DNA from: Sphingomonas hengshuiensis
GTDB lineage: Bacteria; Pseudomonadota; Alphaproteobacteria; Sphingomonadales; Sphingomonadaceae
Direction of reading: 5' to 3'
Length of the DNA: 64,000 nucleotides
Assembly: GCA_003240755.1 (NCBI GenBank)
Contig: QFNF01000007.1
Span: 62,001 to 126,000 of the forward strand
In this document: positions 1 through 64,000 of the stretch, piece after piece
How the letters are laid out: every line of letters starts with the position of its first letter
Position numbering within the stretch: position 1 is the first letter of the stretch
Translations under genes and position numbers: made by a program
The notes under the pieces: model-generated
The model's database searches: none
Told to the model about the DNA's origin: nothing
Seen by the model: only the letters and a program-made list of their open reading frames with translations

Positions 1-609
1 GGCGTGCCGTACGGCGCGTTCATCGTGCCGGGCCTGATGATGCTGACGATGCTGACCGAAAGCATCTTCAACGCCAGCTTCGGCATCTTCATGCCCAAAT
101 GGTCGGGGACGATCTACGAACTGCTCTCCGCCCCCGTCTCCACGCTGGAGACGCTGGTCGGCTATGTCGGGGCGGCGGCGTCCAAATCGGTGATCGTGGC
201 GCTGGTGATCTTCGCGACGGCGCATCTGTTCGTCGAGGTGCAGGTCGCGCATCCGGTCTGGGCGCTATGCTATCTGCTGCTGGTCGCCACGACCTTCTGC
301 CTGTTCGGTTTCATCCTCGGCCTGTGGGCGAAGGGGTTCGAACAGTTGCAGGTGATCCCGCTGCTGGTGGTGACGCCGCTGACCTTCCTCGGCGGGGCAT
401 TCTATTCGATCGACATGCTGCCGGGGGTGTGGCGGACGATCAGCCTGTTCAACCCGATCGTCTACCTCATCAGCGGGTTCCGCTGGACCTTCTTCGGTGC
501 GGGCGACGTTTCGGTCGGGGCCAGCCTCGGCGCGACGTTCGGCTTTCTCGTCCTGTGCGTGGCCGTCATCGCAGCGATCTTCCGCACCGGTTGGCGATTG
601 AAGAAATAG
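1..609 (+). CDS. ABC-2 type transporter permease (5' end missing)
   Basis: The frame is open from the first base, so the gene begins upstream; about 200 C-terminal residues are visible. They form several hydrophobic membrane segments and end in a short basic tail (GWRLKK). The stretch [14 protein letters not shown] followed by [13 protein letters not shown] is typical of the last extracytoplasmic loop and final helices of ABC-2 permeases such as those of drug or polysaccharide exporters. It would form the membrane channel of an exporter in the inner membrane, partnered by an ATPase probably encoded just upstream, outside the window. The substrate cannot be told from the sequence. Confidence 0.85.
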
Positions 610-619
610 GGGACCGAAC

Positions 620-1399
620 ATGGATCTGGGAATTGCCGGCCGCAGGGCGATCGTGTGCGCGTCGAGCGCCGGGCTTGGCCGCGCATGCGCGTTCGAACTG
701 GCGCGGGCCGGGGTCGATATCGTCGTCAACGGACGCGACGCGGCGAAGCTGACCGCGACCGCCGACGCGATCCGCGCCGAAACCGGGGTGACGGTGACGG
801 AGGTGGTCGCCGACCTTTCGGGCGAGGCGGGGCGCGCCGCGCTGCTCGCCGCATGTCCCGACCCCGATATTCTGGTCAACAACAATGGCGGCCCGCCGGT
901 GAAACCCTATACCGAGCTCGACGCCGACGGCATCCGCGCCGGGGTGGAGGCGAATTTCGTGACGCCGGCGCTGCTGATCCAGGCGGTGCTGCCCGGCATG
1001 GTCGCGCGCGGTTTCGGTCGCGTGGTCAACATCACCTCGGGTTCGGTGAAGATGCCGCTCCCCGGCCTCGACCTGTCGAGCGGCGCGCGCGCCGGCCTGA
1101 CCGGGTTCGTCGCGGGCATCGCGCGGCAGGTGGCGGGATCGAACGTCACGATCAACGGCCTGCTGCCCGGATCGTTCGACACCGCCCGCATCGCGTCGAT
1201 GGCGCAAGCGGCGGCGGCGAGGAACGGCACGACCCCGGCCGAGGAAAAGGCGAAGCGGGCCGAATCGATCCCGGCGAAGCGGATCGGCGACCCGGCGGAG
1301 TTCGGCGCGGCCTGTGCCTTTCTGTGTTCGGACAAGGCCGGGTTCATTACCGGGCAGAGCCTGCTGATCGATGGCGGAGCGTTTCCCGGGATCCTGTGA
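620..1399 (+). CDS. SDR family oxidoreductase with atypical active site
   Basis: This 259-residue protein has the short-chain dehydrogenase Rossmann fold: a cofactor-binding Gly motif (ASSAGLGRA, about residues 14-22), NNNGG at about 86-90, the catalytic-position Ser at about 139 (NITSG), and the C-terminal GQSLLIDGGAFPG. The usual Tyr-x3-Lys pair is not visible: the aligned stretch reads LSSGARAGL, with Ser at about 153 and Arg at about 157. A subgroup of SDR proteins shares this NGAR/SGAR-like motif (from memory), so this is probably a family trait rather than damage. Ten bases separate it from the ABC permease, so they may be co-transcribed. The substrate is unknown and catalysis by the classic mechanism is doubtful. 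Confidence 0.88.
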   Translation: MDLGIAGRRAIVCASSAGLGRACAFELARAGVDIVVNGRDAAKLTATADAIRAETGVTVTEVVADLSGEAGRAALLAACPDPDILVNNNGGPPVKPYTELDADGIRAGVEANFVTPALLIQAVLPGMVARGFGRVVNITSGSVKMPLPGLDLSSGARAGLTGFVAGIARQVAGSNVTINGLLPGSFDTARIASMAQAAAARNGTTPAEEKAKRAESIPAKRIGDPAEFGAACAFLCSDKAGFITGQSLLIDGGAFPGIL

Positions 1400-1404
1400 A
1401 CGCG

Positions 1405-3522
1405 TCAGAAAATTCCCAGGAATTTCTTGCGCTGCTCCTTGCGCTCGCCCCGGTTCGAACGGCCATCCTCCGACTTGGCCGTCGTCCCCCGCCCGACATC
1501 GTCGCGCGCCTCGCCCGCTTTGGTCCGCTGGGCGCGCGCCGTCGCGCCGGCCAGCACCGGGCCGCAGGCCGCGCCCTTGGCATCGCCCGGATCGACGAAC
1601 GCCAGCACGCCGGCAAGCGGCGTCGCCACCACCGCAAGGCCCAGCCCCGCACCGGCGCGGCCGAGCAGTTCGGGGCTGACGACCGAATAGCGCGGCTGCG
1701 CGAAATAGCCGCCGATGCCCACCGGCGACTGGCCGGAAAACAGCGAGAAGCGTTTTGAATCCGCCCGCACCGCCAGATCGATCGATTCGTTGCGGAAGCT
1801 GAATCCGCCCCGTCCGACCATCACGTTCTTCTGCGTGTCGATCACGATCGGATCGGCCGCCGCCACTCCGCCGCGCACGGTGAAGCCGATCAGCCCGCAG
1901 TTGATCCGCACCGGCTCCTTCAGCTTCCCCTCGAACATCTTCTGCGCGAAGGTGCCGAGGTCGAGTTCGGACAACTGGATGTTGCGCGTCCAGAAGCTGC
2001 CCGCAGGCAGGATGATCGCGATGCGCCCGTCCGACGCCGCCAGCGAGTCGTGCACCGTATCGCCGGTACCGGTCAGCTTCACTCGCCCCTTGACGGTGCC
2101 GGTGGTGCCCGCCTCCGCGACGCCCCATCCGGCGAGCAGCCGCCCCATCGGCGTCGGCGACAGGCGGATGTCATAGTCGGTGACGGCCGGGCTCCGGCGC
2201 GCGTCGATGACGATGTCCGACGCGACATTGCCGCGCGCCATGGCGAAGGTCAGCGGCGACAGCTTGAGCAGCCGGTCGTTCAGGTCGAGCGTCAGGTCGA
2301 CATTCGACACCGGCAGGCTGCGCGCGCGGACGGTGCCGACCTTGTAGCGTACCTGCGCATCGAAGTTCCTGAGTGCATCGACGTTCAGTTTCGCGTCGGG
2401 AAGCAGGCGGGGCGCGCCGCCGGTCCGCACGACCGCACCGGCCGCGCCCTGCGCCTCGACGCGTTCGAGGTCATAGCCGACGAACGCCGACATATCGACG
2501 ATGTCGAGCGTCCGCGACGTCAGGTCGGCGGTCAGCAACAGGCGCGGCTCGCGCTGCGTCACCGTCAGCCTGCCTGCCAGATCGCTGTCGCCGAATGTCC
2601 CGCGCAACCGTGTGAACTTCCAGTCCGCGCCGTCCTTCGTCATCCGCCCGGTCAGGCGATAGGTCCGCGTGTCGGGCGTGGTGATGCCGAGGACCGCGAA
2701 CACCTCTGCCAGGTTGCGGCCGCGCAGGCGGACGGCAAGGTCCGATCCGTCGAGTTCGGTCGGTCCGGGCAACGTGCCGGCCAGCACCGCCACCGAACGC
2801 GCGACCTCGATCCGTGCGGTCAGCCGGTTCTGCCCGCCCCGGATCGTCGCGTTGGGCGATTGCAGTTCGCCGGTCAGGCGGAACGGCCGCCCCCGCACCG
2901 TGCCGCGCCCGGTGGCGCGGATCGCGTGTTCGAACTGCGTACCGGCCGTGGTCGCAGGCGCGAGGTCGAACCTCCCGTCGAGCAGGAATTGCGGGTCGCG
3001 GTAGCGGATGCGCGTGTCGCGAAACACGCCGCCGCGCACGACCGGCAGCTCCAGCTTCCTGCCCGGCGTGTCCGGATCGCCGAACGTCCAGGTGTTGCGT
3101 TTACGCGCGGCGTCCCAGTGGAGGTCGGCGCGCGCGCCGTCCAGTTCCAGCCAGTTCACCCGCCGCCGCCCGAAGAGGAAGGTCAGCGTGGCGACCGAGC
3201 TGTCGAGCTTCCTCGCCTCGAACACATTGCCGCCGCCGGCCCAGCCGGGGTTCGACACCGACAGCCCTTCGGCAAGGAATTTGAGGTTCACGGGCGCGAA
3301 GTAGAACTGGAAATCGCCGGCGACGCGCACCGTTCGCCCGCTCTGCGACGATGCGATGCGCTCGAACGTGCCTTTCAGGAACCGGCCCCTGGTGATGAAC
3401 AGCACTGCCCAAGCAAGGACGATCGCCGCGACGATCCCGATCAGCGTCCGAAGCGCGATCCGCCGCCAGTCGCGGCGGCGGGGGGCGGCGGGTGCGCCGG
3501 CAGTTTCGGAAACGTCGGCCAT
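1405..3522 (-). CDS. AsmA family protein
   Basis: This 705-residue protein begins with a short cytoplasmic tail and one membrane helix (about residues 22-44), followed by a long periplasmic region rich in beta strands. The opening TRGRFLKGTFERIAS after the helix and the overall design match the AsmA group of bridge-like envelope proteins, which are implicated in phospholipid transport between the two membranes. The C-terminus is unusually basic (RSNRGERKEQRKKFLGIF) and could be a second cytoplasm-facing or nucleic-acid-like tail; its role is unknown. The gene is convergent with the SDR gene (5-base gap) and divergent from rpmI. Confidence 0.85.
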   Translation of the reverse strand: MADVSETAGAPAAPRRRDWRRIALRTLIGIVAAIVLAWAVLFITRGRFLKGTFERIASSQSGRTVRVAGDFQFYFAPVNLKFLAEGLSVSNPGWAGGGNVFEARKLDSSVATLTFLFGRRRVNWLELDGARADLHWDAARKRNTWTFGDPDTPGRKLELPVVRGGVFRDTRIRYRDPQFLLDGRFDLAPATTAGTQFEHAIRATGRGTVRGRPFRLTGELQSPNATIRGGQNRLTARIEVARSVAVLAGTLPGPTELDGSDLAVRLRGRNLAEVFAVLGITTPDTRTYRLTGRMTKDGADWKFTRLRGTFGDSDLAGRLTVTQREPRLLLTADLTSRTLDIVDMSAFVGYDLERVEAQGAAGAVVRTGGAPRLLPDAKLNVDALRNFDAQVRYKVGTVRARSLPVSNVDLTLDLNDRLLKLSPLTFAMARGNVASDIVIDARRSPAVTDYDIRLSPTPMGRLLAGWGVAEAGTTGTVKGRVKLTGTGDTVHDSLAASDGRIAIILPAGSFWTRNIQLSELDLGTFAQKMFEGKLKEPVRINCGLIGFTVRGGVAAADPIVIDTQKNVMVGRGGFSFRNESIDLAVRADSKRFSLFSGQSPVGIGGYFAQPRYSVVSPELLGRAGAGLGLAVVATPLAGVLAFVDPGDAKGAACGPVLAGATARAQRTKAGEARDDVGRGTTAKSEDGRSNRGERKEQRKKFLGIF

Positions 3523-3678
3523 CGCACCCCAACCGTTCGCAGGCGAAACGAGTTCCGGTTATTGCGTTTTGGCGCGGGGCGGGTTAGGGGCGCGCTCTTT
3601 CCACGACCTTTCGGGATTCGCCCGGCCATCTGGGGCTGCCGCGGCAATCCGCACGTCGTGATATTCGAGGAGACCAAA

Positions 3679-3882
3679 ATGCCCAAGCTCAAGACCAAGA
3701 GCGGCGTGAAGAAGCGCTTCAAGCTCACCGCCACCGGCAAGATCAAGCATGGTGTCGCGGGCAAGCGCCACCGCCTGATCTCGCACAACGCGAAGTATAT
3801 CCGCCAGAATCGCGGGACTTCGGTCCTGGCCGACGCCGACACCGCGCGTGTCAAGGCGTGGGCGCCCTACGGCCTTCGTTAA
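3679..3882 (+). CDS. rpmI: 50S ribosomal protein L35
   Basis: The 67-residue basic protein begins MPKLKTKSGVKKRFK and contains GKRHRLISHNAK, the hallmark of bacterial L35, a small component of the large ribosomal subunit. The start is well placed behind GAGGAG with a six-base spacer. It is followed 13 bases later by rplT, the usual partner. The translation factor gene infC, often upstream in other bacteria, is not here; the upstream gene is the divergent AsmA gene, so the operon starts from its own promoter in the 156-base gap before it. Confidence 0.98.
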   Translation: MPKLKTKSGVKKRFKLTATGKIKHGVAGKRHRLISHNAKYIRQNRGTSVLADADTARVKAWAPYGLR

Positions 3883-3895
3883 GGAGTACTGAGCA

Positions 3896-4267
3896 ATGGC
3901 ACGCATCAAGCGCGGCACGACCACCAAGGCGAAGCACAAGCGGATTCTGGATCAGGCGAAGGGCTATTATGGCCGTCGCAAGAACACGATCCGCATCGCG
4001 CGCCAGGCCGTCGAAAAGGCCGGCCAGTACGCTTATCGCGACCGCAAGGTGAAGAAGCGGACCTTCCGCGGCCTGTGGATCCAGCGCATCAACGCCGGTG
4101 TCCGGGCGGAAGGCATCACCTATTCGCAGTTCATGCACGGCTGCAAGCTGGCCGGCATCGAACTGGACCGGAAGGTCCTGGCCGACATCGCGATGCACGA
4201 GGAAGCCGCCTTCAAGGCGATCGTCGCGCAGGCGAAGGCCGCCCTGCCGGAACAGGCCGCCGCGTAA
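3896..4267 (+). CDS. rplT: 50S ribosomal protein L20
   Basis: This 123-residue basic protein starts [18 protein letters not shown] and contains [10 protein letters not shown] and [20 protein letters not shown], all characteristic of L20, which binds 23S rRNA early in assembly of the large subunit. Its length is close to the family norm of about 118. AAGGAG lies nine bases before the ATG. It is the second and last gene of the rpmI-rplT operon and is followed by a strong intrinsic terminator. L20 autoregulates this operon in some bacteria; I cannot identify the RNA site here. Confidence 0.98.
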
Positions 4268-4290
4268 AGCTGCGGTTTGATGGTAAGAGA

Positions 4291-4324
4291 AACGCCGGTG
4301 GGGAAACCCGCCGGCGTTTTTTTT
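4291..4324 (+). terminator. Intrinsic terminator after rplT
   Basis: AACGCCGGTGGG and CCCGCCGGCGTT form a 12-bp stem (one G-U pair in RNA) with a GAAA loop, followed by a run of eight T. This is a textbook rho-independent terminator closing the rpmI-rplT operon, 23 bases after the stop codon. Confidence 0.95.
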
Positions 4325-4365
4325 GTCCGTCGTCATGGTGGGGGCAGCTACGCAATCCACTTCGT

Positions 4366-4461
4366 CGTCATTCCCGCGAAGGCGGGAATCCATAGACGCT
4401 GCCGTTCCGGCTCCATTATCAACGTCGGCGTGCATGGGTTCCCGCCTTCGCGGGAATGACG
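4366..4461. repeat. Palindromic repeat copy A (REP/MITE-like)
   Basis: A 96-base element bounded by a perfect inverted repeat, CGTCATTCCCGCG at the left and CGCGGGAATGACG at the right. Each end also folds on itself (TTCCCGCGAAGGCGGGAA). The centre reads CCATAGACGC and then diverges between copies. Three related copies lie at about 54354, 61053 and 62069. This copy sits between rplT and the GIY-YIG gene, 12 bases before the latter. Confidence 0.9.
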
Positions 4462-4473
4462 GAAGAGTGAGGA

Positions 4474-4788
4474 ATGGTGCGCATCTTCGAACCCTGCGTC
4501 TATATCATCGCCAGTCGCCGCAACGGTACCATCTACACCGGCGTCACGAGCAATCTGATCCAGCGCCTGCACCAACACCGCACCGGCACCTTCCCCGGCT
4601 TCACTGCCGACCATGACTGCACCCGCCTCGTCTGGTTCGAACGTCATGAAACGATGGAAACCGCGATCCAGCGCGAGAAGCGGATCAAGAAATGGAACCG
4701 CGACTGGAAACAGAATCTGGTCGAGCGGGCCAACCCCCACTGGTCCGACCTCGCCACGGGGCTAGGCTTCTCCCCCGTTCCGCAATAA
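4474..4788 (+). CDS. GIY-YIG nuclease superfamily protein (UPF0213/YhbQ-like)
   Basis: This 104-residue protein is essentially one GIY-YIG domain: VYIIAS and IYTGVT provide the two motif tyrosines (about residues 10 and 21), followed by Arg at about 31 in LIQRLHQH, and a later Glu in [12 protein letters not shown]. That set matches the catalytic residues of GIY-YIG endonucleases. Small single-domain members are common in sphingomonads, and their substrate is unknown. GAGTGAGG lies directly upstream; either the ATG or the GTG one codon later could be the start. Its 5' end lies 12 bases after a palindromic repeat. It stands alone between rplT and pheS. Confidence 0.88.
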
Positions 4789-4822
4789 AGCCTCGCTCCA
4801 CAGCCAGACCACCGGAGCGACC

Positions 4823-5992
4823 GTGACCCCCGATCTCGACCAATTGCGTGCCGACCTGCTCGCCGCCATCGATGCCTCTGCCGGCGTCGATGCGCTGGAG
4901 GCGGTGCGCGTCCATGCGCTGGGCAAGCAGGGAACGATCACCGGCCTGCTGAAAACGCTGGGCGGCCTGTCGCCCGAAGAACGCCAGACCGTCGCGCCGC
5001 GCATCCATGCCCTGCGCGAAGCAGTCACCGACGCGATCGGCGCCCGCAAGGCGGACCTCGAGGCGAGGGCGCTGGCGGCGAAGCTGGCGGCGGAACGCGT
5101 CGACCTGACGCTGCCGGTCGACCGCGTCGCGCCGGGCGGGGTGCATCCGGTCAGCCAGGTCATGGACGAACTGGCCGAAATCTTCGCCGATCTGGGCTTC
5201 GCGGTGGCGACGGGGCCGGAGATCGAGGACGACTGGCATAATTTCACCGCGCTCAACATTCCGGAGACGCATCCGGCGCGGGCGATGCACGACACGTTCT
5301 ACGCGCAGCGCCGAAGCCCGCAGGGCGAGACCAGCGCAAGCGCGGCCGGCGCTGCCCAGGCAGCGTCCGACGACGGTGGCTCCGCCACCGGCGCGCCCGA
5401 ACGCTACGTCCTGAGAACCCATACGAGTCCGGTGCAAATCCGCACGATGATGGCGCAAAAGCCGCCCATACGCATCATCGCGCCCGGCCGGGTCTATCGC
5501 AGCGATTCCGATGCGACCCACACGCCGATGTTCCACCAGATCGAGGGACTGGTGATCGATCGCGGCATCCATATGGGGCATCTCAAATGGACGCTGGAGA
5601 CGTTCCTGAAGGCCTATTTCGAGCGCGACGATATCGTCCTGCGCCTGCGTCCCAGCTATTTCCCGTTCACCGAACCATCGGCCGAGGTCGATATCGGCTA
5701 TACGCTGGACAAGGGCCGCCGCGTCGTCGGCGGTGATCCGGCGAAGGGCAATGGCGGCTGGATGGAGGTGCTGGGCAGCGGCATGGTCCATCCACGGGTC
5801 ATCGCGGCGTGCGGCCTCGACCCCGACGAGTGGCAGGGCTTTGCCTTCGGCACCGGCGTCGACCGGCTGGCGATGCTGAAATACGGCATGGACGACCTGC
5901 GCCCGTTCTTCGACGGCGACCTGCGCTGGCTGAAACATCATGGCTTCGCGGCGCTGGACGTGCCCACGCTGTCGGGGGGAGTAGGCGCATGA
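4823..5992 (+). CDS. pheS: Phenylalanine-tRNA ligase alpha subunit
   Basis: This is the catalytic class II synthetase subunit (389 residues), which charges tRNA-Phe with phenylalanine as an alpha2-beta2 complex with PheT. Visible are the N-terminal coiled arm, [17 protein letters not shown], the motif 2 region [19 protein letters not shown], and the C-terminal [19 protein letters not shown] (motif 3). Odd feature: between MHDTFY (about residue 160) and LRTHTSPVQ (about 197) lie about 37 residues, where homologues usually have about 7-15. The extra part is Ala/Ser/Gly-rich and is encoded by consecutive DNA palindromes. Its stop overlaps the pheT start (ATGA). Confidence 0.97.
5303..5400. other. 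Palindrome-rich in-frame insertion within pheS
   Basis: This stretch encodes roughly residues 161-192 of PheS, a low-complexity segment not expected in the family. It contains three successive DNA palindromes: GCGCAAGCGC (5334-5343), GCTGCCCAGGCAGC (5351-5364, 6-bp stem) and GGTGGCTCCGCCACC (5375-5389, 6-bp stem). The reading frame is kept. Boundaries are approximate because no homologue could be aligned. Confidence 0.6.
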
Positions 5993-8367
5993 AGTTCACC
6001 CTGGGCTGGCTGCACCAGCATCTCGCCACCGATGCCACGCTGGATACGATCCTGGACGGCCTCACCCGCATCGGGCTGGAGGTCGAGGGCGTCGAGAATC
6101 CGGGCGAGAAACTGGCCGCGTTCCGTATCGCCCGCGTGCTGAGCGCCGAACCCCATCCGCAGGCGGACAAGCTGCAGGTGCTGTCGGTCGATGCCGGCGC
6201 CGATGTAGGAAATGGGGGCCCGCTGCAGGTCGTGTGCGGCGCGCCCAATGCCCGCGCGGGGCTGGTCGGCGTGTTCGGCATGCCGGGCGCCACCGTCCCG
6301 GCCAACGGCATGGTGCTGAAGGTCGCGGCGATCCGCGGCGTCGAATCGAACGGCATGATGTGTTCGACGCGCGAACTCGAATTGGGCGAGGACCATGACG
6401 GGATCATCGAACTGCCCGATGATGCCCCGGTCGGCACCCCCTTCCCCGCCTATGCCGGGCTGGACGATCCGGTCATCGACGTCAGCATCACCCCGAACCG
6501 GCAGGATTGCATGGGCGTGCGCGGCATCGCACGCGATCTGGCGGCGGCGGGCTATGGCACGCTCAAACCCCTTGCGATGCCGGAGGTCGCGGGCACGGGC
6601 GCGGGGCCGGACGTCCGGGTCGAGGATGCCGATGGCTGCCCGGCCTTCTATGCGCAGGCGGTGCGCGGGCTGACCAATGGCGAGGCGCCCGAATGGATGC
6701 GCCGCCGGCTGGCCGCGATCGGGCAGAAGCCGATCTCGACGCTGGTCGACATCACCAACTATGTGATGTTCGACCTGGGGCGGCCGCTGCACGTCTATGA
6801 CATGGCCAGGCTGAACGGCGGGCTGGTCGCGCGGCGGGCGGTGTCCGGCGAGCGCGTCGTCGCGCTGAACGGCAAGTCGTACACGCTCGACGGTGGCGAG
6901 ACGGTGATCGCGGACGACGACGCCGTCCACGATATCGGCGGCATCATGGGCGGCGAGCATTCGGGCGTGTCGGCGACGACCACCGACGTGCTGATCGAAT
7001 GCGCGTACTTCACGCCCGAGGCGATCGCGCGGACCGGCCAGAGACTGGCCCTGACCAGCGATGCGCGCACCCGGTTCGAACGCGGCGTCGATCCGGCGTT
7101 CCTCGACCACGGTCTGGCGATCGCGACCGATTACGTGCTGCGACTGTGCGGCGGGACCGCCAGCGGCGTGACGCGTGCCGGATCGCCGCCGGTCGCGCCC
7201 CGCACCATCACCCACCGGCCGGAGCGGGTGGCGACCCTGGGCGGGCTGGACGTGGCCGAGAACCGGCAGCGCGACATCCTCGAACGGCTGGGCTTTGCGG
7301 TCGGCGATGGCTGGCAGGTAACGGTCCCGTCGTGGCGGCGCGATATCGACGGTACCGCCGACCTGGTCGAGGAGGTGATCCGGATCGAGGGGCTCGACAA
7401 GGTACCGTCCACCCCGCTCGACCGCCCGGCCGGGGTGGCGGTAGCGACCGCGACCCCCGAACAGAAGCTGGAGCGGCGGATGCGCCGCGCCGCCGCCGCG
7501 CGCGGGCTGGCCGAAGCGATCACATGGAGCTTCATCGCCGACGACGAAGCCGCCCCGTTCGGCGGCGGTGCGTGGGAAGTGGTCAATCCGATCGCCAGCG
7601 ACATGCGGGTGATGCGCCCCTCGCTGCTGCCCGGCCTGCTGAGCGCCGCCGCGCGCAATGCCAGGCGCGGCCAGTCGAGCGTGCGGCTGTTCGAGATTGG
7701 CCGGCGCTATCTGGCGACAGGCGAGCGCGCGACGCTGGGCATTGTGCTGGCGGGCGAGCGAACCCCGCGCAACTGGCGGAGCGGCAAGGCGCAGGGTTTC
7801 GACGCGTTCGACGCCAAGCGCGAGGTACTGGCGCTGCTGGAGGTTGCCGGCGCGCCGGTGGCGAACCTGCAGGTCATGGACGGTGCGGGCGACGTGTTCC
7901 ACCCGGGCCAGTCGGCGACGTTGCGGCTGGGGCCGAAGACGGTGCTGGCGAGCTTCGGCGTGCTGCATCCGACCACTGCCAGGGCGTTCGACCTCGGCGC
8001 AGGCGCGGTCGCCGCCGAAATCTATCTCGACGCACTGCCCGCCAGGCGCGGCAGCGGCTTCATGCGCGCCGCCTATGCGCCCCCGGCGTTGCAGGCGGTG
8101 ACGCGCGACTTCGCGTTCCTCGTCGCCGACGGCGTCGCCGGCGATCAACTGGTGCGCGCGGTACGCGGTGCCGACAAGGCGGCGATCGTCGATGCGCGGC
8201 TGTTCGACGTCTTCGCCGGACAGGGCGTAGAGCCGGGGCACAAGAGCCTTGCGGTCGAAGTCACGTTGCAGCCGGATGCCAAGAGCTTCACCGATGCCGA
8301 GCTGAAGGCGATTTCGGACAGGATCGTCGCGGCGGCGGCGAAGGTCGGCGGGACGCTGCGGGCATGA
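5989..8367 (+). CDS. pheT: Phenylalanine-tRNA ligase beta subunit
   Basis: This 792-residue subunit pairs with PheS. It starts [12 protein letters not shown], followed by the EMAP/tRNA-binding domain (about residues 40-150, with [15 protein letters not shown] just after it), the B3/B4 editing region (about 200-400), the B5 domain, and a C-terminal ferredoxin-fold anticodon-binding domain ending [17 protein letters not shown]. Length matches the family norm of about 800. The ATG overlaps the pheS stop (ATGA), indicating translational coupling, and its own stop overlaps the next start. Confidence 0.97.
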
Positions 8368-9233
8368 GCGCGGTCCTGACCAACGGGGTCCTGACGGCGA
8401 CGATCGATCCGCTGGGCGCCGAGCTGCAATCGCTGACGGATGCGGACGGGCGCGAGCTGATGACCAATGCCGATCCGGCCTATTGGACCGGCCATGCGCC
8501 GATCCTGTTCCCGATCATCGGCGCGCTGCAGGACGACACGTACCGGGTGGATGGCAAGGCCCATACCCTTGCCAAACACGGCTTTGCACGGCGGCGGATG
8601 TTCGCGAAGGTGGCGCAGAACGATGTTTCGGTGCGCTACGAACTGGCCGACGATGCCGGGACGCGGGCGGACTATCCCTTTGCCTTCGTGCTTCACGTGG
8701 AACATCGGCTGGACGGCGCGACGCTGCATACCGAGGTGGGCGTGACCAATTGCGGCGACCGCGACCTGCCGGCGAGCATCGGATTCCATCCGGCGTTCGC
8801 ATGGCCGCTGCCATACGGACACGACCGGGCGGCGCACCGGATGGTGTTTTCCGTCGCCGAAGGTGACACCGTCGCCGCGATCGCCGCCAACGGGACGATC
8901 GCGGCGCAGCGGCGCGCCAGCCCGCTCGACGGGCGGGACCTGTACCTGACCGACGCGCTGTTCGCCGACGATGCGTTGGTGTTCGATCCGGTGCACAGCG
9001 ACCATGTGACCTATGGCGCCGAAATCGGCCCGCAACTCCGCATCGATTTTCCGGGGATGCCGAAGCTGGGCGTGTGGACGAAGCCGGGATCGGCGTTCGT
9101 GTGCATCGAGCCATGGGACGGAATCGCCGACCCGGAAGGCTTTGCCGGCGACATATTCGACAAGCCCGGCATCCACCGGGTCGCGCCGGGAGCGACGCAC
9201 CGGGCGGCGATGGCGGTGACGCTGCAGGGGTAG
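8364..9233 (+). CDS. Aldose 1-epimerase family protein
   Basis: This 289-residue protein has the galactose-mutarotase-like beta-sandwich fold: GAELQSL near the start, APILFPIIG, KHGFAR (the conserved His at about 68), and SIGFHPAFAWPL (second His at about 138), then FVCIEPWDG with the catalytic-position Glu. Such proteins interconvert the anomers of hexoses or hexose-6-phosphates, or bind other sugars, in the cytoplasm; no signal peptide is seen. It overlaps pheT by four bases (ATGA), so it is co-transcribed with pheST, although no functional link is evident. A parS-like sequence lies inside it (8689-8704). Confidence 0.87.
   Translation: MSAVLTNGVLTATIDPLGAELQSLTDADGRELMTNADPAYWTGHAPILFPIIGALQDDTYRVDGKAHTLAKHGFARRRMFAKVAQNDVSVRYELADDAGTRADYPFAFVLHVEHRLDGATLHTEVGVTNCGDRDLPASIGFHPAFAWPLPYGHDRAAHRMVFSVAEGDTVAAIAANGTIAAQRRASPLDGRDLYLTDALFADDALVFDPVHSDHVTYGAEIGPQLRIDFPGMPKLGVWTKPGSAFVCIEPWDGIADPEGFAGDIFDKPGIHRVAPGATHRAAMAVTLQG
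8689..8704. promoter_or_regulatory. Candidate parS site inside the epimerase gene
   Basis: TGCTTCACGTGGAACA differs at one position from the ParB-binding consensus TGTTTCACGTGGAACA, with an intact CACGTG core. It lies about 27 kb from parA, inside a coding region, which is common for parS. Confidence 0.65.
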
Positions 9234-9287
9234 GTTCCGCGCGAACCCAATCTTGCCGCCCTCCCCGCCCGGCCCTAAAGGCCGGCG

Positions 9288-10859
9288 ATGGACCATATTT
9301 CCGATCGCCGCACCTTTGCGATCATTTCCCACCCCGACGCCGGCAAGACCACGCTGACCGAAAAGCTGCTGCTGTTCGGCGGCGCGATCCACCTGGCCGG
9401 CGAGGTCAAGGCGCGCGGCGCCGCGCGACGCGCCCGGTCGGACTGGATGAAGATCGAGCAGCAGCGCGGGATCTCGGTCACGTCGTCGGTGATGACGTTC
9501 GAACGGGGCGGGCTGACCTTCAACCTGCTCGACACGCCGGGGCACGAGGATTTTTCGGAGGATACCTATCGTACGCTGACCGCCGTCGATTCGGCGGTGA
9601 TGGTGATCGACGCCGCCAAGGGGATCGAGCCGCAGACGCGCAAGCTGTTCGAAGTGTGCCGGTTGCGCAGCGTGCCGATCATCACCTTCGTCAACAAGGT
9701 CGACCGCGAGGGGCGCGATCCGTTCGCGCTGCTCGATGAAGTGGCCGACATGCTGCAACTGGACGTGTGCCCGATGACATGGCCGGCGGGCATGGGCGGC
9801 CAGTTCGAGGGGATTTACGACCTGGTCGACAACCGGCTGTTGCAGCCCGAGGCCGGGACCAGGGATTTCCAGGGCAGGGTGGAGCAGTTCACCGGGCTGG
9901 ACGACGATCGCATCGATACGGTGCTGTCGGCGGAGGGTGCCGAACGGCTGCGCGAGGAGGCGGAGCTGGCGACCGGCGGCTATGCCGGCTTCGACCCGGC
10001 GGCGTACCGCGCGGGCGACCTGACCCCGGTCTATTTCGGGTCGGCGCTGAAGGAGTTCGGCGTCGATTCGCTGATCGACGCGATTGCCCGCCATGCCCCC
10101 CCGCCCCGCCCGCAGCCGGCCGAGCCGGCGCCGGTCGACCCGACCGACGACCGCGTCACCGGGTTCGTGTTCAAGGTGCAGGCGAACATGGACCCCAATC
10201 ACCGCGACCGGATCGCGTTCATGCGGCTGTGTTCGGGGACGTTCCGGCGCGGCATGAAGCTGACCCCGACCGGGCACGGCAAGCCGATCGCGATCCATTC
10301 GCCGATCCTGTTCTTCGCGCGCGAACGCGAACTGGCCGACGAAGCCTATCCGGGCGACATCATCGGCATTCCCAACCACGGCACGCTGCGCGTCGGCGAT
10401 ACGCTGTCCGAACGGGCCGATGTGCGCTTTACCGGGCTGCCCAACTTCGCACCTGAAATCCTGCGCCGGGTGGTGCTGAAGGACCCGACCAAAACCAAGC
10501 AGTTGCGCAAGGCGCTGGACGACATGGCCGAGGAAGGGGTCACGCAGGTATTCTACCCCGATATCGGGTCGAACTGGGTGATCGGCGTGGTCGGGCAGTT
10601 GCAGCTCGAGGTGCTGCTGAGCCGGCTGGAGGTCGAATACAAGGTCGCGGCGGGGCTGGAGATGGCGCCGTTCGAAACCGCGCGCTGGGTGTCGGCGGCC
10701 GATCCGGCGGAGCTGAAGGCGTTCACCGACCTGCATCGCAGCGCGATGGCGAAGGATCGCGACGGCAACCCGGTGTTCCTGGCCAAGAGCGCGTGGGAGG
10801 TCGGCTATATCGCCGATCGCTATGCGAAGGTGACGTTCGCCGCCACGCGCGAACGGTAG
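9288..10859 (+). CDS. prfC: Peptide chain release factor 3
   Basis: This 523-residue translational GTPase recycles RF1 and RF2 after termination. The N-terminal GTPase domain shows SHPDAGKTTLTEKLL (P-loop, about residues 15-29), QQRGISVTSSVM (switch I), DTPGHEDFSEDTYR (G3) and NKVDREGRDP (G4). The middle beta-barrel domain and the C-terminal domain ending IADRYAKVTFAATRER follow. Length matches the family (about 525-530), and the RF3-specific RGISVTSSV separates it from EF-G. AAAGG lies six bases before the ATG. It is transcribed alone, convergent with the MFS gene. Confidence 0.96.
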   Translation: MDHISDRRTFAIISHPDAGKTTLTEKLLLFGGAIHLAGEVKARGAARRARSDWMKIEQQRGISVTSSVMTFERGGLTFNLLDTPGHEDFSEDTYRTLTAVDSAVMVIDAAKGIEPQTRKLFEVCRLRSVPIITFVNKVDREGRDPFALLDEVADMLQLDVCPMTWPAGMGGQFEGIYDLVDNRLLQPEAGTRDFQGRVEQFTGLDDDRIDTVLSAEGAERLREEAELATGGYAGFDPAAYRAGDLTPVYFGSALKEFGVDSLIDAIARHAPPPRPQPAEPAPVDPTDDRVTGFVFKVQANMDPNHRDRIAFMRLCSGTFRRGMKLTPTGHGKPIAIHSPILFFARERELADEAYPGDIIGIPNHGTLRVGDTLSERADVRFTGLPNFAPEILRRVVLKDPTKTKQLRKALDDMAEEGVTQVFYPDIGSNWVIGVVGQLQLEVLLSRLEVEYKVAAGLEMAPFETARWVSAADPAELKAFTDLHRSAMAKDRDGNPVFLAKSAWEVGYIADRYAKVTFAATRER

Positions 10860-10868
10860 GCGCATCGT

Positions 10869-10890
10869 CCCTGCCCGCGCGGGGGCAGGG
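10869..10890. terminator. Hairpin between prfC and the MFS gene
   Basis: CCCTGCCC and GGGCAGGG form an 8-bp GC-rich stem in the 39-base convergent gap. No T-run follows on either strand, so it may be a weak bidirectional terminator or an mRNA 3' end stabiliser. Confidence 0.5.
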
Positions 10891-10898
10891 TCGCGGCT

Positions 10899-12137
10899 TC
10901 ACGCGACCCAGTCGCGCGCGAGCCGGCGACTCGCCAGCGCCATCAGCGCGCCGGCAACGAGGTACAGGCACAGCGCCGCCGCGATCGCGTAGCGCAGCGA
11001 TTCGGTGCCATAGGCCGGGGCCAGCCCCTGCGACAACTGGCCCACCACCCAGCTCCCCAGCCCGAGGCCGATCAGGTTGTTGATGAGCAGGAAGCACGCC
11101 GACGCCGTGGCGCGCATGTGCGCTGGAACGAGGTGCTGCACCGCGGTCAGCACCGGTCCCAGCCAGACATAGACCAGTGCCTGCGGCAACAGGAACAGCG
11201 CGAACGCCGCGACCCAGCCACTCGACAGCACGCCCGCGATGAACAGCGGGGTGCCCAGCACATAGCACAGCGCGGGCAGCAGCGCGTACCAGCGCTTGTC
11301 ACGCGCGCCCAGCCGGTCGCCGAGCGATCCGCCGAGCAATATGCCCGCCATCCCGCCGCTCAGCAGCAGCGCGCCGAAGAACTGACCGGTCTGGACCAGA
11401 TCGAGGCCGAAGCTGCGCATCATCAGGCTGGGCAGCCAGAAGCCGACGCCATAGCCGCACATCGACCCCGCCGCCGCACCGAAGGCCAGCAGCCAGAAGC
11501 TGGGTTTCGCCGCGAGGATGCCGAACACGCGGCCGACCGGAATGCGATCGGCGGTCGCGACCGGGCGCGGCGGGTCTTTCACCAGCAACCGAAAGAAGGG
11601 CGCGATGACGATGCCGGCAAGCCCGACGGTATAGAAGGCCGTGCGCCATTCCACCGCCTGCGCGATATAGCCGCCGAGCAGGACGCCGCCGGCGGCGCCC
11701 AGCGGGATGCCGAGCGAATAGACGGCGAGCGCGCGGGCGCGGCGTTCGGGGGGGAAGGTGTCGGCGATCAACGCATAGGACGGGGCGACGCCACCCGCCT
11801 CCCCCACACCGACGCCGACGCGGAACAGGAACATCTGCGTGAAATTCTGCGCCATGCCGCACAGCGCGGTGAACGCGCTCCACACACCCAGGCTGATCGT
11901 GATGACCCATGTCCGGCTGGTACGGTCGGCGACGAGCGCGAGCGGGATGGCGAGCGTCGAATAGAGCGCGGCAAAGGCGATGCCGCCCAGCACCCCCATC
12001 TGCCCGTCGTCGAGGCCGAGATCGCGCTGCACCGGCTGGGCGAGGATCGCGAGGATCTGCCGGTCGAGAAAGTTGAAGCTGTACACCAGCAGCAGCATGG
12101 CAAGGGTGATGCGGGGGTTTTTCATGCGGACACTCAT
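10899..12137 (-). CDS. Major facilitator superfamily transporter
   Basis: This roughly 412-residue membrane protein has twelve predicted helices in two halves, NFLDRQILAILAQPVQRDLGL at helix 1, and the MFS loop motif LALVADRTSRTWV between helices 2 and 3. The NFLDRQ and GEAGGVAPSYALIAD segments resemble the spinster-like and anion:cation-symporter branches, often found next to TonB receptors in sphingomonads. The open frame extends to 12200, but GGGGAGGAG lies just before the ATG at 12137; the next ATG at 12125 is also possible. It follows the TonB receptor gene on the same strand after about 100 bases, suggesting joint uptake of one substrate, which is not identified. Confidence 0.88.
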   Translation of the reverse strand: MSVRMKNPRITLAMLLLVYSFNFLDRQILAILAQPVQRDLGLDDGQMGVLGGIAFAALYSTLAIPLALVADRTSRTWVITISLGVWSAFTALCGMAQNFTQMFLFRVGVGVGEAGGVAPSYALIADTFPPERRARALAVYSLGIPLGAAGGVLLGGYIAQAVEWRTAFYTVGLAGIVIAPFFRLLVKDPPRPVATADRIPVGRVFGILAAKPSFWLLAFGAAAGSMCGYGVGFWLPSLMMRSFGLDLVQTGQFFGALLLSGGMAGILLGGSLGDRLGARDKRWYALLPALCYVLGTPLFIAGVLSSGWVAAFALFLLPQALVYVWLGPVLTAVQHLVPAHMRATASACFLLINNLIGLGLGSWVVGQLSQGLAPAYGTESLRYAIAAALCLYLVAGALMALASRRLARDWVA

Positions 12138-12234
12138 TCTCCTCCCCGACACGGCGGGGCGGACCGTAGCATGGCGGCGGGGGGTCGCCACCTCCGCCAC
12201 GTTGCATTTCCGGGATATCCCCCGGGGCGTTACG

Positions 12235-14472
12235 TCAGAACTTCACCTCGAACGTCGCGGTCGCCGTGCGGGGCGGGCCGTAATAGCCGATGATCGAGTT
12301 GCCAAAGAGCGCGCCGGGGAAATTATAGCCGCCCACCCGATAGCGCTGGTCGGTCAGGTTGCGCAGCGCCATGCCGAGCCGGTAGCGGCCGTCGCCCGAA
12401 ATCCAGTTGGCGGAAGCGTTGACCAGTGCATAGCCGTCCTGGTCGAGCGCCGGGGTCGGGATCTCGAACAGCGAATAGTCACTGCGCAGCGTGACTTCGG
12501 GCGTCACCGACAGCGATCCGCCGGCGAAATCGGTCGACGCGGTGAACGACGCGGCGGCGGTGAATTCGGGCGTATTCTGGAACACGCGCTGGTTCGCGAC
12601 GTCGACCGGGGTCGTGCCGCCGCCGATGAAGGTCAGGAATTCCTTGTAGTCGGCATTGGTGTAGCCGAACGAAATCTGTGCCGACACATGGCGCGACGGG
12701 ACCACCCGCCCCTCGATCTCCAGCCCGTAGATATCGGCCTTGCCGGCATTGTCGACGAAGCTGGCGATGCCGCCGGCTACATTGGGCACCTGGATCGTGA
12801 CCTGCTGGTCGGTGTAGCGCGAATAATAGCCGGCCATGTTGAGGAACAGCGTGCGGTCGAGGAACGCGCCCTTCATGCCGACCTCGTAGCTGGTGATCTT
12901 TTCGGGATCATAGCCATTGACGGTGGTCGGCGTGAACACCGCATCGCCGCGCATGTCGAACCCGCCCGACTTGAACCCCCGCCCCCACGACGCATAGAGG
13001 TTCAGGTCCCGGCGCGGTTCGTAGGCGATCGAGATGCGCGGGGTGAACTGGTCGAAGCTGCGGTCATTGGTATAGTCGGTGCGGATCAGGCCGGGGATCG
13101 CGGCGGCGTTGCCGAACCGGGGCGAACGGATGCCGGTATAGTTGCGACGGAACACCGTGCCGGTCTTGCCGTCCCTGGTATAGCGCAGCCCGGCCGACAG
13201 CTTCAGCCGGTCGGTAACGTCGAAGCTGACGTCGCCGAACGCGGCATAGCTTTTCGTCCTTACCTCGCCCGACGTCAACGTGGTGGTGTTGGCGAGGCCC
13301 AGCACGGTGTCGAACGCGCCCGAGGCATCGGCGTCGAGATAGTACAGGCCGACGACGCCCTGCACCCGGTCGCCCTGCAGCAACAGTTGCAGTTCCTGCG
13401 TGAATTGCCAGTCGTCATATTCGGCGGGCACGTCGAGCGTCGGCAGCACCGTGTTGTCGAAATCGATGACGGTGTTGGTGGCGCCTTCGCGATACGCGCT
13501 GATCGATTTGAAGGTCAGCAGGTCGGAAAGCTGGAACTCGCCGGTCAGCGACAGCCCCTGCGCCACCACCCGGTTGCGGTCGCCGACGCCGGCACGGGTA
13601 TCGTACACGCTGGGCGTCGGCGCATAGCGCGCGTCGTTGCCGTTGCCGAGCAACCGGGTGCCATGGCGCGGGTTCGACCGGTCGAGCGTCCGGTCGCCGG
13701 CCAGTCGCACGAAGATGCCGTCGGTCGGCGTCCATTCGGCCGAGACGCGGGCGGCCAGCACGTCCTTGTCATACTGGTCCGCGCCGGTGGTCAGGTTGGT
13801 GCCATAGCCGTCGCGCTTGTACCGGGCGATCGCGCCGCCGATCGCGAACGTGTCGCCGATCGGCACCGTCACCTGCCCCACCAGGTCGAACTGGTTGTAC
13901 GATCCGTAGGAGGCGCGGGCGGTGGCGGCATAATCATGGCCCAGCCTTTTGGTGACGTACTTGATCGCGCCGCCGATGGTATTGCGGCCGTACAGCGTGC
14001 CCTGTGGCCCGCGCAGCACCTCCACCCGTTCCACGTCGAAGATGTCGAGCACCGCGCCCTGCGGCCGGGCGACATACACGTCGTCGAGATAGAGGCCGAC
14101 GCCGGGTTCGAAACCCCAGAGCGGATCCTGCTGTCCCACGCCGCGGCTGAAGGCGATCAGCGTCGAGTTCGACCCGCGCGCGATCTGCAGCGTCAGGTTC
14201 GGCGTCTTGTCCTGCAGCGCGGTGATATCGACCGCGCCGGTGCGGGTCAGTTGATCGCCGGTCACGACCGACATGGCGATCGGCACGTCGATCACGCTTT
14301 CGGCACGGCGCCGGGCGGTGACGACGATATCGCCGTCCGCCTGATCCGCGACGGCCGATGCCGATTCGGCGGGGGTTTCCGGCGGGGTCTGGGTGGTTTG
14401 CGCCAGCGCGGGCGCTGCGGCGAGCGCCGCTCCCATCAGCAGGCTGGCGCGGATTCCGGACGTGCGACGCAT
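12235..14472 (-). CDS. TonB-dependent receptor
   Basis: This 745-residue outer-membrane protein has a signal peptide (cleavage after about residue 25, ALAAAPALA-Q), a TonB-box-like segment (GDIVVTARRR at about 48-57), and a plug domain with VERVEVLRGPQGTLYGRNTIGGAI (about 130-155). A 22-strand barrel ends in the terminal aromatic residue expected of porin-like proteins (TATFEVKF). Such receptors take up siderophores, sugars, vitamins or aromatic compounds using TonB energy. The barrel type is that of the many sphingomonad receptors annotated as siderophore-like, but no iron box is evident. The neighbouring MFS gene and divergent TetR gene suggest a substrate-induced uptake locus. Confidence 0.93.
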   Translation of the reverse strand: MRRTSGIRASLLMGAALAAAPALAQTTQTPPETPAESASAVADQADGDIVVTARRRAESVIDVPIAMSVVTGDQLTRTGAVDITALQDKTPNLTLQIARGSNSTLIAFSRGVGQQDPLWGFEPGVGLYLDDVYVARPQGAVLDIFDVERVEVLRGPQGTLYGRNTIGGAIKYVTKRLGHDYAATARASYGSYNQFDLVGQVTVPIGDTFAIGGAIARYKRDGYGTNLTTGADQYDKDVLAARVSAEWTPTDGIFVRLAGDRTLDRSNPRHGTRLLGNGNDARYAPTPSVYDTRAGVGDRNRVVAQGLSLTGEFQLSDLLTFKSISAYREGATNTVIDFDNTVLPTLDVPAEYDDWQFTQELQLLLQGDRVQGVVGLYYLDADASGAFDTVLGLANTTTLTSGEVRTKSYAAFGDVSFDVTDRLKLSAGLRYTRDGKTGTVFRRNYTGIRSPRFGNAAAIPGLIRTDYTNDRSFDQFTPRISIAYEPRRDLNLYASWGRGFKSGGFDMRGDAVFTPTTVNGYDPEKITSYEVGMKGAFLDRTLFLNMAGYYSRYTDQQVTIQVPNVAGGIASFVDNAGKADIYGLEIEGRVVPSRHVSAQISFGYTNADYKEFLTFIGGGTTPVDVANQRVFQNTPEFTAAASFTASTDFAGGSLSVTPEVTLRSDYSLFEIPTPALDQDGYALVNASANWISGDGRYRLGMALRNLTDQRYRVGGYNFPGALFGNSIIGYYGPPRTATATFEVKF

Positions 14473-14586
14473 TGACCTCTCCCTGATTCGAACGCCACCC
14501 GTTGACCGGTTGTGCGTCGTTGCGCTTCGCTATACTGAAAGCTGAACCGGGTTTCAACTTGTCCCGGAGGCAGGGAGAGAATTTCC
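14473..14586. promoter_or_regulatory. Divergent promoter region between receptor and TetR genes
   Basis: This 114-base gap must hold promoters for both genes. A near-palindrome TGAACCGGGTTTCA lies at 14543-14556 and a -10-like TATACT at 14531-14536, placing the dyad where a repressor could block the tetR promoter. This would be a natural TetR-family operator, but the arms are short and no second copy was found. Confidence 0.4.
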
Positions 14587-15186
14587 ATGGGCACCGACGC
14601 TGCCGGGGTGGCGACGCCGCAGGACAAGGTGCCGCGGACCGAGCGCGGACGCCGGACGCAACGCGCGATCCTCGACGCGGCGGCGGCCGAATTCGGCGAA
14701 AAGGGGTTTCACGACGGATCGATCAGCGGAATCACGCGGCGCGCGGGCGTGGCGCTGGGCAGCTTCTACACCTATTTCGATTCGAAGGACGCGGTATTCC
14801 GCGCGCTCGTCGCCGACATGTCGGGCCAGGTTCGCGATCATGTCGCACCGGCGATCCGCGGTGCGGAGGGGCGGATCGCGGCGGAACGCGCGGGGTTGCT
14901 GGAATTCATCCGGTTCGTGCGCACCCACAAGGAAATCTACCGCATCATCGACGAGGCGGAGTTCGTCGATCCGGCCAGTTTCCGGCGGCATTATTCGACG
15001 ACGGCGGATCGCATCGCGGCGCGGCTGCGCGACGGGGCGGACGACGACCGGGCGGAGGTCCATGCCTGGGCCATCATGGGCATGAACGTATTCCTGGGGC
15101 TGCGCTACGGCGTGTGGGACGATGATCGCGCGCCGGAGGATATCGCCGATACCATCGCCGCGCTGCTGGCGCGCGGGATCGGCTGA
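14587..15186 (+). CDS. TetR/AcrR family transcriptional regulator
   Basis: This 199-residue regulator carries the N-terminal TetR helix-turn-helix: AILDAAAAEFGEKGFHDGSISGI then TRRAGVALGSFYTYFDSKDAVF (about residues 18-66). The GSFYTYF recognition helix is diagnostic. The variable C-terminal helical domain should bind a ligand, unknown here. The start is supported by GGGAGAG seven bases upstream. It is divergent from the TonB receptor gene, its most likely target. Confidence 0.93.
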   Translation: MGTDAAGVATPQDKVPRTERGRRTQRAILDAAAAEFGEKGFHDGSISGITRRAGVALGSFYTYFDSKDAVFRALVADMSGQVRDHVAPAIRGAEGRIAAERAGLLEFIRFVRTHKEIYRIIDEAEFVDPASFRRHYSTTADRIAARLRDGADDDRAEVHAWAIMGMNVFLGLRYGVWDDDRAPEDIADTIAALLARGIG

Positions 15187-15189
15187 CCC

Positions 15190-15708
15190 CTATTTCTTCA
15201 GCAGGTCCGCCAACCCGCCCAGCGCCGGCATCGGCCCGGCGTCCTCCTCCCGCAACACGCCCGCCGCCCGCAACGCTTCCTCGGCATGCGGGCTGCGCGG
15301 GTACGGGTCCAGCGCGAGGGCGAGGGTTTCGGCCGCCGCCTCGCCCAGGTCGATCGATCCGCCGGCATAGAACATGGTGTCCATCGCATCGCCGTCGAGC
15401 TCCAGCTCGCTGCTGTCGACGCTGCCATCGGGCAGGAAGCGCAGGGTAAAGGCTTCGTCGACCGATTCGGGCACCGGTTCGCCGCTCGCGACACAGGGTT
15501 GCGCGACCTCCGCCCGCAGCCGGCCGGTCGCGACGATCCCGGCCGCGTCGCGGCGCAGCGTATAGTCGGCCGTCAGCGACCCCAGTTCGACCAGGCCGAA
15601 ACGGCCCGTCAGCCGGCGGCGTTCGTCGCCATCGGCCGTGATCTGCTGGCGCAGTTCCCCCTCCCCGATCTGGTCGATGCGGACGGGGCGGTGAAATTCG
15701 GGGGTCAT
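15190..15708 (-). CDS. DUF177 (YceD-like) domain protein
   Basis: This 172-residue protein matches the DUF177/YceD family: the N-terminal EFHRPVRIDQIGEGE, the central LRAEVAQPCVASGEPVPESVDEAF (the single Cys region of the family), and an acidic C-terminal part with LDPYPRSPHAEEAL. In many bacteria yceD precedes rpmF and the protein affects 23S rRNA or ribosome assembly; here it instead follows the bc1 chaperone gene. The ATG at 15708 overlaps the stop of the upstream gene (ATGA), which fixes the start and shows coupling. Confidence 0.88.
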   Translation of the reverse strand: MTPEFHRPVRIDQIGEGELRQQITADGDERRRLTGRFGLVELGSLTADYTLRRDAAGIVATGRLRAEVAQPCVASGEPVPESVDEAFTLRFLPDGSVDSSELELDGDAMDTMFYAGGSIDLGEAAAETLALALDPYPRSPHAEEALRAAGVLREEDAGPMPALGGLADLLKK

Positions 15709-16214
15709 GGCAGCTTTCCGGCAAGAAGGTCGTCGATGGTCGCGCCGTCCAGCGCGGTGCGCAAGGCGCGCAGTTCGGCAGCGACATGGGCCAGCGCGGC
15801 AGGATCCGGCGCCACCCCGCGATACAGGTTGCGCACCAGCGCCGCGTCGAACGTGCCATGGGCCAGCCCGTCGCGATACGCGCCCAGCCGCCCGCCCAGC
15901 GCCGCCATCATCCGGCCGATATGCTTGCCGACCACCATGTCGCCAAAGCCGATCTGGCGCAGTTGCCCGTCCATGTCGTCGACGAAGCATTCGGCCAGCG
16001 ACGCGGCGGGTGCGGCCCCTGCCCCCTCACCCTCCAGCCGCAGCATCGCCATCGACAGGATGGCGGCGATCATGTCGAACCGGCCGTCGAGCGTGTCGGG
16101 CACCGCCCCCGCCAGATACCAGTGCGGCATCCGCCCCCGCGCGACGACCGAATCGTACAGGGCGGCGGCGATGCGCGGCGGCGGTTCGCGGCGGAACAGG
16201 CGGGATAGACGCAT
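15705..16214 (-). CDS. Ubiquinol-cytochrome c chaperone family protein (CBP3/UQCC1-like)
   Basis: This 169-residue protein starts MRLSRLFRREPPPRIAAALYDSVVARGR and contains PDTLDGRFDMIAAILSMAMLRL and ECFVDDMDGQLRQIGFGDMVVGKHIGRMMAALGGRLGAY, which match the conserved domain of mitochondrial Cbp3/UQCC1. That chaperone assists assembly of cytochrome b into the respiratory bc1 complex; the bacterial role is inferred from homology. It is the first gene of a two-gene unit with DUF177 and is divergent from the BamE-like gene, a pairing common in Sphingomonadales. Confidence 0.9.
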   Translation of the reverse strand: MRLSRLFRREPPPRIAAALYDSVVARGRMPHWYLAGAVPDTLDGRFDMIAAILSMAMLRLEGEGAGAAPAASLAECFVDDMDGQLRQIGFGDMVVGKHIGRMMAALGGRLGAYRDGLAHGTFDAALVRNLYRGVAPDPAALAHVAAELRALRTALDGATIDDLLAGKLP

Positions 16215-16334
16215 GACTCTCCGTAACGGACGGTAAAGGGCGCGCTTGTGGATGAAGCGGGACCGTCATATTGAACGCGTGGCCGCGCGATGCAATCGCG
16301 CGACCCGGTCGCGCGTTCGCTGGACGGAGATTTT

Positions 16335-16808
16335 ATGGTTCGCTTCCCCACCCGTGGCGCAGTGGCGCTGATGATCGCCTGTGCCGCGGCGGGCCTGGGA
16401 GGCTGCACGAAGCTGCGCAGCCATCAGGGCTATGTCATCGATCCCGATCTGGTCAACGCGGTCCAGCCGGGCGTCGATACCCGCCAGTCGGTGTTGCAGA
16501 CGCTGGGCACGCCGACCTTTGTCGGCCAGTTTTCCGACCGCGAATGGTTCTACCTGTCGCGCGACAGCCGCAATTTTGCGTTCAATCGCCCGCGTGCCGC
16601 CGACCAGACGACGCTGAAGATTTCGTTCGACCAGGCGGGCAACGTGACCGCGATCGACCGCACCGGGGTCGATCAGGTCGTCGGCATCAGCCCGTCGGAC
16701 AAGAAGACGCCGACGCTGGGTCGCGAATCGAACTTCTTCCGCGATCTGTTCGGCAATATCGGTACGGTGGGTGCACCCGGTACCGGCGGACCGGCCCAGA
16801 ACCAGTAA
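16335..16808 (+). CDS. BamE/SmpA-OmlA family outer-membrane lipoprotein
   Basis: This roughly 157-residue lipoprotein has a signal peptide with lipobox LGGC (Cys at about 22 from this start). It carries the BamE fold signature GYVIDPDLVNAVQPGVDTRQSVLQTLGTPTF followed by WFYLSRDSRNFAF. BamE is a small subunit of the beta-barrel assembly machine in the outer membrane. The frame is open from 16290, but the ATG at 16335 has GGAG five bases upstream and gives a proper signal peptide. A GC-rich hairpin follows at 16822-16838. Confidence 0.9.
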   Translation: MVRFPTRGAVALMIACAAAGLGGCTKLRSHQGYVIDPDLVNAVQPGVDTRQSVLQTLGTPTFVGQFSDREWFYLSRDSRNFAFNRPRAADQTTLKISFDQAGNVTAIDRTGVDQVVGISPSDKKTPTLGRESNFFRDLFGNIGTVGAPGTGGPAQNQ

Positions 16809-16939
16809 CGGGCCCGGGCTTGCGGGCGATCCGCCCGCCGCCCGCCGCTCGCCTTTCAGAACGCTGACAACCGCATTCGCCAAGCGTTCAGGGCGAATCG
16901 GACAATCCTGTCCGCATCAAGAGGACAGGAGCACTTCCG

Positions 16940-17449
16940 ATGCGAAAGATCATTCTTGCCGCGCTGGCGGCGACGATCGCCCTTCCCGTCGCGGCCGCGC
17001 CGGCCATGGCCCAGTCGGTGCGCGAACTGCGGCGCGACCGGCAGGATATCCGCGAGGAACGCCGCGACTATCGCCAGGCGCTGCGCCATGGCGATCGACG
17101 CGACATCCGCAACGAACGCCGCGACCTGAACCGTGCCCGCCGCGAATATCGCGACGATCTGCGCGGCCGGGCATGGGGCCGCAACGACTGGCGCGCCTAT
17201 CGCCAGGGTCATCGCAACCTGTACGCACGCGGCAACTGGAACGCGCCGTTCCGCTATCAGGCGTTCCGGCCCGGCGTGGCGATCGGACGCCCCTATTACG
17301 CGCAGCGTTACTGGATCGCCGATCCGGGCCGCTATCGCCTGCCCCCGGCGCGCGGCTATCAACGCTGGGTACGGCATTACAACGACGCGCTGCTGATCGA
17401 TCAGCGCCGCGGCCGGGTGATCGACGTGATCCGCAACTTCTACTGGTAG
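16940..17449 (+). CDS. RcnB family periplasmic protein
   Basis: This 169-residue protein has a signal peptide (cleavage after AAAPAMA, about residue 24). A highly charged segment rich in RRD/RRE repeats follows (about 28-75, probably a long helix), then a C-terminal domain with YRLPPARGYQRWVRHYNDALLIDQRRGRVIDVI. That last motif is typical of RcnB-like (DUF) proteins; in E. coli RcnB tunes nickel and cobalt export from the periplasm. The arginine-rich middle is common in sphingomonad members and has no known function. It is monocistronic, with a hairpin downstream. Confidence 0.82.
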   Translation: MRKIILAALAATIALPVAAAPAMAQSVRELRRDRQDIREERRDYRQALRHGDRRDIRNERRDLNRARREYRDDLRGRAWGRNDWRAYRQGHRNLYARGNWNAPFRYQAFRPGVAIGRPYYAQRYWIADPGRYRLPPARGYQRWVRHYNDALLIDQRRGRVIDVIRNFYW

Positions 17450-17458
17450 GCCCGGTTC

Positions 17459-17488
17459 GGCCGCGCCGTCGATACGCTCGGCGCGGCC
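17459..17488 (+). terminator. Hairpin after the RcnB-like gene
   Basis: GGCCGCGCCG and CGGCGCGGCC form a perfect 10-bp stem with a 10-base loop, ten bases after the stop codon. No T-run follows, so termination may need Rho. The rest of the 214-base gap up to 17663 holds no recognisable gene; its last part is C-rich and AT-richer than average around 17565-17580. Confidence 0.55.
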
Positions 17489-17663
17489 GGTGCGCGGGGG
17501 CACCAGTCCCGAAAGGGGATTTAGGACCGTTTTCGCCAACGTCCCGAACCGCAGCCGGTTCAACAACAATTCAGAAATAACCACCCCCTCCCCCCAAATC
17601 CTCTTGTCCGGATGTAGCGGCACGGATTAGATCGCTGCGGGGACCATCATCGGGGGCTGGGGC

Positions 17664-19055
17664 ATGGATGCGTCCGTCCCATGGATCGACGGCATTGCGC
17701 GCGAAACGATGCTGTTCGCCGCCGTCGGGTTCCTGATCGGCGGGATCGACGATCTTGCGATCGATATCGCCTATCTGTTTCGCGCGATCCGACGATGGTG
17801 GTACCGCAGAGCCACGCCCACGCTTGCGGATTTTCCGGTCGATGGTTGCACCGGGCGACTGGCGGTGCTGATCCCGGCATGGGACGAGGCCCCGGTGATC
17901 GGTGCGATGCTGCGGACGACGCTGGCGCGGTTCGACCATCCCGACTGGCGGCTATATGTCGGTGCCTATCCCAACGACCGCGCGACGATCGCCGCGATCG
18001 TCGGGGTGGCGACCGGAGACAATCGGGTCAGGCTGGCACTGACGCCACGCCCGGGCCCGACGACCAAGGCCGACTGCCTCAACACCCTATGGAGCGCGGC
18101 ATTGGCGGATGGCGCGCGCGAAGGGCGCCCGTTCACCGCCATGGTGCTGCACGATGCGGAGGATGTGGTGCATCCGGGCGAATTGCGCGTGTACGACCAT
18201 ATGCTGGCGCATGCCGATACGGTGCAATTGCCCGTCCTGCCGCTGGCCGATCCCGGTTCGCGCTGGGTATCAGGTCATTATATCGATGAGTTCGCCGAGG
18301 CGCATGGCAGACAGTTGCCGGTGCGGGACGCGTTGGGGGCCGAGCTGCCGCTGGCAGGGGTCGGCTGCGCCATTTCCGCCGCGATGCTGGCCCGGATCGC
18401 CGCGCATCGCGGCGGACTGCCGTTCGATGAAACCAGCCTGACCGAAGATTACGAACTGGGACTGACGGTGCGGGCGCTGGGCGGGCGCGGCCTGTTCGTC
18501 CGCGCGCTGGAACGGCCGGGCGGATCGCCGGTCGCGGTTCGGGCCTATTTCCCGGCGACGCTCGACACCGCCATCCGGCAGAAGGCGCGGTGGATGACCG
18601 GCATCGCACTGGCGGGATGGGACCGGATCGGCTGGCAATCGGGCGGGGGCTGGCGCGACCATTGGATGCGGATGCGCGATCGGCGCGCCATCCTCGCCAT
18701 TCCGGTGCTGGCAGTCGCGTATGTCGCACTGCTCGCATGGGGACTGGCATTGCTGGTGCACCTGTGGGCCGGCACCCGTCCGGCGTCGGTCGATCCCGCG
18801 CTGCAACTGGTGCTGGCGGCGAACCTGTGCCTGCTGGTGTGGCGGATCGCGATGCGCTGGACGCTGGTGCGCCGTGCTTATGGCCGGGACGAGGCCTGGC
18901 GATCGATCCCGCGGATGCTGGTCGGCAACCTGGTGGCATTGCTGGCGGCACGTCGGGCGGTGATCCGCTATGCCGGGACGCTGCGCGGACGACCGGTGCG
19001 GTGGGACAAGACCGCGCACCATTTCCCGAACGTCGCCGATCTGCCAAGCGTATGA
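17664..19055 (+). CDS. NfrB-like inner-membrane glycosyltransferase
   Basis: This 463-residue protein has an N-terminal membrane helix (about 14-36), then a family 2 glycosyltransferase domain: LIPAWDEAPVIGAML, YPNDRAT, RPGPTTKADCLN, HDAEDVVHPGE (catalytic acidic cluster at about 163-170), TEDYELGL (about 260) and QKARW (about 305). Two or three C-terminal helices follow. These motifs and YIDEFAEAHG match the N-terminal half of E. coli NfrB, the synthase of the surface glycan used by phage N4. E. coli NfrB is about 745 residues with a C-terminal cyclic-di-GMP-binding MshEN domain; that domain is absent here. The stop overlaps the next start (ATGA). Confidence 0.85.
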   Translation: MDASVPWIDGIARETMLFAAVGFLIGGIDDLAIDIAYLFRAIRRWWYRRATPTLADFPVDGCTGRLAVLIPAWDEAPVIGAMLRTTLARFDHPDWRLYVGAYPNDRATIAAIVGVATGDNRVRLALTPRPGPTTKADCLNTLWSAALADGAREGRPFTAMVLHDAEDVVHPGELRVYDHMLAHADTVQLPVLPLADPGSRWVSGHYIDEFAEAHGRQLPVRDALGAELPLAGVGCAISAAMLARIAAHRGGLPFDETSLTEDYELGLTVRALGGRGLFVRALERPGGSPVAVRAYFPATLDTAIRQKARWMTGIALAGWDRIGWQSGGGWRDHWMRMRDRRAILAIPVLAVAYVALLAWGLALLVHLWAGTRPASVDPALQLVLAANLCLLVWRIAMRWTLVRRAYGRDEAWRSIPRMLVGNLVALLAARRAVIRYAGTLRGRPVRWDKTAHHFPNVADLPSV

Positions 19056-20074
19056 CACCGACGCGTGGACGCCCGCTACGATTTCTGGCGCTGGTCACGC
19101 TCGGCTGGGTAGGCATGCGGGTGACGTTGCTCTGGCCGGAGGACGTCCCGCGCGACCAGTGGGTAAAGGGGGTGTTGCCGATCCCCCGGACGGTATCCGT
19201 CATCGCGTCACCCGGTCGCGTACCGGCGGTGTCGGAGCGGCGGTTCGCCGCCAGCCTGCCACCCGCACCGATGCCGACGGCGATGACCCCGGCACGGGTC
19301 ATCCTCCCGCCGGTCGTTGCGCCGATCGACCCCGCAGCACCGCTGTCAGAGGCGCGGATACAATTGGCGTTGCTGGCGCTGACCGGCTTCTCGGCGGCGG
19401 AACCCCTGTCCCGCCCCGCCGCGCCGCCCCCCGCACTCCCCCGGCCGGCTGGCGACGACAGGCTGACGGCAAGCTTCTGGGCGCTGGCGCGACCCGGAAG
19501 CGCGACCGGGGGACCGGTGCAGTTGGCCGGGGGGCAGGCCGGGTTGCGCGTGCGGATGCCGATCGCCGATAGCGGACAGGCAGCGGTAGCGGCCCGTATC
19601 GCGACCCCGTTGGCAGGCCAGGGGCGCGAGGCGGCGCTGGGCGTCGAGTGGCGCCCGATCCGGGCACCCTTCGCCGTGGTGGTGGAACGCCGCATGGCGC
19701 TCGACCGGGGGCGGGACGGCACCGGGATGGGACTGATCGCCGGGATCGATCGCGCATTGCCGGGCAGTCTGGGCATAGAAGCCTATGGACAGGCGGGTGC
19801 GGTGGCACGTCACGGGATCGAACCCTATGCCGATGGCGCCGCCCGCGTGCTGCACAAGGTGGCGGGGATCGGCAACAGCGTGCTGAAGCTGGGCATCGGC
19901 GGCTGGGGCGGGGCGCAGCGCGGGGCGATGCGGATGGATATCGGCCCATCGCTGGTCGCGGCGATCCCGGTCGGGCGCGGTGCCGTGCGGCTGTCGGTCG
20001 ACTGGCGGCAGCGCGTGGCGGGCGATGCCGCACCCGGATCCGGACCGGCACTGACCCTCGGCAGCGACTTTTGA
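19052..20074 (+). CDS. Putative outer-membrane protein paired with the NfrB-like enzyme
   Basis: This 340-residue protein of no certain family has one N-terminal hydrophobic segment (about 10-28, signal or anchor), a Pro/Ala-rich linker (about 60-150), and a C-terminal half of alternating hydrophobic strands with many Gly and aromatic turns. It resembles a beta-barrel and ends in a terminal aromatic residue (LTLGSDF). Its ATG overlaps the stop of the glycosyltransferase gene. In E. coli NfrB works with the outer-membrane protein NfrA; I infer this is the functional counterpart, possibly equivalent to the NfrA C-terminal domain, but no motif proves it. Confidence 0.55.
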   Translation: MTPTRGRPLRFLALVTLGWVGMRVTLLWPEDVPRDQWVKGVLPIPRTVSVIASPGRVPAVSERRFAASLPPAPMPTAMTPARVILPPVVAPIDPAAPLSEARIQLALLALTGFSAAEPLSRPAAPPPALPRPAGDDRLTASFWALARPGSATGGPVQLAGGQAGLRVRMPIADSGQAAVAARIATPLAGQGREAALGVEWRPIRAPFAVVVERRMALDRGRDGTGMGLIAGIDRALPGSLGIEAYGQAGAVARHGIEPYADGAARVLHKVAGIGNSVLKLGIGGWGGAQRGAMRMDIGPSLVAAIPVGRGAVRLSVDWRQRVAGDAAPGSGPALTLGSDF

Positions 20075-20120
20075 GGCTGCGGCTGGCACGTCCCGCCCGA
20101 ACGCGGTAACCGGGAACCCC

Positions 20121-21035
20121 ATGGACCTGTACCTTCCCATCGCCAACCTGTCGGTCAATGCGCTGGTCATCGTGTTGCTGGGGGGTGGCGTCGGGTTCCT
20201 GTCGGGCATGTTCGGCGTCGGTGGCGGGTTCCTGACCACGCCGCTGCTGATCTTCTATGGCATCCCGCCCACCGTCGCCGCCGCGTCGGCCGCCAGCCAG
20301 GTGACAGGCGCCAGCGTGTCAGGGGTGTTCGCGCATCTGCGCCGCGGCGGTGTCGATTTCCGCATGGGATGGGTGCTGGTGGCCGGCGGCGTGCTGGGGT
20401 CGATCGCCGGGGCGTGCATCTTCCGATTGCTGCAGTCGAGCGGGCAGATCGATACCGTCATCGCCATCCTGTACGTCGTGATGCTCGGGTCGATCGGCGG
20501 GCTGATGCTCAAGGAGGCGATCGGCGCGGTGCGCGTGCTGCGCGGCGCCATCCCGCCCCGGGCGGCGCGGCGGCGGCACCATCCGCTGGTCGCCGCACTC
20601 CCCTTGCGGTGGCGCTTCTACGCATCGGGCCTCTATATCTCGCCGCTGGCGCCGCTGCTGCTGGGGTTCGCGACGGGTATCCTGACCGTATTGCTGGGGG
20701 TCGGCGGCGGGTTCATCCTCGTGCCGGCGATGCTGTATCTGCTCGGCATGGGGACGCGGGTGGTGGTCGGCACGTCGCTGTTCCAGATCCTGTTCGTGAC
20801 GGCCGCGGCGACGATGGTCCATGCGCTGACGACGAAGGCGGTCGATATCGTGCTGGCGGTGCTGCTGCTGATCGGATCGGTTACGGGTGCGCAGATCGGC
20901 GCGCGCTTTGCCCAGCGGGCCAAACCCGAATATCTGCGACTGGCGCTGGCCATCATCGTGCTGGCGGTGGCGTTCCGCATGGCGCTGGGCCTCGGATGGC
21001 GGCCCGACGATATCTATACGGTGCAGCCGGCATGA
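20121..21035 (+). CDS. Sulfite exporter TauE/SafE family permease
   Basis: This 304-residue membrane protein has about eight helices and the two internal repeats of the TauE/SafE family: GGGVGFLSGMFGVGGGFLTTPLLIFYGIPP near the start and FATGILTVLLGVGGGFILVPAMLYLLGM in the second half. Members move sulfite, sulfonates or other small anions across the inner membrane. It overlaps the next gene by four bases (ATGA). The same pairing with TIGR02186 is widespread in alphaproteobacteria (family knowledge), and the two are presumed to act together. Confidence 0.92.
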   Translation: MDLYLPIANLSVNALVIVLLGGGVGFLSGMFGVGGGFLTTPLLIFYGIPPTVAAASAASQVTGASVSGVFAHLRRGGVDFRMGWVLVAGGVLGSIAGACIFRLLQSSGQIDTVIAILYVVMLGSIGGLMLKEAIGAVRVLRGAIPPRAARRRHHPLVAALPLRWRFYASGLYISPLAPLLLGFATGILTVLLGVGGGFILVPAMLYLLGMGTRVVVGTSLFQILFVTAAATMVHALTTKAVDIVLAVLLLIGSVTGAQIGARFAQRAKPEYLRLALAIIVLAVAFRMALGLGWRPDDIYTVQPA

Positions 21036-21793
21036 GGCGCCCGCTGCTTCTCGCCGGACTGGCGCCGTTGACGATGGGGGCGGCGGCACCGGTGCTGGTG
21101 CCCGACGTGTCGACCCGCGACGTGCAGATCGCCTATTCGTTCACCGGTGCCGAACTGCTGCTGTTCGGCGCGATCCTCTATCCCGGCGGGCGCGTGCCGC
21201 AGGGGGATCGGCCGGCGGAAATCGTGGTCGTTGTCAAAGGACCGCCTGAATCGATCGTCGTGCGCGAAAAGGAAAAGGTTGCCGGCATCTGGGTGAATGC
21301 CGACCGCATCAGCTATCGCTCCGCCCCGTCCTTCTATGCCATCGCATCGGCGCGGCCGATCGAGCGGATCGTCGATGAGCGGACCCGCGCGATCTACGAA
21401 TTGGGGCTGGACAGCCTGCAATTGTCCCCCACTGCGGGAACATCGGCAGAGGACCAAGCCCGGTTCGCGCAGGGGTTCGTCGCCCTGCGCACGCGTGCCG
21501 GGCTGTACCGGGAAACGCCGGGCGCGGTCGAGATCACCGACGACGTACTGTACCGTGCCGCCATCACCATTCCGGCGCGCGTGCCGGTGGGCAGGTTCAC
21601 CGCCGAAACCTTCCTGATCCGCGACGGTCGGGTGCTGGCAGCGGCGGTGCGGGAAATCGATATCCGCAAGTCCGGGTTCGAACGGTTCGTGGCGATCGCC
21701 GCCAACCAGGCGTCGCTGTGGTACGGACTGGCGGCGGTAGCATTGTCGATCGGGTTCGGTTGGGCGGCCGGCGCGCTGTGGCGGCGGTTCTGA
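21032..21793 (+). CDS. TIGR02186 family membrane-anchored protein
   Basis: This 253-residue protein has an N-terminal signal peptide (cleavage near MGAAAP), a long extracytoplasmic domain that includes LVPDVSTRDVQIAYSFTGAELLLFGAIL, and a C-terminal membrane helix (about 230-248) with a short basic tail. This matches the family called TIGR02186, whose members sit beside TauE-like permeases and have no established function. The ATG overlaps the tauE stop, so it is translationally coupled. Confidence 0.85.
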   Translation: MRRPLLLAGLAPLTMGAAAPVLVPDVSTRDVQIAYSFTGAELLLFGAILYPGGRVPQGDRPAEIVVVVKGPPESIVVREKEKVAGIWVNADRISYRSAPSFYAIASARPIERIVDERTRAIYELGLDSLQLSPTAGTSAEDQARFAQGFVALRTRAGLYRETPGAVEITDDVLYRAAITIPARVPVGRFTAETFLIRDGRVLAAAVREIDIRKSGFERFVAIAANQASLWYGLAAVALSIGFGWAAGALWRRF

Positions 21794-21835
21794 CGGGGTC
21801 CCGACAGGCCCCGGGCCCGAACTGACCGACCGATT

Positions 21836-22333
21836 TCAAAAACCCTGGATCGCCTCCGGATCGACCGCGCCGATCAACCGCCGCGCCGCGCGCCGGGCAA
21901 AGGCGAGGGTGCAGCGCTTGCGAACATGGGCGGGCAGGGGGGTGGTCGATGCCTCGCGCAGAATCGTCGCTTCGTAGCGGTCGGCGACGATGATGCCGGT
22001 ACGATCGGGCAGGAACGCATCCCCGGCCAGCGGCGACACGTCGAACCCGGCGGGCACCGCCCAGAAATACCGGTCGCAGCACCCGAGATAATCGGTCCAT
22101 TTGCCATCGCCCAGCAGGTCGGCCCGCGATACCTTGATCTCCACGATCACGATCTGCCCGCGCGCATCGAGCGCCATCAGGTCGGCACGGCGGCCGCCAT
22201 CGAGCGGGACTTCGGCCATGGCGGTCAGATCATGCGCCAACAGCATGCGGGTGACACCCCGCGCGACGTCAGCGGCGATCAGCGGATGGAGATCGGGGGC
22301 GGGCGTTTGCACGCCCTGGACAAGGCTGGCCAT
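21836..22333 (-). CDS. mmcB: MmcB family DNA repair protein
   Basis: This 165-residue protein belongs to a PD-(D/E)xK nuclease-fold family: LTAMAEVPLDGGRRADLMALDARGQIVIVEIKVSRADLLGDGKW carries the RRADL aspartate and the E-I-K catalytic motif (about residues 50-80), and WTDYLGCCDRYFWAVP follows. In Caulobacter, MmcB is SOS-induced and needed for survival of mitomycin C damage. A perfect alphaproteobacterial LexA-type site (GAAC-N7-GAAC) lies 14 bases before the ATG, which supports both the identity and DNA-damage control. It is monocistronic as far as can be seen. Confidence 0.93.
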   Translation of the reverse strand: MASLVQGVQTPAPDLHPLIAADVARGVTRMLLAHDLTAMAEVPLDGGRRADLMALDARGQIVIVEIKVSRADLLGDGKWTDYLGCCDRYFWAVPAGFDVSPLAGDAFLPDRTGIIVADRYEATILREASTTPLPAHVRKRCTLAFARRAARRLIGAVDPEAIQGF

Positions 22334-22346
22334 CGCCGCATTATAG

Positions 22347-22361
22347 GAACATTATGCGAAC
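22347..22361. promoter_or_regulatory. LexA (SOS) box upstream of mmcB
   Basis: GAACATTATGCGAAC is an exact GAAC-N7-GAAC direct repeat (GTTC-N7-GTTC on the coding strand), the LexA site of alphaproteobacteria. It lies just upstream of the mmcB start. Confidence 0.88.
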
Positions 22362-22458
22362 ATGGGAAGGGGTTCGGTACCCGTTCGACCATGTGCGCAA
22401 AGCACGTCGCGGGTCGGCATCAGCCCGCGAAATGCATCCGCCGGTTCCGAGCGGAGGT

Positions 22459-22932
22459 TCAGCGGTAGAAGATGTGGTTGCCGAGCGATGCGACGCGGGT
22501 CTTTCCCCAATTGGGGCTGACGCGGCGGGCGTGAAAGAACAGCGCACCCTCGGCCGGGCTGTCCCAGAGGTCCTGCCGGGCGATGCGGGCAATGGCGACG
22601 GCCGTCTTCCACGCCGGCCGGCTGGTATCGACGTCGGGCAGGCGACCACCCTTCACGAACGAAAACTGGCCCCGCTGGGTCAGGACCGCACAAGCCGAGG
22701 TCGGGAAGCGGCCCGAGGTCGCACGGTTGAGAATGACATCGGCGACAGCGAGCTGCCCGGTAAGGGGCTCGCCCTTTGATTCGTAATAGACGCCGATCGC
22801 GATGCAGTTGAGTTCTTCGTCGTCGATCGTCGCCGACTGTGCCGCGACGGCGGCGGCGAGGGTCGAGAAATCGGCATCCTGCGTTCCGGTGTCGACGGGG
22901 GCCGGGGCCGGTTTCGCCGTGATGTCCTGCAC
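22459..22932 (-). CDS. Cell wall hydrolase, SleB-like, with unclear N-terminus
   Basis: This is a SleB-type hydrolase_2 domain: LNCIAIGVYYESKGEPLTGQLAVADVILNRATSGRFP with the conserved Glu, then ALFFHARRVSPNWGKTRVASLGNHIFYR. Such enzymes cleave peptidoglycan. From the GTG at 22932 it has 157 residues and no signal peptide, which is odd for an exported enzyme. The frame is open for 59 more codons upstream (to the stop of the DUF1491 gene at 23110) and includes plausible protein (NLSVPAKVPVHFAAPAEIV), but contains no ATG, GTG or TTG. So the true start is non-canonical, damaged, or reached by readthrough. Confidence 0.75.
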   Translation of the reverse strand: MQDITAKPAPAPVDTGTQDADFSTLAAAVAAQSATIDDEELNCIAIGVYYESKGEPLTGQLAVADVILNRATSGRFPTSACAVLTQRGQFSFVKGGRLPDVDTSRPAWKTAVAIARIARQDLWDSPAEGALFFHARRVSPNWGKTRVASLGNHIFYR

Positions 22933-23109
22933 GATTTCGGCGGGAGCGGCGAAGTGGACGGGAACCTTTGCCGGGACCGACAGGTTGGTGACTCCCGCCT
23001 TGGCGGAACCCCCGGTGCCTGTTCCCCGACTGCGCCATCGACCCGAAACCCCGATCGATCCAGCGCGCGTATCTGATGCACCGCGCTTAGGGTCGGGCGA
23101 GTCGCGTGG

Positions 23110-23445
23110 TCAATCGGCCCACAGTGTTTCAGCGGCGAGCGGTTCGGCTGCTGCGACGATCGCCTCGACCACCCACAAATCGGGATCACGCTGTCGGCGA
23201 TCCTGCCAATAGGGGGTCAATGCCGCTTCCCCAACCATATCCGGTTTGCGCCGGACGATGCGGGTCCGGCCATTGAGGTCACGCTCGCGCTCGAGCAGCC
23301 GTACGGTGCCATCGCGATCGATCGCCAGCAGCAGGACGACCCCCGAATCGCGATCGCCGCGCGCGAGCACCGCCGCACTACCGCCGGCATGCTCGACCGC
23401 ACGAACGAAGGCGTTGACGCGCAGCGCGGTCGGCCAGTCATTCAC
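23110..23445 (-). CDS. DUF1491 family protein
   Basis: This 111-residue cytoplasmic protein contains RVNAFVRAVEHAGGSAAVLARGDRDSGVVLL and DPDLWVVEAIV, the conserved blocks of DUF1491, an alphaproteobacterial family without known function. It starts with an ATG that overlaps the thioesterase stop, so it belongs to the ptsN-thioesterase unit. Its UGA stop is followed in the same frame by the hydrolase coding sequence. Confidence 0.85.
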   Translation of the reverse strand: MNDWPTALRVNAFVRAVEHAGGSAAVLARGDRDSGVVLLLAIDRDGTVRLLERERDLNGRTRIVRRKPDMVGEAALTPYWQDRRQRDPDLWVVEAIVAAAEPLAAETLWAD

Positions 23446-23906
23446 CGTTCGGCATAGCCGGGCAGGGTGGCGAGCGGGATGCGGCTCTTCATGAAGGTGC
23501 CGGTGCCGCGCGCCGCCTCTTCGCCATCGACATCGATCAGACGTGCGTCGGCGATGAATACCCGCCGCCTGCCGCTGACCCAGCGGCCCTCGGCGATCAC
23601 GCGACCCGGACCCAGCGGACGCTGCAACAGCAGATTGAACGCCGTGGTGAGCAGGAAACGATCGGTGACGAGGCTGTTGGCGGCATAGAAGGCCGCATCG
23701 TCGAGCATCTTGAAATAGGTGGTGCCATGCGCCGCGCCGGCCGCATGGAAATGCCGTTCGTCGATCGAGAAATGGATCCGCGCAACGCCGGCCGAGACGA
23801 TTTCCAGCCGCGAATCGAACAGCCGGTTGATCGGAGCGGCGGCATAGAGTGCTTCCAGCGCCCGGAAATGTGCCGTCTCCCCGGCGGGGATATCAGGCGG
23901 CGTCAC
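23442..23906 (-). CDS. PaaI family thioesterase (hotdog fold)
   Basis: This 154-residue hotdog-fold protein contains INRLFDSRLEIVSAGVARIHFSI, HGTTYFKMLDDAAFYAANS (the helix of the fold with the catalytic-position acid) and GRVIAEGRWVSGRRRVFIADARL. PaaI-like members hydrolyse acyl-CoA thioesters; the substrate is unknown. GTG at 23906 is the likely start: it overlaps the end of ptsN by 14 bases and gives the expected N-terminus, whereas the ORF beyond it has no family sequence. Its stop overlaps the DUF1491 start. Confidence 0.87.
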   Translation of the reverse strand: MTPPDIPAGETAHFRALEALYAAAPINRLFDSRLEIVSAGVARIHFSIDERHFHAAGAAHGTTYFKMLDDAAFYAANSLVTDRFLLTTAFNLLLQRPLGPGRVIAEGRWVSGRRRVFIADARLIDVDGEEAARGTGTFMKSRIPLATLPGYAER

Positions 23907-24360
23907 GCGCCTCGACGCCCGACAACAGCGCATAGAGGGCGTCGGCCGACCCGGCACCACGCAGTTTCGCGCGGAACGCGGCGTCGCGCAGCGCGCGCGA
24001 TATCCGTGCCAGCGCTTTCAGATGGTCGCTACCGGCCGCCGCCGGGGAAAACAGCGCAAAGATCAGATCGACCGGCAGTTCGTCGACCGCGCCGAAATCG
24101 ATCGGGCGGTCGAGGCGGACGAACACGCCGCAAACGCCGTCCGGGTGGTCGATCCGCGCATGCGGAATGGCGATCCCGCCGCCGAACGCCGTCGTTCCGA
24201 GTTTTTCCCGTTCGGATAGCCGATCAGCGACGAGCTTTGCGTCTATCCCGCAACGCTTTTCGGTAACGCCGGCGATATGCGCGAACAATGCCTTGCGGGT
24301 GCCGGCGGATATGTCCGCCAGCACCGTTTCCGGCGTCAGGAGATCATGAAAATCGTACAC
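23893..24360 (-). CDS. ptsN: PTS IIA-like nitrogen-regulatory protein
   Basis: This 155-residue EIIA-Ntr domain contains GTTAFGGGIAIPHARIDHP, where the His (about residue 67) is the phosphorylation site, and PVDLIFALFSPAAAGSDHLKALARISRALRD. It is the last protein of the nitrogen-PTS phosphorelay (PtsP-PtsO-PtsN), which controls potassium, nitrogen and stress responses by direct binding. It lies immediately after hpf in the usual hpf-ptsN order, one base apart. Confidence 0.95.
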   Translation of the reverse strand: MYDFHDLLTPETVLADISAGTRKALFAHIAGVTEKRCGIDAKLVADRLSEREKLGTTAFGGGIAIPHARIDHPDGVCGVFVRLDRPIDFGAVDELPVDLIFALFSPAAAGSDHLKALARISRALRDAAFRAKLRGAGSADALYALLSGVEARDAA

Positions 24361-24960
24361 TTATGCCGCGCGATTGGGCTCGACCCAGCCGATCGTGCCG
24401 TCGTGGCGACGATAGACCATGTTGAACGATCCGGTGCCGCTGTTCTTGAACAGCAACGCATTGGTGTTGCGCAGGTCCAGCATCATGACCGCGTCGGATA
24501 CGCTGGCGTCGGGCACGTCGACGCGGGTTTCGGCGATAATCAGCGGAGCGTCGGCGACGTCCTCATCCTCCTGCTCACCGCCGTTGAACACGGTGTAGCC
24601 GGCATTGTCATAGCCGTTGTCATAGCCGCCGGCCTCGTTGATCGCCGCGGCCTGTGCCGCATTGCGATCCTTCAACCGGCGGGTATAGCGCCGGAGCTGC
24701 TTTTCGATCTTGTCGGCGGCACCGACGAACGCGCCCTGTGCCTCCTGCCCGCTATTATGCCCTTTCAGGACCAGGCCCTGTGTGACGTGACAGACGATGT
24801 CGCAGACGAACCCGTTATCGTGCGGCCCCTTGCCGAACGTCACCGTGGCAGAGATCGCGCGCTGGAAATATTTGTCCGCAATGCCCTGGAGTCGCTCCTG
24901 GACCATCACCTTCAGTGCGTCCCCGGTGTCGACCTGGTGCCCCGAAACCCGGATGTCCAT
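24361..24960 (-). CDS. hpf: Ribosome hibernation promoting factor, long form
   Basis: This 199-residue protein has an N-terminal HPF/RaiA domain (MDIRVSGHQVDTGDALKVMVQERLQGIADKYF, about residues 1-100), a Glu/Asp-rich linker, and a C-terminal dimerisation domain (about 140-195) with DASVSDAVMMLDLRNTNALLFKNSGTGSFNMVYRRHDGTIGWVEP. Long HPF dimerises 70S ribosomes into inactive 100S particles in stationary phase. GGAGG five bases before the ATG is a strong ribosome site. It heads the hpf-ptsN-thioesterase-DUF1491 run. Confidence 0.95.
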   Translation of the reverse strand: MDIRVSGHQVDTGDALKVMVQERLQGIADKYFQRAISATVTFGKGPHDNGFVCDIVCHVTQGLVLKGHNSGQEAQGAFVGAADKIEKQLRRYTRRLKDRNAAQAAAINEAGGYDNGYDNAGYTVFNGGEQEDEDVADAPLIIAETRVDVPDASVSDAVMMLDLRNTNALLFKNSGTGSFNMVYRRHDGTIGWVEPNRAA

Positions 24961-25017
24961 GTAATCCTCCGTCGTTGTGAAATCGGTGAGCCGCTCAAAG
25001 CGGGTGCTGTCAACGCG

Positions 25018-25704
25018 TCAGGTCGGCGACTGGCCCCATAGCGGGTCCTTCAACGTGCCGACGAACGCGGCGTGGACGGCAAGTTCGGCCTCGCTGGCCG
25101 AAAACCGGCGGGGCGGGCGCACGCGGGAGGGGACGACATCGTCCACCACCTCCGCGATCAGGGTCGGCGTCGCGTCGAGACCGAAGCCGATCTGGCGACC
25201 GCCCATCAGTTCGACATAGACCTGCGCCAGCAATTGCGCGTCGAGCAGTGCGCCGTGCAGCACACGGCGGCTGCGATCGATCCCGAAGCGGACGCACAGC
25301 GCATCGAGCGTATGCTTGGCGCCCGGATGCCGGCTGCGCGCAATGGCCAGCGTATCCACCATCCGCGACAGGCAGATCGCGTCGCGCCCGCACGCGCCGA
25401 GTTCGCCGTTCAGGAAACCGAAGTCGAAACCGGCATTATGCGCGATCAGCGGGCTGTCGCCGATAAAGGCGAGGAGGTCGTCGATCGCGGTGTGGAACGC
25501 CGGCTTGTCGGACAGGAAGGCGTCGGACAGGCCATGCACCGCCTCCGCTTCCTTCGGCATCGAGCGGCCCGGGTTGAAATAGGCGTGGAAGGTGGCACCG
25601 GTCTCGACCCGGTTCACCAGTTCGACGCATCCGATTTCGACCAGGCGATCCCCTTCCGAGAATTTGAAGCCGGTGGTTTCGGTGTCGAACACGATTTCGC
25701 GCAT
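25018..25704 (-). CDS. dnaQ: DNA polymerase III epsilon subunit (proofreading exonuclease)
   Basis: This 228-residue DEDDh exonuclease has Exo I VFDTETTGF (about residues 5-13), Exo II LIAHNAGFDFGFLN (about 95-108) and Exo III HTLDALCVRFGID (about 150-162). It proofreads during chromosome replication as part of the polymerase III core. Residue VPHEA-like beta-clamp motifs were not found. The ATG at 25704 gives the family N-terminus MREIVFDTETTG; the longer open frame is not coding. It follows coaE by a few bases, as in Caulobacter near Cori. Confidence 0.95.
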   Translation of the reverse strand: MREIVFDTETTGFKFSEGDRLVEIGCVELVNRVETGATFHAYFNPGRSMPKEAEAVHGLSDAFLSDKPAFHTAIDDLLAFIGDSPLIAHNAGFDFGFLNGELGACGRDAICLSRMVDTLAIARSRHPGAKHTLDALCVRFGIDRSRRVLHGALLDAQLLAQVYVELMGGRQIGFGLDATPTLIAEVVDDVVPSRVRPPRRFSASEAELAVHAAFVGTLKDPLWGQSPT

Positions 25705-25711
25705 GGGTACC

Positions 25712-26308
25712 TTATCCGCCTTCGCCGGGGACCATGCAAGCGACCAGCGCGGCGACCTGCACCTGTGTTGCGCCGATCGTGGTATCGGTGCGGATAATAT
25801 GGTGGGCGCGAGCGCGCTTTTCGCCGTCGGGCATCTGGGTCGCGAGGATCGCGGCAAACGCCGACTCGGTCATGCCGGGGCGGGCGAGGACACGGGCGCG
25901 CTGGATATCGGGCGCGGCGGAAACGACGGCAACGGAATCGCAGCGTGCATCGCCGCCGGTCTCGAACAGCAGGGGTATGTCGAGCACGACCAGCGGTGCG
26001 GCGGCATGGGTGTCGAGGAAGCGTTGGCGCTCGGCGGCGACGGCGGGATGGACGATCGCTTCGAGCCGACGGCGGGCGTCCGGGTCGTCGAAGATGCGAT
26101 CGCGAAGCGCGGCGCGGTCGAGGCCGGCGGGACCGGTCGTGCCGGGGAAGGCGGCCTCGATCGCCGGGAGCAGCGCGCCGTTTGGCCCTTGCAGGGCATG
26201 CACGGCGGCGTCGGCGTCGAACACCGGGACGCCGAGGTCGCGGAACATCGTCGCGACGGTCGATTTTCCCATGCCGATCGATCCGGTGAGGCCGAGGATA
26301 TGGGTCAC
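25712..26308 (-). CDS. coaE: Dephospho-CoA kinase
   Basis: This 198-residue P-loop kinase catalyses the last step of coenzyme A synthesis, phosphorylating the 3'-OH of dephospho-CoA. It starts MTHILGLTGSIGMGKSTV with the Walker A motif at about residues 8-16, then VPVFDADAAVH and VLDIPLLFETGGDARCD, all typical of CoaE. The ATG overlaps the aroE stop (ATGA). Confidence 0.96.
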   Translation of the reverse strand: MTHILGLTGSIGMGKSTVATMFRDLGVPVFDADAAVHALQGPNGALLPAIEAAFPGTTGPAGLDRAALRDRIFDDPDARRRLEAIVHPAVAAERQRFLDTHAAAPLVVLDIPLLFETGGDARCDSVAVVSAAPDIQRARVLARPGMTESAFAAILATQMPDGEKRARAHHIIRTDTTIGATQVQVAALVACMVPGEGG

Positions 26309-27114
26309 GCCAGCAACCGTTCCCGCAATTCCGCATCCCGGTCGCGCGGCGGCGCAACCCCGAAGAACAGTTCGAACGCCAGTGCCGCCTGGCCGACCAG
26401 CATTTCCAGGCCATCGACCGTATCCAGCCCGCGATCATGCGCCTGTACCAGCAGCGGAGTCTCGATCGGCGCGTACACCGCGTCATAGACCACTGCATCC
26501 TCGGACAGGGGGGCAAGGTCGATGGCGAGCGGCGGCTGGCCGGTCATGCCAAGCGTGCTGGCATTGACCAGCAGCCTGACCGCCGGCAGCGGCGCGGCGA
26601 GGGGGAGGGCGTCGCCCTTCAGCCCGAAGGTGGCGAGCAGCGCAGCGGCCTTCAGCGGGTTTCGGTTGAGCACCGTTACGCGACCGACGCCCAGTTTCGA
26701 CAGCGCAAACAGGATCGCCCGGCTCGCGCCGCCCGCGCCGATCACCGCGACCGGCTGGTTCGTCAGGTCGAGGCCGGCGATCGGCGCGTGGAAGCCGGCG
26801 GCGTCGGTATTGGTCCCGATCCAGTCGCCGTCCTGCCCACGGAACACGGTGTTGATCGCGCCGATCGAACCACGGACGTCTCCCGGATCGGCGACATGGT
26901 CGAGCGCGGCGAGCTTGTGCGGCACGGTGACGTTGCAGCCGCGCCAGTTCGGGTCGGTCCGACGCTCCGCGAAATAGGCGGTAAGGTCGTCGGGTTTCAC
27001 GAGGAACCTGCGATATTCGGCATCCAGCCCCAGTTGATCGAGCCAGAAGCCGTGGATCATCGGGGATTTCGAATGGGCGATCGGATCGCCGATCACTTCG
27101 GCATAGGGTTTCAT
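26305..27114 (-). CDS. aroE: Shikimate dehydrogenase
   Basis: This 269-residue enzyme of the shikimate pathway reduces 3-dehydroshikimate with NADPH. It starts MKPYAEVIGDPIAHSKSPMIH, with the shikimate-binding SKSP, then NVTVPHK (catalytic Lys), GAINTV and the NADP-binding VIGAGGASRA (about 128-137). The start is fixed by an ATG that overlaps the maf stop region and by the family N-terminus. Confidence 0.96.
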   Translation of the reverse strand: MKPYAEVIGDPIAHSKSPMIHGFWLDQLGLDAEYRRFLVKPDDLTAYFAERRTDPNWRGCNVTVPHKLAALDHVADPGDVRGSIGAINTVFRGQDGDWIGTNTDAAGFHAPIAGLDLTNQPVAVIGAGGASRAILFALSKLGVGRVTVLNRNPLKAAALLATFGLKGDALPLAAPLPAVRLLVNASTLGMTGQPPLAIDLAPLSEDAVVYDAVYAPIETPLLVQAHDRGLDTVDGLEMLVGQAALAFELFFGVAPPRDRDAELRERLLA

Positions 27115-27707
27115 GCGGGCAGCCTTCCCCGTTGGCGCAGATAGCGCGCGATTTCGAGCAACGGCATGCCGAGGATCGTCCAGTGATCGCCATCGATCCG
27201 GTCGAACAACTGCACGCCGCGACCCTCGATCCTGAAACAGCCGACACATCCGGCGATCGCCGGCCATTCGGCATCCAGATAGGATGCGATGAAGGCGTCG
27301 GACAGCGCGCGGACGGTCAGCTTCGCATGACCGATATGGCGCCATACCGGTCGCCCGCCCTCGACGAACACCGCCGCGCTGAACAGGTCGTGGCGCCCGC
27401 CCGACATGGCACGAAGGTGTGCGGCGGCATCCGCGCGATCCACCGGCTTGTCGAGCACGGTGCCATCGGCAAGTGCGACGACCGAATCCCCCCCCAATAC
27501 CATCGTACCGGGCACGCGGGTCGCGGCGCGCATCGCCTTCATCTCGGCCAGAGCATCGGCAAGGTCGCGCGGTTTCAGCGCCTCGGCCGACAGCGCGGCC
27601 TTGGCCGCCTCTTCGTCCAGCCCGCTCGCCATCGCGTCATGGGGAATGCCGGCCGCATCGAGCATCGCGCGACGGGTGGCACTCATCGAGGCAAGGACGA
27701 AGCTCAT
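27111..27707 (-). CDS. maf: Maf family nucleotide pyrophosphatase
   Basis: This 198-residue protein has the Maf/HAM1 fold: FVLASMSATRRAMLDAAGI (variant of the LASxSPRR motif, with SAT in place of SPR), GGDSVVALADGTVLDKP, RHDLFSAAVFVE and GCFRIEGRGVQLFDRIDGDHWTILGMPL. Maf proteins hydrolyse modified or canonical nucleoside triphosphates (dTTP, UTP, m7GTP types) to remove them from the pool. Which subtype this is cannot be told here. The start ATG overlaps the ppsR stop. Confidence 0.92.
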   Translation of the reverse strand: MSFVLASMSATRRAMLDAAGIPHDAMASGLDEEAAKAALSAEALKPRDLADALAEMKAMRAATRVPGTMVLGGDSVVALADGTVLDKPVDRADAAAHLRAMSGGRHDLFSAAVFVEGGRPVWRHIGHAKLTVRALSDAFIASYLDAEWPAIAGCVGCFRIEGRGVQLFDRIDGDHWTILGMPLLEIARYLRQRGRLPA

Positions 27708-28522
27708 GCCCGCTGCTCCAGCCTGCGATCGTTGCACAGGGTGATGATCGCCGCGGCGGTTTCCTCGATCGAGCGGCGGGTGACATCGATCACCGGCCAG
27801 CCATTATCGGCGAACATCCGCCGGGCATAGGACAGTTCCTTCACCACCGCATCCTGTTCGACATAGTCGGTGTCGGGCATCTGGTTGAGCGACAGCAGCC
27901 GGTTGCGGCGGATCGCGATCAGCCGGTCGGCGCTGGTGGTGAGGCCCACGACCAGCGGGTTCTTCAGGCCGAACAGGATCGCCGGTGGCGGGCTTTCCAC
28001 GACGATCGGAATGTTAGCGGTCTTGTAACCGCGATTGGCGAGGTAGATCGAAGTCGGCGTCTTGGACGAGCGGGACACCCCGGCCAGCACGATATCGGCC
28101 TCCTCCCAATCCTCCGACGCGATGCCGTCATCATGGGCGATCGTCCACTGGATCGCATCGACCCGCGCGAAATAGGCGGCGTCGAGGCTGTGCTGCCGGC
28201 CCGGCCGCGCCTTGGCCTCCTGCCCCAACAGGCTGGAGAGCGCGTTGCTGACCGCGTCCATCGGCGCGACGATCGGCAGGCCCAGCGCGGCGCAGCGTGC
28301 TTCCAGCATCCGGCGGATCGCCGGGTTGACCAGCGTGTAGAGTACCAGCCCGGGATTGACGGCAATCTCGGCCAGGATGCGTTCGAGATGCGTTTCGGAA
28401 CGCACCATCGGCCAGAAATGGCGCATCGTGTCGACATCGTCGAACTGCGCCAGCGCCGCCTTCGCGATATTCTCCAGCGTTTCGCCGGTGGAGTCGGACA
28501 GAAGGTGGAGGTGCAGCCGCAT
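27704..28522 (-). CDS. ppsR: Pyruvate dikinase regulatory protein (kinase/pyrophosphorylase)
   Basis: This 272-residue DUF299 protein starts MRLHLHLLSDSTGETLENIAKAALAQF and contains GVSRSSKTPTSIYLANRGYKTANIPIV (the phosphate-binding P-loop-like motif, about 148-174). The family inactivates pyruvate phosphate dikinase or PEP synthase by ADP-dependent phosphorylation and reactivates it by phosphorolysis. It is the first gene of the leftward run from the origin region, and its counterpart also flanks Cori in Caulobacter. Confidence 0.93.
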   Translation of the reverse strand: MRLHLHLLSDSTGETLENIAKAALAQFDDVDTMRHFWPMVRSETHLERILAEIAVNPGLVLYTLVNPAIRRMLEARCAALGLPIVAPMDAVSNALSSLLGQEAKARPGRQHSLDAAYFARVDAIQWTIAHDDGIASEDWEEADIVLAGVSRSSKTPTSIYLANRGYKTANIPIVVESPPPAILFGLKNPLVVGLTTSADRLIAIRRNRLLSLNQMPDTDYVEQDAVVKELSYARRMFADNGWPVIDVTRRSIEETAAAIITLCNDRRLEQRA

Positions 28523-28831
28523 GGGGCGCCTTTCTGCACAAGGCTGTGGATAAGTCGGGGGCAGGGGCTAGCGTAACTCGGACCCGCCGCCAAGCTGTGG
28601 GAAAACCGGTTTTCATGCCCAGCTTATCCACATTCCCGGCACAGGGGGCGATTCAACCAACAGGCTGTGGATAATGTGGACGACACCCCGTGAATCGGCG
28701 ACTTTGCGTGGGGTTCGCCCCGTCAATCTGTTGGCATTTCGGGTAATCCACCATAAGCCCCGATATCCACCGCCCAACCTCTTCCCACCATCTATCTAGA
28801 TTCTACTTTAATAGTAGAAGGAGCGACGACG
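28523..28831. other. Candidate chromosomal replication origin (oriC)
   Basis: This gene-free 309-base region lies between divergent ppsR and hemE. It holds perfect DnaA boxes at 28545-28553 (TGTGGATAA), 28624-28632 (TTATCCACA) and 28666-28674 (TGTGGATAA), a near-box TGTGGGAAA at 28596-28604, and weaker ones around 28744-28770. GANTC methylation-type sites occur at about 28651, 28692, 28799 and 28848. An AT-rich segment (28791-28819) may be the unwinding element. The hemE side and flanking gene order match Caulobacter Cori. Confidence 0.85.
28801..28819. promoter_or_regulatory. Inverted repeat in the hemE leader
   Basis: TTCTACTTTAATAGTAGAA is a perfect 7-bp inverted repeat with a 5-base centre. 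Its right arm overlaps the Shine-Dalgarno region (AGAAGGAG, 28816-28823), so folding in the mRNA could limit hemE translation. It is also the most AT-rich segment of the origin gap. Confidence 0.6.
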
Positions 28832-29863
28832 CTGACCGGTTCTCCTGATTCCAAACCGCTTCTCCGGGTGCTGGCCGGCGAGAAACCTGCCGTCCCGCCG
28901 CTCTGGCTCATGCGACAGGCCGGGCGCTATCTTCCCGAATATCGCGCGCTACGGGCGGACAAGGGCGGGTTCCTCGATCTCGTCAACGATCCCGCGGCAG
29001 CGACCGAGGTGACGTTGCAACCCCTGCGCCGGTTCGCGTTCGACGGGGCGATCCTGTTCAGCGACATCCTGATGGTGCCGAACGCGCTGGGACAGAAACT
29101 GTGGTTCGAAACGGGTGAGGGGCCACGGCTTGCCCCCGAACTGCGCACGCGTGCGGCGATCGATGCACTGGTGCCGGACGCTGCGATCCTCGACCCGGTC
29201 TATGCGACGGTGCGTGGCGTGGCCGCCGCCCTGCCGCCGTCCACGACCTTCCTGGGCTTCGCAGGATCGCCGTGGACGGTCGCCACCTACATGATCGCGG
29301 GCAGGGGTAGTCGCGAGCAGGCCGAGGCGCGCAGGATGGCCTATGGCGACCCTGGGGCGGTGCAGGAACTGATCGACCGGATCGTCGCGATGACGGTCGA
29401 TTACCTTGCCGGACAGGTCGCGGCCGGGGTCGAGGCAGTGCAGTTGTTCGACAGTTGGTCGGGCAGCCTTGCCCCGGCTGAGTTCGAACGCTGGGTCATC
29501 GCGCCGACGGTGGCGATCGTCGAGCGCCTGCGCGCGCGGGTGCATGTGCCGATCATCGGCTTCCCCAAGGGCGCAGGCGGCAAGCTCGCCGCCTATGCGC
29601 GTGAAACGGGCGTCGACGCGATCGGGCTGGACGAGACGGTCGATCCGGCCTGGGCGAACACGCAGTTACCCGCAGGCCTGCCGGTACAGGGCAATCTCGA
29701 CCCGTTGCTGCTGATCGCCGGTGGCGCGGCGCTCGACGCGGGGGTCGACCGGGTGCTCGCGGCCTTTGCGGACCGACCGCATGTGTTCAATCTGGGGCAC
29801 GGCATCCAGCAGGATACGCCGATCGCGCATGTCGAGCGGCTGGTCGCGCGGGTACGCGCATGA
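28832..29863 (+). CDS. hemE: Uroporphyrinogen decarboxylase, probable CTG start
   Basis: This enzyme decarboxylates uroporphyrinogen III to coproporphyrinogen III in haem synthesis. It contains PLWLMRQAGRYLPEYRALR (substrate arginine and catalytic region), FSDILMVPNALG, and the C-terminal FNLGHGIQQDTPIAHVERLVARVRA. The family N-terminus (TGSPDSKPLLRVLAGEKP) requires a start at CTG 28832, eight bases after AGAAGGAG; the next standard codon, GTG 28868, would trim 12 conserved-type residues. This gives 343 residues, the family norm. It overlaps hemJ by ATGA. Confidence 0.92.
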   Translation: MTGSPDSKPLLRVLAGEKPAVPPLWLMRQAGRYLPEYRALRADKGGFLDLVNDPAAATEVTLQPLRRFAFDGAILFSDILMVPNALGQKLWFETGEGPRLAPELRTRAAIDALVPDAAILDPVYATVRGVAAALPPSTTFLGFAGSPWTVATYMIAGRGSREQAEARRMAYGDPGAVQELIDRIVAMTVDYLAGQVAAGVEAVQLFDSWSGSLAPAEFERWVIAPTVAIVERLRARVHVPIIGFPKGAGGKLAAYARETGVDAIGLDETVDPAWANTQLPAGLPVQGNLDPLLLIAGGAALDAGVDRVLAAFADRPHVFNLGHGIQQDTPIAHVERLVARVRA

Positions 29864-30315
29864 GCGGGTTTCTGGGGGCTGCCTATCCGTGGGTGAAGGC
29901 GGGGCATATCGTCTTCGTCATCTTCTGGATGGCGGGGCTGTTCATGCTGCCGCGCTATCTGGTGCATCATCAGGAAGGGCTGGACGATCCCGCCGAACCG
30001 CCACGCTGGATCAGGCGCGAAGCGTTGCTGCGCCGGATGATCCTGACCCCGGCGATGGTGATCGTGTGGGTGCTGGGACTGCTGCTGGCGGCCAATGTCG
30101 GGCTGTTCGACGGGGGCGCGGGGCTGGGGTGGCTCCACGCCAAGTTGCTCGTCGTCGTGCTGCTCAGCGGCTATCATGGCTGGGCGGTCGGCTATGCCAG
30201 GAAGCTGGCGGCGGGGCGGCCGACATTGACGGCGCGGCAGTTGCGGCTGGCGAACGAACTGCCGGCGCTGGCGGCGATCGCGGCGGTGGTGCTGGCAGTG
30301 GTCAAGCCGTTCTAG
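29860..30315 (+). CDS. hemJ: Protoporphyrinogen oxidase HemJ
   Basis: This 151-residue membrane protein has four predicted helices and starts with GAAYPWVKAGHIVFVIFWMAGLFMLPRYLVHH (conserved His residues likely to bind haem or act in catalysis). It ends ANELPALAAIAAVVLAVVKPF. HemJ oxidises protoporphyrinogen IX to protoporphyrin IX, the penultimate haem step, in bacteria that lack HemG or HemY. The ATG overlaps the hemE stop, giving a two-gene haem unit. Confidence 0.93.
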   Translation: MSGFLGAAYPWVKAGHIVFVIFWMAGLFMLPRYLVHHQEGLDDPAEPPRWIRREALLRRMILTPAMVIVWVLGLLLAANVGLFDGGAGLGWLHAKLLVVVLLSGYHGWAVGYARKLAAGRPTLTARQLRLANELPALAAIAAVVLAVVKPF

Positions 30316-30514
30316 ACCAGCGGCGCCGTCTCGTGGGCAGGCTGCCGGGCCCGACCCGGCGGACGAGCTTCGCCGGCTCCGCTTGACTTGCACGCGCCCG
30401 CCACCTAGGTCGAACCTCAGTGGTGCCCGGTCCTCGGTGCGCCCGTCCCAGCCGCTTGTGTCCGCTTAATGTTGCCGACCTTGCCTCTACCTCGCTGATC
30501 TGGACCACCCCCCG
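30316..30514 (+). promoter_or_regulatory. Leader region before rho
   Basis: This 199-base gap before rho has GC-rich folded structure, for example CCGGGCCCGACCCGG around 30347-30361. I see no gene, no DnaA box or parS site, and no strong Shine-Dalgarno directly before the rho ATG. It may carry the rho leader, which is autoregulated in E. coli by Rho itself. Confidence 0.5.
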
Positions 30515-31771
30515 ATGCATCTCAAAGACTTAAAGAAACACGCCCCCGCCGAACTGGTCTCGATGGCCGAGGAGCTGGGCGTCGAAGGCGCATCGACGAT
30601 GCGCAAGCAGGACCTCATGTTCGCGATCCTGAAGGCGCGCGCCGAAAATGGCGAACAGATCATGGGCGTCGGCACGATCGAGGTACTGCAGGACGGATTC
30701 GGCTTTCTGCGCAGCCCGGAGGCGAATTATCTCGCCGGGCCGGACGATATCTATGTCTCGCCCAACCAGGTGCGCAAGCACGGCCTGCGTACCGGCGACA
30801 CGGTCGAGGGCGAAGTCCGCGCGCCCAAGGATGGCGAACGCTATTTCGCGCTGAGCAAGCTGGTATCGGTCAATTTCGACGATCCCGATGCGGTCCGCCA
30901 CCGGGTCAATTTCGACAATCTGACGCCGCTCTATCCCGAAGCCAAGCTGACGCTCGACCAGCTTGATCCGACGATCAAGGACAAGTCGGCGCGGGTGATC
31001 GACATCGTCAGCCCGCAGGGCAAGGGCCAGCGCACGCTGATCGTCGCCCCGCCGCGCGTCGGCAAGACCGTCATGTTGCAGAACATGGCCAAGGCGATCA
31101 CCGACAACCACCCCGAAGTGTTCCTGATCGTCCTGCTGATCGACGAACGTCCCGAGGAAGTGACCGACATGCAGCGCAGCGTGAAGGGCGAGGTCATCTC
31201 CTCTACCTTCGACGAACCGGCGCAGCGCCACGTCCAGGTCGCCGAAATGGTGATCGAGAAGGCCAAGCGCCTCGTCGAGCACAAGAAGGACGTCGTGATC
31301 CTGCTCGATTCGATCACCCGCCTCGGCCGCGCCTACAATACGGTCGTCCCGTCGTCGGGCAAGGTGCTGACCGGCGGTGTCGATGCCAACGCCCTGCAGC
31401 GGCCCAAGCGCTTCTTCGGCGCGGCGCGCAACATCGAGGAGGGCGGCTCGCTGTCGATCATCGCCACCGCGCTGATCGACACCGGCAGCCGCATGGACGA
31501 GGTGATCTTCGAGGAGTTCAAGGGCACCGGCAATTCCGAAATCGTCCTCGACCGCAAGGTGGCGGACAAGCGCATCTTCCCGGCGCTGGACGTCGGCAAG
31601 TCCGGCACCCGCAAGGAAGAGCTGCTGGTCGACAAGACCAAGCTCAGCAAGATGTGGGTGCTGCGCCGCATCCTGATGCAGATGGGCACGATCGACGCGA
31701 TGGAGTTCCTGCTCGACAAGATGAAGAATTCGAAGACCAACGAGGACTTCTTCGACAGCATGAATCAGTGA
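30515..31771 (+). CDS. rho: Transcription termination factor Rho
   Basis: This 418-residue hexameric RNA helicase has the N-terminal [23 protein letters not shown], a cold-shock-like RNA-binding domain with [12 protein letters not shown], and the ATPase core with [14 protein letters not shown] (Walker A, about 175-190), [15 protein letters not shown] (Walker B and Q-loop) and the R-loop region. It ends [35 protein letters not shown]. It terminates Rho-dependent transcripts. The gene stands near Cori in Caulobacter too. A terminator follows at 31820. Confidence 0.98.
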
Positions 31772-31819
31772 TCGAGCGCGCCCTGCGACATGCTGTCGCA
31801 GGAGACGCGCCGATCGAAC

Positions 31820-31854
31820 CGCCCGCCTTTTCCACAGGGGAAGGCGGGCGTTTT
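31820..31854 (+). terminator. Intrinsic terminator after rho
   Basis: CGCCCGCCTT and AAGGCGGGCG form a 10-bp stem with an 11-base loop, followed by TTTT. It ends about 80 bases after the rho stop. Confidence 0.9.
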
Positions 31855-31860
31855 CGTATC

Positions 31861-31915
31861 TCACGCCAAGGCGCTCCGGGACTGGAGATCCCAGCCTGTG
31901 CTGGGGTGACGTGAT
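31861..31915. repeat. Half-palindromic repeat of a second type
   Basis: TCACGCC at the left and the right part GGTGACGTGA flank the stem-like CTGGAGATCCCAG, and CCCAGCCTGTGCTGGGG is a second dyad. It resembles a widespread sphingomonad intergenic repeat (CGTCACCCCAGC type, read on the minus strand). Only one copy was noticed in the window; it follows the rho terminator. Confidence 0.55.
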
Positions 31916-32006
31916 ACGGCAACAGCGTGACGGATTATCGTCCCGTTATCGCCATCCACAGCTTTTCCCCCTATCATCCCCCGATCACACGCACGGGATG
32001 CAATTC

Positions 32007-32237
32007 ATGAAGATCAACGTCGAAGTCGATTGCACCCCGGAGGAAGCACGCCGCGCGATGGGCCTGCCCGACTTCACGCCGGTCCATGAGCGCTACGTCG
32101 CGATGCTGACCGAGACGATGGAGAAGGGAGCCAGCCCCGAATTGCTCGATCAGATGATGAAGAGCTGGGCGCCGATGGGCGAGGCGGGCATGAGTTTCTG
32201 GCGCAAGATGTTCGAGACGGCGGGTCGTGGCGGCTGA
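32007..32237 (+). CDS. DUF6489 family protein
   Basis: This 76-residue acidic protein starts MKINVEVDCTPEEARRAMGLPDFTPVHERYVAMLTETMEKG and ends with WAPMGEAGMSFWRKMF. The family is small and alphaproteobacterial, often next to mnmE or phasin-like genes, and has no proven function. An in-frame ATG three codons earlier (31998) is an alternative start. It overlaps mnmE by 11 bases, so it is coupled to it. Confidence 0.85.
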   Translation: MKINVEVDCTPEEARRAMGLPDFTPVHERYVAMLTETMEKGASPELLDQMMKSWAPMGEAGMSFWRKMFETAGRGG

Positions 32238-33516
32238 CACCATCTTTGCGGTGTCGAGCGGGCGGCCGCCCGCCGCGATCGCGGTGCTGCGTATATCGGG
32301 GGGCGGGGCGATCGCTGCGGCGATGCGGCTGGCCGGCACGCTGCCGGAACCGCGACGTGCCGGGGTCCGGGCGCTGCGCGATCCGGTGGATAACCGACTG
32401 CTCGATCGTGCGCTGGTGCTGGTGTTTCCGGGGCCGGCGACGGCGACCGGCGAGGATCTGATCGAGCTGCACCTGCATGGCGGACGCGCGGTGGTCGCCG
32501 GCGTCGAACGCGCGCTGTCCGGTCTGCCCGGGTTGCGTGCAGCCGAACCGGGGGAGTTTACCCGCCGCGCCCTGATGCATGGTCGTATCGACCTGACCGA
32601 AGCGGAGGGGCTGGGTGATCTGCTGTCGGCCGAGACCGACGCGCAGCGGCAGATGGCGCTGGCGAACAGCGACGGCCGGTTGCGGCGGGCGGTGGCCGGC
32701 TGGGCGGCGACGGCAATCCGGTTGTCGGCGATGGTCGAGGCGGTGCTGGACCATACCGATGAGGATGATGTCGATGGCAGCGACACCGTGCTGGTCGGCG
32801 TACGGGGGGATGCCGCGGCGCTGGCGGGCGAGATCGCGACGGTATTGGCGGTTCCGCCGGTCGAACGGTTGCGGGACGGTATCCGCGTCGTGCTGGCCGG
32901 TCCGCCCAATGCCGGCAAGTCGACCCTGCTCAACGCACTGGTGGGCCGTGAAGCGGCGATCGTGTCGCCGCTGGCGGGTACCACGCGCGACGTGATCGAG
33001 ATTCCCGTCACCCGCGACGGGGTGGCATGGCTGTTCCTCGATACCGCCGGGCTGCGCGACGACAGCGACGATCCGGTCGAGCGGATCGGCATCGATCGCG
33101 CGTCCGGATCGATCGCGACGTCGGATATCGTGCTGTGGCTGGGGAAGGACGCGCCGCCTGCGAACGCGCGGGCAATTCCGCTTCAGCCACAGGCGGATAT
33201 TTGCCAATTTCCTGCGCAGGATCGCCTGGCGGTGTCCGCCGTGACGGGGCAGGGGATCGACCGGCTATGGGAGGCATTGGGTGCCGAAGCGGCGGCGCTG
33301 TTGCCGAAGGTTGACGAACTGTCGCTCAACCGGCGGCAGGCCCGTCATGCCGATGCAGCAGCGGGTGCGCTGAACCGTGCTGCGACGCAGGACGATCCGC
33401 TGTTGCTGGCCGAAGAATTGCGCTATGCGGTACAGGCATTCGCGGCACTGACCGGAATGCGCGCGACCGAGGCGGTCCTCGACGATCTGTTCGGTCGCTT
33501 CTGTATCGGCAAATAA
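32227..33516 (+). CDS. mnmE: tRNA uridine-5-carboxymethylaminomethyl modification GTPase MnmE
   Basis: This 429-residue protein starts with [28 protein letters not shown]. It has the N-terminal tetrahydrofolate-binding domain ([39 protein letters not shown]), then a GTPase domain with [32 protein letters not shown] (about 220-252) and DTAGLRD, and the C-terminal FCIGK with the catalytic Cys. With MnmG it modifies the wobble uridine of several tRNAs. A parS-like site lies in the 25-base gap after it. Confidence 0.96.
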
Positions 33517-33532
33517 CGTTCCACGTGGAACC
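33517..33532. promoter_or_regulatory. Candidate parS site between mnmE and mnmG
   Basis: CGTTCCACGTGGAACC is a perfect palindrome over the 14 central bases (GTTCCACGTGGAAC) and matches the ParB site TGTTCCACGTGGAACA except at the two outer positions. It lies about 2.5 kb from parA. Confidence 0.85.
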
Positions 33533-33541
33533 ACGAGCAGC

Positions 33542-35368
33542 ATGACCTTTGATGTAGTGATCGTCGGTGGTGGCCATGCCGGCACCGAGGCAGCGAACGC
33601 AGCGGCGCGGCGCGGGGCGGCGACGTTGCTGATCGATTTCGACCCTGGCCGGATCGGGGCGATGTCGTGCAACCCGGCGATCGGCGGGCTAGGCAAGGGC
33701 CATATCGTTCGCGAGATCGACGCGCTGGACGGGCTGATGGCGCGGGCGGCGGATGCTGCGGCGATCCATCACCGGATGCTCAACCGGTCGAAGGGGTCGG
33801 CGGTGCAGGGGCCGCGGGTGCAAGCGGATCGCAGGCGATATGCCGCAGCGGTCAAGGCACTGCTGGCGCATCCAAAGTTGACGGTCATTGCCGGTGATAC
33901 CGTCGCGCTGTCGATCGACGGCACGCGGGTGTGCGGAGTCGAACTGGCCGACGGTACGCGTATCGCCGCGCGGACGGTCGTGCTGGCCACGGGCACGTTT
34001 CTGGGCGGCACGATGTTCCGGGGCGAGGAACGCGATATCGGCGGACGCGTCGGCGAACGCGCAGCCACCCGGCTGGGACAGCAGTTACGCGACCTTTCCC
34101 TGCCGATTGCACGGTTGAAGACGGGTACGCCACCACGGCTCGACGGACGAACGATCGACTGGGCGGCGCTGCCCGAACAGCCGTCGGATAGCGACGTCTG
34201 GACGATGTCGCCGCTGTCCGATCCCGCCCGGCGCCTGCCACAGCTCGCCTGTGCGATCGCGCGGACGACCGCCACCATGCACGATATCATCCGCGCCGGG
34301 CTCGATCGGTCGCCCCTGTTCAGCGGGTCGATCGAAGGGCGGGGTCCACGCTATTGCCCGTCGATCGAGGACAAGGTCCATCGCTTCGGCGATCGCGACG
34401 GGCATCAGATATTCCTCGAACCCGAAGGGCTGGACACGCATCTGGTCTATCCCAACGGCGTATCGACCTCGCTGCCGAGCGGCGTGCAACTGGCGATGCT
34501 GCGCAGTGTCACCGGGCTCGAACAGGTCGAGATCGTCACGCCGGGCTATGCCGTCGAATATGACTATATCGATCCGCGGGCGCTTGATGCCACGCTCGGG
34601 CTGCGCGCGCTGGACGGCCTGTATTTTGCCGGGCAGATCAACGGTACGACCGGCTATGAGGAGGCAGGCGGGCAGGGGCTGGTGGCCGGGGCCAATGCCG
34701 CCGGTGCGGCACTGGGGCGCGACCCGCTGATCCTGTCGCGCGAATCGAGCTATATCGGGGTGATGATCGATGACCTGGTGTTGCAGGGTGTGTCGGAGCC
34801 CTACCGGATGATGACGGCCCGCGCCGAATATCGGTTGCGGCTGCGGTCGGACAATGCCGCGACACGGTTGCATGCGATCGGAGCGGCGGCCGGGTTGTTG
34901 TCGGACGCACGAACGGCGTTCGGGGCAGGGCGTGCCGAACAGCGCGCGGCGCTGGCGACGGAACTGGGCCGGCGGCACGTCGCCAATGCCCTTGCAGCGA
35001 AAGGAGCACCGGTCAGCGGCAGCGACACGCGCAGCGGCGGCGAGTGGCTGCTGGTACCCGGCGTTACCCCGCAGCATCTGGGGATCGACGGTGATGCCGC
35101 CATGCTGGGCGAACTGATCGAGGACGCGCGTTATGCCCCGTATCTCGAACGGCAGGCGGCCGAACTGGCGGCGGCCAAGGTCGATCATGTCGAATTGCCG
35201 CGCGACTTCACCTATGGCGCCGTACCGGGACTTTCCAACGAAATGGTCGAGCGGCTGACGCTGGCAGTGCCGGAGACGCTGGCGGCGGCGGGACGAATCC
35301 AGGGGGTAACGCCGGCGGCGCTGGTCGCGATCCTGTTGCACCATCGTGGCGGCAAGCTGGCGGCATGA
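33542..35368 (+). CDS. mnmG: tRNA uridine modification enzyme MnmG
   Basis: This 608-residue FAD enzyme partners with MnmE. It starts [25 protein letters not shown] (FAD-binding Gly motif), with [36 protein letters not shown], and [27 protein letters not shown]. Length and order match GidA/MnmG. Its stop overlaps the rsmG ATG (ATGA). The gene has this same neighbourhood in Caulobacter near the origin. Confidence 0.97.
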
Positions 35369-35985
35369 CCGAACAGGATGCACGCGACTGGATCGCGACC
35401 CGATATGGCGATGCGCGGACCGCGACATTGGCGCGCTTCGCCGACCGGATCGTCATCGAAACCGCGCACCAGAACCTGATCGCGGCGTCGACGATCGACT
35501 CGATCTGGCAACGGCATCTGCTCGACTCGGCGCAGCTCGTGCCGCTCGCCGCCGATGCTGGCGATGGCGACTGGATCGATATCGGCTCGGGTGCCGGGTT
35601 TCCCGGAATCGTCGCGGCGATCCTTGTCGATCGACCGGTCATATTGGTCGAGCCGCGGGCGCGGCGGGCCATGTTGCTGTCTGACATGGCGCGCGATCTG
35701 GGGCTGACCAACGTCGTCGTGCACCAGGCAAGGATCGAGCGATTGGTTGGGGATCGACCGGCGGCGATTATCAGCGCGCGCGCTGTCGCGCGACTGTCGG
35801 CGTTATTTGCGATCGGCCATCGGCATGGCGATGGCGATACGATATGGCTATTGCCAAAGGGGCGCTCCGCCACCGAGGAACTGGCCGATGCCGGGACCGA
35901 ATGGTGCGGAACGTTTCACGTGGAACACAGCATTACCGATCCGACTTCGTCGATCGTGGTCGCCAGGGGAGTGCGCCGAGCATGA
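35365..35985 (+). CDS. rsmG: 16S rRNA (guanine-527 N7) methyltransferase
   Basis: This 206-residue S-adenosylmethionine methyltransferase (formerly GidB) contains the SAM-binding [16 protein letters not shown] (about residues 72-87) and [12 protein letters not shown]. It methylates G527 of 16S rRNA; loss gives low-level streptomycin resistance. The ATG overlaps the mnmG stop, and the stop overlaps the parA start. Near its 3' end it embeds a parS-like site (35912-35927). Confidence 0.95.
35912..35927. promoter_or_regulatory. Candidate parS site within rsmG
   Basis: CGTTTCACGTGGAACA matches the ParB consensus TGTTTCACGTGGAACA at 15 of 16 positions. It lies 55 bases before parA, inside the 3' coding end of rsmG. 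Confidence 0.88.
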
Positions 35986-36761
35986 TTTGCATTGCCATCG
36001 CGAACCAGAAAGGGGGCGTCGGCAAGACCACCACGGCGATCAATGTCGGCACGGCGCTGGCGGCGACCGGCCTCGACGTGCTGATCCTCGATCTCGATCC
36101 GCAAGGTAATGCTTCGACCGGACTGGGCATCGGACGCAACGATCGCGAGCATTCGACCTATGACCTGTTGGTTGGCGACTTGATGCTGAACGAAGCGGCG
36201 ATCGCAACCAAGGTGCCGCGGCTGTCAATCGTGCCGGCGACGGTCGACCTGTCGGGTGCCGAGATCGAACTGATCGAGTTCGAAGCGCGAACCCACCGGC
36301 TCGATCGGGTGGTCGAGGCGAGCGGCGGGCGGTGGGACGTGATCCTGATCGACTGTCCACCGTCGCTGGGACTGCTGACCATCAACGCGATGGTGGCGAG
36401 CCATGCGTTGCTGGTGCCGCTCCAGTGCGAATTCTTTGCGTTGGAAGGCCTCAGTCAGTTGCTGAGCACCGTCGAGCGTATCCGCGGGCGGTTCAATCCG
36501 GGACTGTCGATCCTGGGGGTGGTATTGACGATGTACGACCGGCGCAACCGCCTGACCGATCAGGTGTCGGACGATGTGCGCGCGGTGTTGGGGAAAGTGG
36601 TGTTCGATACGGTGATCCCGCGCAACGTGCGCCTGTCCGAAGCACCCAGCCATGGCATGCCGGCACTGATCTACGACTATCGTTGCGCCGGATCGGAAGC
36701 CTATATCGCGCTGGCCCGCGAGGTGATCGCCCGGCTGCCGTCGCTGGCGGAAGCGGCATGA
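35982..36761 (+). CDS. parA: Chromosome partitioning ATPase ParA
   Basis: This 259-residue protein starts [22 protein letters not shown] with the deviant Walker A motif (KGGVGKT), then DLDPQGNASTGLG (A' box) and VILIDCPPSLGLLT (Walker B), and ends in the ParA C-terminal domain. Its ATP-dependent DNA binding pulls ParB-parS complexes toward the pole. The longer open frame from 35844 is only the rsmG overlap. It overlaps rsmG and parB by ATGA. Confidence 0.97.
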   Translation: MICIAIANQKGGVGKTTTAINVGTALAATGLDVLILDLDPQGNASTGLGIGRNDREHSTYDLLVGDLMLNEAAIATKVPRLSIVPATVDLSGAEIELIEFEARTHRLDRVVEASGGRWDVILIDCPPSLGLLTINAMVASHALLVPLQCEFFALEGLSQLLSTVERIRGRFNPGLSILGVVLTMYDRRNRLTDQVSDDVRAVLGKVVFDTVIPRNVRLSEAPSHGMPALIYDYRCAGSEAYIALAREVIARLPSLAEAA

Positions 36762-37675
36762 GCGAGCAGGCGACACCGCGTCGTCCACGCATGGGGGGGC
36801 TTGGCCGGGGACTGAGTTCGTTGCTGGGCGAACCCGATGGCGACGGGACGACGACCCGCGGATCATCGTCGCCGGGCGGCGTGCGTCAGTTGCCGGTGAC
36901 GGCGCTGTCGCCGCTGCCGGGCCAGCCGCGGCGGTTCTTCGACGAGGCGGCGCTCGACGAACTGGCCGAATCGATTTCCGCGCGCGGCGTGATCCAGCCG
37001 ATCGTCGTACGCCCGCACGGCAAGGGCTATCAGATCGTTGCCGGCGAACGTCGCTGGCGCGCGGCGCAGCGGGCGCGGCTGCACGAGGTGCCGGTGGTCG
37101 TTCGCGAGTTTACCGATGCGGAGACGATGGAAATCGCGCTGGTCGAAAACATCCAGCGGCGCGACCTGACCGCGATCGAGGAGGCCGAAGGCTATCGCCG
37201 GCTGATCGACGAGTTCGGCCATACGCAGGAGGCGCTCGCCAATCTGGTGGCCAAGTCGCGCAGCCATGTCACCAACCTGTTGCGGCTGCTGGAACTGCCT
37301 AAGCCGATCCAGGACATGGTCGGCGACCAACGGTTGAGCATGGGCCATGCCCGCGCGCTCATCAACGTACCGGGTGCCGAGACGATCGCCGAGAAGGTCG
37401 TGGCCAAGGGCCTGTCGGTCCGCGATGTCGAACGCCTTGCCCGGCAGACGCGCGAGCCCGATGCACGGCGCAGTCGCACGCCGCGCGAGGCGGCGAGCGC
37501 GGTGGACGGAACCATCGACGCCGATCTGCGCTCGCTGGAGCGGCAATTGGGCGATGTACTCGGGCTGAAGGTCCAGATCGCGCATGGCGAGAAGGGCGGG
37601 ACGATCACGATCGGTTATTCCACGCTCGGCCAGCTCGATATGGTTTGCCAGCGGTTAAGCGGCGACCGCATCTGA
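36758..37675 (+). CDS. parB: Chromosome partitioning protein ParB
   Basis: This 305-residue protein starts MSEQATPRRPRMGGLGRGLSSLLG (the ParA-stimulating N-terminal arginines). It then has the ParB/Srx CTPase domain with GVIQPIVVRP and GERRWRAAQRA (about 88-115), a helix-turn-helix domain with NIQRRDLTAIEEAEGYRRLIDEFGHTQEALA and SRSHVTNLLRLLELP, and a C-terminal dimerisation domain. ParB loads at parS and slides as a CTP clamp. Four parS-like sites are in the window. Confidence 0.97.
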   Translation: MSEQATPRRPRMGGLGRGLSSLLGEPDGDGTTTRGSSSPGGVRQLPVTALSPLPGQPRRFFDEAALDELAESISARGVIQPIVVRPHGKGYQIVAGERRWRAAQRARLHEVPVVVREFTDAETMEIALVENIQRRDLTAIEEAEGYRRLIDEFGHTQEALANLVAKSRSHVTNLLRLLELPKPIQDMVGDQRLSMGHARALINVPGAETIAEKVVAKGLSVRDVERLARQTREPDARRSRTPREAASAVDGTIDADLRSLERQLGDVLGLKVQIAHGEKGGTITIGYSTLGQLDMVCQRLSGDRI

Positions 37676-37713
37676 TACGCAAAATTTACGGGTAGGGGCG
37701 CAGGGTGTCGGCG

Positions 37714-39366
37714 ATGAACATGCCGATCCGCCCCCCGGTGCCCGACTCCTGCGATACCGCGCGCGCCGACGAAGCGGTGAGCATTGGTGTGCTCCTCGAC
37801 ATTTCGGGTGCGTCCAGCCGGTTGCTGCTCGATCTGGCGGCGGTGTCGGTGCTGGCCAACACCGTCCATGATGGCGAGGCGCCGGCCGGGCAGGTGGGAT
37901 CGCTGGTCCGGCTGCAGATCGGGAAAACCTGGGTCATCGCCAGTATCCGGTCGACGCGACTGGCCGATGACGGTCTGAACCTGATCGCGCAGGTCGATCT
38001 GATGGGCGAAGGATATGAACCGGAGCCGGGACAGGGAATGCGGGGGTTTCGCCGTGGCGTTACGCGCTATCCGCTGCCGGGATCGCCGGTGCATCCCGTA
38101 TCGGTCGATGCACTGCGGCGAATCTATGCGATGCAGGATCGGCCGCACATCACGATCGGTCACGTTCACATGGCACCCGATCTGCGCGCGGCGCTGTATG
38201 TCGATCCGCTGCTCGGCAAGCATTTCGCGCTGGTCGGATCGACCGGGACCGGCAAATCGACCTCGGCGGCGCTGATCCTGCACCGGATCTGTGACTATAG
38301 CCCGCATGGCCATGTCGTGGTGATCGACCCGCATGGCGAATATGCCACGGCGTTCGAGGACAAGGGCGAGCTGCTCGATGTCGGCAATCTGCAGCTACCC
38401 TATTGGCTGCTGAACTTTCACGAGCATTGCGACATCCTGTTGACGTCGGAAGGATCGGCGCGCCAGATCGAGGCGGACATCCTTGCGCGCTGCATCCTGG
38501 GGGCAAAGGCGAAGAACCGGATGGCGCAGGACATTCCGCGCCTGACGATCGATGCACCGGTGCCGTATCTGATTTCCGATCTGTCATCGTTGATCCAGGC
38601 GGAAATGACGAAGATGGATCGCGGCAGCGACAACGCCCCCTACCTGCGACTGAAAGCGCGGATCGAGGAAGTGCGCGCCGATCCGCGCTATGCGTTCATG
38701 TTTTCGGGCATGCTGGTTGCCGATACGATGGCCGGTTTCCTGAAACGGGTGTTCCGCCTTCCCGCGCAGGGGAAGCCGATTTCGATCATCGACGTGTCCG
38801 GTGTCCCGTCCGAGATCACCGCGGTGGTCGTCGCCGTGCTGGCGCGGCTGGTGTTCGATTTCGCCGTCTGGTCACGGGGTGAGACGCCCAAGCCGGTGCT
38901 GCTGGTGTGCGAGGAAGCGCATCGCTACGTGCCGAGCGAACGCGGCGGCGTGGCATCGGCCGCAGCGGGCATCCTCAACCGGATCGCCAAGGAAGGACGC
39001 AAATATGGCGTGTCGCTGGGACTGATTACCCAGCGGCCGTCCGATCTGGCCGAAGGGGTGTTGTCGCAGTGCGGCACGATCCTGACCATGCGGCTGAACA
39101 ACGAACGCGATCAGGCATTCGTGCGCGCGGCGATGCCAGAGGATGCGCGCGGGTTCCTCGACGCGATCCCGGCGCTGCGCAACCGCGAATGCATCATCGT
39201 CGGCGAAGGGGTTGCCACCCCGATCCGCGTTTCGTTCGATTCGCTGGAGGCGGCGCGATGCCCGGCATCGGCATCGCCGTCCTTCACCGCGATGTGGCAG
39301 CAGGAGGGCGGCGAGGATGCGATGGTCGAACGCACCATCCGGCGATGGCGGACGCAGGGTCGCTGA
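37714..39366 (+). CDS. HerA-like ATPase (DUF87 type)
   Basis: This roughly 550-residue FtsK/HerA-family ATPase has an N-terminal beta-barrel (HAS-barrel-like, about residues 1-140), then GSTGTGKST (Walker A, about 182), VVIDPHGEYATAF, VLLVCEEAHRYVP (Walker B) and SLGLITQRPSDLAEGVLSQCG with the arginine-finger region. HerA proteins are hexameric DNA translocases, often with the nuclease NurA; no nurA is seen here. Position just after parB suggests a chromosome-maintenance role (inference). GTG 37705, ATG 37714 and ATG 37720 are all possible starts; ATG 37714 is used. Confidence 0.88.
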   Translation: MNMPIRPPVPDSCDTARADEAVSIGVLLDISGASSRLLLDLAAVSVLANTVHDGEAPAGQVGSLVRLQIGKTWVIASIRSTRLADDGLNLIAQVDLMGEGYEPEPGQGMRGFRRGVTRYPLPGSPVHPVSVDALRRIYAMQDRPHITIGHVHMAPDLRAALYVDPLLGKHFALVGSTGTGKSTSAALILHRICDYSPHGHVVVIDPHGEYATAFEDKGELLDVGNLQLPYWLLNFHEHCDILLTSEGSARQIEADILARCILGAKAKNRMAQDIPRLTIDAPVPYLISDLSSLIQAEMTKMDRGSDNAPYLRLKARIEEVRADPRYAFMFSGMLVADTMAGFLKRVFRLPAQGKPISIIDVSGVPSEITAVVVAVLARLVFDFAVWSRGETPKPVLLVCEEAHRYVPSERGGVASAAAGILNRIAKEGRKYGVSLGLITQRPSDLAEGVLSQCGTILTMRLNNERDQAFVRAAMPEDARGFLDAIPALRNRECIIVGEGVATPIRVSFDSLEAARCPASASPSFTAMWQQEGGEDAMVERTIRRWRTQGR

Positions 39367-39470
39367 TCCGGAATACCGAAGCAGCGCCCGGGGAGTGACG
39401 CCGGCGCGTCAGGCGGTTCGCGTCATGCTGTCGCGGATTGCACCGGAAGGACGAAGCCGACCGATGCCGG

Positions 39471-40922
39471 TCAGCGCGCGGCAACAGCCATCAGGCGTCC
39501 CACCAACTGGCGGAAGCGGACCAGTTCGCTACCGTCGAGCCGCTGCATGGTCGCGAACGCAACCGACCGGGGGTTGACCGGGACACCGTTCTTCCACAGC
39601 TCGTAATGGAGATGCGGGCCGGTCGACAGGCCGGTCGATCCGACATAGCCGATCACCTGGCCCCGCGCGACGCGGGTCCCGGCCGACACGATGATTCGGC
39701 TCATATGACCATAGCCGGTGGCAAGGCCGCCGCCATGGTCCAGTTTGACGAAATTGCCGTACCCGCCATGACGCCCGGCGGTGACGACACGGCCATCGGT
39801 CGTGGCGCGGATCGGGCTGCCATAGCTGGCGGCAAAGTCCATGCCCTTGTGCAACCGGCGGAAGCCGAGCACCGGATGCACACGCCAGCCGAAATTGGAC
39901 GAGATGCGCGCCGCGACCGGCCACATCATCACACCCTTGCGTTCGCCCACGCCCTTGGGATCAAGCCATTCGGTTCGGCCATCTTCCTGCCAGCGTACCA
40001 GGCGAACGTCGCGCCGCCCTTCGAGCCCGGCATAGAGAAGTTGGCCGAGCTGGACCTCGCCGGTGGCGGCGCGCGCCTGTTCGACGATCAGGTCGAAGCG
40101 GTCGTCCTGCCCGACCTGCCCCATCGGCACGAGGCCGGAAACGGTACGGATGTAGGATTCGACCGCCTTGGCCGGCGCGCCGGCAGCGCGCGCGGCACGG
40201 TACAGGCTGGCGCCGACTCGGCCGCGGATGCGCAACGGAGTGTGATCGATGGCGATGGGATGAGCATCGAGCCGCAGCGTGCCGCCCGCACGAACGACCT
40301 CCAACCCCAGGTCGAACCGGGCGCGGAAGGCGAGCCGTTCGAGCGGGCGGGGTCGCGACGGGGTGTCGCGACGGCCGAGCGTCACATCAAGCCGGGTGCC
40401 GGGCGACAATTCGGTCGGATCCACCCGACCGGCGACGAGGGCCGCGGCCTGCCGCGCCTCGCCCGCACCCACGCCGGTCCGTTCGAGCGCGCTGGCGATA
40501 CCGCTGCCGAGCGTCGCCGTCGCCTCGACGATCGGCCGTTCGGGGGTGTCGGCCAACGGTATGACCCGCGACGTCGCGGCCAGCCGCATGCCGCTGGTGG
40601 CGCCGAGCGCGCTGGCGCCGAACGACAGGCTGCGGGCTTCGTCCAGCGCGGTCCCGTCGAGCGGGGCGGGGACGCTGCTCAGGATCGGGCGATCCCAGCC
40701 CGGCGACAGTGCCCACAGCGCAGCGCAGAGTGCGGTGCAACTGGCCAGACCGCGCCACCAGTCCCGCGATCCGATCGCCGCGCCCAGATCGGGAGCCCAG
40801 TCGAACGATTCGATGCGGTGGCGCAGCGCAGAGGGCGGCGCGGACAGGATCGGCGCACGACCAAAGCGTAGCGCGCTGGTGCCACCGGCCAGTTCCAGTC
40901 CATGATCGGTGCGCAGGAACAC
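39471..40922 (-). CDS. M23 family metallopeptidase
   Basis: This 483-residue membrane-anchored protein has a likely helix at about 60-75, a linker and LysM-like middle region, and a C-terminal lysostaphin-type domain: FRRLHKGMDFAASYGSPI (zinc His and Asp, about residues 352-370), VVTAGRHGGYGNFVKLDHGGGLATGYGHMSR and TGPHLHYELWKNG (the HxH zinc pair). It acts on peptidoglycan cross-links in the periplasm, or, if degenerate, as an activator like EnvC. The GTG at 40922 is taken as the start. It is convergent with the HerA gene and divergent from the helicase gene. Confidence 0.88.
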   Translation of the reverse strand: MFLRTDHGLELAGGTSALRFGRAPILSAPPSALRHRIESFDWAPDLGAAIGSRDWWRGLASCTALCAALWALSPGWDRPILSSVPAPLDGTALDEARSLSFGASALGATSGMRLAATSRVIPLADTPERPIVEATATLGSGIASALERTGVGAGEARQAAALVAGRVDPTELSPGTRLDVTLGRRDTPSRPRPLERLAFRARFDLGLEVVRAGGTLRLDAHPIAIDHTPLRIRGRVGASLYRAARAAGAPAKAVESYIRTVSGLVPMGQVGQDDRFDLIVEQARAATGEVQLGQLLYAGLEGRRDVRLVRWQEDGRTEWLDPKGVGERKGVMMWPVAARISSNFGWRVHPVLGFRRLHKGMDFAASYGSPIRATTDGRVVTAGRHGGYGNFVKLDHGGGLATGYGHMSRIIVSAGTRVARGQVIGYVGSTGLSTGPHLHYELWKNGVPVNPRSVAFATMQRLDGSELVRFRQLVGRLMAVAAR

Positions 40923-41104
40923 GCCCAGCCCCCAAATTCGGCCGCCCGGCCACCCTGATCCTCTCCCTGTGAACGCAAAGGTTTAAAGTCAAATGAACCG
41001 GTCGGACGCCCGCAACCGCTGCGGCAGGACGTTTGCCGTACGCGATGGGGCGAATCGTTCGACGGAACCCGTAAAAGCCGTTGCGCGGGCACACGACAGC
41101 ACCG

Positions 41105-43624
41105 ATGTTGTCGGGGATGAGCCAGTTCGCGTGTAGCCCGGTCACGGCAGTGCTGGGGCCGACCAACACCGGCAAGACCTATCTTGCGATCGAGCGGATG
41201 TGTGGCCACGCGTCAGGGATGATCGGCTTTCCGCTCCGCCTGCTGGCGCGCGAGAATTACGACCGTGTCGTGGCGATGAAGGGCGTGGAGAATGTCGCGC
41301 TGGTGACGGGCGAGGAGCGGATCGTTCCGCCCAAGGCACGGTGGTTCCTATGTACCGCCGAATCGATGCCGCTGGAACGCGAAACCGCCTTTGTTGCACT
41401 GGACGAAGCGCAACTGGGCGCCGATCCCGAGCGCGGCCATGTCTTTACCGACCGGCTGTTGCGTGCGCGCGGGCGGGAGGAGACGATGATTCTCGGGTCG
41501 GATGCGCTCAGGCCGATGATCCGTGCGCTGGTAAAGGACGCCGAGATCATTTCGCGTCCGCGCTTCTCCACCCTGACCTATGCCGGTGCGCGCAAGCTGT
41601 CGCGGTTGCCGCGGCGATCGGCGATCGTCGCCTTCTCTTCGGAGGAAGTCTATGCCGTGGCCGAGGCGATCCGGCGGATGCGCGGCGGCGCCGCAGTGGT
41701 GATGGGGGCATTGTCCCCACGCACGCGCAACGCGCAGGTCGCGATGTTCCAGTCGGGCGAGGTAGATTATCTTGTCGCGACCGATGCGATCGGCATGGGG
41801 CTCAACCTCGACGTGGCGCATGTCGCCTTTGCCAGCCTGCGCAAGTTCGACGGCCGGCGGCAGCGGCGATTGACCGTCGCCGAAATGGCCCAGATCGCCG
41901 GGCGGGCCGGGCGGCACCATCGCGACGGGACGTTCGGTGCGCTGGTCGAGGAAGGGCCGAACGCCTTTACCCCCGAAGAGGTACTGGCGATCGAGGGACA
42001 CCATGTCCCGCCGCTCGAACGGCTATACTGGCGCAGCGGCGAACCCGATTTTTCCAGCCTCGACGCGCTGATCGACAGTCTGGAGCGACGTCCGCGCGAT
42101 CCGGTGCTCACGGCCGCGCCGGAGGCGATCGACCTGATCGTGCTGAAGCGGCTGGCCGAGGAGGATTGGGTGCGGGCGCGGACCCGATCGCCCGCCATGG
42201 TACGGCGGCTATGGGCGGCGTGCGGCCTGCCCGATTTCCGCAAGCTCGGCCCCGATCCGCATAGCCGCTTTGTCGGGCGCATCTTCGGGTATCTGAGCGA
42301 GGGGGCGGGGCATATCCCGCACCAGTGGTTCGCCGACGAACTGCAGCGGCTCGACCAGATGAACGGTGACGTCGAAACGATCGCCGGACGGATCGCCGCG
42401 GCAAGAAGCTGGGCCTATATCGCGCATCGCAGCGACTGGTTGCTCGACCCGGAACATTGGGCGGCACGGACGCGGGGTGTCGAGGAAAAGCTGTCCGATG
42501 CGCTCCACGACCGGCTGCGCCAGCGCTTCGTCGATCAGCGGACGACGGTGCTGTTGCGACGGATCGGGGCGGGGGCGGCGGACCTGCCGGTCGATGTCGC
42601 GATGGACGGTGCAGTCAGCGTCGACGGCCACGCGCTGGGTCGGTTGACGGGATTCCGGTTCGAGGTGTCGCCGGAAACGAGGGTCGCCGACAAACGCCTG
42701 CTGATCGCCGCCGCGGAAAAGGGGTTGGCCGGCGAGCTGCGCAAGCGCGGCGGCGAACTGTCGGTGGCAGGTGATGCCGAGCTGGCGCTGGTCGCCGAGC
42801 CGGGAGGGATAGCCGGACTGACGTGGAACGGATTGCCGGTGGCGACCCTGACCGCAGGGACGACGCTCGACCGGCCGGCGGTGACGCTCGACCGCAGCCT
42901 GTCGGTGCTGGAGCGCATGGTGCAGGGCCAGGTGCGCGACCGGCTGTCCCAATGGGTGCAGGCGGAACTGTTGCGGCGTGCGCCGACACTGGCCACGCTG
43001 GCGGCGCTGGCGCGCGATCCGGCAGCCAGCGGGTCGCTGCGCGCGGTGGCGGCGGCGTTGACCGAGGTCGGCGGGATCGCACCGCGCGATGGGTTCGACA
43101 CGATGCTGGCACCACTGACCGGGGAGGATCGGCGACGGCTGCGCAAGGCGGGGGTGACGATCGGCTCGCTCGACCTGTTCGACCCACGGCTGTTCCGCCC
43201 GGCATCCGCCAGGTGGCGGGCGGCGTTGCTGGCGGCACGCGACGGCCATCCGATCGAGGCGCTGGCGCCGACGGGGGCGACGGTGCTGCCGGCGGGGCAG
43301 GGGGCGTGGGGCTATCGCCGGTTCGGGCCCCAGGCGGTGCGGGTCGACCTGATCGAGCGGCTGGCGCAGGCGGCGCATGACGCGCGCAAGGGCAATGCAC
43401 CGTTCGCACCCGACCCCGCGCTGGCGGTATCGATCGGGCTGAAGCCGGAGGCGGTAGCCAGGTTGATGGCGCGGCTGGGCTTCCGCCCGAGCGCGCCCGA
43501 GGGTGCCGTGGCGCAGTGGCGCTGGGCTCCGCCCCGGCGGCCGGCGCCGACACCGGCGCCGCGTCCGGTGGTCCGGCCTGGCAACGCCTTTGCCGCGCTG
43601 GCGGCACTGGGCCTCAACCGCTGA
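41105..43624 (+). CDS. SUV3-like DEAD/helicase-related protein
   Basis: This protein of about 840 residues has a helicase core of the SUV3/MRB type: TAVLGPTNTGKTYLAIERM (Walker A), LVTGEERIVPP, FVALDEAQLGADPERGHVFTDRLL (DEAQ Walker B), SRLPRRSAIVAFSSEEVYAVAE, and MGALSPRTRNAQVAMFQSGEVDYLVATDAIGMGLNLDVAHVAFASLRKFDG with QIAGRAGRH. SUV3 is the mitochondrial degradosome RNA helicase; the bacterial relatives are assumed to act on RNA. The long C-terminus is basic. ATG 41105 or 41117 is the likely start; TTG 41081 is less likely. Confidence 0.9.
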   Translation: MLSGMSQFACSPVTAVLGPTNTGKTYLAIERMCGHASGMIGFPLRLLARENYDRVVAMKGVENVALVTGEERIVPPKARWFLCTAESMPLERETAFVALDEAQLGADPERGHVFTDRLLRARGREETMILGSDALRPMIRALVKDAEIISRPRFSTLTYAGARKLSRLPRRSAIVAFSSEEVYAVAEAIRRMRGGAAVVMGALSPRTRNAQVAMFQSGEVDYLVATDAIGMGLNLDVAHVAFASLRKFDGRRQRRLTVAEMAQIAGRAGRHHRDGTFGALVEEGPNAFTPEEVLAIEGHHVPPLERLYWRSGEPDFSSLDALIDSLERRPRDPVLTAAPEAIDLIVLKRLAEEDWVRARTRSPAMVRRLWAACGLPDFRKLGPDPHSRFVGRIFGYLSEGAGHIPHQWFADELQRLDQMNGDVETIAGRIAAARSWAYIAHRSDWLLDPEHWAARTRGVEEKLSDALHDRLRQRFVDQRTTVLLRRIGAGAADLPVDVAMDGAVSVDGHALGRLTGFRFEVSPETRVADKRLLIAAAEKGLAGELRKRGGELSVAGDAELALVAEPGGIAGLTWNGLPVATLTAGTTLDRPAVTLDRSLSVLERMVQGQVRDRLSQWVQAELLRRAPTLATLAALARDPAASGSLRAVAAALTEVGGIAPRDGFDTMLAPLTGEDRRRLRKAGVTIGSLDLFDPRLFRPASARWRAALLAARDGHPIEALAPTGATVLPAGQGAWGYRRFGPQAVRVDLIERLAQAAHDARKGNAPFAPDPALAVSIGLKPEAVARLMARLGFRPSAPEGAVAQWRWAPPRRPAPTPAPRPVVRPGNAFAALAALGLNR

Positions 43625-43947
43625 TGGCGGCGCGTGCGCCCGAACTGCTGCCGCAGATGCGGCTCGACATGTTCCTGTGGTATGCCCGGTTCGCCAAGAC
43701 GCGCAGCGCGGCGCAGGCGATCGCCGAAAAGGGGACGCTGCGGATCGATGGACGGCGGATCGAACGGTCGCATTGCCCGGTGCGGGTCGGGGCGGTACTG
43801 GCCTTTCCTCTTGCCGGGGGGGTGATGGTGTTGCGCGTCGCGGCGTTGCCGACGCGGCGGGGGCCGCCCGCCGAAGCGCAGACGCTCTACACGCTGCTGG
43901 AACCGACGCGGTCGGGCCCCGTTGACGGGGGCGACGACCCGGCATAA
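43624..43947 (+). CDS. S4 domain RNA-binding protein
   Basis: This 107-residue protein is mainly an S4 RNA-binding domain: [39 protein letters not shown] (about residues 11-50). It resembles Hsp15/HslR-type proteins, which bind ribosomal RNA and help rescue blocked 50S subunits. The ATG overlaps the helicase stop (TGATG), so it is translationally coupled; the helicase-S4 pair suggests an RNA-processing unit. Confidence 0.88.
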
Positions 43948-43987
43948 CGCGGGGCAAACCCGTTTCTTCCGGAGCTTGGACCGACCC

Positions 43988-44326
43988 ATGACCTACGTCG
44001 TCACCGACGCCTGCATCCGCTGCAAATATATGGACTGCGTCGAGGTGTGTCCGGTCGACTGCTTCTATGAGGGCGAGAACATGCTCGTCATCAATCCCAG
44101 CGAATGCATCGATTGCGGCGTGTGCGAGCCCGAATGCCCTGCCGAAGCGATCCTGCCCGATACCGAGAGCGGGCTGGAGCAGTGGCTGGAGTTGAACAAC
44201 ACCTATTCGGCGCAATGGCCTAACGTCACCCGCAACGCCAACCAGACGCCGCCCGATGCCGATCAGTGGAAGGGTGTCGAGAACAAGATCGAGCATTTCT
44301 CAGCCGAGCCGGGCGCGGGCGACTGA
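43988..44326 (+). CDS. fdxA: Ferredoxin family protein (7Fe-8S type)
   Basis: This 112-residue protein starts [58 protein letters not shown], with the cysteines of one 3Fe-4S and one 4Fe-4S centre. A long C-terminal extension ends [11 protein letters not shown], as in FdxA of alphaproteobacteria. It transfers electrons; partners are unknown. The ATG at 43988 is the family start. It lies 40 bases after the S4 gene and is followed by a terminator. Confidence 0.94.
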
Positions 44327-44340
44327 CCCTTTTCCGATCA

Positions 44341-44356
44341 TATTCCACGTGAAACG
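44341..44356. promoter_or_regulatory. Candidate parS site after fdxA
   Basis: TATTCCACGTGAAACG has the CACGTG core with good flanks and matches TGTTCCACGTGAAACA at 14 of 16 positions. It lies in the gap between fdxA and carD, about 6.7 kb past parB. Confidence 0.65.
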
Positions 44357-44358
44357 AT

Positions 44359-44389
44359 CGCCGGACCGCGACAGCGGTTCCGGCGTTTT
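44359..44389 (+). terminator. Intrinsic terminator after fdxA
   Basis: CGCCGGACCGC and GCGGTTCCGGCG form an 11-bp stem with one bulged base and a GACA loop, followed by TTTT. It closes the helicase-S4-fdxA unit. Confidence 0.85.
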
Positions 44390-44566
44390 GGCTTTGCGCT
44401 GGTAATTTTGTTGCAATGCTGTTATACGCGGCGGCGACGGCGGCAGTTTCATGCCCCGCCCGGAGATCACCTTTAGCTCGTTCCCCTGTCGTCTTGTCAG
44501 CTCCCGCCGGATCCAGCGTGGGCAACAGGCGATGCGTTCGGGACGACGACCACGGAAAGGTTACCA

Positions 44567-45100
44567 ATGGCTGCCAAGGCATTGTCCTTCGATGTCGGCG
44601 ATTATGTCGTGTACCCCAAGCACGGTGTCGGCCGTGTGATCGAACTCCAGCGTAGCGAGATCGCTGGCATGCAACTCGAACTCTATGTGCTGCGCTTCGA
44701 AAAGGAGCGGATGACCCTGCGCGTTCCGACCAACAAGGCGGAAAGCGTCGGCATGCGCAAGCTGTCGTCGGACAAGACGATGCGCGAAGCGATGGAAACG
44801 CTGAAGGGCAAGCCCAAGGTCAAGCGGACCATGTGGTCGCGCCGTGCACAGGAATATGAAGCGAAGATCAATTCGGGCGATCTGGTGTCGATCGCCGAAG
44901 TGGTCCGCGACCTGTTCCGCGCCGACGATCAGCCCGAGCAGAGCTATTCCGAACGCCAGATCTTCGAAGCGGCGGCCAGCCGCCTGGCACGCGAACTGGC
45001 GGCGATGGAACAGGTCGACGAGCCGAAGGCGCTGGAGCGGATCATCGAAATCCTGCGGGATGCCGCGGCGATCTATAACAAGGAAAAGACCGCCGCCTGA
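44567..45100 (+). CDS. carD: CarD family transcriptional regulator
   Basis: This 177-residue protein has an N-terminal RNA-polymerase-interacting (RID) domain, FDVGDYVVYPKHGVGRVIELQRSEIAGMQLELYVLRFEKERMTLRVP (about 6-55), and a C-terminal helical DNA-contacting domain ending RIIEILRDAAAIYNKEKTAA. CarD/CdnL stabilises the open complex at ribosomal and other promoters in alphaproteobacteria and affects growth. It has a leader of about 175 bases after the upstream terminator and a strong terminator downstream, so it is monocistronic. Confidence 0.95.
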   Translation: MAAKALSFDVGDYVVYPKHGVGRVIELQRSEIAGMQLELYVLRFEKERMTLRVPTNKAESVGMRKLSSDKTMREAMETLKGKPKVKRTMWSRRAQEYEAKINSGDLVSIAEVVRDLFRADDQPEQSYSERQIFEAAASRLARELAAMEQVDEPKALERIIEILRDAAAIYNKEKTAA

Positions 45101-45128
45101 ACGGGGGGCTTGGTACTTACCGGTGAAG

Positions 45129-45161
45129 AAAAGGGGCGGCCGGTCACGGTCGCCCCTTTTT
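45129..45161 (+). terminator. Intrinsic terminator after carD
   Basis: AAAAGGGGCG and CGCCCCTTTT form a 10-bp stem, followed by a T. The rest of the gap before the next gene (45162-45202) shows no feature. Confidence 0.9.
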
Positions 45162-45202
45162 GCTGGACACCCGGACCGATCGATCCGGTCCGGGTGCTGT
45201 CG

Positions 45203-47398
45203 TCAGGCGATCGCGTGGAGGCGATCGAGATATTTGTCGAGCGTGATCGGATAGTCGCGTACGCGCACCCCGGTGGCGTTGTAGATCGCATTGGCCACCG
45301 CCGCGCCGACGCCACACAGCCCCAGTTCGCCCACGCCCTTCGCCTTCATCGGGTTGGCCTTGTCATCCGCCTCGTCGAGGAACACGACCTCCTGATGCGG
45401 AATATCGGCGTGGACCGGTACTTCGTAGCTGGCAAGGTCGTGATTGACGAACATGCCGAAGCGCTTGTCGACCGCCAGTTCCTCCATCAGCGCCGATCCG
45501 ACGCCCATCGTCATCGCGCCGATCACCTGGCTGCGCGCCGAGATGGGGTTGATGATCCGTCCGGCGGCACATACCGCCAGCATCCGCCGCAGCCGGGTGA
45601 CGCCGGTATAGGCATCGACGGCGACCTCGACGAAATGCGCGCCGAACGTTGCGAACTGATATTGCTTGCTGAAGTCGCCGAACTCGATCTTGTCCTCGGC
45701 GCTGAGCGGCCGCTGCGCCGCCGCGTCGCGTAGCGCCACCGATCGGTTGCCGCTGGACACGCGCCCGTCGGCGAACACCGCATCGGCCTGCATCCCCAGC
45801 CGCTGCACGACCTGTTCGCGCAGCCTGACGCAGGCGGCATAGACGCCGGCAGTGGAATTGGCCGCGCCCCATTGCCCGCCCGACCCGGCCGATACCGGAT
45901 AGGCTGAACTGCCCAGCCGCACCTCGACCGCGTCGACCGGTACGCCCAGCATCTCGGCGGCGGTCTGGGCGATGATCGTGTAGCTGCCGGTGCCGATATC
46001 GGTCATGTCGGTTTCGACCGCCACCCGTCCGTCCGACGACAGGCGGACACGTGCGCCCGACGTCATGTTGACATGGTTGCGGAACGCGGCGGCGACTCCC
46101 GTGCCGATCAGCCATTTGCCGTCGCGGACCTGTGCCGGCGTCGCGTTGCGCTTCGCCCAGCCGAAACGGTCGGCCCCTTCGGTCAGGCAGCGGACCAACT
46201 GGCGTTGCGAGAACCGCTTGTCCGGATGGGACGGATCCACCTGCGTGTCGTTCCGGATGCGGAAGGCGACAGGGTCCATCCCCAGCTTTTCCGCCATTTC
46301 GTCGATCGCGATCTCAAGCGCCATCATCCCCGGCGCCTCGCCCGGCGCACGCATCGCATTGCCTTCGGGAAGGTCGAGCACCGCCAGCCGCATCGCGGCC
46401 AGCCGGTTTGCGCCGGCATAGAGCAGCTTCGTCTGGTTGACGGCCGCCTCGGGCCCGCCATCGGGCTGGTCGCCCGAGCCGCTCTCATGACCGATCGCGG
46501 TCAGCAATCCGTCACGGGTCGCGCCGAGCCGGATGCGCTGGCGCGTGGCCGGGCGATGCGTCGTGTTGTTGGCCATCATCGGGCGTGGCATCGCCAGCTT
46601 CACCGGCCGCTTCGCCGCCCGCGCGCCCAATGCCGCCAGCACCGCATCGGCGCGCAGGAACAGCTTGCCGCCAAAGCCACCGCCGACATAGGGGGACAAC
46701 AACGTCACCTTGTCCTTCGGGATTCCCAGCGTCGTCGCAAGGTCGCCGCGACCCCAGTCGATCATCTGGTTCGACGTCCACACCGTCAACGCATCGCCAT
46801 TCCACGCGGCGATCGATGCGAACGGTTCCATCATCGCATGGCTATGGTCGGGGGTGGTATATTCGGCGTCCAGCTTGACCGGCGCGGCGGCATAGGCGCT
46901 CTCGAAGCTGCCGACCCGAGCCTCCCCATCGTCGCCCGGGGCGGGTTTGGCGGTCTTGAGCGCTTCGTCGAGATCGAACCGGCCCTTGGCGCGGGCATAA
47001 TCGACGCGGACCAGTGCGGCGGCGGCACGCGCCTGTTCGAACGTCTCCGCGACGACCACCGCCACCGCCTGGTGATAATGGTCGACGGTGGGACCGGCGA
47101 GCAGCTTGACCGTGTTCATCCGGCCCTTGCCGAGCTTGCCGGCGTCCTGCGCGGTGACGATCGCCAGCACGCCCGGCGCGGCGCGCGCCGCGCTGGTATC
47201 GATCGAGCGGATCGTGCCTTTCGCCACGCCCGCCGCGACGATCGCGCCATATGCCGGATCGGCGACCTCACGATGATGCTCATACGCATAGGGAGCAAGG
47301 CCGGCAGTCTTGAGCGGGCCGTCGATCCGCGGCAGCGCGCGGCCGACCGCCTGTTTGCGGTCGATCGGGTTGGTCCCGGCGGGGGAATCGAACTTCAT
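45203..47398 (-). CDS. Molybdenum-binding subunit of xanthine dehydrogenase-family enzyme (PaoC-like)
   Basis: This 731-residue large subunit of a molybdenum hydroxylase has RALPRIDGPLKTAGLAPYAYEH at the start, the TPDHSHAMMEPFASIAAW region, SPYVGGGFGGKLF (molybdopterin contact), and near the end GVGELGLCGVGAAVANAIYNATG, which carries the catalytic-position Glu (KGVGELGL). No Tat signal is visible; in PaoABC it is exported with the Tat-signal subunit. Substrates of such enzymes include aromatic aldehydes. It is last in a three-gene operon; a start at 47398 gives the family N-terminus. Confidence 0.92.
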   Translation of the reverse strand: MKFDSPAGTNPIDRKQAVGRALPRIDGPLKTAGLAPYAYEHHREVADPAYGAIVAAGVAKGTIRSIDTSAARAAPGVLAIVTAQDAGKLGKGRMNTVKLLAGPTVDHYHQAVAVVVAETFEQARAAAALVRVDYARAKGRFDLDEALKTAKPAPGDDGEARVGSFESAYAAAPVKLDAEYTTPDHSHAMMEPFASIAAWNGDALTVWTSNQMIDWGRGDLATTLGIPKDKVTLLSPYVGGGFGGKLFLRADAVLAALGARAAKRPVKLAMPRPMMANNTTHRPATRQRIRLGATRDGLLTAIGHESGSGDQPDGGPEAAVNQTKLLYAGANRLAAMRLAVLDLPEGNAMRAPGEAPGMMALEIAIDEMAEKLGMDPVAFRIRNDTQVDPSHPDKRFSQRQLVRCLTEGADRFGWAKRNATPAQVRDGKWLIGTGVAAAFRNHVNMTSGARVRLSSDGRVAVETDMTDIGTGSYTIIAQTAAEMLGVPVDAVEVRLGSSAYPVSAGSGGQWGAANSTAGVYAACVRLREQVVQRLGMQADAVFADGRVSSGNRSVALRDAAAQRPLSAEDKIEFGDFSKQYQFATFGAHFVEVAVDAYTGVTRLRRMLAVCAAGRIINPISARSQVIGAMTMGVGSALMEELAVDKRFGMFVNHDLASYEVPVHADIPHQEVVFLDEADDKANPMKAKGVGELGLCGVGAAVANAIYNATGVRVRDYPITLDKYLDRLHAIA

Positions 47399-47402
47399 GG
47401 CG

Positions 47403-48365
47403 TCAGGCCCTGTTCTGGTCGGCGGCTTGCGCAAGGACGGAAGCGAGCGCACGGGTCGCAAGCGGTACCTTGAAGGCATTGTCCTTCGTCGGTGTCGCGC
47501 CCTGGAATGCGCGGGCGGTGACGGCGGCGGCACCCTGGGGGAGCAGAGCGTCGGCTGCCTCGACCCGCCACGGACGCGGTGCGACGCCGCCGAATGCGAC
47601 GCGCCCGGTGCCGTCGCGCTGGATCACCGCCGCGACCGATACCAACGCATAGGCATAGGAGGCCCGGTCGCGCACCTTTTCATAGAAATGCCGGCCGCCG
47701 ATCGGGCGGGGCAGGGTGACTGCCGTAATCAGCTCACCGGGCCGCAGCACCGTGTCCTGATCGGGTCGGTCGCCCCAGAGGCGGTGGAAGTCGGCGATCG
47801 CGATCGAGCGGCGCCGTCCCCCCGCGTCGACCGTCTCGACCACCGCGTCGAGCACACGCATCGCCACCGCCATGTCGCCGGGAAAGGTGGCGATGCAATG
47901 GCTCGACACGCCGATGACGCCCAGTTGGCGGGAATAACCGCCGATCGCCGCGCAACCCGACCCAGGCTTGCGTTTGTTGCAGGCCATGTTGGTGTCGTAG
48001 AAATAGGGGCAGCGGGTGCGTTGGAGGAGGTTGCCGGCGGTCGACGCCTTGTTACGCAACTGTCCGCTGGCACCGGCGACGATCGCGCGGGTCAGCACGC
48101 CGTAATCGCGCCGGACGCGGTCGTCGGCGGCGAGATCGGTGTTGGAAACCAGCGCGCCGATGCGCAGGCCGCCATCGCCCGTACGTTCGATCCGGTCGAG
48201 CTGCAGATCCTGCACGTCGACCAGATGGGTCGGCGTCTCGACCTCGATCTTCATCAGGTCGAGCAGGTTGGTGCCGCCGGCGATGAATTTCGCACCAGGC
48301 CGCGATGCGACGATCCGTGCCGCCTCGACCGGGTCCTTCGCACGCTCATAGGTGAATGCTCTCAT
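47403..48365 (-). CDS. FAD-binding subunit of xanthine dehydrogenase-family enzyme (PaoB-like)
   Basis: This 320-residue subunit starts [39 protein letters not shown], the FAD-binding motif of the family (GGTNLLDLM at about 31-39), and holds the Cys-containing [30 protein letters not shown], which in PaoB binds an additional Fe-S cluster. It passes electrons from the molybdenum site through FAD. It overlaps the 2Fe-2S gene (ATGA) and is four bases from the large-subunit gene. Confidence 0.93.
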
Positions 48366-48994
48366 GCGCCCGCGACCTCCGCCATGGCATCGGCAATGTT
48401 GGAATAGGCACCGCAGCGGCAGATATTGCCGCTCATCCGTTCGCGCATTTCCATGTTGGTGGCGCGTGGCCGCGCGGTCAGGTCGGCCTGTACGTGGCTC
48501 GGGATGCCGCGCCTGATCTCGTCAAGTACCGCCACCGCCGAACATATCTGGCCCGGGGTGCAATAGCCGCATTGATAGCCGTCATGCTTCACGAACGCGG
48601 CCTGCATCGGATGCAGCTTGTCCGGCGTGCCGAGCCCCTCGATCGTCGTCACCCGGTCGCCGTCGTGCATCACCGCCAGCGTCAGGCAGGAATTGATCCG
48701 CCTGCCCTCGACCATCACCGTGCAGGCACCGCACTGCCCATGATCGCAGCCCTTCTTGGTGCCGGTAAGGTGAAGATGTTCGCGAAGCGCATCGAGCAGC
48801 GTGGTGCGCGTGTCGAGCGTCAGTTCGCGTGGGGTCCCGTTTACGGTCAGCCGTACCGGCATCGTCGGCGCCGGGGTGGCAGGTACCGGTGCCTGCGCGG
48901 CAGCGGACAGCGGTGTGGCGACCAGGGCGGCGGTTGCCGCTCCACCGGTCAGGACGCCGCGGCGCGACAATTCTAGTTCGGACGGCTCCGCCAT
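48362..48994 (-). CDS. 2Fe-2S subunit of xanthine dehydrogenase-family enzyme with Tat signal (PaoA-like)
   Basis: This 210-residue subunit starts with a twin-arginine signal ([19 protein letters not shown], about 11-29) followed by two 2Fe-2S domains: [22 protein letters not shown] and CGYCTPGQ...[11 protein letters not shown]. The Tat signal means the assembled enzyme works in the periplasm, as E. coli PaoABC does when detoxifying aromatic aldehydes. First gene of the operon; the cytosine dinucleotide insertion chaperone (PaoD) is not in the window. The ATG at 48994 is preceded only by a non-conserved ORF extension. Confidence 0.92.
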
Positions 48995-49118
48995 GGATCG
49001 AATCTTCCTTTCCGCCCGCTGGACGATGGGCGTCACGGGCACCACGCGCCCGGACGGGAAGATAACGCTATCGGGCCGGTTTGGTGCAACCGCTATCGAA
49101 ATAGGTACGCTATACGAC

Positions 49119-49149
49119 CTATGGCCGCACCCGCAGGGTACGGCCATAG
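49119..49149 (-). terminator. Hairpin between the small secreted gene and the Pao-like operon
   Basis: CTATGGCCG and CGGCCATAG form a perfect 9-bp stem with a 13-base loop, 21 bases after the small gene ends. It lacks a T-run, so it could be a weak terminator or a protein site before the operon. A second short dyad CTATCGAAATAG lies at 49093-49104. Confidence 0.45.
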
Positions 49150-49169
49150 TATCGGCAGCGCGGGGCGGT

Positions 49170-49481
49170 TCAGCGGCCGGCGAGCGCCGCGTCGAGATCG
49201 ACGCCGGCGGCCTGCCATTCGCCGCGGGTCTTGCAGGTGGTCCTCGGGATGAACGAACCGGTGATTTCGGTGCGGAAGCAGTAGCGGGCGTTGGGCGCTG
49301 CCTTGTAGGCGACGGCGGCCGGGCCGGCGGCAAGGGTGACGGTCAGCGGCAGCGCGGCGGCGGATGCGGTGGCGACGGGGCTCGGTGCCGGGGTCGGCGC
49401 GGCGTCGGGTTCGGCGGCGAAGGCCGAGGTGGTGGCGATGAGGCCGAGGACGATCGAGGTGGCGAAACGGATGGTGGTCAT
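49170..49481 (-). CDS. Small secreted hypothetical protein
   Basis: This 103-residue protein has an N-terminal signal peptide (MTTIRFATSIVLGLIATTSAFA), a Pro/Ala-rich linker, and a C-terminal part with RYCFRTEITGSFIPRTTCKTRGEWQAAGVDLDAA, where the two cysteines and the K-TRGEWQAAG motif recur in small secreted proteins of sphingomonads. No function is known. It is not clearly linked to the Pao-like operon downstream; a hairpin separates them. Confidence 0.75.
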   Translation of the reverse strand: MTTIRFATSIVLGLIATTSAFAAEPDAAPTPAPSPVATASAAALPLTVTLAAGPAAVAYKAAPNARYCFRTEITGSFIPRTTCKTRGEWQAAGVDLDAALAGR

Positions 49482-49556
49482 GATGCTGTCTCCCTGTGCG
49501 TTCCGGTTGTTTCCGGCGATGCCAGCAACATTGCAGCGACCGTGCCAGTTTTCCGC

Positions 49557-49604
49557 AATCAATGATTACAGATACTTATGATAAGACTACATATGTAGCT
49601 GTGG
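49557..49604. promoter_or_regulatory. AT-rich divergent control region with a 12-bp palindrome
   Basis: Within the 255-base gap between the small secreted gene and the aldehyde dehydrogenase gene, this stretch is far AT-richer than its surroundings. It contains the perfect palindrome CTACATATGTAG (49587-49598). It looks like promoter DNA with an operator, but no regulator was identified. Confidence 0.45.
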
Positions 49605-49736
49605 GATTTACCGCCAGAATGGCGTATTCCGCGCCAATGCTTGGCGAACGATGATCGGCATATGCTGCAACCGTGCAGGGTGGAGCAACGTTCTGGTCCG
49701 TATCCCGTTTGCCGGATGCAATTTCGAGGGCCCGTC

Positions 49737-51104
49737 ATGTTCAAAAGCGTCAATCCCGCCACTGGTCGGCAAATCGCGACCTATCCTGTCCTCACCGCCC
49801 AGGACGTCGATGCGAAGCTGGCGCAGGCGGCACAGGCATTTGATGCGTGGCGGAGGACATCGATCGCCGATCGCGTCGCGCTGCTCGAACGGATCGCCGA
49901 TCGATACGACGCGAACAGGGACCGGCTGGCGCGGATGGCGACGCAGGAGATGGGCAAGACGCTGACGTCAGCGATGGCGGAGGTCGAGAAATGCGCCGCC
50001 GCGTTCCGCCATTATGCCAGCCACGGGCCGGCGATGCTCGAGCCGCAATCCTACACGCTGGCCAATGGCGGCAGTGCCGAGGTCCGCTGGCTGCCGCAGG
50101 GGCCGGTGCTGGCGATCATGCCGTGGAACTTCCCCTATTGGCAGGCGGTGCGCTTCCTCGCGCCGACCATTCTGGCCGGCAATGTCGGGCTGCTGAAACA
50201 TGCCAGCATCGTACAGGGCGTCGCCGGGCTGATGGAGGAGATGGTACGCGACGCGGGTGCGCCCGACGGGCTGTTCCAGAACCTTGCCATCCGGTCGGAC
50301 GCGGTCGGCGCCATCATCGCCGACGACCGGGTCGTCGCGGTGACGCTGACCGGCAGTGAAGGTGCTGGCGTCGCGGTCGCCGAACAGGCCGGGCGCAATC
50401 TCAAGAAGGTCGTGCTGGAACTGGGCGGGTCGGACCCGTTCGTGGTAATGCCCTCGGCCGATATCGATGCGGCGGTGAAGGCGGCGGTCACGGCAAGGGT
50501 GCAGAATAGCGGCCAGTCGTGCATCTGCGCCAAGCGGATGATCGTCCATGCCGATATCTACGATGCGTTCCTCGCCAAATTCGCCGACGCGATGCGCGCG
50601 GTACGGGCGGGCGATCCGCTGGACCCGGCCAGCGACATGGGGCCGCTGTCGAGCTTCGAACAGCGCGATACCGTGGTCGAACAGATTGCGGAGGCCAGGC
50701 GGCAGGGCGCGACCTTGCTGGTCGGCGGCGAACAGCCCGATCTGCCGGGGGCCTATCTGACCGCCGGCATCCTGACCGACATCCCGTCCGACAGCCCGCT
50801 GATGGCCGAGGAGATTTTCGGACCCGTCGCGATGGTGTTCCGTGCCGCCGATATCGACGATGCGATCCGCATCGCCAACGATATCCCCTTCGGCCTCGGA
50901 TCGTCGGTGTGGACCAGCGACGCCGGGGAGCAGGACCGGTTCGTCCGCGAGATCGAAGCGGGGATGACCGCGATCAACCAGATGCTCGCTTCCTCGGCGG
51001 AGGTGCCGTTTGGGGGTATCAAGCGGTCGGGCCATGGTCGGGAACTGGGATCCTTCGGGCTGCATGAATTCATGAACGCGAAGACCGTGCTGCGATCGGG
51101 CTGA
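49737..51104 (+). CDS. NAD(P)-dependent aldehyde dehydrogenase (succinate-semialdehyde type)
   Basis: This 455-residue enzyme contains NPATGRQI at the start, PWNFPYWQAVR (cofactor pocket), VTLTGSEGAGVAVAEQAGRNLKKVVLELGGSDPFVV with the general-base Glu, and GQSCICAKRMIVH, where the nucleophilic Cys lies (NSGQSCICAKR). The form and length fit the GabD/Sad group that oxidises succinate semialdehyde to succinate, though other aldehydes are possible. The start at ATG 49737 gives the family N-terminus (MFKSVNPATGR). Confidence 0.92.
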   Translation: MFKSVNPATGRQIATYPVLTAQDVDAKLAQAAQAFDAWRRTSIADRVALLERIADRYDANRDRLARMATQEMGKTLTSAMAEVEKCAAAFRHYASHGPAMLEPQSYTLANGGSAEVRWLPQGPVLAIMPWNFPYWQAVRFLAPTILAGNVGLLKHASIVQGVAGLMEEMVRDAGAPDGLFQNLAIRSDAVGAIIADDRVVAVTLTGSEGAGVAVAEQAGRNLKKVVLELGGSDPFVVMPSADIDAAVKAAVTARVQNSGQSCICAKRMIVHADIYDAFLAKFADAMRAVRAGDPLDPASDMGPLSSFEQRDTVVEQIAEARRQGATLLVGGEQPDLPGAYLTAGILTDIPSDSPLMAEEIFGPVAMVFRAADIDDAIRIANDIPFGLGSSVWTSDAGEQDRFVREIEAGMTAINQMLASSAEVPFGGIKRSGHGRELGSFGLHEFMNAKTVLRSG

Positions 51105-51176
51105 TCCGTCACCGGACGGGTGGCGGAGGCGCGGCGCGCGTGGCAGGATGCCCCCAAACACAACAAGGGGTTATGA

Positions 51177-53621
51177 ATGCGCATCGGTGCCTGTCTGGTC
51201 GCCCTCCTGCTCGCCTCCACCGCCCCGGCACAGGAGCCGGGCACCTATCACCGCGCACCCGATGCGATCGCGCGGATCCTCGAGGCGCCGCCGACCCCGG
51301 CGGTGGCGGTCAGTCCCGATCACCGCACGCTCGCCATCCTCGGCCGCGAAAACCTGCCGAGCATCGCCAATCTGTCGAAGCCGATCCTGCGCCTGGCGGG
51401 CTATCGCATCGATCCGGCGACCAACGGGCAGGCGGAGATGCGGGTCCAGTGGCTCGATGCGCTCGGTTTCAAGGATATCGCGACCGGGCGCACCGTGCAG
51501 GTGCAACTGCCCACCGGCACGCGCTTCGCCGCGCCTGACTGGTCGCCCGACGGCGCGCGGCTCGCCTTCTATGCGCAGGAGCCGGACGGGCTGTCGCTGT
51601 GGATCGCCGAACGCAGCGGCGCCGCGCGGCGGGTCGCAAGCGGACTGAACGGCACCTTTGGCACCCCGTTCGCATGGACGCCCGACAGCCAGGCGCTGAT
51701 CGCCTATATGGTCCCGACCGGTCGCGGAGCGGCGCCCGTCGCCACCACCATCCCGGCCGGGCCGGTGGTACAGGAAAGCATGGGCCGGGTATCGGCGGCG
51801 CGCACCTATGAGGATCTGCTGCGCAACCGCCATGACGAGGCGCTGTTCGACCATTATTTCACCGGGCAGCTCGTGCGGATCGATATCGCCGGCACCGCGC
51901 GCCCGATCGGGCAGCCGGGGCTCATCACCGATTTCAGCGTATCGCCCGATGGCCGCTACCTGCTGACCGCGCGGTTGAAGCGGCCCTATTCCTACCTGCT
52001 GCCGGCCGGCTATTTCCCGACCGAGATCGCGGTGTCCACGATCGACGGGCAACCGGTAAGGACGCTGGTCGACCGGCCGCTCGCCGACGACCTGCCGGTC
52101 GATTTCGATGCGACGGTGAAGGGCCCGCGCGAGGCGGAATGGCGGGCCGATGCGCCCGCGACGCTGGTATGGGCCGAAGCGCTGGACGGCGGCGATCCCA
52201 AGGCGAAGGTCGCGTTCCACGACCGCATCCTGATGCAGCCCGCGCCGTTTTCGGCGGCCCCGGTCGAACTGGCGCAGACGCCCGCACGCTACGGCGGCAT
52301 CCTGTGGGGCAATGACGATTTCGCGCTGGTCGTCGACCGCGAATGGCGGACGCGGACCGAGCATCGCATCGGCGTGGCCCCGGCGCGACCGGGCCAGACG
52401 CGCGCGCTGCTGACGCGAAACTATCAGGACCAGTATGGCGATCCCGGCCTGCCGATGACCGAGGAGAATGCCGCGGGCAAGCCGGTGATGCGGTTCACCC
52501 CGGCACGCGACGCGGTGTACGTGACCGGCGATGGCGCGACCAAGGCCGGCGCCTTTCCGTTCCTTGCCACCATGCCGGTTGCCGGCGGCGGGCAGAAGCG
52601 GTTGTGGACCGCGCAGGCCCCCTATTACGAGACGGTCGTCGCCCTTCTCGACGACAGGGGCGAACGGATGCTGACCCGGCGGGAGAGTGCGAAGCTCGCC
52701 CCCAATTACATGCTGCGCACCGTACGGGGCGGGAAGGCGCGTCCGATCACCGACTTCGCCGATCCCGCGCCGGTATTTGCCGGCGTCCGGCAGCAGACGA
52801 TCACCTATAACCGTGCCGACGGCCTGCCGCTGTCGGGGTCGCTGTATCTGCCCGCCGGGTACGACGCGAAGCGCGACGGGCCGCTGCCGACGCTGCTATG
52901 GGCCTACCCGGCCGAATATACCGATGCGAAGGTCGCCGGGCAGACGGTGGACCAGGGCAATCGCTTCGTCCGGCCACGCGGGATCAGCCACCTGTTCCTG
53001 CTGACGCAGGGCTATGCGATCCTCGACAACCCGGCGATGCCGATCATCGGCGAGGGCGGGGCGGAGGCCAACGACACCTATGTCAAGCAGTTGCGCGAGG
53101 ATGCGCAGGCGGCGGTCGATGCGGTGGTCAGGCTGGGCGTCGGCGACCGGACCCGCATGGCGGTGGGCGGGCACAGCTATGGCGCGTTCATGACCGCCAA
53201 TCTGCTGGCGCACACCGACCTGTTCCGTGCCGGCATCGCCCGCTCGGGCGCGTATAACCGCACGCTGACCCCGTTCGGGTTCCAGGCCGAACAGCGCACC
53301 TATTGGCAGGCGACGCCGACCTATACCGAAATGAGCCCGTTCACCTATGCCGACCGGATCAAAGAACCGATCCTGCTGATCCATGGCGCGGCGGACGACA
53401 ATAGCGGCACCTTCCCGATCCAGTCGGAGCGGATGTACGCGGCATTGAAGGGCAACGGCGCGACGGTCCGCTATGTGGTGCTGCCCAACGAGGCGCATGG
53501 CTATCGTGCGCTCGAATCGACAAGCGAGACGTTGTGGCAGATGACCGACTGGCTCGACCGCTATGTGAAGCCCAAGGCCGCCACGACGCCCGCCGCCACG
53601 ACGCCCGCCGCGGGGCAATAG
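51177..53621 (+). CDS. S9 family prolyl-oligopeptidase-like serine peptidase
   Basis: This 814-residue exported protein starts with a signal peptide (ACLVALLLASTAPAQ, cleavage near residue 19). It has an N-terminal beta-propeller (about 40-520) and a C-terminal alpha/beta-hydrolase domain with GGHSYGAFMTANLLAHTD (nucleophile Ser, about residue 662), ADDNSGTFPIQ (Asp, about 740) and NEAHGYR (His, about 775). It looks like the glutamyl-endopeptidase-like S9 branch common in sphingomonads; likely periplasmic peptide degradation. AAGGGG lies six bases before the ATG. Confidence 0.9.
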   Translation: MRIGACLVALLLASTAPAQEPGTYHRAPDAIARILEAPPTPAVAVSPDHRTLAILGRENLPSIANLSKPILRLAGYRIDPATNGQAEMRVQWLDALGFKDIATGRTVQVQLPTGTRFAAPDWSPDGARLAFYAQEPDGLSLWIAERSGAARRVASGLNGTFGTPFAWTPDSQALIAYMVPTGRGAAPVATTIPAGPVVQESMGRVSAARTYEDLLRNRHDEALFDHYFTGQLVRIDIAGTARPIGQPGLITDFSVSPDGRYLLTARLKRPYSYLLPAGYFPTEIAVSTIDGQPVRTLVDRPLADDLPVDFDATVKGPREAEWRADAPATLVWAEALDGGDPKAKVAFHDRILMQPAPFSAAPVELAQTPARYGGILWGNDDFALVVDREWRTRTEHRIGVAPARPGQTRALLTRNYQDQYGDPGLPMTEENAAGKPVMRFTPARDAVYVTGDGATKAGAFPFLATMPVAGGGQKRLWTAQAPYYETVVALLDDRGERMLTRRESAKLAPNYMLRTVRGGKARPITDFADPAPVFAGVRQQTITYNRADGLPLSGSLYLPAGYDAKRDGPLPTLLWAYPAEYTDAKVAGQTVDQGNRFVRPRGISHLFLLTQGYAILDNPAMPIIGEGGAEANDTYVKQLREDAQAAVDAVVRLGVGDRTRMAVGGHSYGAFMTANLLAHTDLFRAGIARSGAYNRTLTPFGFQAEQRTYWQATPTYTEMSPFTYADRIKEPILLIHGAADDNSGTFPIQSERMYAALKGNGATVRYVVLPNEAHGYRALESTSETLWQMTDWLDRYVKPKAATTPAATTPAAGQ

Positions 53622-53664
53622 CCGCGCCGCTTGCCAAAGGCGCGGCGGCGGGGGATGCAGGGGC

Positions 53665-54345
53665 ATGTTCGCCCTCCTGATCGCCGCCGCGCTGTTCGCG
53701 CCGTCCCCACCGCCCGAGGCGGAGAAGCGGCTGATGCTGACCGGGTTCGACCGGGTGCGGATCGACGGCCCGTTCAGCGTGACCGTGACCGCAGGGTCGT
53801 CGGCGTCGGGACGGGTCGTCGGCGATCCCGCCGCGATCGATGCGGTACAGGTCCGGGTCGACGGGCAGACGCTGGTCGTCACCCCGACGCGCGACGATCG
53901 CGGTCGCCCGGCACAGGCCTCGGCGCGACCGCTCGCCATCGAGGTGTCGAGCGACCGGATCGTCGGTGCGGCGGTACGCGGGGCGGGGCGGTTGCGGGTC
54001 GATCGCATGGCGGGCCCCCGCGTCGACGTCGCGCTGACCGGCGACGGCACGATCGAGGTCGGCATGATCGACACCGCGCAGTTCAGCGCGATGGTGATCG
54101 GCGCGGGCAAGCTGACGCTGGCGGGGCGCGGCGGGCAGGGGCGCTTCATGGTCAACGGCCCCGGCACGGTCGATGCCGCTAATCTCGCGATCGACACGCT
54201 GCTGGTGCGCAGCGAGGGTGCGGGCGGCGGCGCCTATCGCGCGCGCTATACCGCCGACGTGACCGCGCTGGGATCGGGCGCGGTCCGTGTCGAGGGGACG
54301 CCCAGATGCCGGACGCAGGGGACGGCGACGGTGCGCTGCGGGTAG
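53665..54345 (+). CDS. GIN (DUF2807) domain-containing auto-transporter adhesin-like protein
   Basis: This 226-residue protein has a short signal peptide (LLIAAALFAPSP) and a head_GIN_1 (DUF2807) repetitive beta-helix: LTGFDRVRIDGPFSVTVTAG near the start and repeated T/G-rich strands such as TGDGTIEVGM and GAGKLTLAG. It ends in ALGSGAVRVEGTPRCRTQGTATVRCG with a Cys pair. Secreted beta-helix, function unknown. It follows the peptidase gene after 43 bases and may be co-transcribed. Confidence 0.82.
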   Translation: MFALLIAAALFAPSPPPEAEKRLMLTGFDRVRIDGPFSVTVTAGSSASGRVVGDPAAIDAVQVRVDGQTLVVTPTRDDRGRPAQASARPLAIEVSSDRIVGAAVRGAGRLRVDRMAGPRVDVALTGDGTIEVGMIDTAQFSAMVIGAGKLTLAGRGGQGRFMVNGPGTVDAANLAIDTLLVRSEGAGGGAYRARYTADVTALGSGAVRVEGTPRCRTQGTATVRCG

Positions 54346-54353
54346 TTCCGCTT

Positions 54354-54448
54354 CGTCATTCCCGCGAAGTCTGGGATCCATAGACGCCAACGCTGCGACG
54401 GGATCGCGACGTCAGCATGTATGGATTCCCGCCTGCGCGGGAATGACG
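54354..54448. repeat. Palindromic repeat copy B
   Basis: A 95-base element with ends CGTCATTCCCGCG and CGCGGGAATGACG, as in copy A, with CCATAGACGC following the left stem; the left inner arm is degenerate (GAAGTCTGGGATCC). It occupies the convergent gap between the DUF2807 gene and the old yellow enzyme gene. Confidence 0.9.
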
Positions 54449-54459
54449 GACGGGTTCGG

Positions 54460-55551
54460 TCAGGCGACTTCGCGTGCCAGCGTCGGATAGTCGGTATATC
54501 CTTCCGCCCCGTGCGAATACCATGTCGCCATGTCGTCCTTGTTGAGCGACACCCCCCGTTCCAGCCGCGCGGGCAGGTCGGGATTGGCGAGGAACGGCCG
54601 GCCGAAGGCGATGGCGTCGGCGATGCCGCCGTCCAGCTCGGCCTGCGCCCTTGCGCCGTCATAGTCCTGGTTCAGCACCAGCGGGCCGGCAAAGACCTTG
54701 CGGATCTCGGGCGAGACGCGCGGCTGGGTCGCGCTGCCGAAGGTGCCGTCGGGGCCGGGTTCGCGCAGTTCGAGGAAGCCGATGCCCTTGTCCGACAGCA
54801 GCCTTGCCGCGGGCACGAACACGGATGCCGGATCGCTGTCGATCACGCCCTGCGTATCGCCATTGGGCGAGAAACGGACCGAGGTGCGCCCGGCACCGAC
54901 TTCGCCAATCAGCCGGTCGACGACCTCGCCGAGCAGGCGGATGCGGTTTTCCGGGCTGCCGCCATAGGCGTCGTCGCGGTGATTGGCACCGTCGCGCAGG
55001 AACTGGTCGATCAGATAGCCATTGGCGGCATGCAACTGCACCCCGTCGAACCCGGCGGCCTTCGCATTGCGCGCGGCACGCGAATAATCGTCGAGAACGC
55101 GGGCGATATCGTCCGGCGTCGCCGCGCGCGCGGCCTCGTACGGCTTCTTGCCGTCATAGGTATGCGCCTTGCCCGGCGCGGTCGTGACCGACGACGACAA
55201 TGGTGCCGCACCGTCCAGATAGTCGGGATGGACCACCCGGCCCATGTGCCACAACTGCGTCACGATCCGTCCGCCGGCGGCATGGACCGCGTCGGTGATC
55301 GGCTTCCACGCCTCTACCTGTTCGTCGGTCCACAGCCCCGGCGCGAACGGCCAGCCCAGCCCTTCGCGGCTGATACCGGTCCCTTCCGAAATCAGCAGCC
55401 CGGCCGAGGCGCGCTGTGCATAATAATCGGCCATGATCGCGGTCGGGACATGCGCACGCGTTGCGCGCCCGCGGGTCAGCGGCGCCATCAGCACGCGGTT
55501 GGGCGCAGCGATATCCCCCAGGGCAATCGGATCGAACAGGCTGGGCATCAT
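54460..55551 (-). CDS. Alkene reductase, old yellow enzyme family
   Basis: This 363-residue FMN enzyme contains NRVLMAPLTRGRA, QLWHMGRVVHPDYL, DGVQLHAANGYLIDQFLRDGANHRDDAYGGSPENRIRLL (active-site His-Ala-Ala-Asn and Tyr region), VRFSPNG and DAIAFGRPFLANPDLPARL. Such enzymes reduce activated C=C bonds (enals, nitro-esters, maleimides) with NADPH. GGAG six bases before ATG 55551 sets the start. It is convergent with the DUF2807 gene and divergent from the EamA exporter gene. Confidence 0.94.
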   Translation of the reverse strand: MMPSLFDPIALGDIAAPNRVLMAPLTRGRATRAHVPTAIMADYYAQRASAGLLISEGTGISREGLGWPFAPGLWTDEQVEAWKPITDAVHAAGGRIVTQLWHMGRVVHPDYLDGAAPLSSSVTTAPGKAHTYDGKKPYEAARAATPDDIARVLDDYSRAARNAKAAGFDGVQLHAANGYLIDQFLRDGANHRDDAYGGSPENRIRLLGEVVDRLIGEVGAGRTSVRFSPNGDTQGVIDSDPASVFVPAARLLSDKGIGFLELREPGPDGTFGSATQPRVSPEIRKVFAGPLVLNQDYDGARAQAELDGGIADAIAFGRPFLANPDLPARLERGVSLNKDDMATWYSHGAEGYTDYPTLAREVA

Positions 55552-55615
55552 ACGAAACTCCTGCAGCCTGCGGGAATACAGGCGACGCCGAAAAGATAGG
55601 GCGGTAGGGGAGCCC

Positions 55616-56518
55616 ATGCAGCCGGTACCGCCTGAAACAAAAAATATCCCGCCGCAAAGAACGCCGCGCGGCGCCGTGATCGCCGTCATCCTCGCCAATA
55701 TCGCGCTGGCGTTCGGGCCATGGTTCGTGCGCACGGCCGATACCGGGCCGGTGGCGGCCGGATTCTGGCGGATCGCCCTCGCGCTGCCGGTGCTGCTGGC
55801 GGTGGCGGCGTGGACCGATCGCCGGGCGATGGTGCGCGCCGGATCGCTCATGGTGCCGCTGCTGGTCGGCGGCCTCGCCTTTGCCGCCGATCTGGGCGCG
55901 TGGCATGTCGGCATCCGCCGCACGACGCTGGCCAATGCGACGCTGTTCGGCAATTGCGCGGTGCTGATCTTTCCGATCTATGGCTTCATCGCCATGCGGC
56001 GCTGGCCGACCCGGGCGCAGGGACTGGCGCTGCTGCTGGCGGCGATCGGCGGCATGTTGCTGCTCGGCCGCTCCGCCGAACTGTCGTCGCGCAACCTGGC
56101 GGGGGATCTGTTCTGCCTGTTCGCGGGCGTCCTCTATGCCGTCTATTTCATCGCGATGCGCGGCGTGCGCCGGACGATGGCGCCGCTGCCCGCTCTCGCG
56201 CTGTCCAGCCTGGCCGGCGTGCTGCCGCTGCTGTTGCTCGCCATGGCGCTGGGCGAGCGGATCGTGCCGCACGACTGGACGCCGCTGCTGGCGCTGGCGC
56301 TGGTCAGCCAGATCGCGGGGCAGGGGCTGATGATCTATGCGCTCGGCCATCTCAGCCCGCTGGTCGTCGGCCTTGCCCTGCTGCTGCAGCCGCTGGTCGG
56401 GGGCACGATCGGCTGGGCGGCCTATGGCGAACGGCTGGGACCGGTCGACGCGGCGGGAGCGGTGCTGGTCGCGGCGGCGCTGGCCATCGTCAGCGCGCGC
56501 CGATCGCCGGAAAGATAG
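55616..56518 (+). CDS. EamA/DMT family transporter
   Basis: This 300-residue membrane protein has ten predicted helices in two EamA repeats: FVRTADTGPVAAGFWRIALALP and GLAFAADLGAWHVGIRRTTLANATLFGNCAVL in the first, ALVSQIAGQGLMIYALGHLSPLVVGLALLLQPLVGG in the second. DMT exporters carry metabolites or amino acids; the substrate is unknown. AGGGGAG before ATG 55616 supports the start. It is convergent with the aminotransferase gene (1-base gap). Confidence 0.9.
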   Translation: MQPVPPETKNIPPQRTPRGAVIAVILANIALAFGPWFVRTADTGPVAAGFWRIALALPVLLAVAAWTDRRAMVRAGSLMVPLLVGGLAFAADLGAWHVGIRRTTLANATLFGNCAVLIFPIYGFIAMRRWPTRAQGLALLLAAIGGMLLLGRSAELSSRNLAGDLFCLFAGVLYAVYFIAMRGVRRTMAPLPALALSSLAGVLPLLLLAMALGERIVPHDWTPLLALALVSQIAGQGLMIYALGHLSPLVVGLALLLQPLVGGTIGWAAYGERLGPVDAAGAVLVAAALAIVSARRSPER

Positions 56519-56519
56519 C

Positions 56520-57710
56520 TCAGGCGATGCCGGCGCGGCCCAGATCGGCCAGCGCCTCGCCGAAGCGGGCGATGTCGCCGGGGGCGAAACCGGCGATGTT
56601 GATGCGGCCGGACCCCGCCATGTAGATGCCGTGCGTCGCGCGCAGCCATTCGATCTGCGCGGGCGTCAGCGGCAGCGTGGCGAACATGCCCTTGCCGTTG
56701 GCCAGCGGGGCCAGATCGACCGATCCCGCCCGTCCCAGCGCCGCCAGTTCGCCGCGCAGCCGCTGCAGCCGGGTGCGCAGCGCGTCGAGTTCGCCGCGCC
56801 AGTCGGCGGCGAGGCGTTCGTTCTCCAGCACGATCCGCACCGCGGCGGCGCCATGGTCGGGCGGCATCGACCAGTTGGCGCGCGCCAGCGCCAGCAGGTT
56901 CGACAGCACGATCTCGCGGGCGTCGCCGTCGGGCGCGGTCGCCCACAAGGCGCCGGTGCGTTCGCGGTACAGCCCGAAATTCTTGTCGCACGAATAGGCG
57001 ACGAGGCCGAACGGTACGGCATCGATCACGGTACGCGTGCCCGCCCCGTCGCGTTCCATGTCGTCGCCCAGCCCCTGATAGGCGAGGTCGATGAACGGCA
57101 CGAGCCGGCTGTCGGCGATGGCGGCGGCGATCACGCGCCAGTCGTCGGCGGTCGGATCGATCCCCATCGGGTTGTGGCAGCAGCCGTGGAGCAGGATCGC
57201 GTCGCCCGCCTCGGCCTGGCCGATCGCGGCGCGGATCGCGGACAGGTCGATGGTCTGCGCCGCCGTGTCGAACATGGCGTGGGGCACCACGACGATCCCG
57301 GCGGCGGCAAAGACCGGCGCGTGGTTGGCCCAGCTCGGCTGGCCGATCAGGATGCGGCGGACCCCGGCCTTGGCCAGCAGCTCCGCGCCCAGCCGCAGCG
57401 CGCCGGTGCCGCCCGGCGTCTGCAGCCCGCAGCGGCGTTCGGCGGGAAGGGTACGGCCGAACACCAGCGGTTCGAGCAGCGCGACGAAGCCCTTGTCACC
57501 CTCCGGCCCCAGATACGCCTTGCTGTCCTGCGTTGCGATCAGGCGCATTTCGGCCTGCTTCACCGCCTGCATCACCGGGGTGTGGCCGTGGTCGTCGCGA
57601 AACACGCCGACGCCGAGGTCGATCTTGTGCGCGCGCGGATCGGCGCGAAACGCGCCGATCAGGCGCAGCAAGGAGTCGGCGGGCTGGGCGACCAGCGAAC
57701 GAAACGGCAT
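56520..57710 (-). CDS. Aromatic amino acid aminotransferase
   Basis: This 396-residue class I aminotransferase contains KAYLGPEGDKGFVALLEPLVFG, QTPGGTGALRLGAELLAKAG, LLHGCCHNPMGIDPT, PFIDLAYQGLGDDMERD and VAYSCDKNFGLYRERTGAL, where the SCDKNF Lys binds pyridoxal phosphate (about residue 247). This is the aspartate/tyrosine aminotransferase (TyrB-like) group, which finishes phenylalanine and tyrosine synthesis. GGGG before ATG 57710 fits the start. Confidence 0.92.
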   Translation of the reverse strand: MPFRSLVAQPADSLLRLIGAFRADPRAHKIDLGVGVFRDDHGHTPVMQAVKQAEMRLIATQDSKAYLGPEGDKGFVALLEPLVFGRTLPAERRCGLQTPGGTGALRLGAELLAKAGVRRILIGQPSWANHAPVFAAAGIVVVPHAMFDTAAQTIDLSAIRAAIGQAEAGDAILLHGCCHNPMGIDPTADDWRVIAAAIADSRLVPFIDLAYQGLGDDMERDGAGTRTVIDAVPFGLVAYSCDKNFGLYRERTGALWATAPDGDAREIVLSNLLALARANWSMPPDHGAAAVRIVLENERLAADWRGELDALRTRLQRLRGELAALGRAGSVDLAPLANGKGMFATLPLTPAQIEWLRATHGIYMAGSGRINIAGFAPGDIARFGEALADLGRAGIA

Positions 57711-57802
57711 GAACATCCCCGAAATGGCGGTAACGCCGCGCCTATAGGCCGATCGATGCGGCGAAGGCAGGCCAAAACGGCGTACTGCTTTCGGACGATC
57801 GC

Positions 57803-58060
57803 CTATCCGTCCCGGCGCGCGGCCAGATAGCGTTCCAGATCGTCGCTGCCGCCGATGCGCTCGCCATCGATGAACACCTGCGGCGTGGTATCGACGCCCT
57901 GTTCGGCCTTGAACGCATCGACCTCCTCGCGCGAGCGCAGGATCCGGTCGTCGACGCGATAGCCGGCGGATTGCAGCAACTGCTTCGCCCGGACGCCGAA
58001 CGGACAAGTGTGATCGGGCAGGACCATGCGATAGAGCGTGGCGTTCGGGGTGTCGGCCAT
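57803..58060 (-). CDS. Glutaredoxin family protein
   Basis: This 85-residue protein contains HTCPFGVRAKQLLQSAGY (a CPFG single-Cys or C-P-F-G active site), DTTPQVFIDGERIGGSDDLERYLA (the TVP-like cis-Pro and glutathione-binding GG-D). It is a thiol-disulfide or Fe-S related protein. ATG 58060 follows AAGGA with a seven-base spacer; the ORF extension to 58096 lacks family sequence. It is divergent from COQ9. Confidence 0.9.
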   Translation of the reverse strand: MADTPNATLYRMVLPDHTCPFGVRAKQLLQSAGYRVDDRILRSREEVDAFKAEQGVDTTPQVFIDGERIGGSDDLERYLAARRDG

Positions 58061-58175
58061 GGCGAAATCCTTACTGGAACAGACGGTCCCCGCCACAGCG
58101 CCCGGAGCGTGCGCAGGTTCCGCCGTTGCCGTTTGCGCCCCTACGCCCTAGCTAGGACCGATGATGGAGGATGCG

Positions 58176-58847
58176 ATGGCCCCGCTGGCACCTGCCGACC
58201 TGACGCTCGACGAACTGCGTGCCGCGCTGGCGCCGCTGGTCGCCGCCAATGCCGCGTTCGACGGCTGGAACGACAAGGCGGTCGAGGCCGCGGCGCAGAC
58301 CTTCGGCGCCGATGCCGATGTCGCGCGGCTGGCCTTTGCCGGCGGCGCGGTGGCCATGATCGATAGCTGGTTCGCCGATATCGACCGGCGGATGGTCGAG
58401 GCGCTGCCGGTCGAGCGGCTGGCGGCGATGAAGATCCGCGAGCGCATCACCGCGCTGGTCGAGGCGCGGCTGGCGGCGGTGGCGGGCGAGCGCGAGGCGC
58501 TGCGCCGTGCGCTGGCGATCCTCGCCATGCCGCAGAATGTCGCGCGGGCGACGCGGCTGGGCTGGCGCACGGTCGACCTGATGTGGCGGCTGGCCGGCGA
58601 TACCGCGACCGATTACAACCATTATACCAAGCGGGCGATGCTGGGGGCGGTCTATGCCGCGACGATCGCGGTGTTCCTCGACGATGAAAGCGGGGGCCAT
58701 GCCGATACCCGCGCGTTCCTGTCGCGGCGGATCGACGGCATCATGCGCTTCGAAAAGTTCAAGGGCCGCATCATCGCATCGCGCGATCCCGAACGGCGGC
58801 TGAGCCTGTCGCGCTTCATCGGGCGACTGCGATATCCGGCGGTGTGA
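58176..58847 (+). CDS. COQ9 family protein
   Basis: This 223-residue protein starts MAPLAPADLTLDELRAALAPLVAANAAFDGWND and contains MPQNVARATRLGWRTVDLMWRLAGDTATDYNHYTKRAMLGAVYAATIAVFLDD and RFEKFKGRI, the conserved core of COQ9. COQ9 is a lipid-binding ubiquinone-synthesis protein. GGAGG with a five-base spacer supports ATG 58176; the ATGs at 58161 and 58164 are alternatives without good spacing. Confidence 0.93.
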   Translation: MAPLAPADLTLDELRAALAPLVAANAAFDGWNDKAVEAAAQTFGADADVARLAFAGGAVAMIDSWFADIDRRMVEALPVERLAAMKIRERITALVEARLAAVAGEREALRRALAILAMPQNVARATRLGWRTVDLMWRLAGDTATDYNHYTKRAMLGAVYAATIAVFLDDESGGHADTRAFLSRRIDGIMRFEKFKGRIIASRDPERRLSLSRFIGRLRYPAV

Positions 58848-58891
58848 CGGATCGCTGCCGGCAAAGAATCCGCTTCCCATGACGCGAGCCT

Positions 58892-58910
58892 ATTGCTAAT
58901 CAATCGCAAT
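58892..58910. promoter_or_regulatory. Putative Fur box at the feoA start
   Basis: ATTGCTAATCAATCGCAAT has perfect ATTGC/GCAAT outer arms, the form of iron-regulator sites in alphaproteobacteria. It ends at the first two bases of the feoA ATG. Confidence 0.6.
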
Positions 58911-59166
58911 GCTGTCGCCCGACCTTCACCTGACCCAGCTTCCCCGCACGTGCCGGGCGACGGTCGCGTCGATCGAATGGGATCGCATGTCGCCGTCCGA
59001 AGCGCGCCGGTTGCGTGAATTCGGACTGGACGAGGGCGTCGATATCGAAATGCTGCACCGCGCGATGCTGGCCGGCGGACCATTGGCCTGCCGGATCGGT
59101 CGCATGACCGTCGCGCTCCGGGCGCATGTCGCGGGCGCGATCCGCGTCGCGCCGCTGGCGGGCTGA
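58909..59166 (+). CDS. feoA: Ferrous iron transport protein A
   Basis: This 85-residue SH3-like protein contains LPRTCRATVASIEWDRMSPSEARRLREFGLDEGVDIEMLHRAM and CRIGRMTVALRAHVAGAIRV, typical of FeoA. FeoA assists FeoB in ferrous iron uptake. The annotated ATG (58909) has no Shine-Dalgarno; instead the putative Fur box covers the position, so the transcript may be leaderless or the start may be further downstream. feoB follows after 14 bases. Confidence 0.88.
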   Translation: MLSPDLHLTQLPRTCRATVASIEWDRMSPSEARRLREFGLDEGVDIEMLHRAMLAGGPLACRIGRMTVALRAHVAGAIRVAPLAG

Positions 59167-59180
59167 CGGCTGACCTTCAC

Positions 59181-61034
59181 GTGAATCCTGCACCTCTGGT
59201 CGCGCTGGTCGGCAATCCCAATGCCGGCAAGACGGCGTTGTTCAACGCCCTGACCGGCGCGCGGCAGAAGGTCGGCAACTATCCTGGCGTCACCGTCGAA
59301 CGCCATTCGGGCCGCCTCGCGCTCGACGACGGGCGCCCGGTCGAGCTGGTCGACCTGCCGGGAACCTACAGCCTCGACCCGTCCAGCCCCGACGAGGCCG
59401 TCACCCGCGACGTGGTGCTGGGCCGGCAAAGCGGCGAGCGCGTGCCCGATGCGATGATCGTCGTCGCCGACGCCACCAATCTCGACAACCATCTGCGCTT
59501 CGTCCTCCAGTTGCAGTCGCTGGGGCGGCCGATGGTGCTGGCGCTCAACATGATCGACATGGCGACGCGCGACGGGTTGACGATCGATCTGGACGCGCTG
59601 TCCGCCGAACTGGGCGTACCGGTGGTGGCCACGGTGGCGGTGCGCAAGCGCGGGCTGGACGAACTGCGCGCGGCGCTGGCCGGCGTCCTCGCCACCGCCC
59701 CCCGCACCGCGCCGGTCGGTGCGGTCGAGGCCGATATCCGCCATTTCCAGCGCGAGGCGCGGCGGATAGCGCGCGCCGCGACCGTCGAACAGCCACGGAT
59801 GCGCGCGGTCACGATCGGGCTGGACCGCGTGGCGCTGCACCCGGTCATCGGCCCGATCCTGCTGCTCGCCATCCTGTTCGTGATGTTCCAGGCGGTGTTC
59901 ACCTGGTCGGAGGCGCCGATCGGCTGGATCGAGGGCGCACAGGGCTGGCTCGCCGATCGGGCGGTGGCGACCCTGCCGGCGGGGTTCCTGCGCGACCTGC
60001 TGGTCCAGGGCGTCATCAACGGCGTCGGATCGGTGGTGGTGTTCCTGCCGCAGATCCTGATCCTGTTCCTGTTCATCCTGCTGCTCGAGGCGTCGGGCTA
60101 TATGGTGCGCGCTGCGTTCCTGATGGACCGGCTGATGAGCGGTGTCGGCCTGTCGGGCCGCGCGTTCATCCCGCTGCTGTCGTCCTTTGCCTGCGCCATT
60201 CCCGGCATCATGGCGACGCGGTCGATCGACGACCCGCGGGAACGGCTGACCACGATCCTGATCGCGCCGCTGATGACCTGTTCGGCGCGGTTGCCGGTCT
60301 ATGCCGTCATCATCGGCGCGTTCATCCCGGCGCGGCAGGTGCTGCCGGGAATCGGGTTGCAGGGGCTGGTCCTGCTGGTGCTGTACCTGACCGGCATTAT
60401 CGGCGCGGTGGTGGCGGCGTTCGTGCTGCGCCGGACCGCGACCAGGGGTGCGGGCGGCGGATTCCTGATGGAGATGCCGCGCTATCAACTGCCCTCGATC
60501 CGCGATATCGCGATCGGGCTGTGGCAGCGCGCCTATGTCTTTCTGCGCCGCGCGGGCACGATCATCCTGCAGGTGACGGTCGCGTTGTGGCTGCTCACCT
60601 CCTATCCGGTGGCGCCGGCGGGCGTGAAACAGTCGGAATATTCGATCGCCGGACGGATCGCGTCGGGCCTCGAGGTCGTGTTGAAGCCGATCGGCTTCAA
60701 CCACGAAATGTCGCTGGCGGTGATCCCGGCGATGGCCGCGCGCGAAGTCGCGGTATCGGCGCTCCAGACGGTCTATGCGATCGATGCGGCGGACGAGGAA
60801 CAGGGCGCGCAGGAACTGGGCGGGCGACTGGCCGGGCGCTGGAGCCTCGCCACCGCGCTCGCCTTTCTCGCATGGTTCGTGTTCGCGCCGCAGTGCCTGT
60901 CGACCATCGCCGTCGCGCGGCGCGAAACCAATGGCTGGAAATGGCCGCTGGTGATGATCGCCTATCTGTTCGCGCTGGCCTATGTCGCGGCGGGCGCGAC
61001 CTACTGGACCGCGGTCGCCTTCGGGCTGGGGTAG
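59181..61034 (+). CDS. feoB: Ferrous iron transporter B
   Basis: This 617-residue protein starts VNPAPLVALVGNPNAGKTALFNALTGARQKVGNYPGVTVER with the G1 loop (about 9-20), then VDLPGTYSLDP (G3) and LALNMIDMA (G4). The membrane part follows with the two Gate-type repeats, SSFACAIPGIMATRSI and the second including IPAMAAREVAVSALQTVYAID. FeoB imports Fe(II) across the inner membrane. It is shorter than E. coli FeoB (773) because of a smaller C-terminal region, as is common in alphaproteobacteria. GTG start; a convergent repeat lies downstream. Confidence 0.95.
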   Translation: MNPAPLVALVGNPNAGKTALFNALTGARQKVGNYPGVTVERHSGRLALDDGRPVELVDLPGTYSLDPSSPDEAVTRDVVLGRQSGERVPDAMIVVADATNLDNHLRFVLQLQSLGRPMVLALNMIDMATRDGLTIDLDALSAELGVPVVATVAVRKRGLDELRAALAGVLATAPRTAPVGAVEADIRHFQREARRIARAATVEQPRMRAVTIGLDRVALHPVIGPILLLAILFVMFQAVFTWSEAPIGWIEGAQGWLADRAVATLPAGFLRDLLVQGVINGVGSVVVFLPQILILFLFILLLEASGYMVRAAFLMDRLMSGVGLSGRAFIPLLSSFACAIPGIMATRSIDDPRERLTTILIAPLMTCSARLPVYAVIIGAFIPARQVLPGIGLQGLVLLVLYLTGIIGAVVAAFVLRRTATRGAGGGFLMEMPRYQLPSIRDIAIGLWQRAYVFLRRAGTIILQVTVALWLLTSYPVAPAGVKQSEYSIAGRIASGLEVVLKPIGFNHEMSLAVIPAMAAREVAVSALQTVYAIDAADEEQGAQELGGRLAGRWSLATALAFLAWFVFAPQCLSTIAVARRETNGWKWPLVMIAYLFALAYVAAGATYWTAVAFGLG

Positions 61035-61052
61035 GGACGTCACCGACCGCAT

Positions 61053-61148
61053 CGTCACTCCCGCGAAGGCGGGAGTCCATGGACGCAGCGATAGCAACTC
61101 TGTCAGGACCGTCAGCGGCAATGGATTCCCGCCTTCGCGGGAAGGACG
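61053..61148. repeat. Palindromic repeat copy C
   Basis: A 96-base element with ends CGTCACTCCCGCG and CGCGGGAAGGACG, both differing from copy A by one or two bases, and the same inner dyad (TCCCGCGAAGGCGGGA). It occupies the convergent gap between feoB and the DUF4169 gene. Confidence 0.88.
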
Positions 61149-61166
61149 GGCGTTGCCCGACCGGCG

Positions 61167-61343
61167 CTACTCGTCCAGTTTTGCCCCGTCGAGCAACGCC
61201 TTGCGCCTCGCCGCATCCTGTTCCTCGAGCGCCTTCTCCGCCTTCGTCCGGCCGAACTTGCGGCGGTTGGCGTCGGCTTCGCGGGTGCGCGCCGCCCGGT
61301 CGCGGGCCTTGCGGAAACGGTTGAGATTGAGGACGTCGCCCAT
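61167..61343 (-). CDS. DUF4169 family protein
   Basis: This 58-residue highly charged protein starts MGDVLNLNRFRKARDRAARTREADANRRKFGRTKAEKALEEQ and matches DUF4169, a small alphaproteobacterial family of unknown function. The start ATG 61343 is set by the family N-terminus; the ORF extends 21 codons further without family sequence. It is divergent from ssb. Confidence 0.8.
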   Translation of the reverse strand: MGDVLNLNRFRKARDRAARTREADANRRKFGRTKAEKALEEQDAARRKALLDGAKLDE

Positions 61344-61441
61344 CGCGGCACGATGAACCTGCATCGTCCGTCCGGCAACCTCTGGCGTCGCGGCGCGCGG
61401 TGGCATAGGAAGCCCGGCTATATCATTTCGGAGAATGCGCC

Positions 61442-62014
61442 ATGGCTGGCAGCGTCAACAAAGTCATCCTCGTCGGCAATCTGGGGCGCGACCCGGAATC
61501 GCGGTCGTTCCAGAATGGCGGCAAGGTGGTGAACCTGCGCATCGCGACGTCGGAGTCGTGGAAGGACCGCAACACCGGCGAGAAGAAGGAAAAGACCGAA
61601 TGGCATTCGGTCGCGATCTTCAACGAAGGCCTCGCCAACGTCGCCGAGCGGTTCCTGCGCAAGGGATCGAAAGTCTATATCGAGGGCCAGTTGCAGACGC
61701 GCAAATGGCAGGACCAGAACGGCCAGGACAAGTACAGCACCGAAATCGTGCTGCAGGGCTTCAACAGCGTGCTGACGATGCTCGACGGTCCCGGCGGCGG
61801 GCAGGGCGGCGGCGGTGGCCGCGGCGGCAACGACTTTGGCGGCGGTGACGATTTCGGTGGCGGTTCGGGTGGCGGCTATGGCGGTGGCCAGGGCGGCGCC
61901 GGCCAGAGCGGCGGGGGATCGCGCGGCGGCGGGTTCAATTCGGGCGGCAACAAGGGCGGCGGCAATTTCGGTGGCGGCTTTGGCGACGATCTCGACGACG
62001 ACGTGCCGTTCTGA
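61442..62014 (+). CDS. ssb: Single-stranded DNA-binding protein
   Basis: This 190-residue protein has the OB fold: [91 protein letters not shown] (about residues 1-115). A long Gly-rich linker (about 120-180) follows, ending in the acidic tip DDDVPF that binds partner proteins. It coats single-stranded DNA in replication and repair. GGAG with an eight-base spacer supports the start. A 9-bp hairpin (62024-62046) follows. Confidence 0.97.
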
Positions 62015-62023
62015 TCGAACGGT

Positions 62024-62046
62024 GCGGCGGGGGTGATCCCCGCCGC
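62024..62046 (+). terminator. Hairpin after ssb
   Basis: GCGGCGGGG and CCCCGCCGC form a perfect 9-bp stem with a 5-base loop, ten bases after the ssb stop. No T-run follows. Confidence 0.6.
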
Positions 62047-62068
62047 CGGTCGACCGATCCTTACCCTA

Positions 62069-62157
62069 CACTCCCGCGCAGGCGGGAGTCCCTGTGCGCT
62101 ACCCCCGCGCATCCGGCACGAACCGCAGCGGCCGGGGATTTCCGCCTGCGCGGGAAC
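62069..62157. repeat. Palindromic repeat copy D (diverged)
   Basis: About 89 bases with CACTCCCGCGCAGGCGGGAGTC at the left and TTCCGCCTGCGCGGGAA at the right, the same architecture as copies A-C but diverged in the middle and at the outer ends. It lies in the convergent gap between ssb and the ankyrin-repeat gene. Confidence 0.75.
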
Positions 62158-62178
62158 CGCTCCCGGCCCTGTGAACGC

Positions 62179-62772
62179 TCAGAGCCGCGGACCGGCGACC
62201 GGCGCCTTGGGCTTGGCCGGAGCGTCGTCCAGCGCCTTCAGCAATACCGGGGTGCGCGTGTCGCGCCTGGCATAGTCACGCGCCGACAGCCCGGCGATGA
62301 CGTCGGCCTGGTCGGGATTGGCACCGGCCGCGACCAGTTCGCGAACCATGTCGAGGTTGCGCAACTGCACCGCGCGGATCAGCGGGGTTTCGCCGCTGCT
62401 GTTGCCGAGGTTCAGGTTCGCCTTGCGCGCCGTCAGCACGCGGATCGCCTCGACCGAACCCGATTCCACCGCGAGCAGCGCCGGGGTATTGCCGCGATTG
62501 TCCTGGATATTGGGGTTCGCGCCCTTGGCGAGCAGGAAGCGCAGATAGGGCAGGTTGCCGTTCTTCGCGACGATGTGCAGCGCGCTTTCGCCGGTCGTGC
62601 GGTCCTTGGTATTGATGATCGTCTGGCCCGGCTGGCCCAGGATGTCGTTGACCTTGTTCCCGTCCTCGTCGCGGATCGCCTTCAGGAACAGATAGCCTGG
62701 CGACATCTGCTGCGCCTGCGCGACGGCGGGCAGCATCAGCGCGGCGGCGAGGAGGATGCGGATGGCGGGCAT
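62179..62772 (-). CDS. Ankyrin-repeat secreted protein
   Basis: This 197-residue protein has a signal peptide (IRILLAAALMLPAVAQA, cleavage near residue 21) and four or so ankyrin repeats (about 60-180), for example GESALHIVAKNGNLPYLRFLLAKGANPNIQDNRGNTPALLAVESGSVEAI and GETPLIRAVQLRNLDMVRELVAAGANPDQAD. It probably binds proteins in the periplasm; the partner is unknown. It is divergent from the SCO gene. Confidence 0.88.
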   Translation of the reverse strand: MPAIRILLAAALMLPAVAQAQQMSPGYLFLKAIRDEDGNKVNDILGQPGQTIINTKDRTTGESALHIVAKNGNLPYLRFLLAKGANPNIQDNRGNTPALLAVESGSVEAIRVLTARKANLNLGNSSGETPLIRAVQLRNLDMVRELVAAGANPDQADVIAGLSARDYARRDTRTPVLLKALDDAPAKPKAPVAGPRL

Positions 62773-62842
62773 GGGAACGGGCTCCGTTGGGACGTTACGC
62801 GACTTGCAAGGCGTCGCCTATCAGATCATGGCTGGCAACGCC

Positions 62843-63436
62843 ATGAACAGCATCCCCCGTATCCTTCTTCCGGCGCTTGCGCTGGCCCTTGCCGCATGCG
62901 GCGGATCGGCCGAAACGCCCGCGCCGCCGCCGCTGGCCGGCGCGCGCATCGGCGGGCCGTTCGTGCTGACCGACGGGCAGGGCCAGGTGGTGCGCGACAC
63001 CGATTTCGCCGGAACATGGCGCATCATGTATTTCGGCTATACCTATTGCCCCGACGTCTGCCCGGTCGATGTCCAGAACATCGCGGCCGGGGTAAAGGCG
63101 TTCGAGGACGAATCGCCCGCCCTGGGGGCAAAGGTCGTGCCGATATTCGTCACCGTCGATCCCGAACGCGATACGCCGGCGGTGGTCGGCAAATTCGTGT
63201 CGGCCTTCCACCCGCGCATGGTCGGGCTGACCGGCAGCGCGCAGGCGATCGCCGATGCCGCGCGCGCCTATGGCGTCAGCTACCGGAAGGTGCAGTCCCC
63301 CGGCGCCAGCGAATATCTGATGGACCATAGCCGGATCGCGATCCTGATGGACCCGCAGGGCCGCCCGGTCGCGCTGCTGCCGCAGGACGAAGGCGGGCCG
63401 GCGGTTGCCGCCGAACTGGCGAAGTGGGTCCGGTGA
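62843..63436 (+). CDS. SCO family protein (Sco1/SenC)
   Basis: This 197-residue lipoprotein has a signal with lipobox (LALAACGG, Cys at about 19) and a thioredoxin-like domain with YFGYTYCPDVCPVD (CxxxC copper/thiol site, about residues 64-77) and SRIAILMDPQGRPVALLP with DHS-His region. SCO proteins deliver copper to the CuA site of cytochrome c oxidase. ATG 62843 is preferred because it begins the signal peptide; 62828 is possible. The stop overlaps the next start (GTGA). Confidence 0.9.
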   Translation: MNSIPRILLPALALALAACGGSAETPAPPPLAGARIGGPFVLTDGQGQVVRDTDFAGTWRIMYFGYTYCPDVCPVDVQNIAAGVKAFEDESPALGAKVVPIFVTVDPERDTPAVVGKFVSAFHPRMVGLTGSAQAIADAARAYGVSYRKVQSPGASEYLMDHSRIAILMDPQGRPVALLPQDEGGPAVAAELAKWVR

Positions 63437-63867
63437 GCGGGCGTTTCTGGGAAGACCTGCCGCTCGCCGCGCTCGACCGCGCGCAGTGGGAGGCATTGTG
63501 CGACGGCTGCGGCAAATGCTGCCTGCACAAGCTGGAGGATGAGGACACGGGCGAGATCCACGCGACCAACGTCGCGTGCAAGCTGCTCGACCGGCGCATG
63601 GGCCAGTGCAGCGACTATCGCCACCGCCATGCCTATGTCCCCGAATGCGTGCGGCTGAACGCCCGCAACGTCGGCGACATCGAATGGCTGCCCTCGACCT
63701 GCGCCTACCGGCTGCGGAACGAAGGCAGGCCCCTGCCCGACTGGCATTATCTCAACAGCGGCGACCGGGAGAGCGTCCATGCCGCCGGCCAGTCGACGCG
63801 GGGGTGGACCGTGTCGGAGAACGACGTCGGCGACCTCGAACATCACCTGACCGACCGGACGCTGTGA
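63433..63867 (+). CDS. YcgN family cysteine cluster protein
   Basis: This 144-residue protein contains CDGCGKCCLHKLEDEDTGEIHATNVACKLLDRRMGQCSDYRHR, a cysteine-rich cluster (about residues 24-60) typical of YcgN/UPF0260 (YkgJ-like putative zinc or iron-chelating) proteins, and PDWHYLNSGDRESVH near the end. Function unknown. GTG at 63433 overlaps the SCO stop, and its own stop overlaps the next GTG, so this is a three-gene run. Confidence 0.9.
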   Translation: MSGRFWEDLPLAALDRAQWEALCDGCGKCCLHKLEDEDTGEIHATNVACKLLDRRMGQCSDYRHRHAYVPECVRLNARNVGDIEWLPSTCAYRLRNEGRPLPDWHYLNSGDRESVHAAGQSTRGWTVSENDVGDLEHHLTDRTL

Positions 63868-64000
63868 TCGACGGGGTCGAGGTCGTCCGCCACCCCCGCG
63901 CCCGCGTGGCGCGGCTGTCGGTCGATCCCGCCACCGGGCGCGTGCGCCTTACCGTGCCGCAGCGGATGGCGCTGGCCAGGGCGGTGGCGTGGGCGGGCGA
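63864..64000 (+). CDS. SprT/YgjP-like metallopeptidase (cut by window end)
   Basis: The first about 45 residues are visible: IDGVEVVRHPRARVARLSVDPATGRVRLTVPQRMALARAVAWAGE. This resembles the N-terminus of M48/YgjP-like (DUF45) metallopeptidases, in which a His-Glu-x2-His zinc motif follows further downstream. GTG overlaps the ycgN-like stop (GTGA). The zinc site is outside the window, so the call is by N-terminus only. Confidence 0.7.
   Translation, partial: MIDGVEVVRHPRARVARLSVDPATGRVRLTVPQRMALARAVAWAG

Follow-up and report, generated by a model that had tools for sequence, protein, structure and literature searches.

The stretch of DNA that we analysed (64 kb, hereafter the window) contains a 309-bp gap (28523..28831) between two divergent genes, ppsR and hemE, and we predict this gap to be an oriC. 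The ppsR gene, encoding the PPDK/PEP synthase regulator, occupies 27704..28522 on the minus strand (NF003742, 322.8 bits for a cut-off of 225), while hemE occupies 28832..29863 on the plus strand (TIGR01464, 379.3 bits for a cut-off of 302.95), with a probable CTG start at 28832. In an earlier note on this DNA, the leftward gene order was given as ppsR, maf, aroE, coaE and dnaQ, and the rightward one as hemE, hemJ, rho, mnmE, mnmG, rsmG, parA and parB; both series were matched by NCBIfam models. The names Maf, HemJ, RsmG and ParA correspond to scores under the curated cut-offs of their models, the parA product (35982..36761, plus strand) matching ParA/MinD-type families, and ParB (36758..37675, plus strand) was named via a domain model (TIGR00180, 190.4 bits for a cut-off of 58.45). 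Scanning 28300-29100 with Rfam for structured RNA gave no match at E up to 1.

Related loci were retrieved with HemE (80 loci) or came from a genus draw (29 loci). In 101 of these 109 loci, ppsR and hemE were adjacent, divergent and less than 1.5 kb apart; no ppsR was found in the remaining 8, which were dropped from the gap counts. Removal of 9 gaps from other alphaproteobacteria left 92 related gaps, or 93 with the window. These 92 gaps were assigned to the Sphingomonadales on the basis of their record titles and of HemE similarity, without a tree, and they include some MAGs with broad titles and one record titled Microvirga (L013), the gap of which is likewise Sphingomonas-like. The closest relatives of the window were L002 (Sphingomonas panni) and L001, with a HemE identity of 92-93% and a DNA identity of about 88% across 4 kb around the gap. 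L001 is titled 'Bacillus sp. 2B10' yet is Sphingomonas-like; because its HemE shares 93% identity with that of the Sphingomonas-type window, this public name looks wrong.

The right end of the gap, at 28831, depends on the CTG start of hemE, the first in-frame ATG, GTG or TTG being found at 28868. hemE probably starts at this CTG (28832-28834), which lies 8 bases after an AGGAG Shine-Dalgarno. In 13 of the 93 gaps, a Shine-Dalgarno precedes a CTG and none precedes a standard start; among these 13, an upstream in-frame ATG was present in L009, L086 and L090, and a TTG in L066 and L102. In L003, a TTG is found at the same distance as the CTG of the window.

Three perfect DnaA boxes (TTATCCACA) had been claimed in the gap, and they are indeed present at 28545..28553 (minus strand), 28624..28632 (plus strand) and 28666..28674 (minus strand). 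No other perfect box occurs in the whole 64 kb. When one mismatch was allowed, the window contained 8 boxes compared with 3.13 expected (none of 100 shuffles reached 8), and the 309-bp gap contained 3, compared with a mean of 0.031 and a maximum of 1 in 1000 single-base shuffles. To these counts we added a measure of conservation, for which the window was aligned with the 92 related gaps and counterparts with at most two mismatches were counted (background 1%). The most conserved box was the one at 28545, found in 90 of the 92 relatives, while those at 28666 and 28624 were found in 62 and 46, respectively. Another box place, at 28656..28664 (plus strand), is kept by 63 of the 92 relatives and is degenerate in the window, where it reads ACCAACAGG and adjoins the box at 28666; judged by eye, it is also degenerate in the two closest relatives. 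A weak box with 2 mismatches (ATATCCACC, 28763..28771, plus strand), missed in the earlier note, is moderately conserved (37/92) and is oriented toward the candidate unwinding element described below. The near-box previously listed at 28596-28604 does exist (TTTCCCACA, 2 mismatches) but is poorly conserved, with a counterpart in only 7 of the 92 relatives, and a near-match at 28744 had a counterpart in a single one.

A box with at most one mismatch was present in 88 of the 92 related gaps and absent from the other 4, the mean number of such boxes being 2.39 per gap compared with 0.04 when these gaps were shuffled. We also tallied perfect boxes throughout the 24 of 61 genomes that had full listings (23 and G002). 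Among the 163 perfect boxes of these genomes, 26 fell in the matching 2.16 kb of ppsR-hemE, where 0.08 would be expected by even spread; this region held at least one perfect box in 17 genomes and none in 7. In G001 (3.9 Mb), all five perfect boxes were on one contig, at 65.5-82.5 kb, i.e., within about 17 kb around the locus.

Upstream of hemE lies a conserved block, GTCAATCTGTTGGCA (28722..28736), found as GTCAAnnTGTTGGCA in 52 of the 93 gaps, which is possibly part of the hemE promoter. It contains a possible 5-pair hairpin, nearly invariant across the gaps, so that its covariation cannot be judged. A scan of 28400-28900 for sigma-70 consensus promoters and terminators found none. DnaA can double as a transcription factor, and the conserved block could be promoter sequence; both points are in favour of the boxes belonging to a DnaA-regulated promoter region of hemE and ppsR, the true origin being elsewhere, for instance at dnaA.

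Within the 64-kb window, the GC skew showed no clear flip at 28.5 kb. A skew change at this locus had been put forward in the earlier note as a check of the origin, and we performed this check in five relatives (G047, G049, G062, G012 and G035) in which the locus is on a near genome-length contig. From each genome, 21-25 stretches of 20 kb were sampled (112 stretches in total, about 8-12% of each genome), which gives a resolution no finer than about 100-250 kb. A split at hemE was the best one, or within 0.0002 of the best, in four of the five relatives, and G035 gave no support. When samples less than 30 kb from hemE were excluded, the hemE split equalled the highest grid value in G047, G049 and G062, and scored 0.0418 for a best of 0.0420 in G012, in which the grid maximum was then about 240-280 kb from hemE. 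The value of the hemE split was reached by 0, 0, 34 and 22 of 5000 permutations in G047, G049, G062 and G012, respectively. When the near samples were included, the highest-scoring grid point was 23, 4, 1 and 29 kb away from hemE in the same four genomes, the score at hemE being below the grid maximum in G047 (0.0542 vs 0.0590) and in G012 (0.0377 vs 0.0474). The 20-kb stretches flanking hemE had opposite skew signs in G049, G062 and G035, and were both positive in G047 and G012.

In G035, the score at hemE was 0.0047 (permutation p 0.38) and the best split was elsewhere, which is again in line with a promoter region at the locus and an origin at another place. Several observations argue against this explanation. 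The distance from dnaA to the hemE locus was 1408, 1722, 1706 and 1168 kb in G047, G049, G062 and G012, respectively, and the skew score at dnaA was below zero in all four of these relatives, the ones in which it was measured. With the G002 DnaA as a query, no relative of this protein was found in the window. The skew in four of the five relatives and a parS site in all five (see below) indicate hemE. We therefore regard a DnaA-regulated promoter region with a distant origin as very improbable.

The window contains two parS-like sites with 2 mismatches to TGTTTCACGTGAAACA, at 8689..8704 and 35912..35927, and a weaker one, with 3 mismatches, at 44341..44356, which makes 3 sites with up to 3 mismatches compared with 0.06 expected. 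Among the 112 stretches sampled in the relatives, a parS site (at most 2 mismatches) was found in 5, one in each of the five genomes, and each of these stretches adjoins the downstream side of hemE. This includes G035, though it is without skew support. In the related loci, the count was made on the 56 of the 80 HemE-retrieved loci that are longer than 20,900 bases; 49 of them contained parS (at most 2 mismatches), and all but four of the sites in the 56 loci were 4-11 kb away on the hemE side, the loci themselves ending near 11 kb. The location of parS 4-11 kb to the right would also suit an origin that is nearby yet outside the gap, e.g., closer to parAB or parS, as would the resolution of the skew sampling and the further perfect boxes that L001 and L002 have in or between neighbouring genes. 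All the perfect boxes of the window and its least stable 30-mer are inside the gap, and the positions of the boxes are conserved there, which makes an origin just outside the gap extremely unlikely in our view.

This 30-mer (28790..28819), the least stable one in all 64 kb, lies beside hemE and corresponds to the AT-rich segment that had been noticed in the gap, and we propose it as the unwinding site. In 87 of the 92 related gaps, the 30-mer of lowest stability had its centre no more than 60 bases upstream of the hemE reference codon. A DnaA-trio motif, TAATAGTAGAAG, was suspected at 28810-28821; under the published rule, the window has no match there. The rule asks for three or more trios no further than 16 bp from a DnaA box, and our script simplifies the published program (PMC8287927). 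In the window, the only match to the rule was a minimal run of 3 situated to the left of the boxes at 28666 and 28675, with no run at the AT-rich element beside hemE. Among the 93 gaps, runs of 3 were found in 24, compared with 37.5 (range 32-46) in controls in which the boxes were retained and the remaining gap sequence was shuffled; the corresponding figures were 4 and 10.5 for runs of length 4, and 0 and 2.1 for runs of length 5. Since matches to the rule were rarer than in controls, and absent from the AT-rich element of the window, we claim no BUS (DnaA box, spacer, DnaA-trios) there. The arrangement resembles a BUS in that the weak box is directed at the AT-rich element; it differs by the absence of a trio run matching the rule at this element and by a count over the 93 gaps below that of the shuffled control. 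One speculative idea, to which we give little credence, is that origins of Sphingomonadales may open without canonical DnaA-trios, via a conserved hemE-side module guiding DnaA onto single strands. The module would consist of the weak box, a GC-rich GCCAAC-type stretch and then the least stable DNA. If true, it would represent a variant of the unwinding system specific to this lineage.

As for other sites, several GANTC motifs had been reported in the gap, and we found three: CcrM-type targets at 28650..28654 and 28692..28696 (the latter with GAATC as its alignment consensus), and a site at 28799..28803, within the AT-rich element. Only 1.8% of 619 overlapping tiles of the window reached 3. 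The 92 related gaps contained 4.65 GANTC sites per gap, compared with 1.22 in shuffles. A match to N6_N4_Mtase was present in all six relatives searched; the one that was checked, in G002, was CcrM-like (NF050803, 603 bits, under the cut-off of 830). A rise in GANTC around the origin has been reported for four alphaproteobacterial orders, including Sphingomonadales (PMC9836097). Any role of GANTC methylation at the present origin is putative. The gap contained no exact match to the full CtrA site (TTAA-N7-TTAA), and no IHF consensus (WATCAN5WTR) on either strand.

The boxes of the gap, their concentration there at the genome scale, the skew in four of five relatives and parS in five of five support the reading of this place as a probable origin that was made in the earlier note. 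With the boxes, the unstable element, and the skew and parS data from relatives, we are highly confident that the chromosome of a Sphingomonas-type alphaproteobacterium has its replication origin in this gap. The relatives serve here as a proxy for the window's own species, in which the same reading should hold. DnaA would bind the boxes at 28545, 28624 and 28666 as well as the weak box at 28763, and would open the AT-rich element (28790-28819) just before hemE. One fork would then proceed leftward through ppsR and the other rightward through hemE, the right-hand fork soon copying a parS site, parA and parB.

We take COG1806 to be the ppsR family. Like the gap, Cori of Caulobacter crescentus is flanked by hemE and the COG1806 gene, and it contains DnaA boxes as well as an AT-rich part of 40 bp (PMC1914354). 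Unlike the gap, which has no exact match to the full CtrA site or to the IHF consensus, Cori has five sites for CtrA and one for IHF. Related origins without CtrA sites are reported in the same article (PMC1914354), so that CtrA sites are not required for the wider hemE-type class. As the gap is also without an IHF consensus match, we classify it as a hemE-type origin rather than a copy of Cori. What it shares with hemE-type (Cori-like) origins is the hemE-ppsR location, a cluster of DnaA boxes beyond chance and an AT-rich region.

The origin is a well-supported yet ordinary one, at the position already predicted for relatives, and some of its local details were established here. DoriC places the predicted origin of most Sphingomonadaceae on the hemE side, and the same prediction exists for Sphingopyxis granuli TFA. 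As in the present case, the predicted origins are near hemE, in a gene order that is conserved, and combine DnaA boxes with a putative unwinding element (PMC4741004); those predictions concern other species and other exact sites. We add to them the skew, the parS sites and the genome-wide box counts in relatives. In Novosphingobium sp. PP1Y, Ori-Finder indicated three DnaA boxes near hemE, the same number as in the window; the DnaA gene is reported to be close by in that strain, whereas dnaA is more than 1.1 Mb away in the four relatives studied here (PMC4059872 for the PP1Y data). The proximity of dnaA to the origin is described as not conserved in Sphingomonadales, for which parAB may be a good anchor (PMC8116508). 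Among 114 closed genomes of this order, there were just 17 in which Ori-Finder yielded a single unambiguous origin (PMC9836097). The ppsR-hemE gap, parS and a conserved unstable element together offer a simple, testable way of placing the origin in Sphingomonadales, and the exact sites are available for DnaA-binding tests or for building plasmids.

A few minor observations were made on boxes outside the gap. In L002, one perfect DnaA box (7392-7400) falls within the loop formed by a long palindrome where aroE and coaE meet; the 21-kb locus has 7 perfect boxes, all in one orientation. Boxes with one mismatch near 25789 and 32385 in the window are, by approximate position, counterparts of the flanking-gene boxes of L001 and L002. 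The window has 5 non-origin near-boxes compared with about 3 expected, and we do not claim these as a real feature. Finally, the S. panni genome has three tandem perfect DnaA boxes on another contig (G002:C28:4704-4735), which possibly represent a plasmid origin.
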